Assembly: GCF_014196765.1 (NCBI RefSeq)
Contig: NZ_JACIEE010000006.1
Span: 296,963 to 360,962 of the forward strand
Direction of reading: 5' to 3'
From: Mycoplana azooxidifex
GTDB lineage: Bacteria > Pseudomonadota > Alphaproteobacteria > Rhizobiales > Rhizobiaceae
DNA length: 64,000 nucleotides
Part shown: positions 1 through 64,000 of the stretch, piece after piece
How positions within the stretch are numbered: the first letter of the stretch is position 1
Layout: every line of letters begins with the position of its first letter
Made by a program: the position numbers and the translations under genes
The notes under the pieces: model-generated
What the model saw: the letters and a program-made list of their open reading frames with translations, nothing else
Databases searched by the model: none
Told to the model about the DNA's origin: nothing

Positions 1-278
1 CCGTTCTTGAGGCCGACGTCGGCCTTGTAGATGCCGGTGTGGTCGACGATCAGCGCGTTGGTGATGACGGTATCGACCGCGCCTTCGCCGCGCGTCGCCT
101 GGCTCTGGCCCATGCCGTCGCGGATGACCTTGCCGCCGCCGAACTTCACCTCGTCGCCGTAGGTGGTGAAGTCCTTCTCCACCTCGATGAAGAGCTCGGT
201 ATCGGCCAGGCGCACCCTGTCGCCCGTGGTCGGACCGAACATGGAGGCGTAAGACGCGCGGGACATCTTGTAGGACAT
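1..278 (-). CDS. ureC: Urease subunit alpha, N-terminal part (runs off the window)
   Basis: The first 92 codons of the catalytic nickel subunit of urease, which hydrolyses urea to ammonia and carbamate in the cytoplasm. The reading starts [20 protein letters not shown] and continues through [15 protein letters not shown] and [20 protein letters not shown], which is the highly conserved UreC start. The nickel ligands and active-site Cys lie beyond the window edge. It is the last gene visible in the urt-ure operon and begins 3 nt after the stop of the gene at 282-920. Identification is by recognised family sequence and operon context. Confidence 0.97.
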
Positions 279-281
279 GGA

Positions 282-920
282 TCAGGTTCCTTGGGAGGGG
301 GCGGAGGGCGAGGCCAGGAGGTGCAGGCGCCCCTCGGCGGCAAGGCCGGCGACGAGGCGGCGCTCGGCGGCAAAGGGATGGCCGTCCCAGCCCTCGTGGC
401 TGAAGCCGGTCAGGAAGATATCCGACCCGGAATGCTCGGGTGCGGAGAGGACATGAAAGAGCGTGACCAGGCCGCTGCTCGGCACCACGTAGGATCCCGC
501 GCCCAGTGCAGCCAGCGCGGTATCGGCAGCCTCGTGCACGGCTGCGGGAATGATCCGGTGCAGCTTGCCGCTTTCGGCGGCGAACCGGGCAAAGCCCTCG
601 GTGCGATCGTCGCAGAAATCGTCGAGTTCGGGATGGCTTATGGCCAATTGCGGCCGCAAGCCTGCGAATTTTTCAGGGTCGCGCACGGACCAAATCTCGC
701 GGCTGGCCCTGACGGGGGCGCTCTCGCGCCATTCGGGGCCATCCAGCATTTCGTTTGCCGGCCGTCCCGTGTTGCAGACGGCGACGGCATCGGTGCGGGT
801 GCCCGACTGCCCGGTGTTGCGGCTGAGGTTGAAACGGACGACGAAATCGGCGGCATCGATGGTCGCGGCCGCTCCCGCCGCCACCTGCCCGTTTCCCACG
901 ATCACGATGCGCCGCCCCAT
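282..920 (-). CDS. Urease-operon accessory protein with GT29-sialyltransferase-like motifs
   Basis: A 212-residue protein between the LprI-like gene and ureC. It begins with a nucleotide-binding-like beta-strand (RIVIVGNGQ, residues 4-12) followed by ID..DFVVRFN (21-31). This pattern resembles the CMP-sialic-acid-binding L-motif of glycosyltransferase family 29. Near the C-terminus, FLTGFSHEGWDGHPF followed by an E-rich helix and a short strand resembles the S/VS end of the same family. No signal peptide is evident. Proteins of this kind sit in rhizobial urease operons and are named only by location. Neither enzymatic activity nor a link to urease is established; the GT29 resemblance is my inference from motifs. 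Confidence 0.75.
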   Translation of the reverse strand: MGRRIVIVGNGQVAAGAAATIDAADFVVRFNLSRNTGQSGTRTDAVAVCNTGRPANEMLDGPEWRESAPVRASREIWSVRDPEKFAGLRPQLAISHPELDDFCDDRTEGFARFAAESGKLHRIIPAAVHEAADTALAALGAGSYVVPSSGLVTLFHVLSAPEHSGSDIFLTGFSHEGWDGHPFAAERRLVAGLAAEGRLHLLASPSAPSQGT

Positions 921-933
921 CCAGCCCCGGCCC

Positions 934-1362
934 TCAGTTCACGAAGCTGTCCGAAAGCGTCCCGAGTTCTTCGGTCCGCTTGCGGGTCAGGTCTGCGAGG
1001 CAGCCGGAGACGACCATCGGCTGCATCGATCCGCCCTCGACGGTGAAGCCCACCGCCGCGCACTGGCTGTCGCGATAGGCGAGCCAGGCGCGCTGAGCCT
1101 TCAGCAGGCGCTCCTCCGCGCCGCGCGGCTGTTCCGCCGAGCCGACACGATGGTCCCATGCGGCCGCGGCCTTCTTCGTCGCCAGCCACCGCGCGTTCAG
1201 GGCCTTGTCCGCCTTCTCGAAGTCGCCAGCCGCGCAGGCATTCATATCCATCTGCGTCTCGGCATTCTTGCAATCGACGTGATGCGCGTCCTCGCCCGAG
1301 GCGGGGGCGTCCATCAGCAGGACGCAGCCGCACAGCATCGTCAGAATTCCAGCCTTCATCAT
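934..1362 (-). CDS. LprI-like (DUF1311) periplasmic protein
   Basis: 142 residues with an N-terminal signal peptide (MMKAGILTMLCGCVLLMDAP, cleavage around residues 20-25). The mature part carries the Cys pattern of the lysozyme-inhibitor LprI N-terminal domain (DUF1311): VDCKNAETQMDMNACA near the start, LKAQRAWLAYRDSQCAAVG in the middle and SGCLADLTRKRTEEL at the end. Members of this family are periplasmic or lipoprotein-like, and some inhibit lysozyme. It lies 13 nt before the GT29-like gene and 24 nt after the GFA gene, so it is probably co-transcribed with urease subunits. Its role there is unknown. Confidence 0.85.
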   Translation of the reverse strand: MMKAGILTMLCGCVLLMDAPASGEDAHHVDCKNAETQMDMNACAAGDFEKADKALNARWLATKKAAAAWDHRVGSAEQPRGAEERLLKAQRAWLAYRDSQCAAVGFTVEGGSMQPMVVSGCLADLTRKRTEELGTLSDSFVN

Positions 1363-1386
1363 CGCCTTCCCCCTTTCATGCGGCGC

Positions 1387-1743
1387 TCACGCCGATGCGC
1401 CGTCATGGGCGTGCGACGACAGTGCGCGGGGGTTCACGCCCTCCAGGCAATTGACGTTGACGGCGACCATCGACGTGCCGTCCGGCTTCTCGCCAAAGGA
1501 GAAGCCCTGGATTCCACAGGTCTTGCAGAAGAGATGACGGAGCGTTCTGGTGTTGAAGCGATATTCCGACAGGTTCCCCTCGCCCGATTTCAGCGTGAAG
1601 GCGTCGCGCGGGGCGAAGGCCAGCACCGAGCCGAGGCGCTGGCAGCGCGAGCAGTTGCAGACGATCGTCTGGTCGAGATCGACATCGGCCTCGAAAGAAA
1701 CAGCGCCGCACTGGCAGCTGCCGCGGTAGTGTGCAATTCCCAT
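1387..1743 (-). CDS. GFA/CENP-V family zinc protein
   Basis: 118 residues from the ATG at 1743 (MGIAHYRGSCQCGAV). I prefer this to an upstream in-frame ATG because homologues begin here and the start lies one base past the ureB stop. Zinc-binding Cys of the GFA (glutathione-dependent formaldehyde-activating/CENP-V) fold are visible as CxC at residues 10-12, CxCxxC at 29-34 and CxxC at 73-76. Family members are small zinc proteins, a few of which bind glutathione-S-hydroxymethyl adducts; most have no known function. Tight spacing (1 nt after ureB) indicates translational coupling inside the urease operon. Confidence 0.88.
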   Translation of the reverse strand: MGIAHYRGSCQCGAVSFEADVDLDQTIVCNCSRCQRLGSVLAFAPRDAFTLKSGEGNLSEYRFNTRTLRHLFCKTCGIQGFSFGEKPDGTSMVAVNVNCLEGVNPRALSSHAHDGASA

Positions 1744-1744
1744 G

Positions 1745-2050
1745 TCAGAGTCCTCCCATGACCTGTTGGCGGAAACCGTAGATCTCGCGCTTGCCGGCAA
1801 AGGGGATCAGCCGCACCGTGCGGGTCTGGCCCGGCTCGAAGCGCACCGCCGTCCCGGCCGGAATGTCGAGCCGCAGGCCCCGGGCCGTCTCGCGGTCGAA
1901 GACGAGGCCGGCATTGGTCTCGTAGAAGTGATAGTGGCTACCGACCTGGATCGGCCGGTCGCCGGTGTTGGAGACGTCCAGCTCCGTGACCGGCAGGCCG
2001 GCATTGAGTTCGATGTCGCCGCTTGCGGCAATGACTTCACCGGGGATCAT
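1745..2050 (-). CDS. ureB: Urease subunit beta
   Basis: 101 residues, the usual length for a separate bacterial urease beta subunit, which packs with UreA and UreC in the (alpha-beta-gamma)3 enzyme. Recognisable family sequence: [16 protein letters not shown] at the start, [19 protein letters not shown] in the centre and [19 protein letters not shown] near the end. It starts 10 nt after the DUF1272 gene and is followed after 1 nt by the GFA gene. Confidence 0.97.
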
Positions 2051-2060
2051 CGGCTTTCTC

Positions 2061-2315
2061 CTAGGCTGCCCTGGCGGGGCCGCAGCCCTCGGCCTTCAGC
2101 ACGCGTTTCGTCGAGGCGGGGTGTTTCGTAAGCATCGCCGCCGGCCGGACCGGACGGCGGACGAGTTCGCCACCGCAGTTCGGGCAGACGCCCGCAAGCG
2201 CCCCGCCGGCGCAGTCTGTGCAGAAGGTGCACTCGAAGGTGCAGATCATCGCCTCCCGGCTGTCGGGGGCGAGGTCGCGATCGCAGCATTCGCAGTTGGG
2301 ACGAAGGTCCAGCAT
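2061..2315 (-). CDS. DUF1272 small Cys-rich protein
   Basis: 84 residues. The N-terminal two thirds is a compact Cys cluster (Cys 8, 10, 11, 25, 29, 32, 35, 44 and 47) ending in CPNCGGEL, the signature of DUF1272 proteins and suggestive of two zinc sites. The C-terminal part is basic and Ala-rich. It lies 4 nt from ureA and 10 nt from ureB, so it is almost certainly translated with them. Function unknown; a metal-handling or protein-interaction role in urease maturation would be speculation. Confidence 0.88.
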
Positions 2316-2319
2316 GGGC

Positions 2320-2622
2320 TCACCTGATCGGTTCGTGGACGGTCACGAGCTTGGTGCCGTCCGGGAAGGTCGCCTCGACCTGGATGTCGTGGATCATCTC
2401 GGCCACGCCCTCCATCACCTGTGCGCGGCCGATGACATGGGCGCCGGCCGCCATCAGGTCGGCGACCGAGCGGCCGTCGCGCGCGCCTTCCACCACGAAG
2501 TCGGTGATCAGCGCGATCGCCTCGGGATGGTTGAGTTTCACGCCGCGCTCCAGGCGCCGGCGTGCGACGATGGCCGCCATGGAGATCAGCAGCTTGTCTT
2601 TTTCGCGGGGGGTCAGGTTCAT
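2320..2622 (-). CDS. ureA: Urease subunit gamma
   Basis: 100 residues, the normal length of UreA. The sequence [20 protein letters not shown], followed by [20 protein letters not shown] and ending in [14 protein letters not shown], is typical and nearly full-family consensus. It forms the urease apoenzyme with UreB and UreC. It is 21 nt downstream of ureD and 4 nt upstream of the DUF1272 gene. Confidence 0.98.
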
Positions 2623-2643
2623 GGATTGCTCGTCCGTTTCATC

Positions 2644-3456
2644 TTACAGAGTCCAGACTTTCGGCAGGCTGGCGCCGTTGCGCAAGTGCGAAATGACCGG
2701 GATGAGGGTTTTTCGCAGCGCGAAGCCGTCGGCGGCGGTCACGCGCGCCACGAGCTTGTCCTGCCAATGGCTTGCGCCGGCGAGCGCCTCGCCGAGCAGC
2801 GCGCGGGTTCCCGCGAGCATCGCCTCCGCCCGCCCGCCGCAATAGAGGAGCGTGGCAAAGGCCCCTGCCCCGCCAAGGACCGCAGGCTGCGAGACCTGAT
2901 CTGCAATGGCGCCGGACAACAGCGCTTCCTCCGCATGGATCAGCCGGCCGGCGCGCCGGATCCGCCAGCGGTCGCGGAAGAGGCCGTTCGCCATCGTCTC
3001 CCCCATCGCCCTGCGGCCGAGAATCACCGCCTCGACCCCGACGAATTCGGCATCCGGCGCGAGATCCACCGTCAGCGTCCGGGTCAGCGAGGCGCGATCG
3101 AACAAGATCGTCTCCTGCGGCAGCCAGTCCACGCGCGCGCCGGCGCCGACCATAATGCGCGTGCCGACCGAGGCGGTACCCGCGGCGGCCTTGTAGATCT
3201 TTTCGCAAGCCTGCGTCGTCAGCGTCAGTTGCGTCGCCTCACCCGCCTCGAACGACCAGTCGACGACGTCGCCGCCCGTAAGCCCGCCGGAGGTGTTGAT
3301 CAGCACCGCTTCCATCCCCGCATCGAAGGTCTCGGGCAGCCGGATCTTGGCGCAGCCTTCCTGGTAGAACGTGTCGAGGCGGGTGCGCCCGTCGCGGGCC
3401 TTGGTCGAAAGACGCCCCGCCCCGCGGGCGCGCTGGGGGGCAATCGAAGCTTGCAT
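2644..3456 (-). CDS. ureD: Urease accessory protein UreD
   Basis: About 270 residues from the ATG at 3456, preceded by a GGAG element about 13 nt upstream. An in-frame ATG at 3519 would add 21 residues unlike the family. UreD is the scaffold that, with UreF and UreG, presents apo-urease for nickel and CO2 loading. Conserved stretches are [16 protein letters not shown], then [14 protein letters not shown] and [10 protein letters not shown]. ureE, ureF and ureG are not in the window and may follow ureC. It follows urtE closely, joining the transporter and enzyme genes. Confidence 0.93.
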
Positions 3457-3535
3457 CGTCACGTCGGTTCTCCGGCTGCAGCGTGCGGCCTCGAAGATGG
3501 TGGCTGTCGCGGCGAACATATCGATAAGCGAGCCG

Positions 3536-4231
3536 TCAGACCGTCAGGTGCCGTCGCGCCTCGGGCGTATCCAGCGTCTCGGCCGGTCCCTCGTGCACGA
3601 TCTCGCCACGATCCATGATGTAGACATGATCCGCAAGCTCCCGGCAGAAATCAAGATATTGTTCCACAAGCAGAATTGCCATCCCGGTGGAATCGCGCAG
3701 GTATTTGATCGCCCGGCCGATGTCCTTGATGATCGACGGCTGGATGCCTTCGGTCGGCTCGTCCAGCACCAGGATCTTCGGCCGCGTCACCAGCGCCCGG
3801 CCGATCGCCAGTTGCTGCTGCTGACCGCCGGAGAGGTCACCGCCGCGGCGGCCGAGCATGGTCTGCAGCACCGGAAACAGGCTGAAAATGTCATCGGGGA
3901 TCGATCGATCCGCCCGTCTCAGCGGGGCATAGCCGCTTTCGAGGTTTTCCTTCACCGTCAGCAGCGGGAAGATCTCCCGACCCTGAGGCACATAGCCAAT
4001 GCCCTGCTTGGCGCGGTTATAGGGCGCCATGCCGTCGAGGGCCACGCCGTTGAAGCTGACCGTGCCGGAGGAGAGCGGGTGCTGGCCGGTCACGGCGCGA
4101 AGCAGGCTCGACTTGCCGACGCCGTTGCGGCCGAGCACGCAGGTGATCCTGCCCATCTCGGCCGAAAGCGAGATGCCGCGCAGCGCATGGGCGGCGCCGT
4201 AGTGGAGACTGGCTTTTTCGACTGTCAGCAT
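3536..4231 (-). CDS. urtE: Urea ABC transporter ATP-binding protein UrtE
   Basis: 231 residues from the ATG at 4231 ([19 protein letters not shown]). Eleven extra residues are possible from the ATG at 4264, but they are not family-like. LivF-type ATPase with Walker [10 protein letters not shown], signature [15 protein letters not shown] and Walker [13 protein letters not shown]. It pairs with UrtD to energise urea import through UrtBC. It is separated from urtD by about 195 nt containing two palindromic repeats, and is followed by ureD, which links uptake to hydrolysis. Confidence 0.96.
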
Positions 4232-4269
4232 TCTCGTTCCTCGATATGGCCGTCGCGGAGGCACATCTG

Positions 4270-4316
4270 CCCCTCATCCGCCTGCCGGCACCTTCTCCCC
4301 GCGAACGGGGAGAAGG
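4270..4316. repeat. Rhizobial-type palindromic intergenic repeat, copy 1
   Basis: CCCCTCATCCGCCTGCCGGC leads into a perfect 10-bp stem (CCTTCTCCCC at 4291-4300, GGGGAGAAGG at 4307-4316). The same leader and a near-identical stem recur between ytfR and ytfQ at 19660-19704. Repeats of this style are common between genes in Rhizobiaceae. It lies between urtD and urtE and could affect mRNA processing. Confidence 0.75.
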
Positions 4317-4367
4317 CCCGGTGCCGCACCGCCGATTACGCAACGCCGGCGGTACCCTTTGTCTGTC

Positions 4368-4394
4368 CCCTCTCCCGAGTGCGGCGGGAGAGGG
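4368..4394. repeat. Second intergenic palindrome between urtD and urtE
   Basis: Inverted repeat CCCTCTCCCG / CGGGAGAGGG with a 7-nt loop, about 50 nt from the repeat at 4270-4316. The two together look like parts of one mosaic intergenic element. There is no U-run in the direction of the operon, so it is unlikely to be a strong terminator. Confidence 0.6.
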
Positions 4395-4426
4395 TCAGGG
4401 TGAAGGAAGTTCGTGTCCCGGAATCC

Positions 4427-5179
4427 TCATCTCCCCAGATAGTTCTCTATGACCTTCTGGTCCGCGCTGACGAAGTCGATCGAGCCTTCGGCCAGTACCG
4501 AACCTTCGGCAAGGCACGTCACCTTGACGCCGAGTTCGCGGATGAAGCCCATGTCGTGCTCGACGACGACGACCGAACGGGTCCTGGCGATCTCCTTCAG
4601 CAGGAGCGCCGTTTCTGCCGTTTCGGCATCCGTCATGCCGGCGACGGGCTCGTCGACCAGAAGCAGTTCCGGCTCCTGCGCCAGAAGCATGCCGATCTCC
4701 AGCCACTGCTTCTGCCCGTGGCTGAGGCTGGCGGCAAGGTCGTTGCGACGGTTCGACAGGCGTACCGTGGACAGGATCTCCTCGATACGGGCCTCGTCCT
4801 CCGCCGTCATCCTGTAGAACAGGGCCGCGAAGACGCCGCGCCTGCGGTTCAGCGCCAGCTCCAGATTGTCCCAGACGGTGTGGCTCTCGAACACTGTCGG
4901 CTTCTGGAACTTCCGCCCGATCCCGAGCTGGGCGATCTCCGCCTCGTCGCGCCTGGTCAGGTCGATATCGCCCTTGAAGAACACATCGCCTGAATCGGGC
5001 CGGGTCTTGCCGGTGATGATGTCCATCATCGTCGTCTTGCCGGCGCCGTTCGGGCCGATGATGGCGCGCAGTTCGCCGGGCTCGATGACGAAGGAGAGCG
5101 AGTTCAGCGCCTTGAAGCCGTCGAAGGAGACTGAGACGCCGTCTAGATAGAGCAGGCTTGTCGGTTTCTTGTCGTTCAT
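4427..5179 (-). CDS. urtD: Urea ABC transporter ATP-binding protein UrtD
   Basis: 250 residues from the ATG at 5179 (MNDKKPTSLLYLDGVSVSFD). LivG-type ATPase: Walker A GPNGAGKTT, Q-loop region IGRKFQKPTVFE, a signature variant LSHGQKQWLEIGMLLA and Walker B LLLVDEPVAGMT. The LSHGQ rather than LSGGQ signature is usual for UrtD. It starts 5 nt after urtC. The stop is followed by the repeat-containing spacer before urtE. Confidence 0.96.
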   Translation of the reverse strand: MNDKKPTSLLYLDGVSVSFDGFKALNSLSFVIEPGELRAIIGPNGAGKTTMMDIITGKTRPDSGDVFFKGDIDLTRRDEAEIAQLGIGRKFQKPTVFESHTVWDNLELALNRRRGVFAALFYRMTAEDEARIEEILSTVRLSNRRNDLAASLSHGQKQWLEIGMLLAQEPELLLVDEPVAGMTDAETAETALLLKEIARTRSVVVVEHDMGFIRELGVKVTCLAEGSVLAEGSIDFVSADQKVIENYLGR

Positions 5180-5184
5180 GGTGC

Positions 5185-6348
5185 TTACTCCGCCGCCAGC
5201 GGCTCTGCCGCGGCCATGCCCTTTACCGCCTCGTCGTCGGCCGCCTTGCGATATTCCTTGCGCTTCGCCCGCCAGGCCTGGGCCGTGCCGACGATGCCCC
5301 TGGGCAAGAACAGCGTGACGAGGACGAACAGGCCGCCGAGCGCGAACAGCCAGAATTCCGGGAAGGCGGCGGTGAAGATGCTCTTGCCGCCGTTGACGAG
5401 GATCGCGCCGATGATCGGGCCGATCAGCGTGCCCCGCCCGCCGACCGCTGTCCAGATGACCACCTCGATCGAATTGCCAGGCTCGAACTCGCCGGGGTTG
5501 ATGATGCCGACCTGCGGCACGTAGAGCGCGCCGGCCACGCCCGCCATCATCGCCGAGACGGTGAAGGCGAAGAGCTTGAAGTGCTCGACGCGGTAACCGA
5601 GGAAGCGGGTGCGGCTTTCGGCGTCGCGCACGCCGACGAGGATCTTGCCGTATTTCGAGCGCACCATACCGGATGTCATCACCAGGGCGGCTGCGAGTGC
5701 CACGGCGGAGGCGGCAAACAGGGCTGCGCGCGTGCCGTCGGCCTGGATATTGAAGCCGAGGATGTCCTTGAAGTCGGTCAGGCCGTTGTTGCCGCCGAAG
5801 CCCATGTCGTTGCGGAAGAAGGCGAGCAGCAGCGCAAACGTCATCGCCTGGGTGATGATCGAGAGATAGACGCCGTTGACGCGCGAGCGAAATGCGAACC
5901 AACCGAAGACGAAGGCGAGCAGGCCCGGCACCAGCACCACCATCAGCGCTGCGAACCAGAACATGTCGAAGCCGTACCAGAACCAGGGCAGCTCCTTCCA
6001 GTTGAGGAAGACCATGAAGTCCGGCAGAAGCGGGTTGCCGTAGGAGCCGCGCGCGCCGATCTGGCGCATCAGGTACATGCCCATGGCATAGCCACCGAGC
6101 GCGAAGAAGGCGGCGTGGCCGAGCGACAGGATCCCGCAAAAGCCCCAGACGAGGTCGAGTGCGAGCGCCAGCAGCGCATAGGTCAGGTACTTGCCGAACA
6201 GCGAGACCAGGTAGGTCGGCACGTGCAGCGGGTGGTCCGGCGCCGTCAAGAGGTTCAGTGCCGGGATCAGCAGGCCGAGCCCGAGGATGATGCCGACGGC
6301 AACGATGACGGTGCGATCGAAGGATTTGAGGAGAAACGAGGTGATCAT
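5185..6348 (-). CDS. urtC: Urea ABC transporter permease UrtC
   Basis: 387 residues from the ATG at 6348, which overlaps the urtB stop as ATGA. LivM-type inner-membrane permease with about ten hydrophobic segments. Family landmarks are YALLALALDLVWGFCGILSL, GHAAFFALGGYAMG and the C-terminal EAA-like region VEHFKLFAFTVSAMMAGVAG. The tail is long and charged (QAWRAKRKEYRKAADDEAVKG). It forms the transmembrane pore with UrtB. Confidence 0.96.
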   Translation of the reverse strand: MITSFLLKSFDRTVIVAVGIILGLGLLIPALNLLTAPDHPLHVPTYLVSLFGKYLTYALLALALDLVWGFCGILSLGHAAFFALGGYAMGMYLMRQIGARGSYGNPLLPDFMVFLNWKELPWFWYGFDMFWFAALMVVLVPGLLAFVFGWFAFRSRVNGVYLSIITQAMTFALLLAFFRNDMGFGGNNGLTDFKDILGFNIQADGTRAALFAASAVALAAALVMTSGMVRSKYGKILVGVRDAESRTRFLGYRVEHFKLFAFTVSAMMAGVAGALYVPQVGIINPGEFEPGNSIEVVIWTAVGGRGTLIGPIIGAILVNGGKSIFTAAFPEFWLFALGGLFVLVTLFLPRGIVGTAQAWRAKRKEYRKAADDEAVKGMAAAEPLAAE

Positions 6349-7976
6349 GCTTCCACCGCCCTGCCCTTGAGTGCGAACAGCCCGCGCGGCCGCTTCTGGA
6401 TGAAGAGGATGATCAGCACGAGGACGAGGATCTTGCCGAGCACCGCACCCGCATAGGGTTCGAGGAACTTGTTGAGGATGCCGAGCGTGAACGCGCCGAC
6501 CAGCGTGCCCCAGAGATTGCCGACCCCGCCGAAGACCACGACCATGAAGCTGTCGATGATGTAGCCCTGGCCGAGGTTCGGCGAGACGTTGTCGATCTGC
6601 GAAAGTGCTACGCCTGCGATGCCGGCGATGCCGGAGCCGAGCGCGAAGGTGAGCGCGTCGACCCAGGGCGTCCTGATGCCCATCGACGAGGCCATGCGGC
6701 GGTTCTGCGTCACTGCCCGCATCTGCAGGCCCATCGGCGTCTTTTTCAGGAGGAACAGCAGTGCCGTGAAGACGGCGAGCGCGAAGACAATGATCCAGAG
6801 GCGATTCCAGGTGACCGTCAGACCGCCCAGCTCGAAGGCGCCGGACATCCAGGACGGGTTGCCCACTTCGCGGTTGGTCGGGCCGAAGATCGAGCGCACC
6901 GCCTGCTGCAGGATCAGCGAGATGCCCCAGGTGGCCAGCAGCGTCTCGAGCGGCCGGCCGTAGAGGAAGCGGATGACGCCGCGCTCGATCGCCAGCCCGA
7001 CCGCGCCGGTGACGAGGAAGGCCAGCGGCAGCGCGATGGCGAGCGACCAGTCGAACAGGCCGGGAAACGAGGTGCGGATCACCTCCTGCACGACGAAGGT
7101 GGTGTAAGCCCCAAGCATGACCATCTCGCCATGCGCCATGTTGATGATGCCCATGACGCCGAAGGTGATGGCAAGCCCGATCGCGGCCAGAAGCAGCACG
7201 GAGCCGAGGGACAGGCCATACCAGACGTTCTGCCCCACGCTCCACAGCGCCTGCCGCTCCTTGATGCTTGAAATCGCGGCCTCAATGTCGGGCCGGAGAT
7301 TGTCGTCGGCGGAGGCAAGGGCTGCCGACAGCAGCGACAGGGCGTCCTGTCCGCCGGCATTGCCGATGACCGCGACGGCCGCCTTCTTCTCGTCGTCCGG
7401 CCGGTCAGAGACCAGCAGCGCCGCGGCGCGGGCGCGCTCCAGTACCGGTTTTACGTTGGCATTCGTTTCGGCCGCGAGCGCCGTCTCGACCTGCTCGAGC
7501 GCATCGGCGGAAGGCGAGCGCAGCATGGTCTGCGCCGCCTGCAGGCGAACGCCGGCGTCGGGGCTCATCAGCGTCAGGCCGCCGAGCGCGGTGCGGACCG
7601 CGCGGCGGAGGCTGTTGTTGACGCGGATCTTGGTCAGCGCGCTTGCGGCTTCGGTGCCGACCTCCTCGCCGGTGAGAGGATCCACGAGGGTCAGTGTGCC
7701 GCCGGCCGTCCTCGTCAGGAAGACCTGCTTGTCGGAATTGCGCTGGTAGAGGTCGCCTGCGGCCAGCGCCTCCAGCGCGGGGACGATCTTCGGATCGCCG
7801 GTCCTCGCCAGTGCCTCCACCTGCTCGACGGTCTTTGCAAAGCTGCCTTCGCCCAAGGCGTCGACCATCGCGCGGAGATCGTCTTGCGCCCTCAGGTCGG
7901 TCGCAAATACGGTGATCAGGAGGCAGAAGGTCACCAGCAGGGACTGGAACGATCGATAGGCTAGCCGCGTCAACAT
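6345..7976 (-). CDS. urtB: Urea ABC transporter permease UrtB with large N-terminal extracytoplasmic domain
   Basis: 543 residues. A signal-anchor (residues about 8-30) precedes some 220 residues of helical, repeat-like soluble sequence containing paired ALEALAAGDLYQR- and VDPLTGEEVG-type segments. The LivH-type permease follows (WSVGQNVWYGLSLGSVLLLA and GVMGIINMAHGEMVMLGAYT). Its length is about 240 residues above a bare LivH permease, but long UrtB proteins of this type are usual in rhizobia. The extra domain probably lies in the periplasm near UrtA. Start chosen at the ATG at 7976; a 256-nt spacer separates it from urtA. Confidence 0.95.
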   Translation of the reverse strand: MLTRLAYRSFQSLLVTFCLLITVFATDLRAQDDLRAMVDALGEGSFAKTVEQVEALARTGDPKIVPALEALAAGDLYQRNSDKQVFLTRTAGGTLTLVDPLTGEEVGTEAASALTKIRVNNSLRRAVRTALGGLTLMSPDAGVRLQAAQTMLRSPSADALEQVETALAAETNANVKPVLERARAAALLVSDRPDDEKKAAVAVIGNAGGQDALSLLSAALASADDNLRPDIEAAISSIKERQALWSVGQNVWYGLSLGSVLLLAAIGLAITFGVMGIINMAHGEMVMLGAYTTFVVQEVIRTSFPGLFDWSLAIALPLAFLVTGAVGLAIERGVIRFLYGRPLETLLATWGISLILQQAVRSIFGPTNREVGNPSWMSGAFELGGLTVTWNRLWIIVFALAVFTALLFLLKKTPMGLQMRAVTQNRRMASSMGIRTPWVDALTFALGSGIAGIAGVALSQIDNVSPNLGQGYIIDSFMVVVFGGVGNLWGTLVGAFTLGILNKFLEPYAGAVLGKILVLVLIILFIQKRPRGLFALKGRAVEA

Positions 7977-8140
7977 GAGATCATCCTTGCCAGGCCGGGC
8001 CTTACCGCTTCCGGGGCCGGCATGTGCAGTGCAGGGTCACGCCGCAATTGTGGATGCGACGAGTACAGGCGCCCGAAGGTTGCCCCGGCATTCCGGACCC
8101 GCCGCAGCAATCTCCCCACGAGACGGGGCAGGCAGCGAAA

Positions 8141-8186
8141 GCCCGGATGCATCCCGCCACCGGAGAATGACGGGACGCATCCGGCC
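8141..8186 (-). terminator. Stem-loop between urtA and urtB (attenuator-like)
   Basis: Arms GCCCGGATGCATCCCG (8141-8156) and CGGGACGCATCCGGCC (8171-8186) pair at 14 of 16 positions. Read on the minus strand, the stem is followed by CTTTCG rather than a full U-run. Binding-protein genes are often expressed above their permeases, and a leaky terminator or RNA-stabilising stem here would fit. The role is inferred. Confidence 0.5.
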
Positions 8187-8232
8187 GGCCGCGAGGGAAA
8201 ATCCCGCGTGGCCGACCGATCGATCAGGCGGA

Positions 8233-9525
8233 TCAGGAGCCCTTGCCGCCGCACTTGCCGGTGGCGACGTTGAAGTTGCCGCACGACATCGGTGCGCGCC
8301 AGTCGGAGATCAGGTCCTTCGAGTCGGCCAAATAGTCCGACCACTCGTCGCCGACCACGAGGCCGGGGGTCTCCCAGACGGTCTCGAACTGGCCGTCGGC
8401 CTGGATTTCGCCGATCAGCACCGGCTTGGTGATGTGGTGGTTCGGCATCATGGTCGAGTAGCCGCCCGAGAGGTTCGGGACCGAGACGCCGATCATCGCG
8501 TCGAGCACGGCGTCGGTGTCGGTGGTGCCGGCCTTCTCGACGGCCTTCAGCCACATGTTGAAGCCGATGTAGTGCGCTTCCATCGGGTCGTTGGTCACGC
8601 GCTTGTCGTTCTTGGTGTAGGCCTTCCAGGTCTTGATGAACTCGGCGTTGGCCGGGTTGTCGACGGACTGGAAGTAGTTCCAGGCGGCAAGATGACCGAC
8701 GAGCGGTGCGGTATCGAGACCGGCGAGTTCCTCTTCACCGACGGAGAAGGCCACGACCGGGATGTCTTCGGCCTTGACGCCCTGGTTACCGAGCTCCTTG
8801 TAGAAGGGAACGTTGGCGTCGCCGTTGATGGTGGAGACCACCGCCGTCTTCTTGCCGGCCGCGCCGAAGCCCTTGATGTCGGAGACGATCGTCTGCCAGT
8901 CGGAATGGCCGAACGGCGTGTAGTTGATCATGATGTCCTCGGGCGCAACGCCCTTGGCGATCAGGTAGGCCTCGAGGATCTTGTTGGTGGTGCGCGGATA
9001 GACGTAGTCGGTGCCGGCGAGTACCCAGCGCTCGACGCCCTCGTTCTCCATCAGGTAGTCCACGGCCGGGATCGCCTGCTGGTTGGGTGCAGCACCCGTG
9101 TAGAAGACGTTGCGCTGGCTTTCCTCTCCCTCGTACTGGACGGGGTAGAACAGGATCGAATTGGTCTCTTCGAAGACCGGCAGGACCGACTTGCGCGACA
9201 CAGAGGTCCAGCAGCCGAACACGGCCGAGACCTTGTCGACGGAGACCAGTTCGCGGGCCTTTTCAGCAAACAGCGGCCAGTCGGAAGCCGGGTCGACGAC
9301 GACGGCTTCCAGTTTCTTGCCGAGCAGGCCGCCCTTCTTGTTCTGCTCCTCGATGAGCATCAGCATGGCGTCCTTGAGCGTCGTTTCCGAGATCGCCATG
9401 GTGCCGGACAGCGAATGCAGGATGCCGACCTTGATCGTGTCATCGGCCGCGAATGCGCCGTTAAGCGCCGTGGTGGAGAGAACGGCGGCGAGAAATGCGC
9501 CGGTCAGGCGTGCCTTGATAGTCAT
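8233..9525 (-). CDS. urtA: Urea ABC transporter substrate-binding protein UrtA
   Basis: 430 residues with a Sec signal peptide (TGAFLAAVLSTTALNGAFA, cleavage near residue 26). Periplasmic-binding-protein fold of the AmiC/LivJ type: KVGILHSLSGTMAISE, then GCWTSVSRKSVLPVFE and LFYPVQYEGEE, and GGYSTMMPNHHITKPVLIGE near the end. These are UrtA hallmarks. It is the first gene of the urt-ure operon, with GAGG about 12 nt before the ATG. The 223-nt divergent promoter region is shared with the NCS1-kinase gene. Confidence 0.97.
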   Translation of the reverse strand: MTIKARLTGAFLAAVLSTTALNGAFAADDTIKVGILHSLSGTMAISETTLKDAMLMLIEEQNKKGGLLGKKLEAVVVDPASDWPLFAEKARELVSVDKVSAVFGCWTSVSRKSVLPVFEETNSILFYPVQYEGEESQRNVFYTGAAPNQQAIPAVDYLMENEGVERWVLAGTDYVYPRTTNKILEAYLIAKGVAPEDIMINYTPFGHSDWQTIVSDIKGFGAAGKKTAVVSTINGDANVPFYKELGNQGVKAEDIPVVAFSVGEEELAGLDTAPLVGHLAAWNYFQSVDNPANAEFIKTWKAYTKNDKRVTNDPMEAHYIGFNMWLKAVEKAGTTDTDAVLDAMIGVSVPNLSGGYSTMMPNHHITKPVLIGEIQADGQFETVWETPGLVVGDEWSDYLADSKDLISDWRAPMSCGNFNVATGKCGGKGS

Positions 9526-9619
9526 TGTTGTGAACCCCTCTAGTTCTGACGGACAACGGACGGTCTGGCCGCTTAACCGTTGCTCAAGGGATCATCGGAC
9601 GATCGCGTTGCAGTGCACA

Positions 9620-9635
9620 TACGTCATTCTACGTA
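9620..9635. promoter_or_regulatory. TACGT-N6-ACGTA dyad in the urtA/kinase divergent promoter region
   Basis: TACGTCATTCTACGTA has perfect 5-bp inverted arms. It lies about 95 nt before the urtA ATG and about 114 nt before the kinase ATG. TACGTA-type dyads are known targets of several NarL/FixJ-class response regulators. The adjacent operon encodes such a LuxR-type regulator (13128-14045), making this its most obvious candidate operator. The link is inference. Confidence 0.5.
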
Positions 9636-9748
9636 GACGCCGGGGTAAAGAACGGCACCTCTGCCGCAGCGCACCAATTCTCGCCGCCGCCGCGATGTGC
9701 TAGGACCGGGTCACGGGCAGGGTTTGCCCGCCCGCTCGAAGGACGCCC

Positions 9749-12700
9749 ATGGCAGCACGCCAGCGCATCATACCGGTCCGACGTCAGTACAACCGTTGGG
9801 TCGCCGACCAGACGCTGGAGGACTATGCGCTGCGCTTCACCGCCAAGAGCGCGCGGCGGTTCTCGTCGGAGCGGATCTCGCAGACGGCGATCGGGGCGAT
9901 CTCGTTCCTGGCGCTGGAGGCCATCGGCGGCACGATCACCATGTCCTACGGCACGACGAACGCGATCGCCGCGATCCTCGTCGCCAGCCTGATGATCCTG
10001 CTCGTCGGCCTGCCGATCAGCCGCTACGCGATCCGCCACGGCGTCGACATCGACCTTCTGACCCGCGGGGCGAGCTTCGGCTATATCGGCTCGACCATCA
10101 CCTCGCTGATCTATGCGAGCTTCACCTTCATCCTGTTCGCCATCGAGGCCTCGATCATGTCGGGCGCGCTGGAGCTGGCGCTCGGCATCCCGCTTTGGAT
10201 CGGCTACATCATCAGCGCTGTGGCGGTGATCCCGCTCGTCACCTACGGCGTGCGGCTGATCTCGAAGTTCCAGCTGGTCACCCAGCCGTTCTGGATCGTG
10301 CTCAACATCCTGCCCTTCGTCTTCATCGCCTTTGCCGACTGGAACGCCTTCGGCGAGTGGCTCGCCTATTCCGGCATCCGCCACGCCTCCGGTCCGCCCG
10401 GCACGCTCGCGCCGTTCCATCTGGTGGAATTCGGTGCGGCGTCCGCCGTCATCTTCGCGCTGATGGCGCAGATCGGCGAGCAGGTCGACTTCCTGCGCTT
10501 CCTGCCGCCCGACGGCCAGCGCAAGCTTAGCCACCGCATCGCGATCTTCCTCGCCGGCTCCGGCTGGGTCGTCGTCGGTGCGCCGAAGCTGCTCGCCGGC
10601 TCCTTCCTCGTGGTGCTTGTGTTGAATGCCGGGGTGCCGTCGACGCGCGCGGCCGACCCGGCGCAGATGTACTACACCGCCTTCGGCTACATGATCCCCT
10701 GGGAGTGGGCGACACTGCTGCTGATGGCCGCCTTCGTCGTGGTCTCGCAACTGAAGATCAACGTGATGAACGCCTATGCGGGTTCGCTCGCCTGGTCGAA
10801 CTTCTTCTCGCGGCTGACCCACAGCCATCCCGGCCGCGTCATCTGGCTGGTGTTCAACGTCGCGATTGCGCTGCTCCTGATGGAACTCGGCATCTACCGG
10901 CTGCTGGAAGAGACGCTCGGCATCTTCTCCATCGTCGCCATGGCCTGGCTGTGCACGATCTCCGCCGATCTCTTCATCAACAAGCCGCTCGGCCTGTCCC
11001 CGCCCGGCATCGAGTTCAAGCGCGCCCATCTCTACGACATCAACCCTGTCGGCCTCGGCGCGATGTTCTTCTCCGCGAGCCTGGCGCTTATCGCCCATTT
11101 CGGCGCCTTCGGCGACATCGCCGCCTCGCTCGCGCCCTATATCGCCGCTGCCGCCTCCTTCGTCGCCTCGCCGCTGATCGCCTGGAAGACGGACGGCAAG
11201 TTCTACCTCGCCCGCAAGCCGCGGCGGAACTGGCACCTGCAGAACACCATCACCTGTTCGATCTGCGAGCATCCCTTCGAGCCGGAGGACATGGCCTGGT
11301 GCCCGGCCTATGCCGCGCCGATCTGCTCGCTCTGCTGCTCGCTCGACAGCCGCTGCCACGACATGTGCAAGCCGAAGGCGCGCTTCCATGCGCAGGCCGC
11401 CCACGTCGCCCGCGCCGTCCTGCCCGCTCCCGTGGTCGACAAGCTGAAGACCCGGCTCGGCCGCTACGGGCTTTCGGCCGCGCTCTCGATCGCCGGCATC
11501 GGCGTGATCCTCGCCATGATCGCCCACCAGGCAGGCGGCGCCTCGCCGGAGACGGCGGCCGTCGTCGAGGGCACGGTCGCGATCGTCTTCTTCGTCTTCG
11601 CCGTCGCGGCCGGTGTCGTCTGCTGGTTTTACGTGCTCGCGCACGACAGCCGGGTCGTGGCCGAGGAGGAATCCTCACGGCAGAATACGCTGCTGTTGAA
11701 GGAAATCGCGGCCCACAAGAAGACGGACGCGGCCTTGCAGGAGGCGAAGGAGGCGGCGGAGGCGGCCAACCGCGCCAAGAGCCGCTATGTCGTCGGCCTC
11801 AGCCACGAACTGCGCACGCCGCTGAACGCCGTGCTCGGCTATGCCCAGCTTCTGGAGCGAGACGAGACGATCCCGGCGCCGCGGCAGCCGGCCGTGAAGG
11901 TGATCCGGCGCAGCGCCGAGCACCTGTCGGGCCTGATCGACGGGCTGCTCGATATCTCGAAGATCGAGGCGGGCAAGCTGCAGGTCTATTCGAACGAGAT
12001 CAACATCCACGATTTCCTCGAGCAGATCGTCGACATGTTCAAGCCGCAGGCGCAGGCCAAGGGCGTCGCCTTCGAGCATGTCCGCAGCCCCTCCCTGCCC
12101 CCTTTCGTGCGCACCGACGAGAAGCGGCTGCGGCAGATCCTCGTCAACCTCGTCTCCAACGCACTGAAATTCACCGACAGCGGCCATATCCGGCTCGACG
12201 TCGGCTATCGCAGCCAGGTGGCGACCTTCACCGTCGAGGACAGCGGCCGCGGGATCGCCGAGAAGGACCTGCCGCGCATCTTCGATCCCTTCCAGCGCGG
12301 CGAGGCCGAGCACGTCAACCGGATGCCGGGCCTCGGCCTCGGGCTGACCATCACGCGGCTTCTAACCCAGACGCTCGGCGGCGAGATATCGGTGACGAGC
12401 GCCAAGGATCGCGGCACGAGCTTCCGCGTCCGGCTGATGCTGTCGGCCGTCGACCGCCCGCAATCCCTGCTCGAACCGACCAGCCGCATCCGCGGCTACG
12501 GCGGGCTGCGCCGCAGCATCCTCGTCGTCGACGACAACGAGGACCATCGCAACCTGATGGGCGAGACGCTTTCGCCGCTCGGCTTCAACGTTCTGACCGC
12601 CGGCGACGGCGGCGAATGCCTGGCGCTGACCGAGGCGCTGCGGCCGGACCTGTTCCTCGTCGACATTTCCATGCCGGGCATGAGCGGCTGGGAGCTCGTG

Positions 12701-13135
12701 GAACGGCTGCGGCAGGCCGGGCAGACGGCGCCGATCATCATGCTGTCGGCCAATATCGGCGATGGCTCGGCGCAGGGCGCCAGTGGACACGACGACACGA
12801 TCGCCAAGCCCTTCGATCTCGGCCAGCTCTGCGACAAGCTGGCCCTGCACCTGAAGCTCGACTGGATCACCTCCGACGCGCACATGGCCGAATCCGCCCC
12901 GGCAGTGCTCCGGCGGATCATCGATCCCGGCCCCGCCCACGTCGCCGAACTGATCCGGCTCGGCGAGATCGGTTATGTCCGCGGCATCGAGGCGAAGCTC
13001 ACCGAGATCGCCCGACTGCCTGAACACAAGCCCTTCGCCGATGCGCTCAGGGACTATGTCCAGGCCTTCGACCTTTCGGGCTACGATGCCTTCCTGAAGA
13101 ACATTTCCGAAGAAAGGACCGAACCGCGTGACTGA
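9749..13135 (+). CDS. NCS1 permease-histidine kinase-receiver fusion (transporter-type sensor)
   Basis: 1128 residues. Residues about 1-480 are a complete NCS1 (nucleobase/allantoin/hydantoin cation symporter) permease: QTLEDYALRFTAKSARRF at the N-terminus, then some 12 membrane segments. A cluster of eight Cys follows (503, 506, 518, 526, 529, 530, 536, 540; CSIC at 503-506), probably metal-binding. Two more membrane helices (about 575-630) and a coiled linker lead to a HisKA domain with phospho-acceptor His686 in SHELRTPLNAV. The HATPase domain has NLVSNALKF, DSGRGI and GLGLGLTI. A C-terminal receiver has Asp972 in LVDISMPG. The design recalls CbrA, an SLC5 transporter fused to a kinase, but with a different transporter family. 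The ligand is unknown; a ureide or nucleobase would fit the urea genes. Confidence 0.93.
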   Translation: MAARQRIIPVRRQYNRWVADQTLEDYALRFTAKSARRFSSERISQTAIGAISFLALEAIGGTITMSYGTTNAIAAILVASLMILLVGLPISRYAIRHGVDIDLLTRGASFGYIGSTITSLIYASFTFILFAIEASIMSGALELALGIPLWIGYIISAVAVIPLVTYGVRLISKFQLVTQPFWIVLNILPFVFIAFADWNAFGEWLAYSGIRHASGPPGTLAPFHLVEFGAASAVIFALMAQIGEQVDFLRFLPPDGQRKLSHRIAIFLAGSGWVVVGAPKLLAGSFLVVLVLNAGVPSTRAADPAQMYYTAFGYMIPWEWATLLLMAAFVVVSQLKINVMNAYAGSLAWSNFFSRLTHSHPGRVIWLVFNVAIALLLMELGIYRLLEETLGIFSIVAMAWLCTISADLFINKPLGLSPPGIEFKRAHLYDINPVGLGAMFFSASLALIAHFGAFGDIAASLAPYIAAAASFVASPLIAWKTDGKFYLARKPRRNWHLQNTITCSICEHPFEPEDMAWCPAYAAPICSLCCSLDSRCHDMCKPKARFHAQAAHVARAVLPAPVVDKLKTRLGRYGLSAALSIAGIGVILAMIAHQAGGASPETAAVVEGTVAIVFFVFAVAAGVVCWFYVLAHDSRVVAEEESSRQNTLLLKEIAAHKKTDAALQEAKEAAEAANRAKSRYVVGLSHELRTPLNAVLGYAQLLERDETIPAPRQPAVKVIRRSAEHLSGLIDGLLDISKIEAGKLQVYSNEINIHDFLEQIVDMFKPQAQAKGVAFEHVRSPSLPPFVRTDEKRLRQILVNLVSNALKFTDSGHIRLDVGYRSQVATFTVEDSGRGIAEKDLPRIFDPFQRGEAEHVNRMPGLGLGLTITRLLTQTLGGEISVTSAKDRGTSFRVRLMLSAVDRPQSLLEPTSRIRGYGGLRRSILVVDDNEDHRNLMGETLSPLGFNVLTAGDGGECLALTEALRPDLFLVDISMPGMSGWELVERLRQAGQTAPIIMLSANIGDGSAQGASGHDDTIAKPFDLGQLCDKLALHLKLDWITSDAHMAESAPAVLRRIIDPGPAHVAELIRLGEIGYVRGIEAKLTEIARLPEHKPFADALRDYVQAFDLSGYDAFLKNISEERTEPRD

Positions 13136-14045
13136 AATACCCGGCCCGCGCGACATCGTGCTGCTTGTGGACGACAGCCCCGAGGCGCTCGGCTTTCTGA
13201 CCGAGGCGCTGGAGCAATCCGGCTTTTCGGTGCTGATCGCCACATCGGGCACCTCCGCGCTCGGGATCGTCGAGCGGATCACGCCGGACATCATCCTGCT
13301 CGACGCCGTCATGCCGGGGCTCGACGGCTTCGAGACCTGCCAGCGGCTGAAGGCCAACCCGGCCGTCAGCCAGACGCCGGTCGTGTTCATGACCGGGCTG
13401 ACGGAGACCGAGCATGTCGTCCGCGCGCTCGAGGCCGGCGGCGTCGACTACCTGACCAAGCCGATCAACATCGACGAGTTGCGCGCGCGCATTCGCGTCC
13501 ACCTGACCAATGCCCGCTCCGCCCAAAGCGCGCGGGTGGCGCTGGACGCCGCCGGCCGCCACCTGCTCGCCGTGCGCGGCGACGGAAGGGTGCGCTGGTC
13601 GACGCCGCAGGCGACGCGGCTGATCAACGCCGCCACCGGCTCCGACGACGGGCTGGAGACGCTGACCACCCATGTCGGCCGGTGGATGAAGGAGAGCGAG
13701 ACCACGGGCAAGGACGGCAGCTTCACGATCCGCCAGAACGGCCAGGCCACCCTGCAGCTCTCCTATCTCGGGGCGATCGGGGCGGACGAGTACCTGTTTC
13801 GGCTGAGCGCCGAGAACCGACTGCGTGACGACGAGATCCTGCGCCAGCATTTCCAGCTGACGCAACGCGAATCCGAGGTGCTTTTGTGGATCGCCAAGGG
13901 CAAGGCCAACCGCGACATCGGAGAGATCCTGGGCCTCAGCGCGCGCACAGTGACCAAGCACCTGGAGCAGATCTATGTGAAGCTCGGCGTGGAGAACCGC
14001 GCTTCGGCGGCGGTGAAGGCGGCGCATGTCCTGCACGCGGTCTGA
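13128..14045 (+). CDS. Response regulator, receiver plus LuxR-type HTH
   Basis: 305 residues overlapping the kinase gene by 8 nt, so translationally coupled and surely its partner. The receiver (residues about 9-125) has acidic residues D15 and D16, phospho-acceptor D59 in LLDAVMPGLDG, T89 and K111. A roughly 100-residue middle region (SARVALDAAGRHLLAVRGDG onward) looks like a PAS-type or unique linker. The C-terminus is a GerE/LuxR HTH (LTQRESEVLLWIAKGKANRD, then LGLSARTVTKHLEQIYVKLG). It is expected to bind DNA after phosphotransfer from the hybrid kinase. The dyad at 9620-9635 is a candidate target. Confidence 0.95.
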   Translation: MTEIPGPRDIVLLVDDSPEALGFLTEALEQSGFSVLIATSGTSALGIVERITPDIILLDAVMPGLDGFETCQRLKANPAVSQTPVVFMTGLTETEHVVRALEAGGVDYLTKPINIDELRARIRVHLTNARSAQSARVALDAAGRHLLAVRGDGRVRWSTPQATRLINAATGSDDGLETLTTHVGRWMKESETTGKDGSFTIRQNGQATLQLSYLGAIGADEYLFRLSAENRLRDDEILRQHFQLTQRESEVLLWIAKGKANRDIGEILGLSARTVTKHLEQIYVKLGVENRASAAVKAAHVLHAV

Positions 14046-14062
14046 GGCGCCCTGAGATACGG

Positions 14063-14092
14063 CGGAAACCATAGCTTTCGAAGCGGTTTCCG
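14063..14092 (+). terminator. Weak stem-loop after the response regulator
   Basis: CGGAAACC (14063-14070) pairs with GGTTTCCG (14085-14092). It lies 18 nt after the regulator stop. The stem is only half GC and no U-run follows, so termination here is uncertain. Confidence 0.35.
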
Positions 14093-14136
14093 ACTTACCC
14101 CTACCCATGCTATCCTTCTTGCGGGGAGGAGCTGTG

Positions 14137-14271
14137 ATGGAAAACTTTTTTGCATTATCTGCCATAGTCCTTGGAACCGCCGTGCTGGGCTTCGTGCTCG
14201 CACAGGCGATGCGCCGCCAGCGCGAGCACCAGCGGCCGCACCATCACGACGAAATCACGCCGCCGTTCTGA
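14137..14271 (+). CDS. Small single-pass membrane protein
   Basis: 44 residues, starting MENFFALSAIVLGTAVLGFV, then a short basic and His-rich tail (RRQREHQRPHHHDEITPPF). A strong ribosome site (GGGGAGGAG, about 6 nt before the ATG) supports translation. One transmembrane helix (residues about 4-24) with a cytoplasmic basic end is predicted. It lies 91 nt after the response regulator. No family recognised. Confidence 0.6.
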   Translation: MENFFALSAIVLGTAVLGFVLAQAMRRQREHQRPHHHDEITPPF

Positions 14272-14433
14272 CGGCCGCTTTTCCATGCCGAAGACCACCG
14301 GCCATCGCGACGGGCCTTGCCAACGGCAGGCTTTCGGGCCCAACATGCGTGGCGCAGGCAGCCGGCCCACCGTGACCTCAAGGCATGATCCGGGGCTGCC
14401 CTGGCGGGTTACCGTGCAAAATCGGGAGACGGC

Positions 14434-14778
14434 ATGGATACGAGCGAAGACCACAAGGGCGAGCCGGAAGTGGGCGTCCTGTTCCGCAACGGCAACCTCA
14501 CCGTGTTCGGGATCGTCCTCTCCTTCTCCCTCGGTTTCCTGAACACCTGGGCCAGCAACCCGAACGAGTGGGCGCTGACGGACCTGCCGACGCTCGTGCT
14601 GATCTCCACCGGCATCATCTTCCAGGCGCGTGCGCTATGGCGGCTGCTTCGGCCCAATTCGCTGAAGAAGACGGTGTTCGAGGCCGGCAACCGGCTGTTC
14701 GCCCTCGGCCTGCTGCTGACGGCGGTCGGCGTCATCATGTCGATTGTGATCGATCTGACGCGACTCATGATCTACTGA
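14434..14778 (+). CDS. Conserved small membrane protein, three predicted helices
   Basis: 114 residues. After a hydrophilic start (MDTSEDHKGEPEVGVLFRNG) come three hydrophobic segments: LTVFGIVLSFSLGFLNTWA (about 22-40), LPTLVLISTGIIFQARALW (about 51-69) and LFALGLLLTAVGVIMSIVID (about 88-107). I do not recognise a functional family. Similar short membrane proteins occur in Rhizobiaceae. It lies between two other small uncharacterised genes on the same strand. Confidence 0.7.
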   Translation: MDTSEDHKGEPEVGVLFRNGNLTVFGIVLSFSLGFLNTWASNPNEWALTDLPTLVLISTGIIFQARALWRLLRPNSLKKTVFEAGNRLFALGLLLTAVGVIMSIVIDLTRLMIY

Positions 14779-14871
14779 TGGCCGGAACCAAAGGCCGATG
14801 GCTGCGTTGCCCGTCCGATGCCCGCGCCAAGAGCGCTCGACAGTCCATCCACGCTATGAGAAACTCCCGCC

Positions 14872-15216
14872 ATGATCGAAAGCAGCGATATCGAAGTCGA
14901 GGACGAGCGCCTCAAGTTGATTACCGAACTGGCGCAGGCGAGAGGCACCACATCCGCCGAACTGCTGGCGCGCAGTGCACCGGGCACGCGATCCTGCCAT
15001 GAGGCGACGCATACGGCGTCGATCGTCCTCGACCTGGTCGACCAGCATCTGCTGCACCATCCGGCGATCGCGGCAAACCCGGAATGGTTCCGCTACGCCT
15101 CAAGGGCGAGCGAGGCCCTCTTCAACCTCTACCAGTCCATGGGCGAGGCGCAGCTGGAACACCATGGCGACGACGGGCTGCGCCCCGAGGAGCTGAACGC
15201 CAGCAACGACGACTGA
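14872..15216 (+). CDS. Hypothetical protein
   Basis: 114 residues, soluble and acidic, largely helical by composition (IEVEDERLKLITELAQARG, then EATHTASIVLDLVDQHLLHH and SRASEALFNLYQSMGEAQLE). It may be a small four-helix protein. No catalytic motif and no recognised family. The stop precedes the convergent FadR-type gene by 44 nt. Confidence 0.65.
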   Translation: MIESSDIEVEDERLKLITELAQARGTTSAELLARSAPGTRSCHEATHTASIVLDLVDQHLLHHPAIAANPEWFRYASRASEALFNLYQSMGEAQLEHHGDDGLRPEELNASNDD

Positions 15217-15260
15217 CAGGGCGTCGCCCGTAGCGCATCGCGTTCTTCAAGGTGCGCCGC

Positions 15261-16019
15261 TCAGAGCGTCGATGCACGCCGGCGCTCGTTCAGCGCCTCC
15301 ACCACCCGGTCGCGGCCGACGCGGATGACATTTTCCATCGCGCGGCGCGCACCTTCCTCGTCACGCCGGCGAATCTCCTCGACGATGCGGATATGCGTCG
15401 CCGCCACGTCGTCGATCTTGCTGCGGTCTCGGGCCGGCGAACTGAGGCGGAAGACCCCCACGAGGGCCGCCTCGATCAGGCTGCCGATGGTGCGGAAAAA
15501 GGGGTTTCGCGAGGCGTCGAGCACGCTCAAGTGAAACCTGAGGTCGGCGAGCGCCAGCGTCTCGGCGGTATGTTCCGGGTCGCCCATCGCCATCGCCAGC
15601 CGCATCATGTGACTGATGTCGGCGTCCGTGGAGAAGCGGGCCGCAAGCACGGCGGCGTGCGGCTCGAAGGCCAGCCGGACCTCGCTGAGATCGAGCAGGA
15701 AGACTTCGTCCACGCCCTTCGCCAGTTGCCAATTGAGAATGTCGCTGTCGAACAGGTTCCATTGCGCGCGCGGGGTGACGCGCGTTCCGATCCGCGCACG
15801 CGGGACGACCAGCCCCTTGGCCGCGAGCGTCTTCATCGATTCCCGCAGCACCGTCCGGGAAACCTTGAAGCGCGCCGCGAGGTCGGCATCGCCCGGAAGG
15901 GTGGCGCCCACCGGGAACTCGCCGGCCACGATGGCGCGTCCGAGCTCGTTGACCACCTGGGCGTGGCTGGTGCGCGTGTTGGCGCCCGTGATGACGGTTT
16001 CGAGAAGTCCCTTGCGCAA
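15261..16019 (-). CDS. FadR-family (GntR) transcriptional regulator of the adjacent sugar transporter
   Basis: 252 residues. An N-terminal winged HTH (VVNELGRAIVAGEFPVGATL, LAARFKVSRTVLRESMKTLA, GLVVPRARIGTRV) is followed by an all-helical FCD ligand-binding domain. The latter has the metal-ligand pattern of the family (DLRFHLSVLDASRNPFF and THIRIVEEIRRRDEEGARRA). It lies 53 nt downstream of yjfF on the same strand, so it may be the last gene of the transporter operon. A perfect FadR-type half-palindrome (TnGTnnnACnA) upstream of ytfQ is its likely operator. A sugar or sugar-acid inducer is inferred. Confidence 0.9.
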   Translation of the reverse strand: MRKGLLETVITGANTRTSHAQVVNELGRAIVAGEFPVGATLPGDADLAARFKVSRTVLRESMKTLAAKGLVVPRARIGTRVTPRAQWNLFDSDILNWQLAKGVDEVFLLDLSEVRLAFEPHAAVLAARFSTDADISHMMRLAMAMGDPEHTAETLALADLRFHLSVLDASRNPFFRTIGSLIEAALVGVFRLSSPARDRSKIDDVAATHIRIVEEIRRRDEEGARRAMENVIRVGRDRVVEALNERRRASTL

Positions 16020-16072
16020 TCGACCCGTTCCTCCCCCGTCCGGCCACTCCCGACCGGTTGCATTCCATCTCG

Positions 16073-17041
16073 TTACGCCAGCCGCCTACCGCCCTTCGAC
16101 AGATAGAGAAATCCCTTCTGCATCAGGATGAAGCCGAACAGAAGTAGCCCAATCAGGATCTTCGTCCACCAACTTGAGAGCGAACCGTCGAACGTGATGT
16201 AGGTCTGGATCAGCCCCATGATGAGGATGCCGATCAGCGTGCCGCCGACGAAGCCGGAACCACCGGTGAGCAGCGTGCCGCCGATGACCACGGCCGCGAT
16301 CGCGTCCAGCTCGACACCCACGGCAGCCAGCGAATATCCGGCCGAGGTATAGAGGGAGAAGACGATGCCCGAAAGACCAGCCAGAAGCCCGGAGAACGCG
16401 TAGATCGCAATTGTCGTGCGCGCCACCGGAACGCCCATCAGCCGCGCGGTCTGCACGCCGCCGCCGAGCGCATAGACATTGGCGCCGAAGCGGGTGCGGT
16501 GGGCGATCAGGATGCCGGCGGCGAAGACCAGCAGCATCAGCCCGCCGATCAGCGTGATCCGCCCTCCCCCCGGCAACCGGTAGTAGAACGCCTTCATCGT
16601 TGCGTAGAACGGATGCTTCACCGGCACCGAATCGATCGACAGCACGAAGGCCATGCCGCGGGCGAGGAACATGCCGGCGAGCGTGACGATGAAGGGCGGC
16701 ATCTCCAGATGGTGGATGATCGCCCCCATCAACGCGCCGAAGAGGGTGGCGATCCCGAGCGCCAGGGCGAAGACGACGAGCGGATGCAGGCCGGTACTTT
16801 CCAGCACGACGGCGATGAACACGCCGGTAAAGGCGATCACCGCGCCGATCGACAGGTCGATGCCGCCGGAGAGGATGACGAAGGTCATGCCGACGGCGGC
16901 AATCCCGAGGAAGGCGTTGTCGGTCAGGAGGTTGCCGATCACGCGGGTCGACAGCATGTTCGGGTACTGCAGGACACAGAGCACGTAGGCTGCGATGAAG
17001 ATCGCGATGGTGGCGGCGAGCGGTACGTAGCGCGGGTTCAT
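16073..17041 (-). CDS. yjfF: Sugar ABC transporter permease, YjfF type
   Basis: 322 residues from the ATG at 17041, overlapping the ytfT stop as ATGA. RbsC/BPD_transp_2 permease with about ten helices. Family landmarks are LGIAAVGMTFVILSGGIDLS, IGAVIAFTGVF, VYALGGGVQTARLMGVPVAR and LDAIAAVVIGGTLLTGGSG. With YtfT it forms the heteromeric pore of a galactofuranose-type importer. The actual sugar in this organism is not determined by sequence. Confidence 0.88.
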   Translation of the reverse strand: MNPRYVPLAATIAIFIAAYVLCVLQYPNMLSTRVIGNLLTDNAFLGIAAVGMTFVILSGGIDLSIGAVIAFTGVFIAVVLESTGLHPLVVFALALGIATLFGALMGAIIHHLEMPPFIVTLAGMFLARGMAFVLSIDSVPVKHPFYATMKAFYYRLPGGGRITLIGGLMLLVFAAGILIAHRTRFGANVYALGGGVQTARLMGVPVARTTIAIYAFSGLLAGLSGIVFSLYTSAGYSLAAVGVELDAIAAVVIGGTLLTGGSGFVGGTLIGILIMGLIQTYITFDGSLSSWWTKILIGLLLFGFILMQKGFLYLSKGGRRLA

Positions 17042-18060
17042 TTCGCCTCCTGCTTGACGGCCGCCTCGGCGCTGTCCGACCGGCCGAACCAGGTGGCGAG
17101 ATCGCGGATACGCGGCGACTGGACGACGAGGATCAGGACGATGATCGCCGCCTTGATGATCAGGTTGAACTCGGGCGGGAAGCCCGACAGCAGGATGCCG
17201 GTGTTGATCGACTGGATGATCAGGGCGCCGAGCAGCGAGGCTGCGATGCTGAAGCGGCCGCCGAGCAGCGAGTTGCCGCCGACGACGACGGCCAGGATCG
17301 CGTCGAGTTCCAGCCAGAGGCCGGCATTGTTGGCGTCCGCGCCCCTGATGTCGGCGGCGGCGATGATGCCGGCGATGGCGGCGCAAAGGCCGCTCAGGAC
17401 ATAGGCTGCGATCAGAAGCACCCCGGTCGATACGCCCGAAAGCGTGCTGGCGCGGCGGTTGATGCCGAGCGCCTCGACCAGCATGCCGAGCGCAGTGCGC
17501 CGGACCAGCAGCGTGACGGCGATGCCGAAGACCACCCAGATGATCACCGGCATCGGCAGGCCGAGGAACGAACCGCTGCCGATGAAGATCAGGCCGGGAT
17601 CGTTGAAGGTCAGGATCGCGCCCTCGGTGATCAGCTGGGCGATGCCGCGGCCGGCGACCATCAGGACCAGCGTCGCGATGATCGGCTGGATATCGAGCAC
17701 GGCGACGAGGATGCCGTTCCACAGGCCGCAGAGCAGGCCGACGGACAGTGCGAGCGCCAGCGTATAGACGAGCGAATGGCCCGACGTGATCGAGGCGGCG
17801 GCGACCGCGCCGCAGATCGCCATGACAGCGCCGACGGAGAGGTCGATGCCGCGGGTGGCGATCACGATCGTCATGCCGATCGCAAGCAGCGCCACCGGCG
17901 CGCCGCGGTTCAGGACGTCGACGAGGCTGCCGTAGACGCGGCCGTTCTGGATCTGCAGCTTGAGGAAATCGGGAAAGGCCAGCGAGATCAGAAGGACGAC
18001 CGCAACGAGGACGGCGAACTGCGGGGCCAGCCGGATCAGGTGGGGCTTCAGCGCGTTCAT
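17038..18060 (-). CDS. ytfT: Sugar ABC transporter permease, YtfT type
   Basis: 340 residues. RbsC-like permease: APVALLAIGMTIVIATRGID, LSVGAVMAICGAVAA, then LEALGINRRASTLSGVS-type and LDAILAVVVGGNSLLGGRFS motifs. A charged C-terminal tail (FGRSDSAEAAVKQEAK) follows the last helix. It overlaps both neighbours by 3-4 nt (ytfR stop and yjfF start), so the three genes are translationally coupled. Confidence 0.88.
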   Translation of the reverse strand: MNALKPHLIRLAPQFAVLVAVVLLISLAFPDFLKLQIQNGRVYGSLVDVLNRGAPVALLAIGMTIVIATRGIDLSVGAVMAICGAVAAASITSGHSLVYTLALALSVGLLCGLWNGILVAVLDIQPIIATLVLMVAGRGIAQLITEGAILTFNDPGLIFIGSGSFLGLPMPVIIWVVFGIAVTLLVRRTALGMLVEALGINRRASTLSGVSTGVLLIAAYVLSGLCAAIAGIIAAADIRGADANNAGLWLELDAILAVVVGGNSLLGGRFSIAASLLGALIIQSINTGILLSGFPPEFNLIIKAAIIVLILVVQSPRIRDLATWFGRSDSAEAAVKQEAK

Positions 18061-19607
18061 CAGGCGGCCCCCTGCTTTTCGCCGGCGGCGATCGCCTCGA
18101 CGATGTGGTCAGTCGTCACGGCATCGCCGACCAGCTCGGAGACATGGGCGCGGTCGCGCAGAACGATGACGCGGCGGCTGTAGGCGACGAGCTCGTCGAG
18201 CTCGGAAGAAATGACGATCAACGACATGCCCTGTTCGCAAAGGTTCTCGATGAGGCGGATGATTTCCGCGTGCGCGCCGACGTCTATCCCGCGCGTCGGC
18301 TCGTCGAGGATGAGGAATTCCGGATTGGTAGCCAGCCAGCGGGCAAGGATCGCCTTCTGCTGGTTGCCGCCGGACAGAAGCCGGATCGGCTTCTCCCGGT
18401 CGGTGGTGCGGATGTCCAGCGCCTTGATGTACTGGTCGGCCAGCCTGTCCTGCTCGGCGCGCGGGATCGGCCGCGCCCAGCCGCGCCGGGCCTGCAGTGC
18501 CAGCGCGATGTTCTCGCGCACCGACAGGTCGCCGACGATGCCGTCGATCTTGCGGTCCTCGGGGCAGAAGCCGAAGCGGTGACGGATGGCGGCGCGCGGC
18601 GAATTCAGCTCGGCCGGCTTGCCGTCAATCTCGGCCGTGCCGCTGTCCGCCTTCTCGGCACCGAAGAGGATTTCGGCGGTCTCCGTGCGGCCTGAGCCAA
18701 GAAGGCCTGCAATACCGACGACCTCGCCCTTCCTGACCTCCAAGTCGAACGGCTCGATATGCCCCTTGCGGCCAAAGCCGGTGAAACGGTAGCGGACGGG
18801 GCCTTCGGCGGCCTCGGTGCGCGCGACGGCCTTGATCTCGTCGCCGAGTTCGCGGCCGAGCATCATGGCGATCAGTTCGCGCCGCGGCAGCGCCGCCGCC
18901 TCGCGGGTGCCGACGAGTTGGCCGTTGCGCAGCACGGTGATGCGGTCGCAGATCGCATAGACCTGTTCGAGAAAGTGGGTGATGAAGACAATGCCGAGCC
19001 CCTGCGCCTTCAGCCGGCGGACGATGCCGAACAGCATCTCCACCTCGTGGGCGTCGAGGCTCGCGGTCGGCTCGTCGAGGATCAGCACCTTGCCGGAGAG
19101 ATCGACGGCGCGGGCGATGGCGACGACCTGCTGCACGGCGACGGAGCAGTTGGAAAGCTCCGCCTTGACGTCGATATCGAGGTCGTATCCGGCCAGAAGC
19201 GTTTCGGCGCGCCGGTTCATTTCGCGCGAATCGACCAGGCCGAAGCGCTTCGGCTGGCGGCCGAGGAAGAGGTTTTCGGCGACCGTCAGGTTCGGCAGGA
19301 GGTTCACCTCCTGGTAGACCGTGCCGATGCCGAGGCGCTGCGCCTCGAAGGTATCGCGTGGATCGATGTCGGCGCCATCCAGGACGAGCCGGCCGCCGTC
19401 GCGGCGATAGGCGCCGGTGATGCACTTGACCAGCGTCGACTTGCCAGCGCCGTTTTCGCCGAGCAACGCATGCACCTCGCCGCGGGCGAGCTGGAAATTG
19501 ACCTTGTTCAGGGCCTTGGCGCCGGGAAAGACCTTGTCGATCCCCGTCGCGGAGAGAATGATGTCGTCGCTGCCTAGTGTGTTTTCTGCGAGTGTGTTTC
19601 CTGGCAT
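18060..19607 (-). CDS. ytfR: Sugar ABC transporter ATP-binding protein, YtfR type
   Basis: 515 residues with two ATPase domains, as in RbsA/MglA. Domain 1 has Walker A GENGAGKST, signature LSNCSVAVQQVVAIARAV (degenerate) and Walker B VLILDEPTASLD. Domain 2 has a degenerate P-loop (GLLGSGRTE), signature LLSGGNQQKAILARWL and Walker B FLILDEPTRGID. The start MPGNTLAENTLGSDDIILSA is accepted because it follows the spacer after ytfQ. It powers import with YtfT and YjfF. Confidence 0.9.
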   Translation of the reverse strand: MPGNTLAENTLGSDDIILSATGIDKVFPGAKALNKVNFQLARGEVHALLGENGAGKSTLVKCITGAYRRDGGRLVLDGADIDPRDTFEAQRLGIGTVYQEVNLLPNLTVAENLFLGRQPKRFGLVDSREMNRRAETLLAGYDLDIDVKAELSNCSVAVQQVVAIARAVDLSGKVLILDEPTASLDAHEVEMLFGIVRRLKAQGLGIVFITHFLEQVYAICDRITVLRNGQLVGTREAAALPRRELIAMMLGRELGDEIKAVARTEAAEGPVRYRFTGFGRKGHIEPFDLEVRKGEVVGIAGLLGSGRTETAEILFGAEKADSGTAEIDGKPAELNSPRAAIRHRFGFCPEDRKIDGIVGDLSVRENIALALQARRGWARPIPRAEQDRLADQYIKALDIRTTDREKPIRLLSGGNQQKAILARWLATNPEFLILDEPTRGIDVGAHAEIIRLIENLCEQGMSLIVISSELDELVAYSRRVIVLRDRAHVSELVGDAVTTDHIVEAIAAGEKQGAA

Positions 19608-19659
19608 TTTCCCTGCCCGAATTGGATGCCGTACCGTGCAGGCGTGGAGCGCAAAGGCC

Positions 19660-19704
19660 CCTCATCCGCCTGCCGGCACCGTCTCCCCGCGAGCGGGGAG
19701 ACGG
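19660..19704. repeat. Rhizobial-type palindromic intergenic repeat, copy 2
   Basis: Carries the same CCTCATCCGCCTGCCGGCAC leader as 4270-4316, followed by stem CCGTCTCCCC / GGGGAGACGG. It lies between ytfQ and ytfR. The compensatory change in both arms (TTCTCC to GTCTCC, with matching bases opposite) indicates that the stem is conserved as RNA or DNA structure. Confidence 0.75.
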
Positions 19705-19758
19705 ATAAGCACAGAAAGCCCCGCACACGCATCGGCGCGTTGCGGGAGCCGGGAGAGA

Positions 19759-20721
19759 TCAGTAGCCGAGGCCCTTCTTCTCCTCGTAGACCTTCGCCGG
19801 ATCGTCTGCCTGGGTGTAGAGCTTCGATTCGGTCTGGATCCACTTCGGCGGAAGGGTGCCGTCCTTCTTGAAGGCGGCAAGCGCGTCGAAGGCGGGGCCG
19901 GCCATGTTCGGCGTCAGTTCGACAGTGGCGTTGGCTTCGCCGGCGGCCATGGCCTGGAAGATGTCCGGAACGGCGTCGATCGAGACGACGAGGATGTCGG
20001 TGCCCGGCTTCAGGCCCGCTTCCTTGATCGCCTGGATGGCGCCGACGGCCATGTCGTCGTTGTGGGCATAGAGGGCGCAGATGTTCTTGCCGCCGTCTTC
20101 CGCCTTCAGGAAGCTCTCCATGACTTCCTTGCCCTTGGTGCGGGTGAAGTCGCCGGTCTGGCTGCGGATGATCTTCAGGTTGTCCTTGCCGGCCAGAGCC
20201 TCCTCGAAGCCCTTCTTGCGGTCGATGGCCGGCGAGGAGCCGGTCGTGCCCTGGAGCTCGACGACGTTGCAGGGCTTGCCGGCAACCGTGTCCACCAGCC
20301 ACTTGCCGGCGACGTTGCCCTCGTGGACCAGGTCCGAGGTCACGGCGGTCATGTAGAGGTCATCGGACGAATCCACCGTGCGGTCGAGCAGGATGACCGG
20401 GATCTCGGCGTCCTTGGCCTCGGTCAGCACGTCGTCCCAGCCGGTCGCAACGACCGGAGCGACGAGGATCGCGTCGACGCCCTGGGCGATGAAGGAGCGG
20501 AGCGCCTTGATCTGGTTTTCCTGCTTCTGCTGGGCGTCGGCGAATTTCAGGTCGATGCCGCGGCGTTCGGCCTGCTGCTTGGTCAACGTCGTCTCAGCGG
20601 CGCGCCAGCCGGATTCCGAGCCGATCTGCGAGAACCCTACGGTCAGGTCGGCGGCGTGAGCCGAGCCGAACATGCAGGCAGCCAGAACAGTGGCACTCGC
20701 GAGTGCGGTCTTCAATGTCAT
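19759..20721 (-). CDS. ytfQ: Sugar ABC transporter substrate-binding protein, YtfQ type
   Basis: 320 residues from the ATG at 20721, chosen because GGAGG lies 5 nt upstream and a clean signal peptide follows (MTLKTALASATVLAACMFGS, AHAA cleavage). Type-I periplasmic binding protein: LTVGFSQIGSESGWRAAETT, FIAQGVDAILVAPVVATGWD, LYAHNDDMAVGAIQAIKEAG and GTDILVVSIDAVPD. These match galactofuranose-binding YtfQ. First gene of the ytfQRT-yjfF operon. Confidence 0.9.
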   Translation of the reverse strand: MTLKTALASATVLAACMFGSAHAADLTVGFSQIGSESGWRAAETTLTKQQAERRGIDLKFADAQQKQENQIKALRSFIAQGVDAILVAPVVATGWDDVLTEAKDAEIPVILLDRTVDSSDDLYMTAVTSDLVHEGNVAGKWLVDTVAGKPCNVVELQGTTGSSPAIDRKKGFEEALAGKDNLKIIRSQTGDFTRTKGKEVMESFLKAEDGGKNICALYAHNDDMAVGAIQAIKEAGLKPGTDILVVSIDAVPDIFQAMAAGEANATVELTPNMAGPAFDALAAFKKDGTLPPKWIQTESKLYTQADDPAKVYEEKKGLGY

Positions 20722-20773
20722 GATATCCTCCCAAAGAAAGCTGCTCCTCAGCAGCCATGCAAGAAAAATCATA

Positions 20774-20784
20774 TTGTATGACTA
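20774..20784. promoter_or_regulatory. Candidate FadR-family operator upstream of ytfQ
   Basis: TTGTATGACTA fits the TnGTnnnACnA consensus of FadR/VanR-type GntR regulators exactly. It lies 53 nt before the ytfQ ATG in an A+T-rich stretch where a promoter is expected. The FadR-type regulator at 15261-16019 ends the same gene cluster, so autoregulatory control of the transporter is likely. Confidence 0.55.
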
Positions 20785-20881
20785 TTGTAAACTCAAAACT
20801 CCCCGACGACGCAAAATTCGCAAAGCACAAATTTTCACGCGATCTTGTGCAGCGCACCATCTCTCCCGTGAAGCAGAAAGA

Positions 20882-20906
20882 CCCCGGAGCGTTTCCGCTT
20901 CCGGGG
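20882..20906 (-). terminator. Terminator after the BMP binding-protein gene
   Basis: Perfect CCCCGGA / TCCGGGG arms, extended by further pairing around a short loop. Read on the minus strand, the stem is followed by TCTTTCT. It lies about 50 nt after the stop of the BMP gene and separates that transporter operon from ytfQ. Confidence 0.7.
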
Positions 20907-20955
20907 CCTCTGTCTGTCGCCTTTCAGGCGGACCGATCCTGAGCGATCGAAGTCC

Positions 20956-22026
20956 TCACTGCGGCAGCTTGTCGTCGACGCCGGCGATGTAGAAGTTCAT
21001 GCCGAGCAGCACCTTGTCCTCCGGCTTCTCGCCATCCGCCAGCCAGTCCGAGCCGTCCTGCTTCTTGATCGGGCCGGTGAAGGGGTGCAGTTCGCCGGAG
21101 CGAATCTTCGCCTCGGTGTCCTCGGCCAGCTTCTTCACGTCGTCGGGCATGTTGGTGTAGGGCGCCATCGTCAGGATGCCGTCCTTGAGGCCATCCCAGA
21201 CCTGCTCGGACTTCCAGGTGCCGTCGAGCAACTGCTGGGTGCGCTTGATGTAGTAGGCGCCCCAGGTGTCGACGATCGCCGTCAGCTGCGTTTCCGGGCC
21301 GGCCTTGATCATGTCCGAGGCCTGGCCGAAGGCCTTGATGCCGCGTTCGGCTGCGACCTGCATCGGCGCGGTGGTGTCGGTGTGCTGCGTCAGGATGTCG
21401 ACGCCCTGGTCGATCAGCGCCTTGGCGGCATCGGCTTCCTTGCCGGGGTCGAACCAGGTGTTGGCCCAGATGACCTTGACCTTGAAGTCCGGGTTCACCG
21501 ACTGGGCGCCATGGACGAACGCGTTGATACCCATGACCACTTCGGGGATCGGGAAGGAGGCGATGTAGCCGGCGACGCCCTTCTCAGACATCTTCGCGGC
21601 GATCTGGCCCTGGATGTAGCGGCCTTCATAGAAGCGCGAATTGTAGGTGGCGACGTTCGGCGCCGACTTGAAGCCGGTCGCGTGCTCGAACTTCACGTCC
21701 GGGAATTTTTCGGCGACCTTGATCGTCGGGTCCATGAATCCGAACGAGGTGGTGAAGACCAGCGCGCAGCCGGAACGGGCCATGCGCTCGATCGCGCGTT
21801 CGGCATCCGGGCCCTCGGGAACGCTTTCGAGGAACGGCGTCTCAATCTTGTCGCCGAAATGGTCCTGCAGCGCCTGGCGGCCGATGTCGTGCGCCTGCGT
21901 CCAGCCGCCGTCGGTCTTGGAGCCGACATAGATGAAGCAGATCTTGGTCTTGTCCTGGGCGCCGGCGGAGGCTGCGAAGCCCAGCATCGCGGCCGAAGTT
22001 GCAAGTGCGAGTAGCAGTTTTTTCAT
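20956..22026 (-). CDS. BMP-family ABC transporter substrate-binding protein
   Basis: 356 residues from the ATG at 22026 (MKKLLLALATSAAMLGFAAS, signal peptide cut near AGA-QD). Bmp/PnrA fold: KICFIYVGSKTDGGWTQAHD, ALVFTTSFGFMDPTIKVAEK, GYIASFPIPEVVMGINAFVH and DVLTQHTDTTAPMQ-like segments. Bmp proteins bind purine nucleosides or related compounds. It is downstream of its two permeases and its ATPase, all on the minus strand, and closes the operon before a terminator. Confidence 0.92.
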   Translation of the reverse strand: MKKLLLALATSAAMLGFAASAGAQDKTKICFIYVGSKTDGGWTQAHDIGRQALQDHFGDKIETPFLESVPEGPDAERAIERMARSGCALVFTTSFGFMDPTIKVAEKFPDVKFEHATGFKSAPNVATYNSRFYEGRYIQGQIAAKMSEKGVAGYIASFPIPEVVMGINAFVHGAQSVNPDFKVKVIWANTWFDPGKEADAAKALIDQGVDILTQHTDTTAPMQVAAERGIKAFGQASDMIKAGPETQLTAIVDTWGAYYIKRTQQLLDGTWKSEQVWDGLKDGILTMAPYTNMPDDVKKLAEDTEAKIRSGELHPFTGPIKKQDGSDWLADGEKPEDKVLLGMNFYIAGVDDKLPQ

Positions 22027-22073
22027 TTTTTGACCTCTGTAGGTTGAGACTTGAATTTCCCGTCGCTTCTTCT

Positions 22074-22994
22074 TTATCGGTCGGGCACGAAAGGCTTGCC
22101 GAGCGATGCCGGCGTGTTGATCAACGTCGTTCGCCGATTGTGCGATATCAGGACGAGGACGACAACCGTGGCCGCATAGGGAAGCGCCGACAGGAACTGG
22201 GAGGGGATGCCGAGACCGAGCGCCTGGGCATGCAACTGGCTGATCGACACAGCCCCGAAGAGATAGCCGCCGGCCAGCAGCCGCCACGGGCGCCACGAGG
22301 CGAAGACGACCAGCGCCAGCGCGATCCAGCCACGGCCGGCCGACATGTTCTCCACCCATTGCGGCGTGTAGACGAGCGACAACTGCGCACCGGCGAGCCC
22401 GGCGCAGGCGCCGCCGAACATCACGGCCAGGTAACGGATGCGGATGACGCCGATGCCGAGCGCGTGCGCGGAGGCATGATTGTCGCCGATGGCGCGGATC
22501 TTCAGGCCGGCGCGGCTCTTGAACAGGAACCAACTCGTGCCGGCCACCAGCGCGATCGACATGTAGAAGATCAGGTCCTGCCGGAACAGGAGCGACCCGA
22601 GATAAGGGATGTCGGAAAGCAGCGGGATTGCGATCTGCGGCAGCTTGGTGCCGGACATGCCGACATAGGCCTCGCCGATCTGGCCGGAAATGCCGAGCCC
22701 GAGGATGGTGAGCGCCAGGCCGGTCGCCACCTGGTTGGCGACCAGCGTAAGCGTCAGGAAGCCGAACAGCAGAGAGAACAGCGCGCCGCCGGCAATGCCG
22801 GCGAGAATGCCGACATAGGGAGAGCCGGTCGCCTGCGTGGCCGCGAAGGCCAGCACCGCGCCCATGATCATCATGCCCTCGACGCCGAGATTGAGCACGC
22901 CGGCGCGCTCGGTGACGAGTTCGCCGAGGGCTGCCAGCACCAGCGGCGTGGCGGCGGTAATCACGGTCAGCAGGATCGCCTCGACGATGCCCAT
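22074..22994 (-). CDS. BMP-type ABC transporter permease (second permease)
   Basis: 306 residues from the ATG at 22994, which shares one base with the stop of the upstream permease (TAATG). BPD_transp_2 family: ATPLVLAALGELVTERAGVL, NLGVEGMMIMGAVLAF and IRAIGDNHASAHALGIGVIR are signatures of the YufQ/NupC-type permease of nucleoside importers. Eight to nine hydrophobic segments. Confidence 0.92.
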   Translation of the reverse strand: MGIVEAILLTVITAATPLVLAALGELVTERAGVLNLGVEGMMIMGAVLAFAATQATGSPYVGILAGIAGGALFSLLFGFLTLTLVANQVATGLALTILGLGISGQIGEAYVGMSGTKLPQIAIPLLSDIPYLGSLLFRQDLIFYMSIALVAGTSWFLFKSRAGLKIRAIGDNHASAHALGIGVIRIRYLAVMFGGACAGLAGAQLSLVYTPQWVENMSAGRGWIALALVVFASWRPWRLLAGGYLFGAVSISQLHAQALGLGIPSQFLSALPYAATVVVLVLISHNRRTTLINTPASLGKPFVPDR

Positions 22995-24091
22995 TACTCG
23001 GCTCCTCCGTGGGCTGCCGGCACTGCCCGGCCCGGAAAGACGAGCCTGATCCTGTACAGGATGAGCGTGTCGCAGGAGAGCACGAAGAAGAGCAGCAGCC
23101 CCTGGAACACGCGCGTCACCTTGTCGGAGACGCTGAGCGTCAACTGCACCGCCTCGCCGCCGACATAGGTCAGCGCCAGAAACAGGCCGGCGGCGATGAT
23201 GCCGAGCGGATTGAGGCGACCGAGGAAGGCGACGATGATGGCGGTGAAACCGTAGCCGGGCGAAATGATCGGCTGGAGCTTGTTGATGTTGCCGCTGACC
23301 TCGGAGATGCCGGCAAGACCCGCGAGCGCGCCCGACAGCAGCATCGAGAACCAGATCATCCGGCGCGAGGAGAAGCCGGCAAAGCGCCCTGCCCGCTCCG
23401 ATTGGCCGAGCACGGTGATCTCGAAGCCCTTCAGCGTATAGCGCATCATGAACCAGATCAGGACGGCAGCGACGATCGCGAAGACGAAGCCGAGATTGGT
23501 GCGGCCGGAAGCGAGAATCTCCGGCAGCACGGCTTCGGGGGCGAAATCGCGCGTCACGGGGAAGTTGTAGGCTTCCGGGCTGCGCCAGGGCCCACGCACC
23601 ATCCAGTCGAGGAAGAGCTGGGCGATATAGACCAGCATCAGGCTCGACAGGATCTCGTTGGTGTTCATGTTCGCCTTGAGAAAGGCGGGGATCGCCGCAT
23701 AGAGCGCGCCGCCGATCATGCCGAAGACCAGCATCAGCGGCAGAACCAGCGGCGAATGCCATTCGTGGAATACCACCGGCACGATCGAGCCGGCAATCGC
23801 GCCCATGATGAACTGCCCTTCGGCGCCGATGTTCCAGTTGTTGGAGCGATAACAGACCGAAAGGCCGACGCCGATCAGGATCAGCGGGGCCGCCTTGATC
23901 GCGATCTCGTGCAGGGACCAGACATCCAGCAGCGGCTCGACGAAGAAGCTGTAGAGGGCGGAGACCGGATCCTTGCCGAGCAGCCAGAACATGACACCGC
24001 CGGCGATCACCGTCAGTATGAGCGCTATGAAGGGGGAGAGGACGGCGTAGAGGGCGGAGGCGCGGGGCCGCCTTTCCAGTTCAATGCGCAT
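22994..24091 (-). CDS. BMP-type ABC transporter permease (first permease)
   Basis: 365 residues from the ATG at 24091 (MRIELERRPRASALYAVLSP). A 13-residue upstream extension is possible but basic and unlike the family. Landmarks are AAPLILIGVGLSVCYRSNNW, NIGAEGQFIMGAIAGS, NEILSSLMLVYIAQLFLDWM and GYGFTAIIVAFLGRLNPLGI, typical of YufP/NupB-type permeases. It overlaps the ATPase gene by 11 nt. Confidence 0.92.
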   Translation of the reverse strand: MRIELERRPRASALYAVLSPFIALILTVIAGGVMFWLLGKDPVSALYSFFVEPLLDVWSLHEIAIKAAPLILIGVGLSVCYRSNNWNIGAEGQFIMGAIAGSIVPVVFHEWHSPLVLPLMLVFGMIGGALYAAIPAFLKANMNTNEILSSLMLVYIAQLFLDWMVRGPWRSPEAYNFPVTRDFAPEAVLPEILASGRTNLGFVFAIVAAVLIWFMMRYTLKGFEITVLGQSERAGRFAGFSSRRMIWFSMLLSGALAGLAGISEVSGNINKLQPIISPGYGFTAIIVAFLGRLNPLGIIAAGLFLALTYVGGEAVQLTLSVSDKVTRVFQGLLLFFVLSCDTLILYRIRLVFPGRAVPAAHGGAE

Positions 24092-25655
24092 GCGCGGCCT
24101 CCGGCACCTTCGCCTCGCCGTGCATGCCACCCATCAGCAGGCCGATCTTCTCGCGCGTCATGTCTCGCGCCGGATAGACGTCCGACAGCCGCCCCTCGCT
24201 GATGACGGCGATCTCGGTCGCCACCTCGAAGATCTCGTCGAGATCCTGGCTGATGACGAGCACGGCCGAGCCGGATTTCGCCAGATCCACCAGCGCCTGG
24301 CGGATGCGGCTGGCAGCCCCCGCATCGACGCCCCAGGTCGGCTGGTTGACGACGAGGACGGCCGGCTGGCGGTCGAGTTCGCGGCCGACGATGAATTTCT
24401 GCAGGTTGCCGCCCGACAGCGAGCCTGCCGGCGGGTCCTCGCCGCTCTTGCGCACGTCCATCGCCGCGGAGATGCGCCTTGCGGCCATTCGCACGGCCGC
24501 GGACTTGATGATGCCGAGCGCGCCGCCTCCGAGAAACGCCTTGCGATCGGACTGGCTGCGGGCGAGCACGAGATTGTCGGACAACGACATGCCGGGGACG
24601 GCGGCGTGGCCGTGGCGCTCCTCGGGCACGAAGCCTGCGCCGATCAGTCGGCGCGCCGTGATCCCGAGGGTGCCGACGGGACGGTTGCGAATCAGCACGC
24701 CCTCGGCCTTCGATACTGGATACTCGCCGGAAAGCGCGTCGAAGAGCTCACCCTGGCCGTTACCGGCGACGCCGGCGATCGCCAGGACTTCGCCACCATG
24801 GACCTTGAGCGAGACGCCCTTGAGCGAGACCGCAAAGGGCGTGCGGGCGGCGGCGCTCAGATCGCGCGCCTCCAGCAGCACGTCGCCCTTCGTGCTCGTT
24901 CCATCCGCCGAGACGGCCGCTACATCGCTTCCGACCATCATGCGGGCGAGCGAGGCCGGCGTTTCCTTGCGCGGGTCGCAGGCGCCGCTGACCTTGCCGT
25001 GGCGCAGCACGGTGGCGCGGTCGCAGATGCGCTGCACCTCCTCCAGCCGGTGGCTGATATAGAGGACGGAGCGGCCTTCCCCCTTCAGCTTGGCCAGCGT
25101 CTCGAACAGGCGGTCGGCCTCCTGCGGCGTCAGCACCGATGTCGGTTCGTCGAGGATGATCAGTTGCGGGTTCTGCAAAAGCGCGCGGACGATCTCGATG
25201 CGTTGGCGCTCGCCGACGGAGAGGTCGGCAACATGCGCCTTCGGATCGAGCGGCAGGCCATAGGCATGCGACAGACGGGCCGCCTCTTCGGCGACCCTTG
25301 CGAGCGAGATGCCCGGTGGCAGCGACAAGGCGATGTTTTCGGCAACCGTCAGCGCCTCGAACAGCGAGAAATGTTGGAAGACCATGCCGATGCCGAGCCT
25401 GCGGGCAGCGCCCGGGCTTGCGATCGAAACCGGCGCGCCCTGCCAGAGGATGTCGCCGGCCGTGGGTGCCAGAACGCCGAACAGCATCTTCACCAGCGTC
25501 GACTTGCCGGCGCCGTTTTCGCCGAGAAGCGCGTGGATTTCCCCCGGCCGGATGTCGAGATCGATGCCGTTGCAGGCGGCAAAAGTGCCGAAAAGCTTCG
25601 TCAGATTGCGCACAGCCAGCAACGGGCTGCCCGCGGACGCTCCAGCGACTGACAC
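24081..25655 (-). CDS. BMP-type ABC transporter ATP-binding protein (two ATPase domains)
   Basis: 524 residues. Domain 1: Walker A GENGAGKST, Q-loop GMVFQHFSLFEALTV, signature LSVGERQRIEIVRAL and Walker B LIILDEPTSVLT. Domain 2: degenerate P-loop GVAGNGQGE and signature SLSGGNLQKFIVGREL. Its Walker B ends VLVVNQPTWGVD with Asn-Gln in place of Asp-Glu, as in nucleoside-type members, so hydrolysis is expected mainly at one site. First gene of this importer operon; substrate probably a nucleoside or purine. Confidence 0.92.
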   Translation of the reverse strand: MSVAGASAGSPLLAVRNLTKLFGTFAACNGIDLDIRPGEIHALLGENGAGKSTLVKMLFGVLAPTAGDILWQGAPVSIASPGAARRLGIGMVFQHFSLFEALTVAENIALSLPPGISLARVAEEAARLSHAYGLPLDPKAHVADLSVGERQRIEIVRALLQNPQLIILDEPTSVLTPQEADRLFETLAKLKGEGRSVLYISHRLEEVQRICDRATVLRHGKVSGACDPRKETPASLARMMVGSDVAAVSADGTSTKGDVLLEARDLSAAARTPFAVSLKGVSLKVHGGEVLAIAGVAGNGQGELFDALSGEYPVSKAEGVLIRNRPVGTLGITARRLIGAGFVPEERHGHAAVPGMSLSDNLVLARSQSDRKAFLGGGALGIIKSAAVRMAARRISAAMDVRKSGEDPPAGSLSGGNLQKFIVGRELDRQPAVLVVNQPTWGVDAGAASRIRQALVDLAKSGSAVLVISQDLDEIFEVATEIAVISEGRLSDVYPARDMTREKIGLLMGGMHGEAKVPEAAHAH

Positions 25656-25697
25656 TATGCCCCTCTCCTCTCGCGGCCCTTCCCGAACTTGCGCCCT

Positions 25698-26669
25698 TCA
25701 GGGAATGAGCAGCGACGCTCCGCTTGTTTTTCTTGTTTCCAGATCCGTGTGCGCGCGCCCCGCATCGGCCAACGGATAGGTCTGGTTGACATTGATACGC
25801 ACTTTGTTGCTGCGCACAACATCAAACAGCGAGTTTGCACACGCATCGAGTTCGGGTCGCGTGGCGATGTACTGGAACAGCGTCGGGCGCGTCGCATAGA
25901 GCGAGCCCTTCTGTGCCAGCAGGCCGAGGTTGAAGGCATCCACCGGACCGGAGGAGTTGCCGAAGGAGACGAACGTGCCGCGCATCTTCAGGCAGTCCAG
26001 CGACCTCGGGAACGTGTCCTTGCCGACGGAATCGTAAACCACGTCGCACTTCTTGCCGCCGGTCAGTTCCGATACGCGGGCGACGAAATCCTCCTTGGAA
26101 TAGTCGATGACGTGGTCGTAGCCGTGCGCCAGCGCCAGTTCGACCTTCTCCTTCGAACCCGCCGTGCCGATCACTGTGGCACCCAGCGCCTTGGCCCACT
26201 GGCCGGCGATCAGGCCGACGCCGCCGGCAGCCGCATGGAAGAGGATCGTCATGCCCGGCTTGACCGGAAAGGTCTGCAGCAGCAGATACTGCGCGGTCAT
26301 GCCCTTGAGCATCATCGCCGCCGCCGTTTCCAGAGAGATCTCATCCGGGACCTTGACCAGATGACGGGTCGCGACATTGCGCTCGGCCGCATAGGCCCCT
26401 TCCGCCGACGCATAGGCGACGCGATCGCCGACGGCGAGGTCGGTGACGCCGTCTCCGAGCGCCGTCACAGTGCCGGCGCCCTCCTTGCCGGGGATGAAGG
26501 GCAGTTCGGTCTTGTAGAGGCCGGTGCGGAAATAGACGTCGATGAAGTTCAGGCCGATCGCAGCCTGCTTGATGCGAACCTCGCCCGGACCCGGCGGGGC
26601 AAGCTCCACGTTTTCGATCCTGAGCACTTCGGGGCCGCCGAGCGACCGGACGATGATGGCCTTTGTCAT
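25698..26669 (-). CDS. NADPH:quinone oxidoreductase family protein
   Basis: 323 residues, medium-chain dehydrogenase/reductase superfamily, quinone oxidoreductase branch (no catalytic zinc Cys pattern). GLNFIDVYFRTGLYK and FIPGKEGAGTVTALG lie in the catalytic domain. The NADPH-binding fold has FHAAAGGVGLIAGQWAKALG, and AGSKEKVELALAHGYDHVID provides the cofactor 2'-phosphate region. Probably a soluble one- or two-electron quinone or enone reductase. It is 18 nt downstream of pcs on the same strand. Confidence 0.92.
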   Translation of the reverse strand: MTKAIIVRSLGGPEVLRIENVELAPPGPGEVRIKQAAIGLNFIDVYFRTGLYKTELPFIPGKEGAGTVTALGDGVTDLAVGDRVAYASAEGAYAAERNVATRHLVKVPDEISLETAAAMMLKGMTAQYLLLQTFPVKPGMTILFHAAAGGVGLIAGQWAKALGATVIGTAGSKEKVELALAHGYDHVIDYSKEDFVARVSELTGGKKCDVVYDSVGKDTFPRSLDCLKMRGTFVSFGNSSGPVDAFNLGLLAQKGSLYATRPTLFQYIATRPELDACANSLFDVVRSNKVRINVNQTYPLADAGRAHTDLETRKTSGASLLIP

Positions 26670-26687
26670 TCTAACTCTCCCGGAAAA

Positions 26688-27413
26688 TCAATGCTTGCCG
26701 AGGCGCGGCAGCCATTGCAGCACCGCGCCGATACCATAGAGGTAGATCCCCGTTCCGACCACGCCGAGGACAACCCATTGCGGCGTTTCGAAATGCAACA
26801 GCAGCGCGTAGCCGCCGAGCGCCGCCCAGGCGAAGAAGACGGCGAGGTTGAGCGGCCGCAGCCGCTCCACGCGCACCGGGTGCAGGAAGTTGATCGGCAT
26901 GAAGGTCAGAAACACCGAGACGAACACGACGATCGAGGCCGTCATCTCGCTGGCCTTGATGACGAACAGGGTGAACACGACCATGTTCCAGACGACCGGG
27001 AAGCCGGAGAAGAAATACTCCTCGGTCTTCATGCCCATGTCGGCATAGTAGATGGCGCTGGAAACGACGATGGCGCCGGCGGCGACGAAGGACCAGGGCT
27101 CGCCGATCATGCCGCTCTGGTAGAGCGCAAACGCCGGCAAGAGGACGTAGGTCACGTAGTCGATGACGTTGTCGAGAGTGTCGCCCGACCAGTTCGGCAG
27201 CACCTCTTTCACCCGCACCTTGCGCGCGATCGGGCCGTCGATCCCGTCGACGAGCAGGGCCAGCCCGAGCCACCAGAACATGTCGACGAAGCGATGCTCG
27301 GCTGCGGCGACGACACCGAGGAAGGCCAGGAACGAGCCCGACGCCGTCAGGATATGCACGGAGAAGGCACGGATTTCCGCATAGGGAACGCGCCTGTAAT
27401 TGAAGAACTTCAT
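26688..27413 (-). CDS. pcs: Phosphatidylcholine synthase
   Basis: 241 residues, inner-membrane enzyme joining choline to CDP-diacylglycerol to give phosphatidylcholine, characteristic of rhizobia and related alphaproteobacteria. The CDP-alcohol phosphotransferase motif is present in its Pcs form: DGIDGPIARKV, then GDTLDNVIDY with the essential acidic residues. Several hydrophobic helices follow (YVLLPAFALYQSG, VWNMVVFTLFVIKASEM and FLTFMPINFLHPVRV). Transcribed away from the UbiH-like gene across a 262-nt promoter region in which I see no distinct operator. Confidence 0.95.
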   Translation of the reverse strand: MKFFNYRRVPYAEIRAFSVHILTASGSFLAFLGVVAAAEHRFVDMFWWLGLALLVDGIDGPIARKVRVKEVLPNWSGDTLDNVIDYVTYVLLPAFALYQSGMIGEPWSFVAAGAIVVSSAIYYADMGMKTEEYFFSGFPVVWNMVVFTLFVIKASEMTASIVVFVSVFLTFMPINFLHPVRVERLRPLNLAVFFAWAALGGYALLLHFETPQWVVLGVVGTGIYLYGIGAVLQWLPRLGKH

Positions 27414-27675
27414 CGCTTGCCCTTGTTATCTCCCAAGCGCCCCGGCCATTGCGCCGCACGACAAGACCCGCCGTCATCGCGGGATTTTGCCCGGTAATAT
27501 GCACCGATTGTCTGCCGCTTCCAGCGGAAATCCGGAAAGCTGCCCGTTGCTGCGACCGGTGCGCGCGACCCGCGGCACTGGAACCCATGGATTTTGGCCG
27601 ATTCCGGGCGTAGTTTGCGGCTCAAGCCCCGCAGGCATTTCTGTGGGAAAGCATGAACGGAAAGCAACACGTCGC

Positions 27676-28881
27676 ATGGAAGCCTTTGATATCGCTATCG
27701 TCGGAGCCGGGCTCGCCGGCAATATCACCGCACTCGCCCTTGCCGATTCGGGCAAGCGGGTGGCGCTCGTGGCACCGGCAGGCCGCAGCGCGGACGGCCG
27801 CACGACGGCGCTGATGGCGCAGTCGATGGACTTCATCCGCGACCTAGGGCTTTTCGACGAGATCGCAGCCGTCGCAGCGCCGCTGGAGACGATGCGCATC
27901 CTCGACGGTACCGGGCGGCTCTTCCGCGCGCCGCCGGTCAGCTTCAGGTCCAGCGAGGTCGGCCTGCCCGCCTTCGGCTACAACATCCCGAATGCGCCCT
28001 TCCTGGCAGAGTTGGAGACGAGGATTTCCGCCCACCAGGCGATCGGCCGTTTCGAGGCGAAGCTCGAGCGGCTCGTCGTCACCGAGACCACCGTCGAACT
28101 GCACCTTTCCGACAGGCGCTCGATCTTTGCCGGGCTGGTCGTCGGTGCCGATGGCCGGCAGTCCGAGGTGCGGCGCCAGTGCGGCATTTCGGTGCGCAAC
28201 TGGACCTATCCGCAGACCGCACTGGTCCTGAATTTCGCCCACGAGCTGCCGCATGCGAACACCTCGACCGAGTTCCACACCGAGCACGGGCCGTTCACGC
28301 AGGTGCCGCTGCCGGGCCGCCGCTCCAGCCTCGTCTGGGTGCTTTCGCCCAGGGAGGCCGAAGTCATGCGGGCACTGCCGCTCGACGCACTCGGCCGCGC
28401 GGTCGAGGAGCGCATGCAGTCGGTGCTGGGCAAGGTTACCGTCGAGGCCGCGCCGCAGGCCTTTCCTCTTTCCGGCATGCAGGCAGAGCGCTTCGGCAAG
28501 GGGCGCGTCCTCCTGCTCGGCGAGGCCGCGCACGCCTTTCCGCCGATCGGCGCCCAGGGCCTCAATCTCAGCCTGCGCGACGTCATGGCGCTGCGCGACC
28601 TGCTGGCCGACCCAGCCCAGCCCGCCGCGACGCTCGGCGAGGCCTTCGACCGCAGCCGCCGCGCCGACATCAAGAGCCGCACCATGAGCGTCGACCTGCT
28701 CAACCGCTCGCTGCTTTCCGGCTTCCTGCCGGTCCAGATCATGCGGACGGCCGGGCTGCACATGCTCTCGGCCATCGGGCCGCTGCGCAGCGTCGTCATG
28801 CGCGAGGGCGTCGAGCCGGGCGGATCGTGGAAGGCTGTCCGCGACAGCTTACGGGAAAGGGTCTCCCGGAAGCAGGCCTGA
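27676..28881 (+). CDS. UbiH/VisC-family FAD-dependent monooxygenase
   Basis: 401 residues from the ATG at 27676 (MEAFDIAIVGAGLAGNITAL, with the GxGxxG FAD-binding motif). Second FAD motif LVVGADGRQSEVRRQCGI and third motif GRVLLLGEAAHAFPPIGAQG-L-NLSL are those of the UbiH/UbiF/Coq6 hydroxylases of ubiquinone synthesis. Several paralogues exist in rhizobia, so the exact ring position hydroxylated is uncertain. The last 33 nt overlap the convergent AEC transporter gene. Confidence 0.9.
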   Translation: MEAFDIAIVGAGLAGNITALALADSGKRVALVAPAGRSADGRTTALMAQSMDFIRDLGLFDEIAAVAAPLETMRILDGTGRLFRAPPVSFRSSEVGLPAFGYNIPNAPFLAELETRISAHQAIGRFEAKLERLVVTETTVELHLSDRRSIFAGLVVGADGRQSEVRRQCGISVRNWTYPQTALVLNFAHELPHANTSTEFHTEHGPFTQVPLPGRRSSLVWVLSPREAEVMRALPLDALGRAVEERMQSVLGKVTVEAAPQAFPLSGMQAERFGKGRVLLLGEAAHAFPPIGAQGLNLSLRDVMALRDLLADPAQPAATLGEAFDRSRRADIKSRTMSVDLLNRSLLSGFLPVQIMRTAGLHMLSAIGPLRSVVMREGVEPGGSWKAVRDSLRERVSRKQA

Positions 28882-29811
28882 CTTGATCGCGTAGAGCAGG
28901 AGCGTCACGGTCGCGACCGACAGCACCGTCGTGATCAGGATCGTCGCCGAGGCGCGCTCCGGCCAGACGCCGTACTGCTGGCCGATGACGAAGACGTTCG
29001 TCGCCGTCGGCAGTGCGGCGAGAAGGACCGCCGTCTGGACCCAGACCGGATCGAAATTGCCCGCAAACCCCAGCAGCAGGTACATCGTCAGCGGCAGGAG
29101 CAACAGCTTCGCCGGCACGATGTAGCCGATCTCGGCAGGCACGCGCTTCAGCGGCCGCAGCGCCAGCGTCACGCCCATGGCGAACAGCGCGCAGGGCGCT
29201 GCCGCCTGCGCCAGATAGTCGATCAGCCGCTGCAGGGGCGCCGGCGCCTCGAAATGCCAGAAGGCCGCAACGAAGCCCACCGCGGTGGACAGGATGAAGG
29301 GATGGGTGACGATGCGGCGGACCACGTCCCTGACGATCGCCGCCGTCCCCCGCCGGTCGCCGCCGGAAAACGACATCAGCGCCGGGGCGACCATGAAATG
29401 CAGCATGTTCTCGAAGCAGAAGACCAGCGCCACAGGCACCGCCGCCGGCTCGCCGAAGGCCAGCAGCGCCAGCCCGGGGCCCATGAAGCCGATGTTGCCG
29501 TAGGCCGCGGCCAGGCCGTGCATGGTGGCCTCGGCGACGCGGGCGCGCCGGAACGCGATGCCGATGGCAAAGATCAGGCCGAAGACGAGGTAGGTGGCGC
29601 TGACATTGGCGAGGATGAAATCGACACGGGTCAACTGCTCGATCGGCGTCCTGGAGACGATCTTGAAGAACAGCGCCGGCAGGGCGATGTAGATGATGAA
29701 GGTGTTGAGCCAGCCGAGCGCCTCGGCGGGCTGGCGCGTGATCTTCGCGGCGAGATAGCCCAGCAGGATCATGCCGAAGAACGGCAGGACCAATCCCATA
29801 ATTTCCGCCAT
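28849..29811 (-). CDS. AEC-family (auxin efflux carrier-type) transporter
   Basis: 320 residues with about ten hydrophobic helices in two halves. Landmarks are LPFFGMILLGYLAAKITRQP, LGWLNTFIIYIALPALFFKI, GLAAAYGNIGFMGPGLALLA and PTATNVFVIGQQYGVWPERA, typical of the bacterial AEC/MleP permease family that exports or imports small organic acids. Substrate unknown. Convergent with the UbiH-like gene with a 33-nt overlap of coding ends. Confidence 0.9.
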   Translation of the reverse strand: MAEIMGLVLPFFGMILLGYLAAKITRQPAEALGWLNTFIIYIALPALFFKIVSRTPIEQLTRVDFILANVSATYLVFGLIFAIGIAFRRARVAEATMHGLAAAYGNIGFMGPGLALLAFGEPAAVPVALVFCFENMLHFMVAPALMSFSGGDRRGTAAIVRDVVRRIVTHPFILSTAVGFVAAFWHFEAPAPLQRLIDYLAQAAAPCALFAMGVTLALRPLKRVPAEIGYIVPAKLLLLPLTMYLLLGFAGNFDPVWVQTAVLLAALPTATNVFVIGQQYGVWPERASATILITTVLSVATVTLLLYAIKSGLLPGDPFP

Positions 29812-29893
29812 GCCACCCGCCGTCTTTCGAAATGCATTCGATTGCCTCTAGCGCAAGTCGGCGCCGATCGGAACTGCAGCCAGGAAAGAAAGG

Positions 29894-30643
29894 TCAGCCG
29901 ATCAGCGAAAGGACCGGGAAGGTCTGCTGGAACCAGATCGCCACCGAGCTGATGTAGCCGAACATGAAGGCGAGACCGGTCAGGACGAGCAGCACGCCCA
30001 TGATGCGCTCCACCGCGCCGAGGTGCTTGCGGAAGCGCATCAGGAACCGCATGAAGGCGCCGGAAAAGCCGGCCGCAATCCAGAAGGGCACGGCAAGCCC
30101 CAGCGAATAGACGGCCAGGAGGGCGGCGCCCTCGCCCACCGTCTCGCGGGCTGCGGCGACGCCGAGGATCGCGCCGAGAACCGGGCCGATGCAGGGGGTC
30201 CAGCCGAAGGCGAAGGCGAGGCCCATCACATAGGCGCCCGACAGCGTCGCCGGCTTGCCGCCTCCCTGGAAGCGCGCCTCGCGGGAGAACAGGCCGATCC
30301 GGAGTACGCCCAGGAAATGCAGCCCCATCAGGATGATGATGACGCCGCCCACCTGCGCCAGGATGTCCATGTGCCGCCTCAGCACCATGCCGATCGTAGA
30401 CGCGCCAGCCCCGAGTGCCACGAACACGGTGGCGAAGCCGAGGGTGAAACACAGGGCGGAGAACAGGACCGCCCGGCGCGCGCGGCCATCGTCGACGGCA
30501 ACCGCGCCGTTGCGGAACTGCTCGACGGAAATGCCCGCCATGTAGCACAGATAGGGCGGCACCAGCGGCAGCACGCAGGGCGACAGGAACGACAGGGTTC
30601 CGGCCAGAAGCGCGCTCAGCAGGGATATTTCGGCAATCGACAA
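29894..30643 (-). CDS. ccdA: CcdA-like cytochrome c biogenesis/thiol-reductant transmembrane protein
   Basis: 249 residues from a TTG start at 30643, preceded by GGAGAAG. The longer ATG reading to 30835 adds 64 hydrophilic residues not found in the family. Six helices; the two redox Cys are in LSFLSPCVLPLVPPYLCYMA (helix 1) and FGWTPCIGPVLGAILG (helix 4). CcdA passes electrons from cytoplasmic thioredoxin to periplasmic thiol proteins for cytochrome c haem ligation. It is monocistronic here and faces away from the tRNA gene. Confidence 0.88.
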   Translation of the reverse strand: MSIAEISLLSALLAGTLSFLSPCVLPLVPPYLCYMAGISVEQFRNGAVAVDDGRARRAVLFSALCFTLGFATVFVALGAGASTIGMVLRRHMDILAQVGGVIIILMGLHFLGVLRIGLFSREARFQGGGKPATLSGAYVMGLAFAFGWTPCIGPVLGAILGVAAARETVGEGAALLAVYSLGLAVPFWIAAGFSGAFMRFLMRFRKHLGAVERIMGVLLVLTGLAFMFGYISSVAIWFQQTFPVLSLIG

Positions 30644-30928
30644 CTGCTTCTCCGCCGCAGGCCCACGCCCGCTACAGCGTCCGGTCCGCCTCTTCCCGGT
30701 CTCGTCCGGATACCACTTACCACCATTCCACGCCGGCTGCGCTATCGCGCTTGCGGCGCCAATGTCCATGGCTTCCATAACCGCCCGGCCGGGCTGCGCC
30801 AAGTACGTTTCGTCGGGCGCGGCGAAATGCAGCAAAAGCTTCGATTCGACGCGATTTTACGGGTTGACCGGAAAAAGACGCCTGCTATATGTCCGCCCAC
30901 TTCCAAGGGGGCAGCCGCCCGCTTTCGG

Positions 30929-31004
30929 GAGCGCGTAGCTCAGCCGGTAGAGCAACTGACTTTTAATCAGTAGGTCCAGGGTTCGAATCCCTGCGCGCTC
31001 ACCA
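30929..31004 (+). tRNA. tRNA-Lys (anticodon UUU)
   Basis: A 76-nt cloverleaf with encoded CCA. Acceptor arms are GAGCGCG (30929-30935) and CGCGCTC (30994-31000), followed by A and CCA. The anticodon arm ACTGA-CTTTTAA-TCAGT gives anticodon TTT. T-arm CCAGGGTTCGAATCCCTG is canonical. The 3' half is duplicated at 46628-46673, so this gene is the chromosomal integration site of the element to its right, and insertion left it intact. Confidence 0.98.
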
Positions 31005-31005
31005 A
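30960..31005 (+). repeat. Left attachment-site repeat (attL core)
   Basis: A 46-bp segment from the tRNA-Lys anticodon loop to one base past CCA, perfectly repeated at 46628-46673. It breaks at mismatches on both sides, which defines the maximal core of recombination. Confidence 0.95.
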
Positions 31006-31054
31006 AAAAACGTAGAAAAATCAGAGTCTTGACAGTAATGTCGCGCCCTTTTTT

Positions 31055-31174
31055 TGCGCCATGGCAGAAATTCGCCTTCCCTGATTTTCCGGGCTTTTCC
31101 GGCTCTTTCCCAGCGACTGCAAGTGTTTCCGTGGCGCATTCTTGGCGCAAAGAAATGGCGCATAAAATGGCGCA
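31055..31174. repeat. Left cluster of integrase arm-type repeats (TGGCGCA)
   Basis: TGGCGCA occurs at 31132, 31143, 31156 and 31168 in direct orientation with 11-13-nt spacing, and inverted (TGCGCCA) at 31055. The same heptamer appears twice near the right end (46569 and 46580). Regular helical spacing beside the att core suggests arm-binding sites for the tyrosine integrase. Confidence 0.65.
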
Positions 31175-31484
31175 TAAAAAAGCCGCCCGGCGAAGGGCGG
31201 CTCGTCTGCATCTTAAAGCGCTGGCGGGGCTTGCGCCCCTTTGCGGCCTGACGGCCTTACGTCCCGCCCATCCATCCCAAAGACTACTAGCCGCCGATAG
31301 GGTTGTCCTGCAAGCCGCAGCGGTCACTGCCGGGCTGCGCGACCTCGCCAAGTGGCTTGGCACGCAGGGCAATGATGAGTTGATCGTTGCCGGTCTGCGG
31401 GCGATTGATCACCACCAGCTCGGTCAAAAGCGGCCCTTAGATCGGGATGAACTTGATATTGTGGCTCACTTCATCCCGTCATAG
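31155..31484 (+). CDS. Doubtful small gene at the left end of the element
   Basis: 109 residues if started at the ATG at 31155. The second half (LRDLAKWLGTQGNDELIVAG and RPLDRDELDIVAHFIPS) reads like natural protein and has GC-rich third positions. The first 40 residues (MAHKMAHKKAARRRAARLHL) run through integrase-site repeats and a hairpin and look non-coding. It may be a remnant that lost its original 5' end, or chance. No family recognised. Confidence 0.35.
   Translation: MAHKMAHKKAARRRAARLHLKALAGLAPLCGLTALRPAHPSQRLLAADRVVLQAAAVTAGLRDLAKWLGTQGNDELIVAGLRAIDHHQLGQKRPLDRDELDIVAHFIPS
31176..31202 (-). terminator. Intrinsic terminator near the left end of the element
   Basis: On the minus strand AGCCGCCC-loop-GGGCGGCT is followed at once by TTTTTTAT, a textbook terminator. 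It would stop leftward transcription from the Cys-rich protein gene (ending at 31503) before the tRNA and the attachment site. It lies inside the doubtful plus-strand ORF 31155-31484, which weakens that ORF. Confidence 0.75.
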
Positions 31485-31502
31485 CAAAGCCCAATATCGT
31501 TG

Positions 31503-33341
31503 TTAGCACCAAGGAAGACATATCCGTGTGTTTCCAATCTTCCCGATCTGCACGGGTGCAGGAGCCAGCTGACTGGGGTTATTGAACACCGAATTATCCC
31601 CTCCCCATATCTGACTGGGATTTCGAACGAACGAGTTGTCTCCGCCCCAAATCTGACTGGGATTTCGAACGAATGAGTTATTGCCGCCCCAAATTTGGTC
31701 AGGATTGTTGATCACCGAATTCGGCCCGCCAGCGATCTGTCCTAGCGTCCGCGCCGTCCAGCCGTTTCTTCCGGTCAAGTCATTGTTATCACCGAAACAG
31801 CCATCGCCGCCTATGCCATCCGTGAAGCATTTCGTGAGTTCACGCGCCGTCAGCCTAGTCGCCATACAGCCCGCAGCGGCATATGGCTGCCCCCCAGTGG
31901 AAACTAGACACTGTACCGCGATCTGCTGCTCCGGATTAAGCCCAAGTTCCATGTTCAGAAGATTGGCCCCGGCGCAGGTGGCCATGCCTTCGATATCACC
32001 GCCGGACTGTGCTGCACATGAGAGCGCAATCTTTTGCTCCTTGGACGCGTCTTCGCCGAGGATACCCGAAGCTGCGCAGAGTGCGAACTGCTCGGCATCA
32101 TCGCCGGAGTCTTGCGCACAACGCACTGCGGTCTTCGCGTCGCGCCCAAGATACTTATCCAGGGCTGCAGATCCCGCGCAATCAACGAAAACTGATGAAT
32201 TTCCATCAGAATTGACAGTGCATTCAATTAGGGCCTTTTGATCGTCTGTTAGCTCTACGAAGTTCGTCGAGCACAACAACATATCGTTCTGGTCTTGTGC
32301 TTCCGACACGCACTCAATTGCTCTCTTCTGTTCCTCGGTGGCGTTTTCACCCAGGATGTTTCTTGCTGAGCACTCCGCAAATGATTCCGTATCGCCGCCA
32401 GCTTCTCGATAGCACTTCAGGGTAGTGGTGGTGTTTCGGCCAAGCGCTGCGCCGCCAGCACATTCCGCGAGTCTGCGAAAATCGCCGTCGCTCTCAGACG
32501 CACATTCCGCTAGTTTCTGCTGACGGTTCGTAACCTTGACGCCAAGGAGCGGCGCAGCGCACTTCGCAAACTCCTTAGTATCCGTGGAGTCTACCGCGCA
32601 ATCGACCATGTCTTGTTGATTTGGTTGGAGGACGGCCCCGCCCCCTGTGCACGCGGCGAAATTGACCACATCTAGGCCTACCTGCCTCGCGCATTCTTGA
32701 GCTTTTTCTATATCGGTAAGTGCATCGAGATTCGGTAGCGGACCTACCGTGGGGCCTCGACCAGAGTCGACGATTTCCTGCTGAAAGATTGAACATGGCT
32801 GCCTACCCGCTACACCCTCACACATGGCCTCTACGCCAGGTATGTCACTACGCTCCACCTGTACCGAGGCTATGTCGGGCAACGTGGCTTGAAACCCTCC
32901 CTTTAGCCGAGCTAAATACGCCTTCACTGCGGCGCAGGGCCCCGGTCCGAGCGGGCCGGCACAGATTGGACCGGCGACGGGGTCATTGCCGACGCGTGGC
33001 GGATCGGGGATATTCACGTTGACTATCGGGGGTGCCTGGCCGAACTGTTGCTGGAGATAGCGCCCCACTGCCTCGCAGGGGCCCGGACCTAACGGACCAG
33101 CACAGATTGGACCGACGGCGGGATCAAACCCAATTTGTTGAAGTGGAGGAAGCGCTGGCGGAGGTGACGTTTTACCTTGCCGTTGGATAAACTGCTGGAT
33201 CTGAGCGCATGGGCCAGGCCCCATCGGGCCGGCGCAGATTGGACCTGCTACGGGATGGATCCACAAAATCTGAAGGGATTGCGCCTGGCCAGACAAAGTT
33301 AGCCCGAAGAGAAAACCGGCAGCTATCGCAAGTGTTCGCAT
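31503..33341 (-). CDS. Secreted Cys-rich repeat protein of unknown function
   Basis: 612 residues. The ATG at 33341 has GGAGG 8 nt upstream and starts a signal peptide (MRTLAIAAGFLFGLTLSGQA). Three N-terminal repeats share GPICAGPxGPGPC (residues 33-45, 77-89, 124-136). Residues about 210-500 form some seven repeats of roughly 38 residues with two Cys each (pattern QkxaxeCaxxsgGdxxxfAeCaaxxiLg), suggesting disulphide-tied modules. Four C-terminal units of 14 residues (GGDNSFVRNPSQIW type, 538-592) precede a final Cys-containing ICLPWC. Likely periplasmic or extracellular, with possible surface or adhesive function. I do not recognise a named family. Confidence 0.8.
   Translation of the reverse strand: MRTLAIAAGFLFGLTLSGQAQSLQILWIHPVAGPICAGPMGPGPCAQIQQFIQRQGKTSPPPALPPLQQIGFDPAVGPICAGPLGPGPCEAVGRYLQQQFGQAPPIVNVNIPDPPRVGNDPVAGPICAGPLGPGPCAAVKAYLARLKGGFQATLPDIASVQVERSDIPGVEAMCEGVAGRQPCSIFQQEIVDSGRGPTVGPLPNLDALTDIEKAQECARQVGLDVVNFAACTGGGAVLQPNQQDMVDCAVDSTDTKEFAKCAAPLLGVKVTNRQQKLAECASESDGDFRRLAECAGGAALGRNTTTTLKCYREAGGDTESFAECSARNILGENATEEQKRAIECVSEAQDQNDMLLCSTNFVELTDDQKALIECTVNSDGNSSVFVDCAGSAALDKYLGRDAKTAVRCAQDSGDDAEQFALCAASGILGEDASKEQKIALSCAAQSGGDIEGMATCAGANLLNMELGLNPEQQIAVQCLVSTGGQPYAAAGCMATRLTARELTKCFTDGIGGDGCFGDNNDLTGRNGWTARTLGQIAGGPNSVINNPDQIWGGNNSFVRNPSQIWGGDNSFVRNPSQIWGGDNSVFNNPSQLAPAPVQIGKIGNTRICLPWC
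31566..31730 (-). repeat. Four in-frame 42-bp tandem repeats in the Cys-rich protein gene
   Basis: Encodes GGPNSVINNPDQIW, GGNNSFVRNPSQIW, GGDNSFVRNPSQIW and GGDNSVFNNPSQL. The two central copies are almost identical at DNA level, pointing to recent duplication. Copy number could vary between strains. Confidence 0.85.
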
Positions 33342-34037
33342 TGTCGGCCTCCAAATTGTTGCGCCTCTATCCTAACTCTGAACTGTATATTCAAACTCAT
33401 GTCGGATCGGAGGTGCCATAGAACCCACGCTCAAAGCGCTGCATCGTGACCTACTCGTGCCGCCATTCTCGATCAGTGGAACAGCGCCACCACAAACACT
33501 TAATCGCGGCAGGTAACTCGTGCCATTCATAACCACGCCGCCACCGCTATGGCTTCCCTCGCTGATAATCGAAAGTACAGTCTTCCGTCCGCCGGCGGAG
33601 GAATATATATGCAGGTGCGTTCTCTTGAGAAATCTTGGATATTGCGCACGATGTCGCAACCCATAGAGACTGCATATCACAAACTGCTAATTCTATAAAT
33701 TACCCTTTTGAGGTAGTGCGGAATAACGTTCCGCGTCATCGGAGGATGCTGATGCCAAATGCCGCATAGCCCTCCATCTAGCCACACCATCACAGGTTCC
33801 CACGGACGATATGGCAACGTAAGTGGAGTGCCGATGCAACTGCTTTGATTTCTGAAGACTCAGATCTGGGTGGTCCAGGTTTGAGACGGTTCGATATCGT
33901 CCAGGCTCAAAAGTAACAGTATGACAGAGATTGCGGGTCAACATGGACGCCCATACCCCACTGAGCGGCCACGAAAACGGTTGTCTGTGAAGCTGCAGAT
34001 TTGTAAGAGCGACCAACAACAGCGACCGGGAAGAGTA
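33342..34037. other. A+T-rich intergenic region, no supported gene
   Basis: About 700 nt between the divergently transcribed Cys-rich protein gene and the ATP-grasp-like gene. Short open frames on both strands lack ribosome sites and family-like sequence. It presumably contains both promoters. Composition differs sharply from the GC-rich chromosome. Confidence 0.5.
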
Positions 34038-35411
34038 ATGCCGCTTCACAAAGACGAAATCCTCAATTCACTGTCTGCGACCGCGAATGTGGCGCAATTC
34101 GCAAGCTTTCGCCCGAACCAAGATGGCTCTCTTGTTCAAAGCTACTGCAGGATAACCGGGTATGAGGAAAACTACCGCTTTTCGAGCGTCTGGGAGGCCA
34201 TCGCCGCCCTGCTGACCAATAGCTCAGACAAGATGGTGAATATCAGAAGCTACGAACCGCAAAGTCCTCGTAGCCGTGAATTCATATACGGTTTGAGTTC
34301 GGTGGAGGCCGTTATGGCTGAACTTCAGAGGCTATCGGCCGAGCGGCTACACCTTATTGTCAACGAAACGATAGATGTCGAAGACGGTGGCGTATCAGGC
34401 GTGGCACAAGGGCAGTTGATCGAGTTTTCACCAGACGACACACCGCGTTGTGTGGAAAAACCTGGCGTAGCATCGTTGCCATTTACGCTTGGAACTAGAG
34501 TTCTGGAGACCGTCTACGGCTTCGCTCCTGACCTGAGCTTTGCAGCAAACGCTCGAGTCGAATTCAGTATCCATCCAAAACCGCGTGGCTATCATCAGCG
34601 GCATACGATTGTGTGGGAGTACGAGCGGGATACACCAAATTTCCTGTCACCATCCATAAGTTGGCCAAACCGATTTAGCCGCCATCTTGGAGATAAAGCT
34701 TTCGGTCTGCTCATAGCGGATTGTCTCGGATTGCCCGTACCGAAGACCACTGTCGTGGGTAGACGTGTCGCGCCATTTACCTTCGGTCGGGAGACAGGAT
34801 CCTTTGAAGTTTGGACGAGAACTTCGCCAGTCGAACCCCAGCCTGGGCTCTATACAACAGTCAAGGGATGGATCGATCCGTTTGCACTTCTGTCGAAAGA
34901 AGATCCAGAAGGAACCCAGCTTAAGTCGGTCCTATGTCAGTCGGCAGTTCGAGCTAAATACTCTGGGGCGGCCGTTGCGGGGGCGAAGGATCTCATAATA
35001 GTTGAAGGCCGACGCGGAGAAGGTGACCGCTTTATGCTTGGCCTAGACTCACCTGAATATCTACCGGCTTTTGTGATCGAAAATGTGCGAGCAACATATG
35101 CGGTGCTGGCAAGTCGGCTTGGACCAGTGCGATTTGAGTGGGTCCATGATGGTGATGTCGTCTGGATCGTACAGCTTCACTGTGGCGCGACCGGCACGCA
35201 GGCAGATGTCGTTGTTCCGGGTGAGGCAAAATCTTGGGTGGAATTTAAGACTGCGGCGGGTCTTGAAGCCCTGCGTGATTTGCTTGCGACGATTTCGGAG
35301 GGGCAAGGTATCTTGATTGTCGGCAGCGTTGGCTTGACGAGCCACGTTGCCGACCTTCTGAGAAAAGCGAAATTTCCTGCAAGGCTCAAACCGATGCATG
35401 ACAGAGCTTAG
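34038..35411 (+). CDS. PEP-synthase/ATP-grasp-like protein of unknown function
   Basis: 457 residues from the ATG at 34038. An in-frame ATG at 33921 would add 39 basic residues with no family character. The middle resembles nucleotide-binding parts of ATP-grasp enzymes (VNETIDVEDGGVSGVAQGQL and GDKAFGLLIADCLGLPVPKT). The later segment GPVRFEWVHDGDVVWIVQLH recalls the DIEWA..G..YILQ.RP end of the PEP synthase/PPDK ATP-binding domain. This is a weak, motif-based reading; the His-phosphocarrier and PEP-binding domains are absent. It is convergent with the DUF7002-like gene, with 4-nt overlapping ends, inside the PurZ-like cluster. Confidence 0.6.
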   Translation: MPLHKDEILNSLSATANVAQFASFRPNQDGSLVQSYCRITGYEENYRFSSVWEAIAALLTNSSDKMVNIRSYEPQSPRSREFIYGLSSVEAVMAELQRLSAERLHLIVNETIDVEDGGVSGVAQGQLIEFSPDDTPRCVEKPGVASLPFTLGTRVLETVYGFAPDLSFAANARVEFSIHPKPRGYHQRHTIVWEYERDTPNFLSPSISWPNRFSRHLGDKAFGLLIADCLGLPVPKTTVVGRRVAPFTFGRETGSFEVWTRTSPVEPQPGLYTTVKGWIDPFALLSKEDPEGTQLKSVLCQSAVRAKYSGAAVAGAKDLIIVEGRRGEGDRFMLGLDSPEYLPAFVIENVRATYAVLASRLGPVRFEWVHDGDVVWIVQLHCGATGTQADVVVPGEAKSWVEFKTAAGLEALRDLLATISEGQGILIVGSVGLTSHVADLLRKAKFPARLKPMHDRA

Positions 35412-36097
35412 GGGCGGTCAGTGGCAGTGGCACGTTCGTTGCGCCAGATCTCCTCCACAATTCGGTCGTCTTGCACGCGATGGACAGCCAGCACATGTGC
35501 TGCGACATCTGGTACCGAGTGATCAACGACAAGCTCCACCACGTTGTCTTCCTTCCGACGTCTAGATCTTTCTTGAAACGGGAAGTCGGCTATCCGTCGG
35601 AATGTCTCATTTCCACGTGGTTGAGGATTGAAAAGCGTCGAACCGCTGTTAATGGGAGTGAGCCATATCCTCTCACGATGTGAGGCTACCAAGCCGATGG
35701 TATCTATTGTCAGCACCGTTTGAGGTTGTTCACGATAGGCACGAGCTCTCAACAATCTCCAAATTCTCTCGGAAGATAACCAAAAGAAGCTGCGCGAGTT
35801 GAGAGTCTGGTACCACTCCTGTGGAGTAAGCCCGTCTTGCAAACAACGCGCCAGCAGATGATCGCGCATGGGCTTCTGGTCCCTGATAACCGCGCCCAAC
35901 AAGCCTTGGCGTTGCAATTCGACGGACTCGGGGCGCCGCTGCGATTCAAGCGTAAAGCGCCGCTCGCCATCGACACCGTACAAGTCGAGCAACGCGCTCG
36001 CACTCATCAGCCCATGTTGTTTAATGGCAGGCCACGCGCCGTCGTGTGCCATATGATAAAGGCGCGGATATGCCGTAACTAGTTCCTCTTCAGTCAT
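35408..36097 (-). CDS. DUF7002-like protein, possibly ADP-ribosyltransferase-fold
   Basis: 229 residues. The start MTEEELVTAYPRLYHMAHDG, followed by AWPAIKQHGLMSASALLDLY, resembles DUF7002. It also recalls the beginning of DarT/RES-type ADP-ribosyltransferase folds, in which a Tyr-His pair precedes a GL(L/M) turn. SRSFFWLSSERIWRLLRARA in the middle and VVELVVDHSVPDVAAHVLAV near the end are the other conserved-looking parts. It overlaps the kinase-PurZ-like gene by 8 nt, so both are made from one transcript. Toxin or modifying activity is only a possibility. Confidence 0.65.
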   Translation of the reverse strand: MTEEELVTAYPRLYHMAHDGAWPAIKQHGLMSASALLDLYGVDGERRFTLESQRRPESVELQRQGLLGAVIRDQKPMRDHLLARCLQDGLTPQEWYQTLNSRSFFWLSSERIWRLLRARAYREQPQTVLTIDTIGLVASHRERIWLTPINSGSTLFNPQPRGNETFRRIADFPFQERSRRRKEDNVVELVVDHSVPDVAAHVLAVHRVQDDRIVEEIWRNERATATDRP

Positions 36098-37730
36098 TCC
36101 AGTTCCTCTGGTCGATCAGCCCCTCGCGCCCGAAGCCTTTGGAAATTAGGGAGACCGGCACACCGCATATTCGCTCAAGGTCGGCAATGAATTTCTTCGC
36201 TTCGGCGTTTAGATCATTGAAATCCACCGCTTCAACATTTTCCGCTCCGAGATAGTCTACGAATGTCAGGGCGATATCGGTCGCTCCATTCCAGTAGACT
36301 GAGCGCCTCATCCTTTCCCAATCAAATTCTGCCATTCGGCGGCGTTTACCTGATACACTTCCAATTTCGGTTTTTCCGATTTGCTCAACCGGCAAGCCTG
36401 AACGCTGCGCGATAGCGTCAAAACTGATTTCAACCCCCATGGGTCCCGACTGGCCACCGACCCGTATTGGATAGGTACGAGCAACCACGATAACGCGCCT
36501 GAGCTTTGTAAAGGGGACACCTGCATCCGAGAGACATCCTGCGGCTGAGGTTTCCCGAGAGGTGACATGAGGATAAGAACCATGGTGGATACTGAGGTCG
36601 GTGCCCTGGGTACCCTCCAACATTACTTTTTTGCCGCAAGCCAGCGCTTGCTCAATTCGTTGACTGACATTGTCAATATATGACTTGAGTACCTCCACGT
36701 GGCGAGCGAGTCTAACAGGAGGCCCCCACTCGAGCTCACCATCTCTTCCAAGGATCTTGCGGGCAGTTGCTGATCCTACGCCCTGCTTAGTCGACGAAAT
36801 TCCAGCGAGCAGCTTTTCCTCAATTTCTCTGTCCTTTTCCTCAATGATCATTGCCTGGGGGTCGATCACAAGCCCCCCTTTTTTCAGCCATGGATGATCA
36901 TCGATTTCTTTTAGAAGTGTCTCGAGCGATATTGTCGAGCCGGCTGCGATGTAAATTTCGGCCTTTTGGTTTGATCCTGTGCCGGATGGAAGCTGCCGAT
37001 AGGTGTACTCAGGGTTCTTCACCTTGTGTCCCGCATTTGGTCCCCCAACTCGGACCAAAACGTCATACTCGTGCGCAAGAAGGGCGCAAATATTGCCCTT
37101 TCCCTCGCTTCCCCATTGCCCCCCGACGATTAAATCGACGTGGTGAGGAGGCCTCGCCACAGAGAGCCGGCCGGCTGCTGCATAAGTTACACAAGACGGA
37201 ACTTCGGACTTCTCAGTGTGGACAACGACATCCGCAACCTCGGCAAGGCTGTCTATCTCCGCCTCGATTAGGTCGGCTTTTGCCTCCTTGTAGGTCACCG
37301 CTTGGTCTCCAAGGCCAGCTCGCTCTCGGTAGCGCTTCTCGAGAACGCCATCAGGGGCCGTCAAATGGAAATGGTGAACGTTTTCTTTTCCGAACCGATC
37401 CCTGAGAGCCCTAACTTGGGCGACGATTCGTGCGCTATCAACGAGCATGAAGCTTTTGTCGTTATCTGGAAGCGATGCACTTACCGCGTCGGCAACCCAA
37501 GAACCGTTCGTTTCCATATCAAGCTCAGCACCAGCCTGTTGCAGCGCCTTACGCTCGTCAGCAACTTGCTTAACCTTCAATAAGTATTTTCTGGTGGAGA
37601 CCTTTTCACAAGGATAGCGGCGCATAAGTTCGTCTGAAAATGCTGTTTTTCCGACGGCTATCGGACCTGAAAGGACAATTATCTGCTTCAACTCTTGCTC
37701 CCGCCCCAAGTGTCGACCACGATCGACCAT
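36090..37730 (-). CDS. P-loop nucleotide kinase fused to PurZ-like adenylosuccinate synthetase
   Basis: 546 residues. Residues about 14-180 form an NMP-kinase-like P-loop domain (GPIAVGKT at 22-29; LEKRYRERAGLG as a lid-like segment). Residues about 197-546 are an adenylosuccinate synthetase domain: VGGQWGSEGKGN, GGPNAGHKV, SSTKQGVGSAT, EGTQGTDLSIHHGSYPHVTS and VARTYPIRVGGQSGP. The catalytic Asp of PurA (WGDEGKG) is Ser208 here. A Ser at this site marks phage PurZ, which uses dGMP to make the precursor of 2-aminoadenine. Conventional PurA has no kinase fusion. The ATG at 37730 is taken; a TTG at 37691 with GGGAG upstream is an alternative. Activity is inferred. Confidence 0.85.
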   Translation of the reverse strand: MVDRGRHLGREQELKQIIVLSGPIAVGKTAFSDELMRRYPCEKVSTRKYLLKVKQVADERKALQQAGAELDMETNGSWVADAVSASLPDNDKSFMLVDSARIVAQVRALRDRFGKENVHHFHLTAPDGVLEKRYRERAGLGDQAVTYKEAKADLIEAEIDSLAEVADVVVHTEKSEVPSCVTYAAAGRLSVARPPHHVDLIVGGQWGSEGKGNICALLAHEYDVLVRVGGPNAGHKVKNPEYTYRQLPSGTGSNQKAEIYIAAGSTISLETLLKEIDDHPWLKKGGLVIDPQAMIIEEKDREIEEKLLAGISSTKQGVGSATARKILGRDGELEWGPPVRLARHVEVLKSYIDNVSQRIEQALACGKKVMLEGTQGTDLSIHHGSYPHVTSRETSAAGCLSDAGVPFTKLRRVIVVARTYPIRVGGQSGPMGVEISFDAIAQRSGLPVEQIGKTEIGSVSGKRRRMAEFDWERMRRSVYWNGATDIALTFVDYLGAENVEAVDFNDLNAEAKKFIADLERICGVPVSLISKGFGREGLIDQRNWND

Positions 37731-37770
37731 AGGTAGCAGCGTCGAGGTGATTCGCTCAAGGGAGATGATG

Positions 37771-38319
37771 ATGAATGCTCAAGTCGCTGTTAAAATCAAA
37801 TCCGGACCCAGCATCATGTTGGCAAGTGGAAACTGGTTCGACCTTCTCGATCCATGGAACAGCGAGTTCACAATCGAGGATATAGCACAAGGCTTGTCGA
37901 ATATCTGCCGGTTTTCCGGTCAATGCAAGGGTTTCTACTCAGTTGCCGAGCATTCAATCCATGTCTGTGACACCGTGGAGCAGTTCCATCTTGAGGCACT
38001 TCTGCATGATGCCGCAGAGGCATTTGTCGGTGACATCACGCGTCCGCTAAAGCAGCTTCTACCTCAATACAAAGAAATAGAAGCTAACGTAGAGGACGCA
38101 ATATCTCGTCGCTTCAACTTAGACCCTAGATCAAAGTCAGCTGTCAAAGCGGCAGATTTGCGTGTTCTGGCCGCGGAGCAAGCCCAACTCATGCCGTTGG
38201 GCACTGATTTTTGGGCTGCCCCTTCGAACGTAAAGCCTGCTTTCATTGAGATCGGCTTCCTTCCCCCGGCAGAAGCGCGCGAAATCTTCTTGGATAAATT
38301 CTCTTTGCTCACCCGGTAG
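37771..38319 (+). CDS. HD-domain phosphohydrolase (YfbR/DatZ-like)
   Basis: 182 residues from the ATG at 37771, 6 nt after AAGGGAG. HD-fold metal ligands are visible: H61 in FYSVAEHSIHV, H79-D80 in LEALLHDAAEAFVGD and a later Asp in VKAADLRVLAAE. The order LASGNWFDLLDP, IEDIAQGLSNICRFSG is typical of phage and mobile-element (d)NMP/dNTP phosphohydrolases. Phage DatZ, which removes dATP in 2-aminoadenine phages, belongs to this fold group. It is transcribed divergently from the kinase-PurZ-like gene with a gap of only about 40 nt, so the two probably share control. Confidence 0.85.
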   Translation: MNAQVAVKIKSGPSIMLASGNWFDLLDPWNSEFTIEDIAQGLSNICRFSGQCKGFYSVAEHSIHVCDTVEQFHLEALLHDAAEAFVGDITRPLKQLLPQYKEIEANVEDAISRRFNLDPRSKSAVKAADLRVLAAEQAQLMPLGTDFWAAPSNVKPAFIEIGFLPPAEAREIFLDKFSLLTR

Positions 38320-38410
38320 GCCTCCGGCTGGAAGTGTAGGCTGGCATTCGCTCGAAAATATCGCTTCAGCTGTGTCGACGAGGGTTCGACGGAGAACAAG
38401 GGGGCAAGCA

Positions 38411-40339
38411 TTGGCTTGGGATACAGGACTTGATCAGGGCAGTGTTGCCTACGGAATCGCGGCGGCGCCGGAGCCTCGGGTGCGGGTGATCGCGGGACCA
38501 GGAACGGGCAAATCATTCGCGATGAAGCGGCGCGTAGCGCGTCTGCTCGAGTCGGGCATCGCGCCTGACGAGATTCTGGCGGTTACCTTCACTCGGGTGG
38601 CGGCGGAGGACTTACACCGCGAACTGCAAAAGCTGGACACTCCGGGCTGCGAGGAACTTCAGGGGCAAACGCTGCACAGCCTCGCAATGCGCATCCTCTC
38701 GCGGAAGCACGTTCTAGAGGCAGTCGGTCGAGCTCCCCGGCCATTGAACGCCTTCGAGACAAAGGCGATGATCTGCGACCTTGCCGGCGACAACGGCGGG
38801 AAGCGCTTGGTCAGGAGCATGATCCAAGGATATATGGCTGCCTGGGCTCAGAGCCAGGGAGACGAGCCGGGCTTCGCGAAGACGAACGAGGAAAAGCAGT
38901 TCCAGGCCCATCTGCTGGATTGGCTGGATTTCCATCAGGGCATGCTGATCGGCGAGCTCATCCCGTACTTGGTCCGTTACCTGAGGGACAACCCGGCTGC
39001 CGCCGAACGGACGGAGTTCAGGCATCTCTTGATCGACGAGTTCCAGGACCTCAACAAAGCCGAGCAAACAGTTCTCTACTATCTTGGCGAGGCGGCGGAG
39101 ATCTGCATCGTCGGCGATGACGACCAATCCATCTACAGCTTTAAAAATGCGCACCCCGATGGCATCCGGGAATGGAAGAATCTCCATCCCGAGTGCGCGG
39201 ACCTCGAGATGGCGGACTGTCACCGATGCCCGACAACTGTGGTCGACATGGCGAACGCGTTGATCGCCGTGAACAAGAACCGCCAGCCTCGCGCCCTCAA
39301 CCCGCTGCAAGAAAAGGGTCCAGGAGAGGTAGCTATCGTCCAGGTGCCCTACCTTTCCAGTGAGGCGAAGTGGATCACCAATAAGGTGGCGGGCCTTCTC
39401 GAGAGCGGCGTTCACCCGAGCGAAATCATCATTCTCGTCCAGCGCGCCGTCGCCGGCCGTCCTATTCTCGAATCGCTGAGACAGGCGGGTGTTCCCGCCA
39501 AATCCTACTACGAGGAAAGTCAGCTCGCCTCCGAGGTGGCGCAAGAGCGCTTCGCGACTTTCAAGCTCCTGCTCAACAACGAGGACCGGGTGGCGCTCCG
39601 ATATCTGCTTGGCGCCGGCGATGATGAATTTCGACGGAATGCCTATGCGCGAGTACGAACGCGTTGCGAGGCGAGCGGAGACAGCCCATGGACCGCGATG
39701 CACAAGCTCGCGGACGAAGTGCTGACGCTACCCTATACAAAGCCGCTCGTGGAGCGGTTCAAGGCGATCCAGGCGGAGCTGGATGCTCTGAACGGACTGA
39801 AGACGGATCTGCCCGCATTCGTTGATGCGCTCTTCCCAACAGGCGACGAGAACCTGTCGGAGTTGCGGGACTTGGCCCTTGCGAAACTGGAGACGGCTGG
39901 GGATCCGGGGGAACTGCTCGGCGGCATGATGGAAGAAATCACCCAGCCCGACATTCCTCCTACCGTCGAGGAAGTGCGACTCATGAGCCTCCACAAGAGC
40001 AAGGGCCTCAGCTCGCCGTTCGTATTCGTCGCTGGCTGCGTCGAGGGTATTCTGCCGCCGGCGCCCGATCCGGACTGGCCTAAAGCGGTAAAGGATGCCG
40101 CCCTAGAGGAAGCGCGGAGGCTCTTCTATGTCGGTATCACGCGCGTGAAATCCGACTTGGCGAAAGGTTGGCCCGGCAGTCTCTTCATCAGCTATCCACA
40201 GCAGATGTCGATCAAGGATGCCTACGGCGCTAACGTGGCGTTTAGGACTAAGTCTGGCGTCATGGCGAACCTTCTGCCGAGTCGATTCCTAGGGGAACTC
40301 GGCGCGGCTGCGCCCAAACCCATCGCTGGAGGGAAGTAA
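38411..40339 (+). CDS. UvrD/Rep-like superfamily 1 helicase
   Basis: 642 residues from a TTG at 38411 with AAGGGG 6 nt upstream. An ATG at 38246 is in frame but overlaps the HD gene by 74 nt and adds unlikely sequence. Motif I AGPGTGKS (28-35), Ia FTRVAAEDL, II LLIDEFQDLNKAEQ, III VGDDDQSIYSFKNAHP, V SLHKSKGLSSPFVFVAG and VI EEARRLFYVGITRVK are all intact. A full 3'-5' helicase/translocase is expected. Stand-alone UvrD-like helicases in islands often belong to defence modules; here a small coupled gene follows after 5 nt. Confidence 0.9.
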   Translation: MAWDTGLDQGSVAYGIAAAPEPRVRVIAGPGTGKSFAMKRRVARLLESGIAPDEILAVTFTRVAAEDLHRELQKLDTPGCEELQGQTLHSLAMRILSRKHVLEAVGRAPRPLNAFETKAMICDLAGDNGGKRLVRSMIQGYMAAWAQSQGDEPGFAKTNEEKQFQAHLLDWLDFHQGMLIGELIPYLVRYLRDNPAAAERTEFRHLLIDEFQDLNKAEQTVLYYLGEAAEICIVGDDDQSIYSFKNAHPDGIREWKNLHPECADLEMADCHRCPTTVVDMANALIAVNKNRQPRALNPLQEKGPGEVAIVQVPYLSSEAKWITNKVAGLLESGVHPSEIIILVQRAVAGRPILESLRQAGVPAKSYYEESQLASEVAQERFATFKLLLNNEDRVALRYLLGAGDDEFRRNAYARVRTRCEASGDSPWTAMHKLADEVLTLPYTKPLVERFKAIQAELDALNGLKTDLPAFVDALFPTGDENLSELRDLALAKLETAGDPGELLGGMMEEITQPDIPPTVEEVRLMSLHKSKGLSSPFVFVAGCVEGILPPAPDPDWPKAVKDAALEEARRLFYVGITRVKSDLAKGWPGSLFISYPQQMSIKDAYGANVAFRTKSGVMANLLPSRFLGELGAAAPKPIAGGK

Positions 40340-40344
40340 GGACG

Positions 40345-40884
40345 GTGGCGACACGAGAGGAGCTTTACGCGAAATTCGGGATCACGGCCGAGGCCGCCCA
40401 GCTATTCGAGACTGAGCTCGGCACTTTAATACTGTGCTCCCAGGCGCTTGAGCACGGCTGGCACGTCGCGCCGGATGGCGAGAAGGCGCGCGCCGCCCTC
40501 TACAAGATCGACAGGAGCACGCTCGGACGGCTCTTGACCACTCTCAAGGGTCTTGTCCATCTCGAGGGTGGTTTGGTGGATCGATTTGATTTGGCTCTCA
40601 AGGCGAGGAACCGACTGAACCACGGGTTCTACGAACGGCATAATTTCAAGATCCAGACCGACGAAGGACGCGATGTGATGATCGCCGATCTGGAAGCTCT
40701 CCACGAAGAGTTGTTCCAGGCATGGCGCATCGCGGGCGCGATGACGTCGCTGGTGTCGGAATTCATGCGTGAGGATGCTGCCCGAACTCCGTTGCACAGA
40801 CGTGTTGATCGAGACGGACCCGACGGTGCCACGCAGGCCTTGGGAGCAAGCGTGGACAACTCACTCTCGTCTAGTGGCAGCTAA
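40345..40884 (+). CDS. Small protein with HEPN-type RNxxxH motif, coupled to the UvrD-like helicase
   Basis: 179 residues from a GTG start 5 nt after the helicase stop, with GGAGGGAAG inside the helicase end acting as its ribosome site. Helical throughout. KARNRLNHGFY contains R88-N89-x3-H93, the catalytic pattern of HEPN RNases, placed after a long helix (GGLVDRFDLALKARN) as expected. The last 30 residues are low-complexity. No family name is certain. If HEPN is right, it could be an RNA-cutting effector kept in check or triggered by the helicase. Confidence 0.65.
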   Translation: MATREELYAKFGITAEAAQLFETELGTLILCSQALEHGWHVAPDGEKARAALYKIDRSTLGRLLTTLKGLVHLEGGLVDRFDLALKARNRLNHGFYERHNFKIQTDEGRDVMIADLEALHEELFQAWRIAGAMTSLVSEFMREDAARTPLHRRVDRDGPDGATQALGASVDNSLSSSGS

Positions 40885-41022
40885 CGCAGTTGCGGGTCCT
40901 CAAAGCCGCCTATCCGCTTGCGGCCCAAGACTGACAAGCCGGTTCCGGCTTGAGCAGAGGCGCGAAACGCTTGCAGAGAATCGGGTACAGATACAACCTC
41001 AAGAATTGCACCTGGGGGAACT

Positions 41023-41781
41023 ATGGCTGATTTCGATTTTAGCAGGAACACAGAAGACGCGAGAGTGCTTACGATTGCGTTCACTGGCGAAAAGCCGCTA
41101 GGTGCGGCAGAGGTCGCAACCGTTCTCCACGCTTTGGATACGGATTATCGCACTCTGAATGGGCGTGGTCTTGTCTTGGGCAGGCTGGAGATCGGATCAA
41201 CCTGGTTCTCGCTATACGATGCTTTAGCAGCTGTCGGCGGCGTCGCGGGAAGCATTGCAGAGATCGCCAAGGCCATCGATGACATCACTTCCTTCGGGGT
41301 GAAGCTCGCAAACGCCTTAAAACCGAAACCGTCCGCTGCCGTAGAAAAAGGCATAGCTGACGTTGCGCGGTCTGTGAAGGAAATGGCCAAGGTCTCTCGG
41401 AAGACAAATAGCGGAATCAAAGTCCGGAAGACGCTGACGACCGACGGATCGGTCGAAACACTCGATATCGACATCACTCCTGTTGAGGCGATTGTGGCGA
41501 GCAAGGTTGCAAGCCAGAAGCTCAAAGCGGCGACGCGCACGAAAGATACGCTGGAAGTCTACCATGGCAACCTTCTTGGTGCGGTACGTCAGATTTCGGG
41601 ACCAACCATCGATCCATCGCTCATCAGCGCTCTTGTGCGAGCGCTGATGATAAATGGAGGCGTCAGTAGCGCGCAGATGGTCGCCTCCACTCTCGAAGGC
41701 GAGGGACGGGGGGATGTTGCAGCAGCTATTCGCCAAGAGATCGACAAGGGTCGGGGCCAGGTGACCATTCAGCGCGAATAA
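41023..41781 (+). CDS. Hypothetical protein of the island
   Basis: 252 residues, ATG with GGGGGAA directly upstream. N-terminal LTIAFTGEKPLGAAEVATVL and VLGRLEIGSTWFSLYDALA look like an alpha-beta domain. A mildly hydrophobic Ala/Gly/Ile segment follows (GGVAGSIAEIAKAI). Then come a basic central part and a helical C-terminus (IDPSLISALVRALMINGGVS). No catalytic motif recognised. It lies 138 nt after the HEPN-motif gene on the same strand and may belong to that module. Confidence 0.65.
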   Translation: MADFDFSRNTEDARVLTIAFTGEKPLGAAEVATVLHALDTDYRTLNGRGLVLGRLEIGSTWFSLYDALAAVGGVAGSIAEIAKAIDDITSFGVKLANALKPKPSAAVEKGIADVARSVKEMAKVSRKTNSGIKVRKTLTTDGSVETLDIDITPVEAIVASKVASQKLKAATRTKDTLEVYHGNLLGAVRQISGPTIDPSLISALVRALMINGGVSSAQMVASTLEGEGRGDVAAAIRQEIDKGRGQVTIQRE

Positions 41782-41863
41782 CCTCGTGCGGTTGCATGTA
41801 AATATAAGATTTGGCTATCCGTGAGTCTATGAGGATGGTGGCGTCCAAGCGCCGTCGGTTCGG

Positions 41864-42115
41864 TTAGCCCCCGCAGTCTTGGCCTCCTCGACAAGGGCCA
41901 ACCGAATTCATACCCTGTTGTGCCTTCAGCGTGTCGATAGCGCGCTCCAAGATGACTGCGGCCCCTTCAATCTTCCGCTGTACGATAGCGAGACGGGCAC
42001 TTAAATCAGCGGATAAGTGCCCAAGCACACGGCCCAAGACCTCTTGGTCAATGCCCTCAACGTCCGCAGCTTTTTCAATGAGCCTCTGGAATGCTGGCAG
42101 CAGTGCGTTATTCAT
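41864..42115 (-). CDS. Small hypothetical protein
   Basis: 83 residues with a strong ribosome site (AAGGAGA, 7 nt before the ATG). Helical sequence AFQRLIEKAADVEGIDQEVL and ILERAIDTLKAQQG. A short Cys-containing tail (VGPCRGGQDCGG). Probably the last gene of the leftward run that begins with the AlpA-like gene. No family recognised. Confidence 0.6.
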   Translation of the reverse strand: MNNALLPAFQRLIEKAADVEGIDQEVLGRVLGHLSADLSARLAIVQRKIEGAAVILERAIDTLKAQQGMNSVGPCRGGQDCGG

Positions 42116-42211
42116 GGTTTGTTCTCCTTCATGGTTGCTCGGTAACGACGGTCTATTTCATGGATGCGGCCCGACGAATGCCAGGGACGTCCGCCCGGCC
42201 GCTGTGACGAC

Positions 42212-42427
42212 TTACGGCCTAGGGCCAAAAGACGATTGCACAGCACTCCAATGCTGGATTGCGATGGCGTAGCTCTTCGCGTCTCTCGCACACTTGTCGA
42301 ATTGAGCGGCCTCCGCAGCCGTCAAAAACCGGGAATGCGCCGCGGCCTTGGCGCCAAGCACCTGCATCCGCTCTTCTGCGACCGTCTTGAGCGCGGTAAG
42401 TGAATCAATCTTCTTCTGATGTAGCAT
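42212..42427 (-). CDS. Small hypothetical protein
   Basis: 71 residues from the ATG at 42427, with AAAGGAG 6 nt upstream. Sequence MLHQKKIDSLTALKTVAEER then HSRFLTAAEAAQFDKCARDA suggests two helices in a coiled hairpin. The start was chosen by the ribosome site; longer open reading upstream has none. Function unknown. Confidence 0.6.
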   Translation of the reverse strand: MLHQKKIDSLTALKTVAEERMQVLGAKAAAHSRFLTAAEAAQFDKCARDAKSYAIAIQHWSAVQSSFGPRP

Positions 42428-42759
42428 TTTGGTCTCCTTTGTGACTGGCAGGGCCGACGAACGTCCAGAGGCGAACCGTGCCATGCACAATCCCCCACAG
42501 ACGCCCGCTGGCGCGCTTGCCGTGATTTTGTGTTGCTTCGTTGCTTCCTGCGCCTTTAAAAAGAAGCGCACTGGTGGCCAAACTCGCCGCTTGTGGGTGT
42601 CTCTGGGGATGTTGCTAAACTGCAACACTGCGCCCCGTAATTCAGGCGACGGGACCACTCCAGCCGCCTAAAACTTCCCATTTTGCAGGCGTGTACGAAA
42701 AGGCCCCCCGCCGGTCCCCCGACAGGCTTCATTCCCGCACTTTATCAAGCCCCCCCCTT
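42428..42759. other. Spacer in the leftward operon, no supported gene
   Basis: About 330 nt between two small minus-strand genes, with runs of C near 42750. A plus-strand frame from the ATG at 42482 ends in a lipobox-like start but has no clear ribosome site. Nothing else stands out. Confidence 0.4.
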
Positions 42760-42957
42760 CTAGGCAGTCCGGCCGGCCCTTGCCTTCTCTACAGCGAGAT
42801 CGACCATCTCGCGGATCGCCATCGCCTCAGGATCGTCCGAGACGACGCCGGCCCTTGCTCTCTCAATCGCTAGCCGTACCATGCCGTCTATGGTTTCAGG
42901 GCTCAGCGCCTCTTCAGGCTCCGGGCAGTGATATGCGTTGCTTTCCCTGTCTGTCAT
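42760..42957 (-). CDS. Small acidic hypothetical protein
   Basis: 65 residues, with AAAGGAGG 6 nt before the ATG, one of the best ribosome sites in the element. Two similar helices: GMVRLAIERARAGVVSDDPE and REMVDLAVEKARAG, an internal duplication of the VxLAxExARAG type. Function unknown. Confidence 0.65.
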   Translation of the reverse strand: MTDRESNAYHCPEPEEALSPETIDGMVRLAIERARAGVVSDDPEAMAIREMVDLAVEKARAGRTA

Positions 42958-43041
42958 TCGTGTCCTCCTTTTGTTGAATTGCGGATCGTATGGAAAGCGG
43001 GCCGCCGGCCGTCAGGCCGTCAGCGCCTTCAGTTGCACCAG

Positions 43042-43383
43042 TCATGCCGCCGCCTGCGCCTTGCGATCCGCGTTCGCGATCATACGCGAGTAATCCCGAC
43101 GGGGGACCGCCTTCAGCCGCTCAGCCGCAAGGCGCGCATCAATGCGCCGGACAAGTGCATCGATGGTTCCGTACCGATGGACAAACTTATTCCATTCCTT
43201 CGCAAGCACCTTGTAGGGCGTATCTTCAATCGCTAGCCCGACGCGCTTAGATGACGTGGACAAGACGTAGTAATGCCCGACGCGCTCCAGCGTTGCGAAC
43301 TCGCACACGTGCACACGCCATCTCCAATGCACCTTGTCGAAGGCTTCTATCGTGAGGAATTCTCCCTCAATCAGTTTTCCCAT
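43042..43383 (-). CDS. Hypothetical protein near the putative origin
   Basis: 113 residues from the ATG at 43383 (MGKLIEGEFLTIEAFDKVHW), with AAGGAG 8 nt upstream; an ATG seven codons earlier is less good. Mixed alpha-beta start, then a basic helical C-terminus (RRIDARLAAERLKAVPRRDY). It lies just left of the iteron cluster. Possibly a DNA-binding or replication-control protein, by position only. Confidence 0.6.
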   Translation of the reverse strand: MGKLIEGEFLTIEAFDKVHWRWRVHVCEFATLERVGHYYVLSTSSKRVGLAIEDTPYKVLAKEWNKFVHRYGTIDALVRRIDARLAAERLKAVPRRDYSRMIANADRKAQAAA

Positions 43384-43440
43384 GGTCAATCTCCTTCTCC
43401 TCATTGTTCGCCACCACGCTCGTCGTCGTCACGTCATCTC

Positions 43441-43545
43441 CCCATTAGGTAATGGGGGATGACGAGTGACGAGATGACGAGGGCTAGCAGGGGTCAAAAC
43501 GTCATCTCGTCATGCTACTCGTCATTTGACGAGGGCGATGACGAG
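43441..43545. repeat. Iteron-like TGACGAG cluster, candidate replication origin
   Basis: TGACGAG at 43460, 43467, 43475, 43527 and 43539, and its complement CTCGTCA at 43506 and 43518: seven copies in 86 nt. A dyad CCCATTaggtAATGGG lies at 43441-43456. The cluster overlaps the last codons of the RepA-like gene and extends beyond it, as origins of phage satellites and iteron replicons do beside their initiator genes. Confidence 0.65.
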
Positions 43546-44834
43546 TGCGCGAATGCACCCAAGCGAATTGGTTCATCTGTTATGATTGACAGCCTCATAA
43601 GCCTGTCATCGATCTCTAATCCGTCGTGCATCGCGAGCGCCTTAAGTGCCCGATCCCAGCACTTCCTTGCGTTCGACCCCGCGCCGGCATCCCGCAGAAA
43701 GACCTGATATGCGCCTTCCGTCGTCGCATCGTATGCGTGGCGACCGTCGGGCATCTGGACTTCCTTGCACTCTGCAATCGCTGTCCGCCTGATAGCTTGC
43801 AGGGCCGGCAGTTCGTACTCCCCGCGCTTGCGCTTTGCCCGCTTCGCTTCCACCCGTTGCGCCACCACTTCCGCCGCCCGCTCTTCCCGCCCGTTCGGGT
43901 TGAAGTGCAATATCAGGGTTGTTAGAGGCTTTCCGTTCGCCTTCATGCCAACCTTGATGGACTTGGTTTCGATATCCGCGATGTAGCCGGTTTCGCCGTC
44001 GCGGCTCTTCTCGTGGAACATCTGGCGGCGCGAAACGTGGCCGTCCCGCTTTTCCACCTTGATGCCGATAACGCTATCCATGGCCGCAGGCGCAGAAGAC
44101 GAACCGCGCCAAAGGTTCAACGTCTCGCCTTTGTTGTGCGCGCCGTCGCCAGATTTGCCACTGTGATGCACGATGATAGCGGCAATGCCGAGCGTGTCCG
44201 CGATGTCCTTCAGGTGCCGAAGTGCCACGCTCCAGCCGTTTGCGTCGTTTTCATCCATGACCATGCCCGACGCATGCACCGTGTCGATGGCGCAGGCGAC
44301 AAGCGGCAGACCGTACTTCTCGACGCAATGGCGATGCATCTTGACGAGCGTAGCCTTAAGCCGGTTCCAGCCGTTCTCCGTGTCGAGCGGTGGTGGGTTC
44401 CTAACCGGAAAGAATGGCTTTCCGTCCAGCGCCGGGCCGTACTTCTCGCGAAGCCCCTTCCATCGTGCATCAATGGTGCCGGATGCCTCATATGCGAGGT
44501 ACGCGAAGCCACCTTGCCGCATGACGTCCCGGGCGGCGAATTCGGTTTTCGTCACCACTGCCGCCGCGAGGTCGCCAACGGCGAATGTCTTGCCAGAGCC
44601 CGAAGGTCCGACAATCCCAACGCGTCCAACTTGTGGGATTAGCTCGTCTACAAGGTCGAGGCGCACCGGAAGCGGTTTCGTCGCATCTAGGCCGTCATCG
44701 AATTCGACGGCTAGCGCGTCCTCGCCAGGATCAAATGCAAAGGTAGGCAGTTCGTCGGCAGGTTCTAGGCTTTCAGGGGCGTCCTCGTGACAAGCGACGG
44801 ACAAACTCCCGCGCTTGTAAGAGAATGGCGCCAC
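43515..44834 (-). CDS. RepA-like AAA-family replication ATPase
   Basis: 439 residues from a GTG start one base past the AlpA-like stop. Walker A GPSGSGKT (76-83), Walker B-like PLVACAIDTVHA and sensor-type AIIVHHSGKSGDGAHN, in the order of RepA/RSF1010-type hexameric helicases (AAA_25). The C-terminal third (EYELPALQAIRRTAIAECKE onward) may be a winged-helix DNA-binding part. It would replicate the excised element from the adjacent iterons, or load a host helicase. Such proteins are common in phage satellites and small integrative elements. Confidence 0.85.
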   Translation of the reverse strand: MAPFSYKRGSLSVACHEDAPESLEPADELPTFAFDPGEDALAVEFDDGLDATKPLPVRLDLVDELIPQVGRVGIVGPSGSGKTFAVGDLAAAVVTKTEFAARDVMRQGGFAYLAYEASGTIDARWKGLREKYGPALDGKPFFPVRNPPPLDTENGWNRLKATLVKMHRHCVEKYGLPLVACAIDTVHASGMVMDENDANGWSVALRHLKDIADTLGIAAIIVHHSGKSGDGAHNKGETLNLWRGSSSAPAAMDSVIGIKVEKRDGHVSRRQMFHEKSRDGETGYIADIETKSIKVGMKANGKPLTTLILHFNPNGREERAAEVVAQRVEAKRAKRKRGEYELPALQAIRRTAIAECKEVQMPDGRHAYDATTEGAYQVFLRDAGAGSNARKCWDRALKALAMHDGLEIDDRLMRLSIITDEPIRLGAFAHSSSPSSNDE

Positions 44835-44835
44835 G

Positions 44836-45021
44836 TCAAGCCGCCGCTTCCAGCGACTCCAGCCAGCTTGCGAGCTTGGCCTTGCGGATGGCTACGGTGC
44901 CGCCTATCTTGATCGTTGGGATAGTGCCGGCCTCGATCATCGCATAGACCTTGCGGCGGGGGATGCTGAGGGCAGAGGCAATAGCGGCAGCGCCGCACAG
45001 CAGTTCGCAATTGTCGTTCAT
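44836..45021 (-). CDS. AlpA-like excisionase/HTH protein
   Basis: 61 residues, with AAAGGAG 7 nt before the ATG. A winged HTH of the AlpA/Xis type: AAAIASALSIPRRKVYAMIE, then AGTIPTIKIGGTVAIRKAKL. Members control integrase direction or activate element genes. It is divergent from the integrase gene and first in the leftward operon with rep, the usual layout for regulated excision and replication. Confidence 0.85.
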   Translation of the reverse strand: MNDNCELLCGAAAIASALSIPRRKVYAMIEAGTIPTIKIGGTVAIRKAKLASWLESLEAAA

Positions 45022-45392
45022 TCGTAGCTCCTTTTCGTCTGGCGTCGTCTCCTTCCCGGTTTGTCCCGGTGATGCTCATGTAATACGCCTTTTCCGGAGA
45101 ACAAGTGTTTGTTTCTGCTCCGCTTTTTATCATCTGCAATATTCAGCGATTGAGTCAGTCTGTTGATTTCATGAGCGGATTTCGACGGATGTGCCCGGCC
45201 TAAGCACGTATATTAGCGATAATTGACACTCCATCTATTTGATATTGCTTGCGAAAAAGATGTGTCCGATTTGCCATCCCGCCAAAAAGCGGGCCGTCGG
45301 CCGGGCACGGCCGCATAGCCTTAGACGGTTGACAGGCTGCGAGGGACGGAGCTAAGCCCATTTCAGACCAACTGATTTATGGAGCATTAGCG
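45022..45392. other. Divergent control region between alpA-like and int
   Basis: About 370 nt, A+T-rich in the middle (45110-45260), then a GC-rich hairpin-prone segment (CCGTCGGCCGGGCACGGCCG near 45295). Promoters for both directions and excisionase-binding sites are expected here. I cannot mark them individually. Confidence 0.45.
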
Positions 45393-46523
45393 GTGGCTAC
45401 AATTAAAAAGCGGATTTGGACGACTGCCAAGGGACAGAGCGAAGCATGGGTGCTGGCTTACACCGACCGCGCCGGCAAGCGGCACAAGGAGCAGTTCTCT
45501 AGCCTGCCGCTGGCAAACACACGCCGTATTGAGGTTGAGGGCAAGATTGACACCAATGCATTCCGAGCCGAAGCCAAGAGCGCTACTGTCGGCGACGTAA
45601 TCGACGCCTATCACAAGGGAATGCTTGCCGAGCTTGCAAAAAGGGAAGTCACGCAAATGCACGTGGTCAACACGGCCGGGCTACTCAATAAGCATGTGCG
45701 CCCGGTTCTCGGCCACTTCAAAATTATGGACGTGCTGCCGGGTGACGTGAAGGGCCTATCCGAAGACATGAAAGCGGCCGGCGTTGGCATTCCGACTGTG
45801 CGCCGCACCGTGGGGGCCTTGAAGCGCTGCTTTGACCATGCCCGCATCGCCAGCCTGACAGGAGATAATCCCGCTAAAGACATCAGTGTGAAAGCGGCCC
45901 GCGCATCTGGCAACTCCCGCGTCACCCCGCCGACCAAGGAACAATATGATGCGCTGGTTGCCGCCGCCGACAGTATCCGGCCCGCAAACACCAATCAGCC
46001 GGGCTCGCTAACCCTTCGCATTCAATTCGCCGGACGGACCGGCCTACGCGCTTCTGAGCTCTGGGCCTTGCGCTGGCGCAATATCAACTTCAAGCGCGCG
46101 CTGGTGTCTGTCTCTGCGCGCGTGGATGCCTATGCAGGTGTTGAGGACGTGACCAAGACGCAAGCCGGTGAGCGCGACATAGACCTAGCTGACGAGCTTG
46201 TCGAAGCTTTGCAGGCGTGGCGCGAGGCGACGGCATTCGGCGCGGATGACGACTTCGTTTTCCCTGACAGCAAGGGTGGCACTGTTAGCCACACCAACTT
46301 CACGAAACGTGAGTGGGCCAAGGTGAAGAAGGCGGCTGGCGTTGATATAGGCTGGCACGCCCTGAGACACTTCGCAATCTCGGTTTGGATTGAGACCGGA
46401 TTCTCTCATAAGGAAGTGCAGGGCCTCGCCGGGCATAGCTCTATCAACGTGACAACGACGCGCTACGGGCATCTATTCGCATCCGATGACCGCCGCGCCC
46501 GCATGAACAAAATCGGCCTTTAA
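45393..46523 (+). CDS. Tyrosine site-specific recombinase (integrase)
   Basis: 376 residues from a GTG start with GGAG about 9 nt upstream. The N-terminus is an arm-binding-like domain, then a SAM-like core-binding domain (VGDVIDAYHKGMLAELAKRE). The catalytic domain has all active residues: R219 (GRTGLRASELW), K255 (TKTQAGERDI), H322 and R325 (WHALRHF), H348 (GLAGHSS) and Y358 (TTTRYGHLF). It is transcribed toward the right end and stops about 104 nt before the att core. It should recombine the 46-bp tRNA-Lys repeats. Confidence 0.96.
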   Translation: MATIKKRIWTTAKGQSEAWVLAYTDRAGKRHKEQFSSLPLANTRRIEVEGKIDTNAFRAEAKSATVGDVIDAYHKGMLAELAKREVTQMHVVNTAGLLNKHVRPVLGHFKIMDVLPGDVKGLSEDMKAAGVGIPTVRRTVGALKRCFDHARIASLTGDNPAKDISVKAARASGNSRVTPPTKEQYDALVAAADSIRPANTNQPGSLTLRIQFAGRTGLRASELWALRWRNINFKRALVSVSARVDAYAGVEDVTKTQAGERDIDLADELVEALQAWREATAFGADDDFVFPDSKGGTVSHTNFTKREWAKVKKAAGVDIGWHALRHFAISVWIETGFSHKEVQGLAGHSSINVTTTRYGHLFASDDRRARMNKIGL

Positions 46524-46568
46524 CTGGGCCTTTCCCGATCCTTCCCAAGTCTTCAAAAAACCTCCGAT

Positions 46569-46586
46569 TGGCGCAAATTTGGCGCA
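46569..46586. repeat. Right integrase arm-type repeats
   Basis: TGGCGCA at 46569 and 46580, 11 nt apart, each followed by AA, matching the left-end heptamers. They lie 42-59 nt inside the right att core. Confidence 0.6.
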
Positions 46587-46627
46587 AATCCACCGCAACA
46601 GACTGAAAATCAGGACTTGGCAAAATC

Positions 46628-46673
46628 CTTTTAATCAGTAGGTCCAGGGTTCGAATCCCTGCGCGCTCACCAA
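46628..46673 (+). repeat. Right attachment-site repeat (attR core)
   Basis: A perfect 46-bp copy of 30960-31005 (3' half of tRNA-Lys with CCA). It lacks the 5' half, so it is not a tRNA gene. The chromosome resumes here; about 300 nt without a recognisable gene follow before NAD kinase. Confidence 0.95.
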
Positions 46674-46971
46674 TTAAATCATGTATTTCGACGCAAGACT
46701 TTATGCTTTACTTCAGGATCGGCTCCAGCCTTTCCGACATGCCTAATGTCATTCTTGCCGCAACTGCCCGAATGGAATCCGGGGGACCCGTGCCGACCGC
46801 CGCTTCGCCGGCCGTCCGGCAAGCGCCTGAAAATTATGATGCGCTTGCCGGCGAGGCATGCCAAAAAGGCGGGCCTGCAGGCGTGCTCCTGCCGGCGCCG
46901 GCCGTGGAGCGGACGGCCGGGCAAGGACAAGGCAGGCAGGACAGTCGGGCAGGAAGGCAGAAGCACAGAAG

Positions 46972-47745
46972 ATGAGCCGCAAGATACGATCGCTATCGTT
47001 CGTCGCCTCGCCGGCACCGGAGGCGGAGCAGGCCCGGGGCGAACTGGTCGAACGCTATGGAGATGCCCCACCGGACGAGGCCGACGTGATCGTCGCGCTT
47101 GGCGGCGACGGGTTCATGCTGCAGACCCTGCACACGACCATGAACTCCGGCAAGATGGTCTACGGCATGAACCGCGGTTCGATCGGCTTCCTGATGAACC
47201 GCTTCAGCCTGGCGGACCTGCCTGCCCGCATCGAACGGGCGGTGGCCAATATCTGCCGGCCCCTCGAAATGCGCACGGTCGATGCCGACGGCCATGTCAG
47301 CGATGCGCTCGCGATCAACGAGGTCTATCTGTTCCGCCAGTCCTATCAGGCGGCCAAGCTCAAGGTCGCCATCGACGGCCGGACGCGACTGCAGGAACTG
47401 ATCTGCGACGGCCTGCTGCTGGCGACGCCTGCCGGATCGACCGCCTACAACCTGTCGGCGCACGGCCCGATCCTGCCGCTGGAGGCGCCGCTGCTGGCCT
47501 TGACGCCGGTCAGCCCGTTCCGGCCGCGGCGGTGGCGCGGGGCGCTCCTGCCGAACCATGTCACCGTCGACATCGAGATCCTCGAACCCGAGAAGCGGCC
47601 CGTCAACGCCGTTGCCGACTACACCGAGATCAAGTCGGTGCGCTCCGTGCGGATCGCCCAGTCGGAGAGCTCGACCGCCATCATCCTCTCCGACCCCGAC
47701 CACTCATGGTCGGAGCGCATCCTGTCCGAGCAGTTCCAGTACTAG
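46972..47745 (+). CDS. nadK: NAD kinase
   Basis: 257 residues from the ATG at 46972 (MSRKIRSLSFVASPAPEAEQ), preceded by a purine-rich AGAAG. Phosphorylates NAD to NADP in the cytoplasm. Diagnostic motifs are ALGGDGFML (GGDG, phosphate binding), INEVYLFRQS (NE) and LLATPAGSTAYNLSA. The length is typical of the short alphaproteobacterial form. First chromosomal gene right of the element. Confidence 0.96.
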   Translation: MSRKIRSLSFVASPAPEAEQARGELVERYGDAPPDEADVIVALGGDGFMLQTLHTTMNSGKMVYGMNRGSIGFLMNRFSLADLPARIERAVANICRPLEMRTVDADGHVSDALAINEVYLFRQSYQAAKLKVAIDGRTRLQELICDGLLLATPAGSTAYNLSAHGPILPLEAPLLALTPVSPFRPRRWRGALLPNHVTVDIEILEPEKRPVNAVADYTEIKSVRSVRIAQSESSTAIILSDPDHSWSERILSEQFQY

Positions 47746-47791
47746 CCCGGATCGTTTGCTCAGGAGCAGCTAGGCACGAAAGGTGCAACCG

Positions 47792-48283
47792 ATGTCCCGT
47801 CCCTCACTTGCTGTCATCGCTCTCGTGGCCCTGCTTGCCATGGCCCCTGCCGCCGTGGCGCAGGAACCCTCCCCGCTGCCTGCCAACGTGACCTTCGCCG
47901 TCAGCACAGGCTACTGGGAGGAACAGGCGGGCGACCAGGACGGATCAGACGCTGCGGCGCCCGACGCATCGGCGGTCAGACGGGGCTACTACAAGCTGTA
48001 CTCGCTGCGCCAGCCGGATGGCACCGCGCAGATCCACCTGCAACGGATCGAGGCGACGCCCGAAGGGCCGGCGATCGCCTCGTCGACGGAACTGGAGGAG
48101 TTCTCCGCGATGAAGGCCTATGTCACCGATATCCGGCCGGAGAGCTCGGACGGCGTCAAGGGCCAGCCGGGCATGTTCGCCACCATCCACCTCAAGACGG
48201 ACCCACAGGCGGCGGAATCAACCGCCTGGACGGTGCTGATCGACGATCTCGGCGAACTGAAGGTCGAAAAGGCCAGCAACTGA
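47792..48283 (+). CDS. Exported hypothetical protein
   Basis: 163 residues from the ATG at 47792 with AAAGG 8 nt upstream. Signal peptide SLAVIALVALLAMAPAAVAQ, so periplasmic. The mature part appears beta-rich: NVTFAVSTGYWEEQAGDQDG, YYKLYSLRQPDGTAQIHLQR, AYVTDIRPESSDGVKGQPGM. No catalytic motif recognised. Conserved position after NAD kinase suggests a genuine rhizobial gene. A terminator follows. Confidence 0.8.
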   Translation: MSRPSLAVIALVALLAMAPAAVAQEPSPLPANVTFAVSTGYWEEQAGDQDGSDAAAPDASAVRRGYYKLYSLRQPDGTAQIHLQRIEATPEGPAIASSTELEEFSAMKAYVTDIRPESSDGVKGQPGMFATIHLKTDPQAAESTAWTVLIDDLGELKVEKASN

Positions 48284-48351
48284 CGGGGCATGGGCGCGCT
48301 CGTGCAGGCGGGAGGCGCGGGACAACGGGCGCGCTGAAACCGCGCGGCAAG

Positions 48352-48377
48352 CGACGGCGCCTAGCGGCGCCGTCGTT
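48352..48377 (+). terminator. Intrinsic terminator between the exported protein gene and prfB
   Basis: Perfect 10-bp stem CGACGGCGCC / GGCGCCGTCG with a 4-nt loop, followed by TTATT on the plus strand. It lies 69 nt after the stop at 48283 and can serve both convergent genes. Confidence 0.75.
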
Positions 48378-48398
48378 ATTGATGGACCGGTACGGCCG

Positions 48399-49530
48399 TC
48401 AGGCCAGGTCGTCGACGACCGCGTCGGCGCCGCCGCTTACCCGGTGGGCGAGTGCGGCCTCCATGAACTCGTTGAGTTCGCCGTCGAGGACGTCCGAGGG
48501 CGCCGTGCTTTCGACGCCGGTGCGCAGGTCCTTCACCAACTGGTAGGGCTGCAGGACGTAGGAGCGGATCTGGTGGCCCCAGCCGATCTCGGACTTCGAC
48601 GCGGCCTCGGCATTGGCGGCCTCCTCGCGCTTCTTCAGCTCGGCCTCGTAGAGGCGGGCGCGCAGCATGTCCCAGGCCTTGGCCCGGTTCTTGTGCTGCG
48701 AGCGTTCCTGCTGGCAGGCGACGACGATGCCGGAGGGCATGTGCGTGATGCGCACCGCCGAATCGGTCGTGTTGACGTGCTGGCCGCCTGCACCCGACGA
48801 ACGGTAGGTGTCGATGCGGCAATCGCTCTCGTTGATCTCGATGTTGATCGAGTCGTCGATGACCGGATAGACCCAGATCGACGAGAACGAGGTGTGACGG
48901 CGGGCGTTGCTGTCGTAGGGCGAGATGCGCACCAGCCGGTGCACGCCCGATTCGGTCTTCATCCAGCCATAGGCATTGTGGCCCTTGACGAGGATCGTCG
49001 CGGACTTGATGCCGGCCTCTTCGCCGTCGTGGATCTCGAGCAGCTCGACCTTGAAGCCCTGGCGCTCGGCCCAGCGGGTGTACATGCGAAGCAGCATGTT
49101 GGCCCAGTCCTGGCTCTCGGTGCCGCCGGCGCCGGAATGCACTTCGACATAGGTGTCGTTACCGTCGGCCTCGCCGGACAGCATCGCCTCCACCTGGCGA
49201 CGGTTGGCCTCGTTTCGCAGTTCCTTGAGGGCGCCCTCGGCATCCTTGACGATGTCGGCGTCGCCTTCTTCCTCACCGAGCTCGATCAGCTCGATGTTGT
49301 CCCTCAGCTGCTGCTCGAGCGCGCGCAGGCCGTTGATGCCGTCGTCCAGATGCTGGCGCTCGCGCATCAGCTTCTGCGCTTCGGTGGCGTCGTTCCAGAG
49401 GTTCGGGTCCTCTGCCTTGTTGTTCAACCAGTCCAGTCGTCTTACCGCCTGGTCCCAGTCAAAGATGCCTCCTCAGCAGGCTTATGGCCTGCTTGATTTC
49501 GTCGACTACGTTCTCGATTTCCGCGCGCAT
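48399..49530 (-). CDS. prfB: Peptide chain release factor 2, with programmed +1 frameshift
   Basis: Release factor for UGA and UAA stops. Translation starts at the ATG at 49530 and runs 23 codons ([20 protein letters not shown]) to CTT followed by an in-frame TGA at 49461-49459. Skipping one base (49461) continues as D-W-D-Q-A and gives 376 residues in all. The main frame has the GGQ loop region ([20 protein letters not shown]) and the codon-recognition SPF-type region. Family length fits only with the frameshift. Low RF2 slows UGA reading and so favours the shift: autoregulation. Confidence 0.96.
49459..49473 (-). promoter_or_regulatory. prfB programmed frameshift signal
   Basis: On the minus strand, AGGAGG (49473-49468), a 3-nt spacer and the slippery CTT-TGA-C (49464-49458). 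The internal Shine-Dalgarno at this short distance, the CUU codon and UGA followed by C are exactly the classic RF2 frameshift signal. Confidence 0.95.
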
Positions 49531-49593
49531 ATCCGTTTTCTTCTGTGGTTTGCGAGTTGGCCCGTGAGATAGTCACATGGCCGAAAGATGTAA

Positions 49594-49619
49594 AGGCGGG
49601 CGTCGGAGAACGCCCGCCT
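49594..49619 (-). terminator. Terminator after the PBP1a gene
   Basis: Perfect 9-bp stem AGGCGGGCG / CGCCCGCCT with an 8-nt loop, about 35 nt after the PBP1a stop. On the minus strand it is followed by TTACATCTTT, and on the plus strand by TTTTC. It separates this gene from prfB, so prfB needs its own promoter in the roughly 60 nt between. Confidence 0.75.
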
Positions 49620-49653
49620 TTTTCATCCTGCGTGTCCAGTCAGTACCGGCTGA

Positions 49654-52104
49654 TCAGAACAGACCGCTCTGGCCGCCGCTGACGGCCTGGTTGGCCTGCG
49701 GCGAATTGCGGAGGATTTCCTCCGGCTCCATGAACTCGTCGCCGCCGATGACCGAGAAGACGTCGGCCGGGCCGGTCCCGGGCTTGAAGGCTTCCATGAT
49801 GGTGTCGGGATCGCCCTCGGATGCGGCCATGCCGGTCTTGCGGTTGACCGCGATCATCTGCATGCCTTCCGGGATCAGGAACTTGGTCGGCTGGGTGCCT
49901 TCGGTCGCCGCCTGCATGAATTCGTTGAAGAGCGGGGCCGACAGCGAGCCGCCGGTGGCGCCGCGGCCGAGCGGGGCCGGGCTGTCGAAGCCGATATAGA
50001 GGCCCGCGACGAGGTCCGGCGTATAGCCGACGAACCAGGCGTCCTTCTCGTCGTTGGTGGTTCCGGTCTTGCCGGCGACCTGGCGCTCAAGCTTGATCTT
50101 GCCGGCGGCCGTGCCGCGCGTGACCACGCCTTCCATCATCGATGTGATCTGGTAGGCGGTCATAGGATCGAGCACCTGCTCGCGGTTGTCTATGACGTTC
50201 GGCTCTTCCTGATTCTCCCAGTCGGCCGCATTGCAGCCCTCGCAGGTTCGTTCCTCGTGGCTGTAGATCGTCTTGCCGTAACGGTCCTGAATGCGGTCGA
50301 TCAGCGAGGGCTTGATCTGCTTGCCGCCGTTGGCGAGCACGGAATAGGCCGAGACCATGCGAAGCACGGTGGTCTCGCCGGAGCCGAGCGACATGGCCAG
50401 CACCGGGTTCATCTTGTCGTAGACGCCGAAGCGCTCGGCATATTCGGCCACGAGGCTCATGCCCATGTCCTGGGCAAGGCGAACCGTCATCAGGTTGCGC
50501 GACTTCTCGATGCCGAGCCGCAGGGTCGAGGGGCCGGCCGAGCCGCCGCCGTAGTTCTGCGGGCGCCAGACCTCGCCGCCCGAAACGATCTCGATGGGGG
50601 CGTCCATGATGACGGATGCCGGCGTATAGCCGTTGTCGAGGGCCGCGGCGTAGACGAACGGCTTGAACGAGGAACCCGGCTGGCGCATGGCCTGCGTCGC
50701 ACGGTTGAATTCCGACTGGCCGTAGGAAAAGCCGCCGACCATGGCGAGCACGCGCCCGGTGTGCGGGTCCATCGCCACCAGCCCGCCCTGCACGCTCGGC
50801 GGCTGGCGAAGCCTGTAGCTGCCTTCGGTCTCCGTCGGCTCGACATAGACCACGTCGCCCGGCGACAGCACGCCTTCCGGCGAGCGGGCCGACTTCCGGT
50901 CGCCCTTCGCCGAGCGATAGGCCCATTTCATGGCGTCTGCCGCGATGCGTCCGGTGACGCGCTCCTCGGCTACCTTGCCGGACGGCTCCTTGCGCGGCTG
51001 CAGTCCGATGTCGGCGCCGTCGGCGTCGGTCGAGAGCACGACGGCAAGCTTCCATTCGGGCACGTCGCTGTAGGCTGCGACCTTGCTCAGCTCGATCCCC
51101 CAGTCACTGCCGATCTCGACGGTCTTGACCGGGCCGTGGAAGCCGCGGCGCTCGTCGTAGCTGATCAGGCCGCCCTGCAGGACCTTGCGGGCGATGACCT
51201 GCAGGCGCGGGTCAAGAGAGGTGCGCACCGACAGGCCACCTTCGTAGAGCGCATTGTCCCCGTAGCGCTCGATGATCTGCCGGCGCACCTCCTCGGCGAA
51301 ATAGTCGGAGGCGAAAAGATAGGAGCCGCGGTTGCGCGGCGTCACGCCGAGGGGCTGCTTCTTGGCCTCGTCGCCTTCGCTGCGGGTGACGTAGCCGTTC
51401 TCGACCATGCGGTCGATCACCCAGTTGCGCCGCTCGATCGCAGCCTCGGCGCGGCGGAAGGGATGGTAGTTGTTCGGGCCCTTCGGCAGGGCCGCGAGAT
51501 AGGCCGTCTCGGCGATCGTGAGCTCGGTGACCGACTTGTCGAAGTAGGTCAGCGCGGCGCCGGCGATGCCGTAGGAATTCATCCCGAAGAAGATCTCGTT
51601 GAGATAGAGCTCGAGGATGCGGTCCTTCGAATAGGCCTGCTCGATGCGGAAGGAGAGAATGGCTTCCTTCACCTTGCGGTCGATCGTCTGGTCGGAGGAG
51701 AGGAGGAAGTTCTTCGCGACCTGCTGGGTGATCGTCGACGCACCGACCGGCCGGCGCCCGGAGCCCATCTGCTGGACGTTGGTGACGATCGCGCGGAAGA
51801 GGCCCGTCACGTCGACGCCGGGATGGTTGTAGAAATTCTTGTCCTCGGCGGACAGGAAGGCCGCCTTCACCCGGTCCGGGATGGCCTGGATCGGCAGGTA
51901 GAGCCGCCGCTCGCGCGCATACTCGGCCATCAGCGCGCCGTTCGTCGCGTGCACGCGCGTGGTCACCGGCGGGGAATAGCTGTTCAATACCTCGTAATCA
52001 GGCAGATCCTTCGTGACATTGGCGAGATAGACCGCGACGATCGCGGCGACACCGAGGAAGAAGACGGTGCCAATCCCGAAAAAATATCCAATCAATCTGA
52101 TCAT
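49654..52104 (-). CDS. mrcA: Penicillin-binding protein 1A (bifunctional peptidoglycan synthase)
   Basis: 816 residues. An N-terminal membrane anchor (YFFGIGTVFFLGVAAIVAVY) is followed by a GT51 glycosyltransferase domain (FLSAEDKNFYNHPGVDVTGL with catalytic Glu, GASTITQQVAKNFLLS). An OB-like insert precedes a class A transpeptidase with the S478-x-x-K481 active site (PGSSFKP), SRN and GKTGTTND motifs. It polymerises and cross-links peptidoglycan on the outer face of the inner membrane. It is followed, reading leftward, by a terminator and prfB, and preceded by the amidase gene. Confidence 0.96.
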   Translation of the reverse strand: MIRLIGYFFGIGTVFFLGVAAIVAVYLANVTKDLPDYEVLNSYSPPVTTRVHATNGALMAEYARERRLYLPIQAIPDRVKAAFLSAEDKNFYNHPGVDVTGLFRAIVTNVQQMGSGRRPVGASTITQQVAKNFLLSSDQTIDRKVKEAILSFRIEQAYSKDRILELYLNEIFFGMNSYGIAGAALTYFDKSVTELTIAETAYLAALPKGPNNYHPFRRAEAAIERRNWVIDRMVENGYVTRSEGDEAKKQPLGVTPRNRGSYLFASDYFAEEVRRQIIERYGDNALYEGGLSVRTSLDPRLQVIARKVLQGGLISYDERRGFHGPVKTVEIGSDWGIELSKVAAYSDVPEWKLAVVLSTDADGADIGLQPRKEPSGKVAEERVTGRIAADAMKWAYRSAKGDRKSARSPEGVLSPGDVVYVEPTETEGSYRLRQPPSVQGGLVAMDPHTGRVLAMVGGFSYGQSEFNRATQAMRQPGSSFKPFVYAAALDNGYTPASVIMDAPIEIVSGGEVWRPQNYGGGSAGPSTLRLGIEKSRNLMTVRLAQDMGMSLVAEYAERFGVYDKMNPVLAMSLGSGETTVLRMVSAYSVLANGGKQIKPSLIDRIQDRYGKTIYSHEERTCEGCNAADWENQEEPNVIDNREQVLDPMTAYQITSMMEGVVTRGTAAGKIKLERQVAGKTGTTNDEKDAWFVGYTPDLVAGLYIGFDSPAPLGRGATGGSLSAPLFNEFMQAATEGTQPTKFLIPEGMQMIAVNRKTGMAASEGDPDTIMEAFKPGTGPADVFSVIGGDEFMEPEEILRNSPQANQAVSGGQSGLF

Positions 52105-52379
52105 ATGCCGTTACCGGTATCCTATCATTTCATCAGCCAGGACGATGGAGGCGTACCGCGTCATGCGCGGATACTGGCGGCCTCGGCCATCGCGGCAGGC
52201 GACCAGAGAATTCGCCATCGAGTCGTCCGGATATTTGACCCGAGTAGAGCCCCGAATGTGAGGAAAATAGGGCTTACTGCAAACAACGCGCGAAGGCCAC
52301 GAAACAATTGCCCGCGCTGTCACTTTTTCGGCACAATGCAGGCCCGTGCGAACGCGCCCTGCTCGGCACCCCCCGTGCG

Positions 52380-53657
52380 TCAGCCGCCGTTGGCCATGAC
52401 GGCCGAGCGATAGCGCTGCACGGCTTCGGCGATCAGGCCCGCCACCTTCTTCTGCCAGGCCGGGTCGAGCAGGAGTTTCTCGTCGTCCTTGTTCGACAGA
52501 AAGCCGAGTTCGAGCAGGACCGAGGGCACGTCCGGCGCGGTCAGGACGCGGAAGCCGGCGTGGCGATGCGGATTGTTGATCAGCTTCACCTCGCCCTCGA
52601 AGGCGCCCACGACCTCCTTCGCCAGGCTGATGGAAAAGGCCTGCGTTTCGCGGCGGGTGAGATCGATCAGGATGTCGGCGACCTCGGCGGGCTCGCCCTG
52701 GAGCGGCATGCCGGCGATCTCGTCGGACAGGTTCTCGCGCGCGGCGAGGTTGGCGGCGAGGCTGTCGGACGCCTTGTCGGAGATCGTATAGACGGTCGCG
52801 CCGCGGATGTCCTTCTGCCGCAGGGTGTCGGCATGTATCGAAATGAGAAGGTTGGCGCCCTGGTTGCGGGCAAGCTGGACGCGCTGCGACAGGGAGAGGA
52901 ATTCGTCCTTGTCGCGGGTCAGCACCGCCTTGGTCGCGGGCGAGGCATTCAGGGCTGAGGTCAGTTCCCTGGCGAAGTCAAGCGTCACCGCCTTCTCGTG
53001 AGTTCCCGTCGCCGCCCCTTGCGCGCCGTTGTCGATGCCGCCATGGCCGGCGTCGACGGCGATCACGAACGTCCCGCCGTCATCGGCGGCCGCCCCCGGC
53101 AGAACAGGCCTGCTCTCGGCCACTGCGGCTGCGTCCTTCCAGCTCTGGCCGCTGAGGAGCTTGGCAAACGCGTCCTCCGTCACGATCGCGGTGTCGACCA
53201 CGAGCCGATAGCCCGTTCCGCCCTCCTCCTTGCGCACCTCGGAGGCGACGACGCTCGCGGGACGGTCAGCGGTGAGAACGATGCGGGACCTGCCGGCAGC
53301 CATGCCGCCGTAGCGGATGTCGGAGAAGAGGCCGCGCGCGGCGACGTCGTCCTTCTTCAGGGCGAACACCGTGTCGGGCAGGTCGATCAGAATGCGATAG
53401 GGATTGGCGACATAGTGGACCGAGATTTCCGGCCGCTTGTCGAAGTCGAGGATCAGGCGCGTGCGGGCGTCGTCGCCGGCGACGCGCCCCGAATAGGCGA
53501 CCAGCGGCGAGACATCTGCCGGGATGGAGGCCGTCGGCACGTCCGTCTCCGCCGCCAGGGACGGCCCCGGAACGAAGGCGAGGATGCCGGCCAGAAGGCA
53601 CGCGACACCGGCAAGCCGATGCATCGCAGAACGCCGCTTTGCCGCTTCGACCTTCAC
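52380..53657 (-). CDS. amiC: N-acetylmuramoyl-L-alanine amidase with AMIN domain
   Basis: 425 residues. Signal peptide (HRLAGVACLLAGILAFVPGP), AMIN domain (about 50-150; RLILDFDKRPEISVHYVANP) for septal targeting, then a zinc Amidase_3 domain: VIAVDAGHGGIDNGAQG (first zinc His), HEKAVTLDFA (Glu ligand), NLLISIHADTLRQ (second His) and VLLELGFLSNKDDE (catalytic Glu). It cleaves peptide stems from glycan during cell separation. It ends 275 nt before the PBP1a start, and no gene is seen in that spacer. Confidence 0.94.
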   Translation of the reverse strand: MKVEAAKRRSAMHRLAGVACLLAGILAFVPGPSLAAETDVPTASIPADVSPLVAYSGRVAGDDARTRLILDFDKRPEISVHYVANPYRILIDLPDTVFALKKDDVAARGLFSDIRYGGMAAGRSRIVLTADRPASVVASEVRKEEGGTGYRLVVDTAIVTEDAFAKLLSGQSWKDAAAVAESRPVLPGAAADDGGTFVIAVDAGHGGIDNGAQGAATGTHEKAVTLDFARELTSALNASPATKAVLTRDKDEFLSLSQRVQLARNQGANLLISIHADTLRQKDIRGATVYTISDKASDSLAANLAARENLSDEIAGMPLQGEPAEVADILIDLTRRETQAFSISLAKEVVGAFEGEVKLINNPHRHAGFRVLTAPDVPSVLLELGFLSNKDDEKLLLDPAWQKKVAGLIAEAVQRYRSAVMANGG

Positions 53658-54346
53658 CCGGTCACTCCCTTGTCAAGAATCTGCATCGTCAACCTGCATC
53701 GTCATGGCGCCGATATGCAACCGCGATTCGGCCATGCGCGCCAGTTGCGACACGCAGTCGCTCGCGCACCAACTTGCATTCGCAGGGTTAATCAAAGCTT
53801 ATCAGCCGCCCGCACTCCATCCGGACCGGGGCCACTCCATCCGGCCGGATTCGATCATAATTGTGACGGTCCGGGCTTTTTCCTTGCCATTGTGACATAT
53901 TGAACATAAAAGCGATTTCAAGGAAAAAGTACAGACGGGATAGAAGCCGCAGGCGGGCAGCCAACCACTTGGATTTGGCGCCGAAACTGGCCTTCATCCG
54001 CCGTTGCAATGCTTCTTCCCGAGCAATGGAATCGCGGTAATCCGGCGGTGGCCGGACCAAATTCAACGGTGGATATCCACCATGGGCATTCAGGCCCGCT
54101 TCATCGGACCCCTTGGGTCTATGGCATTGGCATTCTCGTTTGGACGTTGATGTTGTCGCTGCGGTATTTGTCAGAGGTTAACAGGCTTCGGTGCGTGATC
54201 GTACCAGCCGTTGTCTGGCCGCAGCCCGCTCATCCAGTCCCGACGGGGAATCACTTATCCGGCGCAGAGCTCCCTCCCTCCGGTCCCCCGCCCTTTGGCG
54301 GGCGGTCGCCAGACAGGCTTGGCCTGCGCCGAGGAGCAGAACTTTC
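53658..54346. other. Divergent amiC/rne spacer with a long putative rne leader
   Basis: About 690 nt without a supported gene. It contains a direct repeat ACTCCATCCGG (53814 and 53833 region) and several GC-rich hairpin-prone stretches close to the rne start. RNase E mRNA leaders commonly mediate autoregulation in other proteobacteria, so a structured untranslated leader is likely here; the extent is unknown without a mapped start. Confidence 0.5.
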
Positions 54347-57244
54347 ATGGCAGACAAAATGCTTATCGATGCGTCTCATGCAGAGGAGACGCGCGTCGTT
54401 GTCGTACGCGGCAACCGCATAGAAGAATTCGACTTCGAATCTCAGCACAAGAAGCAGATCCGCGGCAACATCTACCTTGCCAAGGTGACACGCGTCGAAC
54501 CGTCGCTGCAGGCGGCGTTCGTCGATTACGGCGGCAACCGGCACGGCTTCCTGGCCTTTGCCGAAATCCACCCCGACTACTACCAGATCCCGCTGGCCGA
54601 CCGGCAGGCGCTGCTGCGCGCCGAGGCCGAGGATGCCCGCCGCGACGACGACATCGAGCATGTCGAGACGGCGCCGGTTCCCGCCCAGCCGGTCAAAATC
54701 CGGCAGGAAACCCAGGCCGAGCCTGAAGCGCCGGTCGAGACCATAGCCGTCGAGGAAACGGCGGAAGCCGCGGACGTTGTCGAGGCCGAAGCCGCCCCGG
54801 TCGAGGAAGAAGCAAAGCCGAAGGCGAAGAAGCCGCGCAAGCCGCGCGCCAAGAAGGCCGCCGCCAAGGACGAGGCCGTCGAGACGACCGAAGCCGCTGC
54901 TGCCGACGACGAGGACGGCAAGACGCCTTCCGGCGACATGGCTGCAGCCGTCGATACCGACATGATCTCCGAAGACGTGCGCAAGCGCCCGGGCGACGAC
55001 GACGATGACGACGACGATCACCACGAAGAAAAGGAAGTGATCGAATCGGTCGGCGCCGAAGACGCGATGGAAGAGGTTCCGGATCGCGCCGCACGCCGCC
55101 CGCGCAAGCAGTACCGCATCCAGGAAGTGATCAAGCGCCGGCAGATCCTGCTGGTTCAGGTCGCCAAGGAAGAGCGCGGCAACAAGGGTGCGGCGCTGAC
55201 CACCTACCTGTCGCTTGCCGGCCGCTATTCGGTCCTGATGCCGAACACCGCCCGCGGCGGCGGCATTTCCCGCAAGATCACCAACCCGCAGGACCGCAAG
55301 CGCCTGAAGGAGATCGCGCGCGATCTCGAAGTGCCGCAGGGCATGGGCGTGATCCTGCGCACCGCCGGCGCCAACCGCACCAAGGTCGAGGTCAAGCGCG
55401 ACTTCGAATACCTGATGCGCCTGTGGGAGAACGTCCGCACGCTGACGCTCAACTCGACCGCCCCCTGCCTCGTCTACGAGGAAGGCTCGCTCATCAAGCG
55501 TTCGATCCGCGACCTCTACAACAAGGACATCAGCGAGATCGTCGTCGCCGGCGAGGAAGGCTACAAGGAAGCCAAGGGCTTCATGAAGATGCTGATGCCG
55601 AGCCACGCCAAGGTGGTCCAGCCCTATCGCGACATCCATCCGATCTTGTCGCGCTCCGGCATCGAGGCCCAGCTCGACCGGATGCTGCAGCCGCAGGTGA
55701 CGCTGAAGTCGGGCGGCTACATCATCATCAACCAGACCGAGGCGCTGGTCTCGATCGACGTCAACTCCGGCCGCTCGACCCGCGAGCATTCGATCGAGGA
55801 AACGGCGCTGCAGACGAACCTCGAGGCAGCCGAGGAAGTGGCGCGGCAGTTGCGCCTGCGTGACCTTGCCGGCCTCGTCGTCATCGACTTCATCGACATG
55901 GAGGAGAAGCGTAACAACCGCTCCGTCGAGAAGCGCCTCAAGGACCATCTGAAGAACGACCGCGCCCGCATCCAGGTCGGCCGCATCTCGCATTTCGGCC
56001 TGCTCGAGATGTCGCGCCAGCGCATCCGCGCCTCGGTGCTCGAAAGCACGATGCAGGTATGCTCGCACTGCAACGGCACGGGCCATGTTCGCTCGCAATC
56101 CTCCGTGGCGCTGCATGTCCTGCGCGGCATCGAGGAGTACCTGCTCAAGAATACGACGCACAACATCTCCGTGCGGACGACACCGGACATCGCGCTCTAC
56201 CTGCTCAACCACAAGCGCGGCACGATCGGCGACTATGAGGCCCGCTTCGGCGTCCATATCATCATTGACGCGGACGCCCATGTCGGCGCCCAGCACTTTG
56301 CGATCGACCGCGGCGAGCCGGTGGAGAACCCGGTCAAGATCGACCAGTTCATCCAGTTCGCCCCTGAGCCCGACGAAGACGACGATATCGTCATCGAGGA
56401 AGAGATCGACGAGGAAGCCGAAGTCGTGGTGAAGCCTGCGGCAGCGGCATCCGTGGCCGCCTCCGACGACCAGGCCGGCCGCAAGCGCAAGCGCCGCCGC
56501 CGCCGCCGCGGCCGTGGCGGCCAGGAAGGCGCCGAAGGCAGCGACACCGCCTCCTTCGGTGGCGAGCAACCGGGCGACGAGGACGAAGATGGCGAGGACG
56601 AGGCCGGCGAAGCCGATGGCGATGCGACCCGCGTCGCCGCCGACGCCGACGGCGATGGCGACCCGTCGAAGCGCAAGCGTCGCCGGCGCGGCAAGCGTGG
56701 CGGACGCCGCAACCGCGATGAAGGCGAAGTCTCCGCAAGCGAGGATGCGGCCGGCGGCTCCGACGACGGCGAAGACGAAGGCGTGGCTTCAGCAGAAGCC
56801 GAGGCCGAAGTCACGGCAGCTGTGGACGATAACCTGGACGCTGCCGCCGAGGCGGCAATCGAGGGCCAGGCCGCACTGAACGAGGCCGTGGCCGAGGTGG
56901 CCGCAGCCCCTGCACCGAAGGCCCGCCGGACCCGCAAGGCGAAGGTAAAGACCACCGACGAGACGGATGCCGCAGAACCGGTGGCGAAGGCCCCTGCGGC
57001 TGCCGCAGCGGACGTGGCGGCGCAGACGGCGGTCGAGGAAAAGCCGGCGGCAGAAGCGGTAGAACCCGCAGTCGAGGAAGCGGCGGCCGTGCTGGACGAG
57101 GCCAAGCCCGCCCGCGCCAGCCGGGACCGATCGAAGGTCGCAAGCGCGCCCGTCGTCAAGTCCTCGTCTGCGCAGGAGAAGGAAGGCGACGAACCCGAGA
57201 AGCCCAAGAAGGGCGGCTGGTGGCAGCGCCGCGGCTTCTTCTGA
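54347..57244 (+). CDS. rne: Ribonuclease E
   Basis: 965 residues from the ATG at 54347 with GAGGAG 9 nt upstream. S1 RNA-binding domain (QIRGNIYLAKVTRVEPSLQA) interrupted by a long acidic Ala/Glu insert (about 95-250) typical of alphaproteobacteria. DNase I-like catalytic domain (LVVIDFIDMEEKRNNRSVEK with metal-binding Asp) and zinc-link Cys motif VCSHCNGTGHVRS. A disordered C-terminal scaffold rich in alternating acidic and Arg/Lys tracts (KRKRRRRRRGRGG and KRGGRRNRD) organises the degradosome. It ends in a conserved KKGGWWQRRGFF. Confidence 0.97.
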   Translation: MADKMLIDASHAEETRVVVVRGNRIEEFDFESQHKKQIRGNIYLAKVTRVEPSLQAAFVDYGGNRHGFLAFAEIHPDYYQIPLADRQALLRAEAEDARRDDDIEHVETAPVPAQPVKIRQETQAEPEAPVETIAVEETAEAADVVEAEAAPVEEEAKPKAKKPRKPRAKKAAAKDEAVETTEAAAADDEDGKTPSGDMAAAVDTDMISEDVRKRPGDDDDDDDDHHEEKEVIESVGAEDAMEEVPDRAARRPRKQYRIQEVIKRRQILLVQVAKEERGNKGAALTTYLSLAGRYSVLMPNTARGGGISRKITNPQDRKRLKEIARDLEVPQGMGVILRTAGANRTKVEVKRDFEYLMRLWENVRTLTLNSTAPCLVYEEGSLIKRSIRDLYNKDISEIVVAGEEGYKEAKGFMKMLMPSHAKVVQPYRDIHPILSRSGIEAQLDRMLQPQVTLKSGGYIIINQTEALVSIDVNSGRSTREHSIEETALQTNLEAAEEVARQLRLRDLAGLVVIDFIDMEEKRNNRSVEKRLKDHLKNDRARIQVGRISHFGLLEMSRQRIRASVLESTMQVCSHCNGTGHVRSQSSVALHVLRGIEEYLLKNTTHNISVRTTPDIALYLLNHKRGTIGDYEARFGVHIIIDADAHVGAQHFAIDRGEPVENPVKIDQFIQFAPEPDEDDDIVIEEEIDEEAEVVVKPAAAASVAASDDQAGRKRKRRRRRRGRGGQEGAEGSDTASFGGEQPGDEDEDGEDEAGEADGDATRVAADADGDGDPSKRKRRRRGKRGGRRNRDEGEVSASEDAAGGSDDGEDEGVASAEAEAEVTAAVDDNLDAAAEAAIEGQAALNEAVAEVAAAPAPKARRTRKAKVKTTDETDAAEPVAKAPAAAAADVAAQTAVEEKPAAEAVEPAVEEAAAVLDEAKPARASRDRSKVASAPVVKSSSAQEKEGDEPEKPKKGGWWQRRGFF

Positions 57245-57270
57245 GAAGCCTGACATTTGCAGGAAATTGG

Positions 57271-57297
57271 AGACCCGGCCTTTGTGCCGGGTCTTTC
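57271..57297 (+). terminator. Terminator of rne
   Basis: GACCCGGC / GCCGGGTC stem (57272-57279, 57286-57293) followed by TTTCG, 27 nt after the rne stop. Confidence 0.75.
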
Positions 57298-57448
57298 GTA
57301 GCAGGCGGCGCGCGTCATCTGAAACAGCCGGTCTTCGTCCTCGGCAGGCAAAGGGAAACCCCGACTGCCGCCGCCGAGAAGCTCCTGCCCGAGGGCCGAC
57401 CGGCTAACCGGACCGCGGGCGACTTGCCCCGCCCGCCCCTCCTCTGCT

Positions 57449-58600
57449 CTACTTCAGCCAGGCCGCGATCCGGTCGGTCGCGTCGACCATCTCGTCGTAC
57501 CCACCGGCAAAGGAGAAGCGCATCGTGCGATGTCCGCCCACGGGATCGAAATCGTGCCCCGGGGTTGCCGCCACGTCGATATCCGCCAGCATCCGCCTTG
57601 CAAAGGCCATGCTGTCGTTGGTGAAGCGGCCGGCGTCGACATAGGCGTAGAAGGCGCCGTCCATCGGCGAGGCGATCGAGAAGCCGATCTCGGGCAGGCG
57701 GGTCGCGAGCAGGTCGCGGTTGCGGCGGTAGGCGTCGCGATGGACGTCGAGCTCGTCACGCGCGCCAAGGGCCGCGAGCCCGGCGAGCTGCGATATTTCC
57801 GGAGCCGAGATATAGAGGCTCTGCGACAGCCGCTCGATCGGGCGCACGACGCTGTCGGGCAGCACCATCCAGCCGATCCGCCAGCCGGTCATGCAATAAT
57901 ATTTGGAAAACGAATTGATCACGACCACGTCGTCGGTCAGTTCCAGCGCACTGGTCTCCTCACCGGTGAAGGTCAGGCCATGGTAGATCTCGTCGGAGAT
58001 GAAGGCGATGTCGTTTGAGGTGCAGTAGTGCGCGAGCGCCTTCAGGTGGGCGCGGTTGGTGACGGTGCCGGTCGGATTGGCCGGGCTTGCGAGGAGAACG
58101 CCGGAAAGCCTGCCGAACACGCTCTGCGCCGCCTCCAGGCTTTCCGGCGTGATGGTGAAGTCGTTCTCCGCGGTCACCTCGATCTCGATCGTCTCGATTC
58201 CCAGGGCCGCCAGTATGTTGCGGTAGGCCGGATAGCCCGGCCGCGCGATCGCAACCCGGTCGCCGGGATCGAACAGCGTCAGGAAGGCGAGGTTGAAGCC
58301 GGCCGACGAGCCGGTGGTCACGGCGATGCGGGCAGGATCGACCTCGACGCGGTGTTGGGCGCGATAGTAGTCGGCGATGCCGCGGCGCAGCGCGGCAAGG
58401 CCGAGCGCCTCGGTATAGCCGACCCGCCCGTCGGCAAGCGCTGCCCTTGCGGCATCGAGGGCCGCGCGCGGCGCCGGATAGGCCGGCTGGCCGACGGCCA
58501 TCGATATGACAGGACGCCCCTGCGCGCGCCGGCGCGTCGCGTCAGCCAGGACATCCATCGCATGGAAGGGTTCGACTGCGCTTCGTCGGGAGACTTTCAT
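57449..58600 (-). CDS. PLP-dependent class I/II aminotransferase
   Basis: 383 residues, fold type I. The pyridoxal-phosphate Lys is K233 in NSFSKYYCMTGWRIGW. Other cofactor contacts are TTGSSAGFN, SPANPTGTVTNR and ISDEIYHGL. The C-terminal substrate-binding Arg lies in GGHRTMRFSFAGGYDEM. An aspartate/aromatic or alanine-type aminotransferase; the amino donor cannot be told from sequence. Convergent with rne beyond its terminator. Confidence 0.92.
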   Translation of the reverse strand: MKVSRRSAVEPFHAMDVLADATRRRAQGRPVISMAVGQPAYPAPRAALDAARAALADGRVGYTEALGLAALRRGIADYYRAQHRVEVDPARIAVTTGSSAGFNLAFLTLFDPGDRVAIARPGYPAYRNILAALGIETIEIEVTAENDFTITPESLEAAQSVFGRLSGVLLASPANPTGTVTNRAHLKALAHYCTSNDIAFISDEIYHGLTFTGEETSALELTDDVVVINSFSKYYCMTGWRIGWMVLPDSVVRPIERLSQSLYISAPEISQLAGLAALGARDELDVHRDAYRRNRDLLATRLPEIGFSIASPMDGAFYAYVDAGRFTNDSMAFARRMLADIDVAATPGHDFDPVGGHRTMRFSFAGGYDEMVDATDRIAAWLK

Positions 58601-58827
58601 CTTCGCATCTGTCCTTGAGCTTGCATGAGGCGGTCGGGCATCTTCGATGCCATATGCACTAGCCGTAAAAAAGGCCTGTTCACAATCCCGGGACGACCGG
58701 ATTTTCGCCGCCTTTGCAGTTTCGTTTGCGACAACCGCGTCCTAAGGTGGCCGCGACGCGCCGCAAGGATACAAGGGCGCGACGGACAACGGCCGCGGCA
58801 TCCGCCTCACGGCACCACGAGGACAAG

Positions 58828-59592
58828 ATGTTTCGTACCAAAGCCAAATCGCTCGCAGCCGCGCTCGCACTGACCGGCGCCGTCTTCCTGCCGCTTCAAG
58901 CGCAGGCGCTCGACGACAAGCAGAAGGAAGAGTTCGGCGCCTATATCAAGGAGTACCTGCTCGCCAATCCGGAAATCCTGATGGACATGCAGGAAGCCCT
59001 GCAGCAGAAGCAGGCGCAGGAGCAGCAGGAGCAGGCCAAGGCCGCGATCACCGAAAACAAGGCTGCGATCTTCAACGGCAAGGACGACATCTCGCTCGGC
59101 AATCCTGACGGCGACGTCACGATCGTGGAGTTCTTCGACTACAATTGCGGCTACTGCAAGCGGGCTCTTTCCGACATGGACGCGGTTCTGGAAAAAGACA
59201 AGAACGTGCGCTTCGTGCTGAAGGAACTGCCGATCCTCGGGCCGGATTCGCTGGCCGCCCACAAGGTGAGTGCGGCCTTCCGCGATCTTGCGCCGGAGAA
59301 ATATGCCGAGTTCCACCGCACCCTTCTCGGCGGCGAGGAGCGCGCAACGGAGGAGACGGCGATCGCGGTCGCGACTGGGCTCGGCGTCAGCGAGGCCGAC
59401 ATCCGCAAGCAGATGGAAACCAAGCCCCACGACGACGCCGTGCGCCAGGCCTATTCGCTGGCCCAGAGCCTCGGCATCACCGGCACGCCGTCCTACATCA
59501 TCTCGAACGAGGCCGTGTTCGGGGCCGTCGGCGTCGACGAGTTGAACGCGAAGGTCGCCAATGTCCGCGCCTGCGGCAAGGCCGTATGCTGA
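58828..59592 (+). CDS. DsbA-family periplasmic thiol:disulphide protein
   Basis: 254 residues from the ATG at 58828. Signal peptide (SLAAALALTGAVFLPLQAQA), then a helical Gln-rich stretch (MDMQEALQQKQAQEQQEQAK) and a DsbA-like thioredoxin fold. Active site C107-G-Y-C110 in FFDYNCGYCKRAL and cis-Pro in GITGTPSYII. CGYC resembles Com1/ScsC-type or DsbG-like proteins, so oxidase and isomerase roles are both open. Monocistronic, divergent from the aminotransferase gene. Confidence 0.92.
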   Translation: MFRTKAKSLAAALALTGAVFLPLQAQALDDKQKEEFGAYIKEYLLANPEILMDMQEALQQKQAQEQQEQAKAAITENKAAIFNGKDDISLGNPDGDVTIVEFFDYNCGYCKRALSDMDAVLEKDKNVRFVLKELPILGPDSLAAHKVSAAFRDLAPEKYAEFHRTLLGGEERATEETAIAVATGLGVSEADIRKQMETKPHDDAVRQAYSLAQSLGITGTPSYIISNEAVFGAVGVDELNAKVANVRACGKAVC

Positions 59593-59798
59593 ACCGGGCC
59601 AGCGCCGGCCTGAAAACGATCCGCATGGTCCCGAGCGGCCGGCCCCGCCCCGGGAACATGCGCGCCCGCCATCTTTCCGCCATTCCCTTGCGGTTCAGCC
59701 TTCTTGGTTGTGGACAAGACGCGCGTGATTCCTTGGGGCTTTTCCTTGGAGAACCGGCGGTCTATAGGTAACCCACGATCCAGCAAGCGGAAATCCGA

Positions 59799-60236
59799 AT
59801 GGCATCCACCATTTTCGTCCTGAACGGCCCGAACCTCAATGCGCTCGGCAAGCGCGAGCCCGGAATCTATGGCGGGCATACGCTGGCCGACATCGAGGTG
59901 TTGTGCCGTGCCGAGGGGGAACGGATCGGCTTCGACATCGATTTTCGCCAGTCTAACCACGAGGGCACGCTGGTCGACTGGATCCACGAGGCGGGCGACA
60001 CGGCCGCCGGCATCGCCATCAATGCCGGCGCCTACACCCACACCTCGCTTGCCCTGCACGACGCCATCAAGGCCATCCGCATCCCGGTCGTCGAACTGCA
60101 CATTTCCAACGTCCATGCCCGCGAGGAATTCCGCCACAAGTCCATGATCGCACCGGCGGTCAAGGGCGTGATCTGCGGGTTCGGCGAGCATAGCTACATC
60201 CTGGCGCTCCACGCGCTGAAATCCATCACGAAATAA
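59799..60236 (+). CDS. aroQ: 3-dehydroquinate dehydratase, type II
   Basis: 145 residues, the usual length of the dodecameric type II enzyme of the shikimate pathway. NGPNLNALGKREPGIYGG carries the catalytic Tyr and flexible lid Arg. NAGAYTHTSLALHDAI and LHISNVHAREEFRHKS supply substrate-binding Asn, His and Arg. About 205 nt lie between dsbA-like and aroQ, where a promoter is expected. accB follows after 24 nt, making aroQ-accB-accC one unit, an arrangement common in Gram-negative bacteria. Confidence 0.96.
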   Translation: MASTIFVLNGPNLNALGKREPGIYGGHTLADIEVLCRAEGERIGFDIDFRQSNHEGTLVDWIHEAGDTAAGIAINAGAYTHTSLALHDAIKAIRIPVVELHISNVHAREEFRHKSMIAPAVKGVICGFGEHSYILALHALKSITK

Positions 60237-60260
60237 GAAGAGAATAAGAGGCTAAATCCC

Positions 60261-60710
60261 ATGGCTGACAAGAAACAGGGCATCGATCAGGTGTTGATCC
60301 GCGATCTCGCCAACATCCTCAACGAGACGGACCTGACCGAAATCGAAATCGAGCAGGACGACCTGCGCATCCGCGTCTCGCGCGCAGGCACGCCGCAGTA
60401 CGTCTCCGCCCCTGTTCCGGTCGCGGCTGCGCCGGTGGCCGTGGCAGCAGCCCCCGTTGCCGCCGTGCGCGACAACAAGAACGCGGTGACCGCGCCGATG
60501 GTCGGCACCGCCTACCTGTCGCCCGCGCCCGGCGCTCGCCCCTTCGTCGAAGTCGGCTCCAACGTCCAGGAAGGGCAGACGATCCTCATCATCGAGGCGA
60601 TGAAGACGATGAACCAGATCCCGGCGCCTCGCTCCGGCAAGGTCACCGAAATTCTCGTGGCAGATGCCGCGCCGGTCGAATATGGCGAACCGATGATCGT
60701 CATCGAGTAA
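60261..60710 (+). CDS. accB: Biotin carboxyl carrier protein of acetyl-CoA carboxylase
   Basis: 149 residues. N-terminal helical domain ([20 protein letters not shown]), an Ala/Pro-rich swinging linker ([17 protein letters not shown]) and a C-terminal biotinyl domain with the biotin-bearing K115 in [14 protein letters not shown]. It carries CO2 from AccC to the carboxyltransferase in fatty-acid synthesis. Ten nt separate its stop from the accC start. Confidence 0.97.
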
Positions 60711-60720
60711 GGTCAGCCCG

Positions 60721-62064
60721 ATGATTTCCAAAGTCCTCATAGCCAACCGCGGCGAGATCGCGCTCCGTGTCCTGCGTGCCTGCAAGGAACTGGGCATTGC
60801 CACGGTTGCCGTGCATTCGACGGCCGACGCCGACGCCATGCACGTCCGCCTCGCCGACGAGAGCGTGTGCATTGGCCCGCCGCCCTCGCGCGAAAGCTAC
60901 CTCAACATCCACCAGATCGTGGCCGCCTGCGAGATCACCGGCGCCGACGCCGTGCATCCGGGCTACGGCTTCCTGTCGGAAAACGCCAAGTTCGCCGAGA
61001 TCCTCGACGCGCACGGCATCACCTTCATCGGTCCGACCGCCGAGCATATCCGCCTGATGGGCGACAAGATCACCGCCAAGCAGACCGCCCAGGAGCTCGG
61101 CATCCCCGTCGTTCCCGGCTCCGACGGCGAGGTCAAGCCGGAGAACGCGCTGGAAGTCGCCCGCAAGATCGGCTTTCCCGTCCTCATCAAGGCGACTGCC
61201 GGCGGCGGCGGCCGCGGGATGAAGGTGGCCAGGAGCGAGGCCGACATCGACGAGGCCGTTTCGACGGCGCGCTCCGAGGCAGCGGCTGCCTTCGGCAACG
61301 ACGCCGTGTACATGGAGAAGTATCTCGGCCATCCGCGCCACATCGAGATCCAGATCGTCGGTGACGGCTTCGGCAATGCGATCCATCTCGGCGAACGCGA
61401 CTGCTCGCTGCAGCGCCGCCACCAGAAGATCTGGGAAGAGGCAAACTCCCCTGCCCTCAACGTCGAGCAGCGGATGAAGATCGGCCAGATCTGCGCCGAC
61501 GCGATGAAGAAGATGAAGTATCGCGGCGCCGGCACGGTCGAATTCCTCTACGAGGACGGCAAGTTCTATTTCATCGAGATGAACACGCGCCTGCAAGTGG
61601 AACACCCGATCACCGAGGCGATCACCGGCATCGATCTGGTGCACGAGCAGATCCGCGTCGCCTCCGGCGCCGGCCTGTCGGTCACGCAGGAGGAGATAGA
61701 GTTCTCCGGACACGCGATCGAGTGCCGCATCAACGCGGAGGATCCACGCACCTTCGTGCCTTCGCCCGGCACCATCACGCATTTCCATGCCCCCGGCGGG
61801 CTCGGCGTGCGCGTCGATTCCGGGGCCTACCAGGGCTACAAGATCCCGCCCTACTACGACAGCCTGATCGGAAAGCTGATCGTTCACGGGCGCACCCGCG
61901 TCGAATGCATGATGCGCCTGCGCCGCGTGCTCGACGAATTTGTTATCGACGGCATCAAGACAACGCTTCCCTTGTTCCAGGAATTGATTTCCAATCAGGA
62001 CATCGCCAACGGCGACTATGATATCCATTGGCTGGAGAACTATCTGGCCAAGACCAAGGCCTAG
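60721..62064 (+). CDS. accC: Biotin carboxylase of acetyl-CoA carboxylase
   Basis: 447 residues, full length. [20 protein letters not shown] and [16 protein letters not shown] form the preATP domain. ATP-grasp domain with glycine-rich loop [14 protein letters not shown] and metal-binding [15 protein letters not shown]-terminal domain with [15 protein letters not shown]-dependent carboxylation of biotin on AccB. Followed by aat after 9 nt. Confidence 0.97.
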
Positions 62065-62073
62065 GGGAAGCGC

Positions 62074-62688
62074 ATGGCAGGGCGACGCGGCAGGTCCCCG
62101 GAAGTTACACCGGATCTCTTGCTGCGCGCCTATTCCATCGGTCTGTTTCCGATGGCCGATTCCGCGGACGACCCGGAACTCTTCTGGGTCGAGCCGGACA
62201 TGCGCGGCGTCATTCCGCTGGACCGGTTCCACGTCTCGCGCAGCCTCGCCAAGAAAGTCCGCCAGAAGCCCTTCGACATCCGCGTCGACACCGCCTTCGA
62301 GGCGGTGATCGAGGCCTGCGCACAGGCCGCACCCGACCGGCCCTCCACCTGGATCAACGCCAAGATCCGCGGGCTCTACGCGACCCTGCACCATATGGGA
62401 CACGCCCACAGCGTCGAGGCCTGGGAGGGCAACGAGCTGGTCGGCGGTCTCTACGGCGTCTCGCTGGGGGCGGCCTTCTTCGGCGAAAGCATGTTTTCAC
62501 GGCGCACCGATGCCTCGAAGATCTGTCTCGTGCATCTGGTCGAACGGCTGAGGGAGCGAGGCTTCCGCCTGCTCGACACCCAGTTCACCACCGAGCACCT
62601 GAAGACCTTCGGCGCGATCGACGTGCCGAAGGTCGACTACGAATGCATGCTCTCCAAGGCGCTGGCTTCGCCGAATTTGGCTTTCTGA
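62074..62688 (+). CDS. aat: Leucyl/phenylalanyl-tRNA-protein transferase
   Basis: 204 residues. Transfers Leu or Phe from tRNA to N-terminal Arg or Lys of proteins, marking them for ClpAP (N-end rule). Landmarks are [60 protein letters not shown]-type strand and [20 protein letters not shown]. The 9-nt spacing to accC suggests read-through from the acc operon. Confidence 0.96.
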
Positions 62689-62825
62689 GGGGCAGCGGTA
62701 CGACAAGACCGCCCGCGCGTGAAAGAGCGCGGCGGCGCCGCCAAACTCGAGGCCTGTTGCGATAGGACGTCCGCTTCGCGCCTATTGCGGCCGTGTCGAA
62801 GATGGTTGGTGACGACCAAAAGGGG

Positions 62826-62853
62826 CCGAAAGCGGAAATGATTTCCGCTTCGG
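62826..62853 (-). terminator. Terminator of the aldo/keto reductase gene
   Basis: Inverted repeat CCGAA(a)GCGGAAA / TTTCCGCTTCGG with a 3-nt loop. On the minus strand it is followed by CCCCTTTT. It lies 53 nt after the reductase stop, between convergent genes, and may also end aat transcripts. Confidence 0.55.
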
Positions 62854-62905
62854 TGGAGCTCGCCAGACCTCGTCGAACGGAACCCCTCGACGCAGCACCC
62901 AGACG

Positions 62906-63991
62906 TCATTGTTCAAGCCGGTTCCTTGCGTTCGTCTGCGCATCCCGGATCAGACCCGAGTACAGCCGGTCCTTGCCCGGGTACCACGGCATCGTGCCGA
63001 TGGAGGAGAAGCCCGGGATAGCTTCCATGTGGGCCACCATCCGTCGGCGCATCGCCTCGTCGGGAAGCGGGCCGCGCATCGCCTGAAGGTTGTCGCTCAT
63101 GTGGTCCGGGTTGGACGTACCGCACAGGACACAGGTTACGGTGGGATGGGCCATGACCCACTTCAGAAAGAATTGCGCCCAGGTTTTCGCGCCGAACTCG
63201 CTTGCGAACTCCGGCAACGGATGACCTTCGACGACCTTGAGCAACCTGGCCTTTTCCAGCGGCAGATTGATCAGGATGGCGACACCATTGTCTGCGGCCG
63301 ATGGCAGCAGACGCTTTTCGGCATTCCTGTCGAAGATGGAGTAGTTGGTCTGCACAAAGTCGACCTCCCCGCTTTCGATGAACTTCGTCAGAGCCTCCTG
63401 GGCCGAAGCCTCGTGATGGGTGATACCGACGTGCCGGATCTTCCCTTCCTTTTTCCATGAACGAAGCAGCGGAACGACGACCTGCGCATTGGTGATACTG
63501 TGGCATTGCATCAGGTTGATCGTGTCACGCCAGGTACGCAGCTTCGACTGCCGAAAGCTTTCCTCCGCGTGACTTTCGTCGCCCAGATACTCTCCCGTTG
63601 CCCAGACCTTGTTTGCCAGGAAGGTTTCGGACGCCTCGGGCATCTCCGCCATGAACTGGCCGACGGTGACCTCGGCCGACCCGTACAAGGGCGAGGTATC
63701 GACGACACGGCCGCCGCCGGCGACATACCGCCGGAACACCTCCCGCAGGTCGTTGCGCGCATCACCCGGCCGCCGGTCGAATGTCAGGAATGTGCCCAGT
63801 CCCAGCGCCGTGAGCCGCTCTCCCGTTTTCGGTACCGTGCGCATCAGGACGGGTTCAGCTTCGGGCGCCAATGGCAGCGGCGCATAGCCTGTTGCGCCTT
63901 GCGCCCTTGTGTCTACTACGATCGCCGCGTTCGCGGCGGTCCAGCCAATCGCACCCAGAAAGCACCGTCGACCGATTGTCGTTCGGATCAT
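62906..63991 (-). CDS. Tat-exported aldo/keto reductase-family protein
   Basis: 361 residues. A twin-Arg signal (TIGRRCFLGAIGW, then AANAAIVVDTRAQG) predicts folded export to the periplasm. Aldo/keto reductase barrel with the tetrad region visible: VVDTSPLYGSAE (Asp, Tyr), FLANKVW (Lys) and NLMQCHSITN (His). An NADP site near the C-terminus (CVLCGTSNPDHMSDNL) matches the family. Export of a nicotinamide-dependent enzyme is unusual but is seen in this subfamily. The start at 63991 is only 9 nt from the window edge, so its promoter is not visible. Confidence 0.9.
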   Translation of the reverse strand: MIRTTIGRRCFLGAIGWTAANAAIVVDTRAQGATGYAPLPLAPEAEPVLMRTVPKTGERLTALGLGTFLTFDRRPGDARNDLREVFRRYVAGGGRVVDTSPLYGSAEVTVGQFMAEMPEASETFLANKVWATGEYLGDESHAEESFRQSKLRTWRDTINLMQCHSITNAQVVVPLLRSWKKEGKIRHVGITHHEASAQEALTKFIESGEVDFVQTNYSIFDRNAEKRLLPSAADNGVAILINLPLEKARLLKVVEGHPLPEFASEFGAKTWAQFFLKWVMAHPTVTCVLCGTSNPDHMSDNLQAMRGPLPDEAMRRRMVAHMEAIPGFSSIGTMPWYPGKDRLYSGLIRDAQTNARNRLEQ

Positions 63992-64000
63992 GAATAAACC

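Follow-up and report, generated by a model that had tools for sequence, protein, structure and literature searches.

The window, by which we mean the whole stretch of 64,000 nucleotides of Mycoplana azooxidifex DNA analysed here, contains a genomic island that lies between two copies of the 3' end of a tRNA-Lys gene (Table 1). The initial annotation had placed the locus on a mobile element, and this was borne out by the perfect 46-bp repeat, by the integrase adjoining its right copy, and by the GC content, which is 0.56 in the island and 0.65-0.66 in its flanks. The open reading frame at issue, which we call kPurZ, also proved to be as first described, with the motifs WGSEGKG (carrying Ser208, where canonical PurA has WGDEGKG), GGPNAGH and GTQGTDLSIHHG all present. 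That annotation did not cover the adjoining ADP-ribosyltransferase gene, the two kinds of third partner, the defence-type surroundings or the very wide occurrence, all of which are described below.

Table 1. Features of the kPurZ island (positions in the window).
Feature	Position	Strand	Evidence
Left att, 3' end of tRNA-Lys gene (gene 30929-31004)	30960..31005	+	
Type I protein of about 460 aa; ORF of 496 aa, conserved part from ATG 34038, 457 aa	33921..35411	+	
DUF7002 protein, 229 aa, 8-bp overlap with kPurZ 3' end	35408..36097	-	Pfam, model, fold search
kPurZ, NMP-kinase-like and PurZ-clade adenylosuccinate-synthetase domains, 546 aa	36090..37730	-	ORF, Pfam, NCBIfam, model, tree
kPurZ PurZ-clade synthetase domain, about residues 198-543	36102..37139	-	Pfam, fold match, tree
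Ser208 codon of kPurZ, E. coli PurA Asp13 position	37107..37109	-	ORF, alignments
kPurZ kinase domain, about residues 16-185	37176..37685	-	Pfam, model, 3lw7 match
HD phosphohydrolase, 190 aa, homologues begin at ATG 37771, divergent from kPurZ	37747..38319	+	
Integrase, tyrosine-recombinase type, beside right att	45393..46523	+	PF00589, 6.1e-23
Right att, perfect 46-bp copy of tRNA-Lys 3' end	46628..46673	+	

The distribution of kPurZ is sporadic: it was found in 4 of the 289 genomes from its class and in 1 of 7 from its genus, with its own genome counted in both, and it occurs in bacteria and archaea (among the 80 top-ranked of 414 relatives in genomes) and in one phage contig. Locus counts refer to 89 loci, which are not independent and form 86, 66 and 20 single-linkage groups at 95, 80 and 60% identity, respectively; one record that was present twice (L007 and L032) was counted once, as L007. 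Neighbouring genes were counted as six-frame ORFs lying no farther than 8 kb from kPurZ in the best 80 of the 414 relatives, many of which are metagenome-assembled. Residue counts were taken from alignment A10, which holds 70 of the 89 loci and omits eight plasmid rows, L044, in which kPurZ is split over two frames, and ten more loci, mostly near relatives.

The fusion of a kinase and a synthetase in one chain, as proposed initially, was supported by Pfam domains and by the predicted structure of the chain (pLDDT 91.5). Adenylsucc_synt was matched at 3.8e-57, and the N-terminal part gave weak matches to the P-loop kinase families AAA_18 (2.9e-6) and AAA_33 (2.1e-5), both slightly below the cut-offs. 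In a fold search this part of the model resembled the adenylate-kinase-related structure 3lw7 (E 3.9e-5, TM 0.79 by target length), showing the predicted fold of an NMP kinase. The Walker A and arginine positions of the kinase domain are preserved in A10 (G27 and K28 in 70/70, D98 and R133 in 69/70, R137 in 67/70). The homologues begin level with residue 14, whose codon in the window is TTG (37691), so the true start of kPurZ may be there and not at the ATG at 37730.

Retention of the serine in close homologues had been chosen beforehand as a check on the initial annotation. The residue was kept at the Asp13 position in kPurZ of the window and of eight plasmid relatives (9/9), which were collected by tblastn with no motif filter, and in all three additional genome matches found by profile (L096, L098, L099). 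It is also present in 70/70 rows of A10, a count that is partly selected, because one of the two search patterns of the genome scan behind most of these rows, Q[WFY]GSEGKG, contained the Ser motif; four of the 70 rows read EYGSEGKG, which this pattern does not match. Judged from these alignments, Ser208 is no sequencing accident. Members of the PurZ family are marked by Ser, or Gly, where PurA has this catalytic aspartate; serine likewise occupies the position in 6/6 PurZ and 4/4 PurZ0 sequences, and aspartate in 17/17 PurA loci.

Two NCBIfam models scored kPurZ below their cut-offs: the purA equivalog TIGR00184 gave 201 bits (cut-off 395.55), and the curated PurZ model NF038379 gave 206 bits (cut-off 300). 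By this measure kPurZ is a separate clade, outside the curated phage PurZ group of NF038379. A phylogeny of PurA and PurZ, built with the Ser column masked, and without L095 and further PurA and kPurZ rows, grouped the synthetase domain with PurZ and PurZ0 and not inside PurA, as the initial annotation would have it. The 16 kPurZ rows formed a clade of their own (100/100), which joined PurZ, PurZ0, L012 and a Bacillus phage row in a larger one (100/100), while P. horikoshii PurA, the ToyG-like enzyme and canonical PurA fell outside. The ToyG-like enzyme, L013, presumably a 7-deazapurine synthetase of the ToyG type, is, like kPurZ, a short PurA-like enzyme outside canonical PurA; unlike kPurZ, it keeps the aspartate (GDEAKG), lies in a folE-purB-queE-queC-nitrile hydratase cluster and stands outside the Ser clade. 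On our preferred reading, the PurZ family has a third clade, kPurZ, which belongs to cells.

Canonical PurA is thus ruled out as the identity of kPurZ by the tree, by the absent aspartate and by a separate purA in the genome; indeed, a second, full purA was present in all 16 kPurZ genomes checked. A softer version of the same idea, in which kPurZ is an ordinary variant adenylosuccinate synthetase that happens to sit on an island, uses IMP, and carries the kinase as a regulatory or salvage add-on, could appeal to the closest solved homologue by sequence, which is P. horikoshii PurA, and to Asp492, retained in 70/70 rows at what we take to be the position of the PurA aspartate contacting GTP. 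Its placement outside PurA, the serine in place of the catalytic aspartate throughout A10, the full PurA alongside it and the transferase partner in 87 of the 89 loci (see below) all speak against this, and we regard it as highly improbable.

The residues of the base pocket, N232, A233, T314, Q375, T390, R423 and V424, are invariant in the 70 rows of A10, and kPurZ has the PurZ-type YPIRV-(insert)-SG loop with extra residues ahead of SG. Only 10 of the 70 sequences retain the arginine aligned with S-2L Arg146, which reaches across from the other subunit to bind the 5'-phosphate of the nucleotide and whose counterpart in E. coli we take to be Arg143, and at least 90% retain an arginine four residues before it. 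This earlier arginine may replace the Arg146 equivalent, or the substrate of kPurZ may not be a plain NMP. The position that presumably corresponds to E. coli Arg303 is Arg or Lys in 54/70, so ribonucleotides would also be compatible as substrates. As in the phage PurZ and PurZ0 enzymes of S-2L, phiVC8, SH-Ab 15497 and Archimedes, 2-amino-deoxyadenylosuccinate synthetases with which it shares a clade, kPurZ thus combines serine in place of Asp13 with the same base pocket and YPIRV loop; it differs from them in its fused NMP kinase, its own clade, its cellular hosts and its ADP-ribosyltransferase neighbour.

That neighbour, the DUF7002 gene, lies directly behind kPurZ in 83 of the 89 loci and within about 3 kb in four more, which gives a partner in 87/89. 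The AlphaFold2 model of the protein (pLDDT 97.4) shows an ADP-ribosyltransferase fold, with DarT1 as the closest solved structure (Foldseek E 3.7e-5, probability 1.00, TM 0.44/0.48, 14% identity); at such TM values and identity DUF7002 may differ from DarT1 in family and target within the superfamily. H15, Y121 and E188 are among the residues invariant in all 64 sequences of alignment A9 and may have catalytic roles, and the protein would be expected to use NAD+. The model gives DUF7002 a predicted fold and function; we found no paper naming the family in the literature searched. A search of 50,697 phage records with a limit of E 0.01 gave no match to it.

The third partner of the module is one of two kinds, and both were never seen together in one locus (89 loci). 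Type I, to which the window belongs, is defined by the protein of about 460 aa (37 loci), accompanied by an HD phosphohydrolase in 35 of the 37, and type II by an ImmA/IrrE-macrodomain protein (46 loci). In the latter protein the macrodomain was detected at 1.3e-39 with a profile built from six sequences, and an M78 peptidase was found in 4/4 proteins scanned. A Pfam scan of 13 island proteins of the window revealed no macrodomain. Reading of the letters had suggested a PEP-synthase-like ATP-grasp enzyme as the identity of the 460-aa protein, an idea that gained little from further comparison: profile comparison with the PPDK_N family gave probabilities of 16% (with at least one row in the wrong frame) and 3% (four sequences, two groups), Pfam gave just two single-member matches among 22 members (0.018 and 0.24), and the best match among PDB sequences was 0.15. 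The HD protein matched best a PHROG of deoxyribonucleoside 5'-monophosphate phosphatases (5.7e-62).

These partners invite comparison with DarTG, in that the fold of DUF7002 is closest to DarT1 and that a macrodomain, the kind of eraser found in DarTG2 (PMC11543638), is present in type II loci. The module could accordingly be read as a toxin-antitoxin or anti-plasmid system, with DUF7002 as the ADP-ribosylating toxin, which kPurZ and the other proteins would neutralise or regulate. Here kPurZ would not make a signal but would be a metabolic antitoxin or would sense the pool of guanine nucleotides. The compactness of DUF7002, the overlap of its gene with the 3' end of kPurZ, and two plasmid DUF7002 genes that have no annotated synthetase gene less than 5 kb away would suit such a role. 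However, the ImmA-macrodomain protein is missing from all 37 type I loci, the window included, a two-domain enzyme with intact kinase and synthetase motifs would be an odd antitoxin, and the PurB and MazG genes near some kPurZ copies suggest a pathway. In contrast to DarTG, DUF7002 forms a Pfam family of its own, kPurZ is an extra component, and the type II macrodomain is fused to an ImmA/IrrE peptidase. We consider a toxin-antitoxin role a serious but unlikely alternative.

A PurB gene was found in 7 of the 89 loci, in each case above an NCBIfam PurB cut-off, and a MazG-like gene in nine; four loci, from actinobacteria, have both. In the control purA loci PurB occurred in 1/13 and a MazG-like gene in 0/13. 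The single control PurB indicates that chance proximity does occur, and three of the seven copies, those of Bradyrhizobium, may be housekeeping genes of this sort. Some of the loci counted had also served to build the PurB and MazG profiles, and further copies may have been missed. The phage contig, L094, encodes kPurZ together with PurB (363.9 bits, cut-off 326.2), a dNMP kinase and a DNA polymerase; DUF7002 was not found in this record, and its kinase-PurZ fusion falls within the cellular kPurZ clade of the tree.

Such an arrangement, together with the close kinship of kPurZ to phage PurZ, would be expected if the module modified DNA or nucleotides, making Z nucleotides for incorporation into DNA, be it cellular, that of the island or that of an invading phage, with DUF7002 acting on Z-containing DNA or nucleotides. 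The Z-cluster of cyanophage S-2L comprises purZ, mazZ and datZ in the available part of PMC8342488, and kPurZ loci recall it in pairing a PurZ-clade gene with an HD hydrolase (35/89) or a MazG-like gene (9/89). The likeness of these proteins to the dATPase DatZ and the dGTPase MazZ is weak by profile, however: the HD protein matched the dATP triphosphohydrolase (DatZ-type) family at 3.5e-7, and in three-sequence searches the HD profile matched DatZ at 5.1e-5 (10.8 bits) and the MazG-like profile barely matched S-2L MazZ (0.0045, 4.3 bits). Unlike the S-2L cluster, the module has a transferase partner, and no polymerase, such as the dedicated DpoZ or PrimPol of Z-DNA phage systems, was seen either in the Pfam scan of 13 island proteins or among gene families common to at least four loci. 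A modification system seems rather improbable to us.

The neighbourhood of kPurZ is of a defence type. Among 134 flanking proteins 218 PADLOC families were matched, as compared with 5 among 111 control proteins; these figures count families and not proteins, and many models of a given family match one and the same protein. The test set, taken from 68 of the 80 genome loci, comprised 134 of 136 chosen proteins, two having been left out on account of size; it included MazG, PurB and dCTP-deaminase-like neighbours, and the control proteins came from around purA in 13 genomes. Among the 25 of the 218 families that were listed, none occurred in more than four members. The four module proteins themselves had no match in the PADLOC-DB of 2023 at E 0.1. 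The UvrD helicase gene of the island (38246-40339), with GajB matches at 5.4e-45 in PADLOC, was considered as a part of the module and rejected, as it is not conserved beside kPurZ elsewhere.

The near-constant transferase neighbour of kPurZ suggests an undescribed immune module around a modified nucleotide. Our preferred reading, to which we give a probability of roughly 0.55, is that kPurZ and its partners form a mobile module, probably directed against phages, which produces a 2-amino-(deoxy)adenine nucleotide and couples it to an NAD+-using effector. Here, kPurZ would be the metabolic half: its synthetase domain would most likely join aspartate to a guanine nucleotide (dGMP, possibly GMP), yielding N6-succino-2-amino-adenylate, PurB of the host or of the module would release 2-aminoadenine (Z) monophosphate, and the fused NMP kinase would convert it to the diphosphate, towards dZTP or ZTP. 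The initial annotation had proposed a deoxyguanylate-type substrate and a kinase acting on a substrate or product, which is partly supported by the PurZ clade, the YPIRV loop, the preserved kinase positions, the PurB and MazG-like neighbours of some relatives and the gene content of the phage contig. The DarT-like DUF7002 would be the other half, and the Z nucleotide most likely a signal or substrate that controls or feeds it, a coupling to which gene order alone points. The sensor or off-switch would be the ImmA-macrodomain protein in type II, and the 460-aa protein with the HD phosphohydrolase in type I. A guanine target of DUF7002 would not be a simple match for type II, as DarG is reported to be inactive on DarT1-type guanine adducts (PMC11543638). 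The proposed principle, in which a dNMP is turned into a non-canonical deoxynucleotide that is coupled to an NAD+-consuming effector, resembles that of KongMing, in which, according to the available part of PMC12948488, dITP is the second messenger and a non-canonical dNTP triggers such an effector. As far as that source goes, KongMing relies on KomA with a phage kinase and on KomB/KomC, whereas kPurZ is a synthetase with a kinase of its own and its partner has an ADP-ribosyltransferase fold.

2-Aminoadenine synthesis has so far been known from phages, and a cellular mobile PurZ clade with a kinase and a near-constant transferase partner would signal that this chemistry serves cells. In its broadest form, which we advance as a tentative possibility, the proposal is that cells too make 2-aminoadenine nucleotides, through a widespread mobile module of bacteria and archaea in which a Z (deoxy)nucleotide, made by a self-contained synthetase-kinase, is an immune signal for, or a substrate of, a dedicated DarT-like ADP-ribosyltransferase. 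If so, Z-using phages may have shared 2-aminoadenine chemistry with host immunity, and non-canonical nucleotides would be connected with ADP-ribosylation in phage defence. Four archaeal sequences were also added to the PurZ group in a published tree, as described in the available part of PMC12884076.

The kPurZ gene encodes a single chain in which an NMP-kinase-like N-terminal domain precedes an adenylosuccinate synthetase domain, as the initial annotation had claimed; the open reading frame, the Pfam matches and the AlphaFold2 model all bore this out. The synthetase motifs were WGSEGKG (residues 206-212), GGPNAGH and GTQGTDLSIHHG. Pfam matched the adenylosuccinate synthetase family (3.8e-57) and, weakly and in the N-terminal part, the AAA_18/AAA_33 kinases, and PHROGs matched the PurZ family phrog_1211 (8.5e-66), while the NCBIfam models PurZ, purA and PRK04293 scored 206, 201 and 275 bits, each under its own cut-off. 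In the fold search, the C-terminal domain of the model (pLDDT 91.5, pTM 0.87; 70 sequences) resembled P. horikoshii PurA (TM 0.91 by target), phiVC8 PurZ (6fm1, 0.83), PurZ0 (0.79) and S-2L PurZ (0.79); the N-terminal domain resembled an adenylate-kinase-related protein of Sulfolobus (0.79). P-loop residues Gly27 and Lys28 were conserved in 70/70 sequences, Asp98 and Arg133 in 69/70 each, and Arg137 in 67/70. Read from conservation, both halves look catalytically competent.

Features of the window and of the loci compared with it
Feature	Sequence	Position	Strand	Remark
tRNA-Lys 3' end	window	30960-31005		perfect 46-bp repeat at 46628-46673
kPurZ ORF	window	36090-37730	minus	546 aa
UvrD-family helicase	window	38246-40339		strong GajB matches
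Integrase	window	45393-46523		PF00589, 6.1e-23
Phage contig with kPurZ fusion	L094	8025-9716		
Phage-contig entry	L180	8204-9544		same IMG/VR contig as L094
PurZ-like gene locus	L012	4296-7057		S. medicae plasmid
PurA-like gene cluster	L013	1030-10987		R. leguminosarum plasmid
DUF7002 relative	L100	4992-5636		Streptomyces plasmid
DUF7002 relative	L101	5001-5642		Caballeronia plasmid

A tree built from 40 synthetase domains, the Asp/Ser column being masked, placed kPurZ in one clade (100/100). A wider clade (100/100) took in phage PurZ and PurZ0, one Bacillus phage row and the plasmid gene of L012 as well; every canonical PurA, P. horikoshii PurA and a ToyG-like enzyme fell outside it. The PurZ-type rather than PurA identity proposed earlier was upheld with the Ser position masked. 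The same groups emerged from a second, quickly built tree in which 51 rows were left unmasked; the branching order among kPurZ, PurZ and PurZ0 was unsettled (83/87). Rows of the wider clade had Ser at the Asp13 position, where Asp stood in 17/17 PurA loci as well as in the ToyG-like enzyme and P. horikoshii PurA. In the covered parts of a published survey, whose PurZ group comprises 147 phage and 4 archaeal sequences, a kinase fusion is not mentioned (PMC12884076). Within the PurZ family, kPurZ makes up a new clade, one with a fused kinase.

Base-pocket residues of S-2L PurZ, as given in the covered part of its description (PMC8342488), are conserved in kPurZ. The loop near S-2L Val241 has the PurZ-type YPIRV, with additional residues ahead of SG. 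The cross-subunit phosphate Arg (S-2L Arg146) was found in only 10/70 sequences, and a well-conserved Arg lies four residues ahead of that position. Asp492 and the Arg/Lys aligned with E. coli Arg303 are PurA-like; given this resemblance, kPurZ may draw its energy from GTP and may accept ribonucleotides as substrates.

DUF7002 was a near-constant companion of kPurZ. In 83 of 89 loci its gene directly followed kPurZ on the same strand (the two overlap by 8 bp in the window), and in 4 others it lay no more than about 3 kb away; no copy was found in the 38,809-base record of phage contig L094 or in L047, whose contig ended there. The DUF7002 model (pLDDT 97.4; 64 sequences) matched DarT1 with NAD+ best (E 3.7e-5, probability 1.00, TM 0.44/0.48); the next matches were further ADP-ribosyltransferases, with Tpt1 below them. 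This pattern makes the predicted ADP-ribosyltransferase superfamily clear, though not the family to which DUF7002 belongs. The residues invariant in 64/64 sequences include His15, Tyr121 and Glu188, reminiscent of the H-Y-E arrangement of the superfamily. The plasmid relatives of DUF7002 in L100 and L101 had no annotated synthetase gene within 5 kb.

The third partner was of two kinds, mutually exclusive across the 89 loci. Type I modules (37 loci, including the window) encode a protein of about 460 aa without an assigned family, joined in 35 by an HD phosphohydrolase; type II modules (46 loci) encode a fusion of an ImmA/IrrE peptidase domain with a macrodomain, and 6/89 loci had neither. A profile of six type II proteins matched structures of macrodomains (1.3e-39) and of IrrE (9.7e-11), and Pfam found M78 in 4/4 proteins and Macro in three, one above cut-off. 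Some type II loci (L048, L058, L071, L076, L078) carried near DUF7002 a free-standing second kinase-domain copy of about 190 aa, suggesting that the kinase step is also used alone. A family of about 250 aa and unassigned function repeatedly adjoins type II modules of archaea and Chloroflexi (L056, L073, L087, L088, L091).

The claim that kPurZ lies on a mobile element held: given the tRNA-Lys repeat, the integrase and a GC content of 0.56 against 0.65-0.66 outside, the element is an integrative island some 15.7 kb long. A GajA partner for its helicase was not seen, the next two genes (40345-40884 and 41023-41781) giving no PADLOC match except a weak one to DpdC. Flanking genes of kPurZ modules showed signs of a defence-type context: 134 flanking proteins matched 218 PADLOC families at 1e-10, against 5 for the 111 proteins taken from around purA in 13 genomes, counts that refer to families rather than proteins, since one protein can match several models. 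Among 25 of the 218 were restriction methyltransferases, CapP, BilD, MADS and candidate systems, each in at most four members. Annotated plasmid neighbours included SIR2, AbiE, AbiJ-domain and AAA-UvrD gene pairs. The four proteins of the module itself had no match in PADLOC-DB. A metallophosphoesterase-like gene recurred near kPurZ (L005, L007, L008, L023, L028, L075) paired with one for a DPPWYP-motif protein, the motif resembling by eye that of N6-adenine methyltransferases; the pair is possibly a separate two-gene system.

A scan of the genome collection gave 414 relatives, the best 80 of which matched nearly the whole length of the fusion at 42-90% identity (in L044 with the frame split in two). 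By record titles, many of them of metagenome bins, these 80 came from Rhizobiales, sphingomonads, actinobacteria, acidobacteria, planctomycetes, myxobacteria, Chloroflexi and archaea. Plasmid records held 8 full-length relatives among 90 matches. Counting the window's own genome, carriers were 4/289 genomes of its class and 1/7 of its genus. A full PurA accompanied kPurZ in 16/16 genomes examined, and the window's genome has a separate PurA.

Candidate genes of a Z pathway accompanied kPurZ in a minority of loci. MazG-like genes occurred in 9/89 and PurB in 7/89, against 0/13 and 1/13 of the purA loci. In seven actinobacterial loci (L045, L059, L072, L075, L079, L082, L089) the MazG-like gene lay upstream on the same strand. 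PurB exceeded the TIGR00928 cut-off in L045, L072, L082 and L089, and that of NF006764 in the Bradyrhizobium loci L026, L029 and L030, where it may be a house gene. In L094 (IMGVR_UViG_3300033067_002286 of IMG/VR, perhaps a fragment) a DNA polymerase gene (phrog_17) lies upstream of kPurZ, and the contig also carries a PurB of its own (363.9 bits; cut-off 326.2), a dNMP kinase (phrog_139) and a gene that weakly resembles nucleotidases. This set would be expected if the kPurZ product were a succino-purine deoxynucleotide, cleaved by PurB and raised by kinases to the triphosphate, and makes L094 a candidate Z-DNA phage that encodes the pathway itself. Its kPurZ was nested in the cellular clade in both trees, with the sister row unsettled.

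We infer that the synthetase would convert dGMP (or GMP) into a succino-2-aminopurine nucleotide, from which PurB would release Z monophosphate, that the fused kinase would form the diphosphate, and that the nucleotide would be coupled to DUF7002, this last step being the weakest of the scheme. The initial annotation stood in part, for the identity and mobility of the fusion, with its deoxyguanylate-type substrate and kinase step still conditional, and is extended here to a module. A direct parallel, in the covered part of its report, is KongMing, in which dITP, formed from phage dAMP, brings about the depletion of NAD+ (PMC12948488). A simple DarT1-like target in type II is disfavoured, since DarG is inactive on DarT1-type guanine adducts, according to the covered part of that study (PMC11543638). 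Full-text searches of open-licence literature found DUF7002 named in no paper and, in titles and abstract openings of the matches, which were partly covered, no description of the kPurZ module; in what these searches covered the module is undescribed, and its function is proposed here.

The L012 gene is PurZ-like, of the Ser type and without a fused kinase; an HD hydrolase gene diverges from it. Next to it on the other side comes a dCTP-deaminase-like protein, probably ending in a membrane tail, whose family is also found near kPurZ in L079, L082 and L087. The L013 cluster comprises folE, a PurA-like gene (GDEAKG), purB, queE, queC, IMP dehydrogenase and a nitrile hydratase subunit, which resembles a 7-deazapurine natural product cluster of the toyocamycin type.
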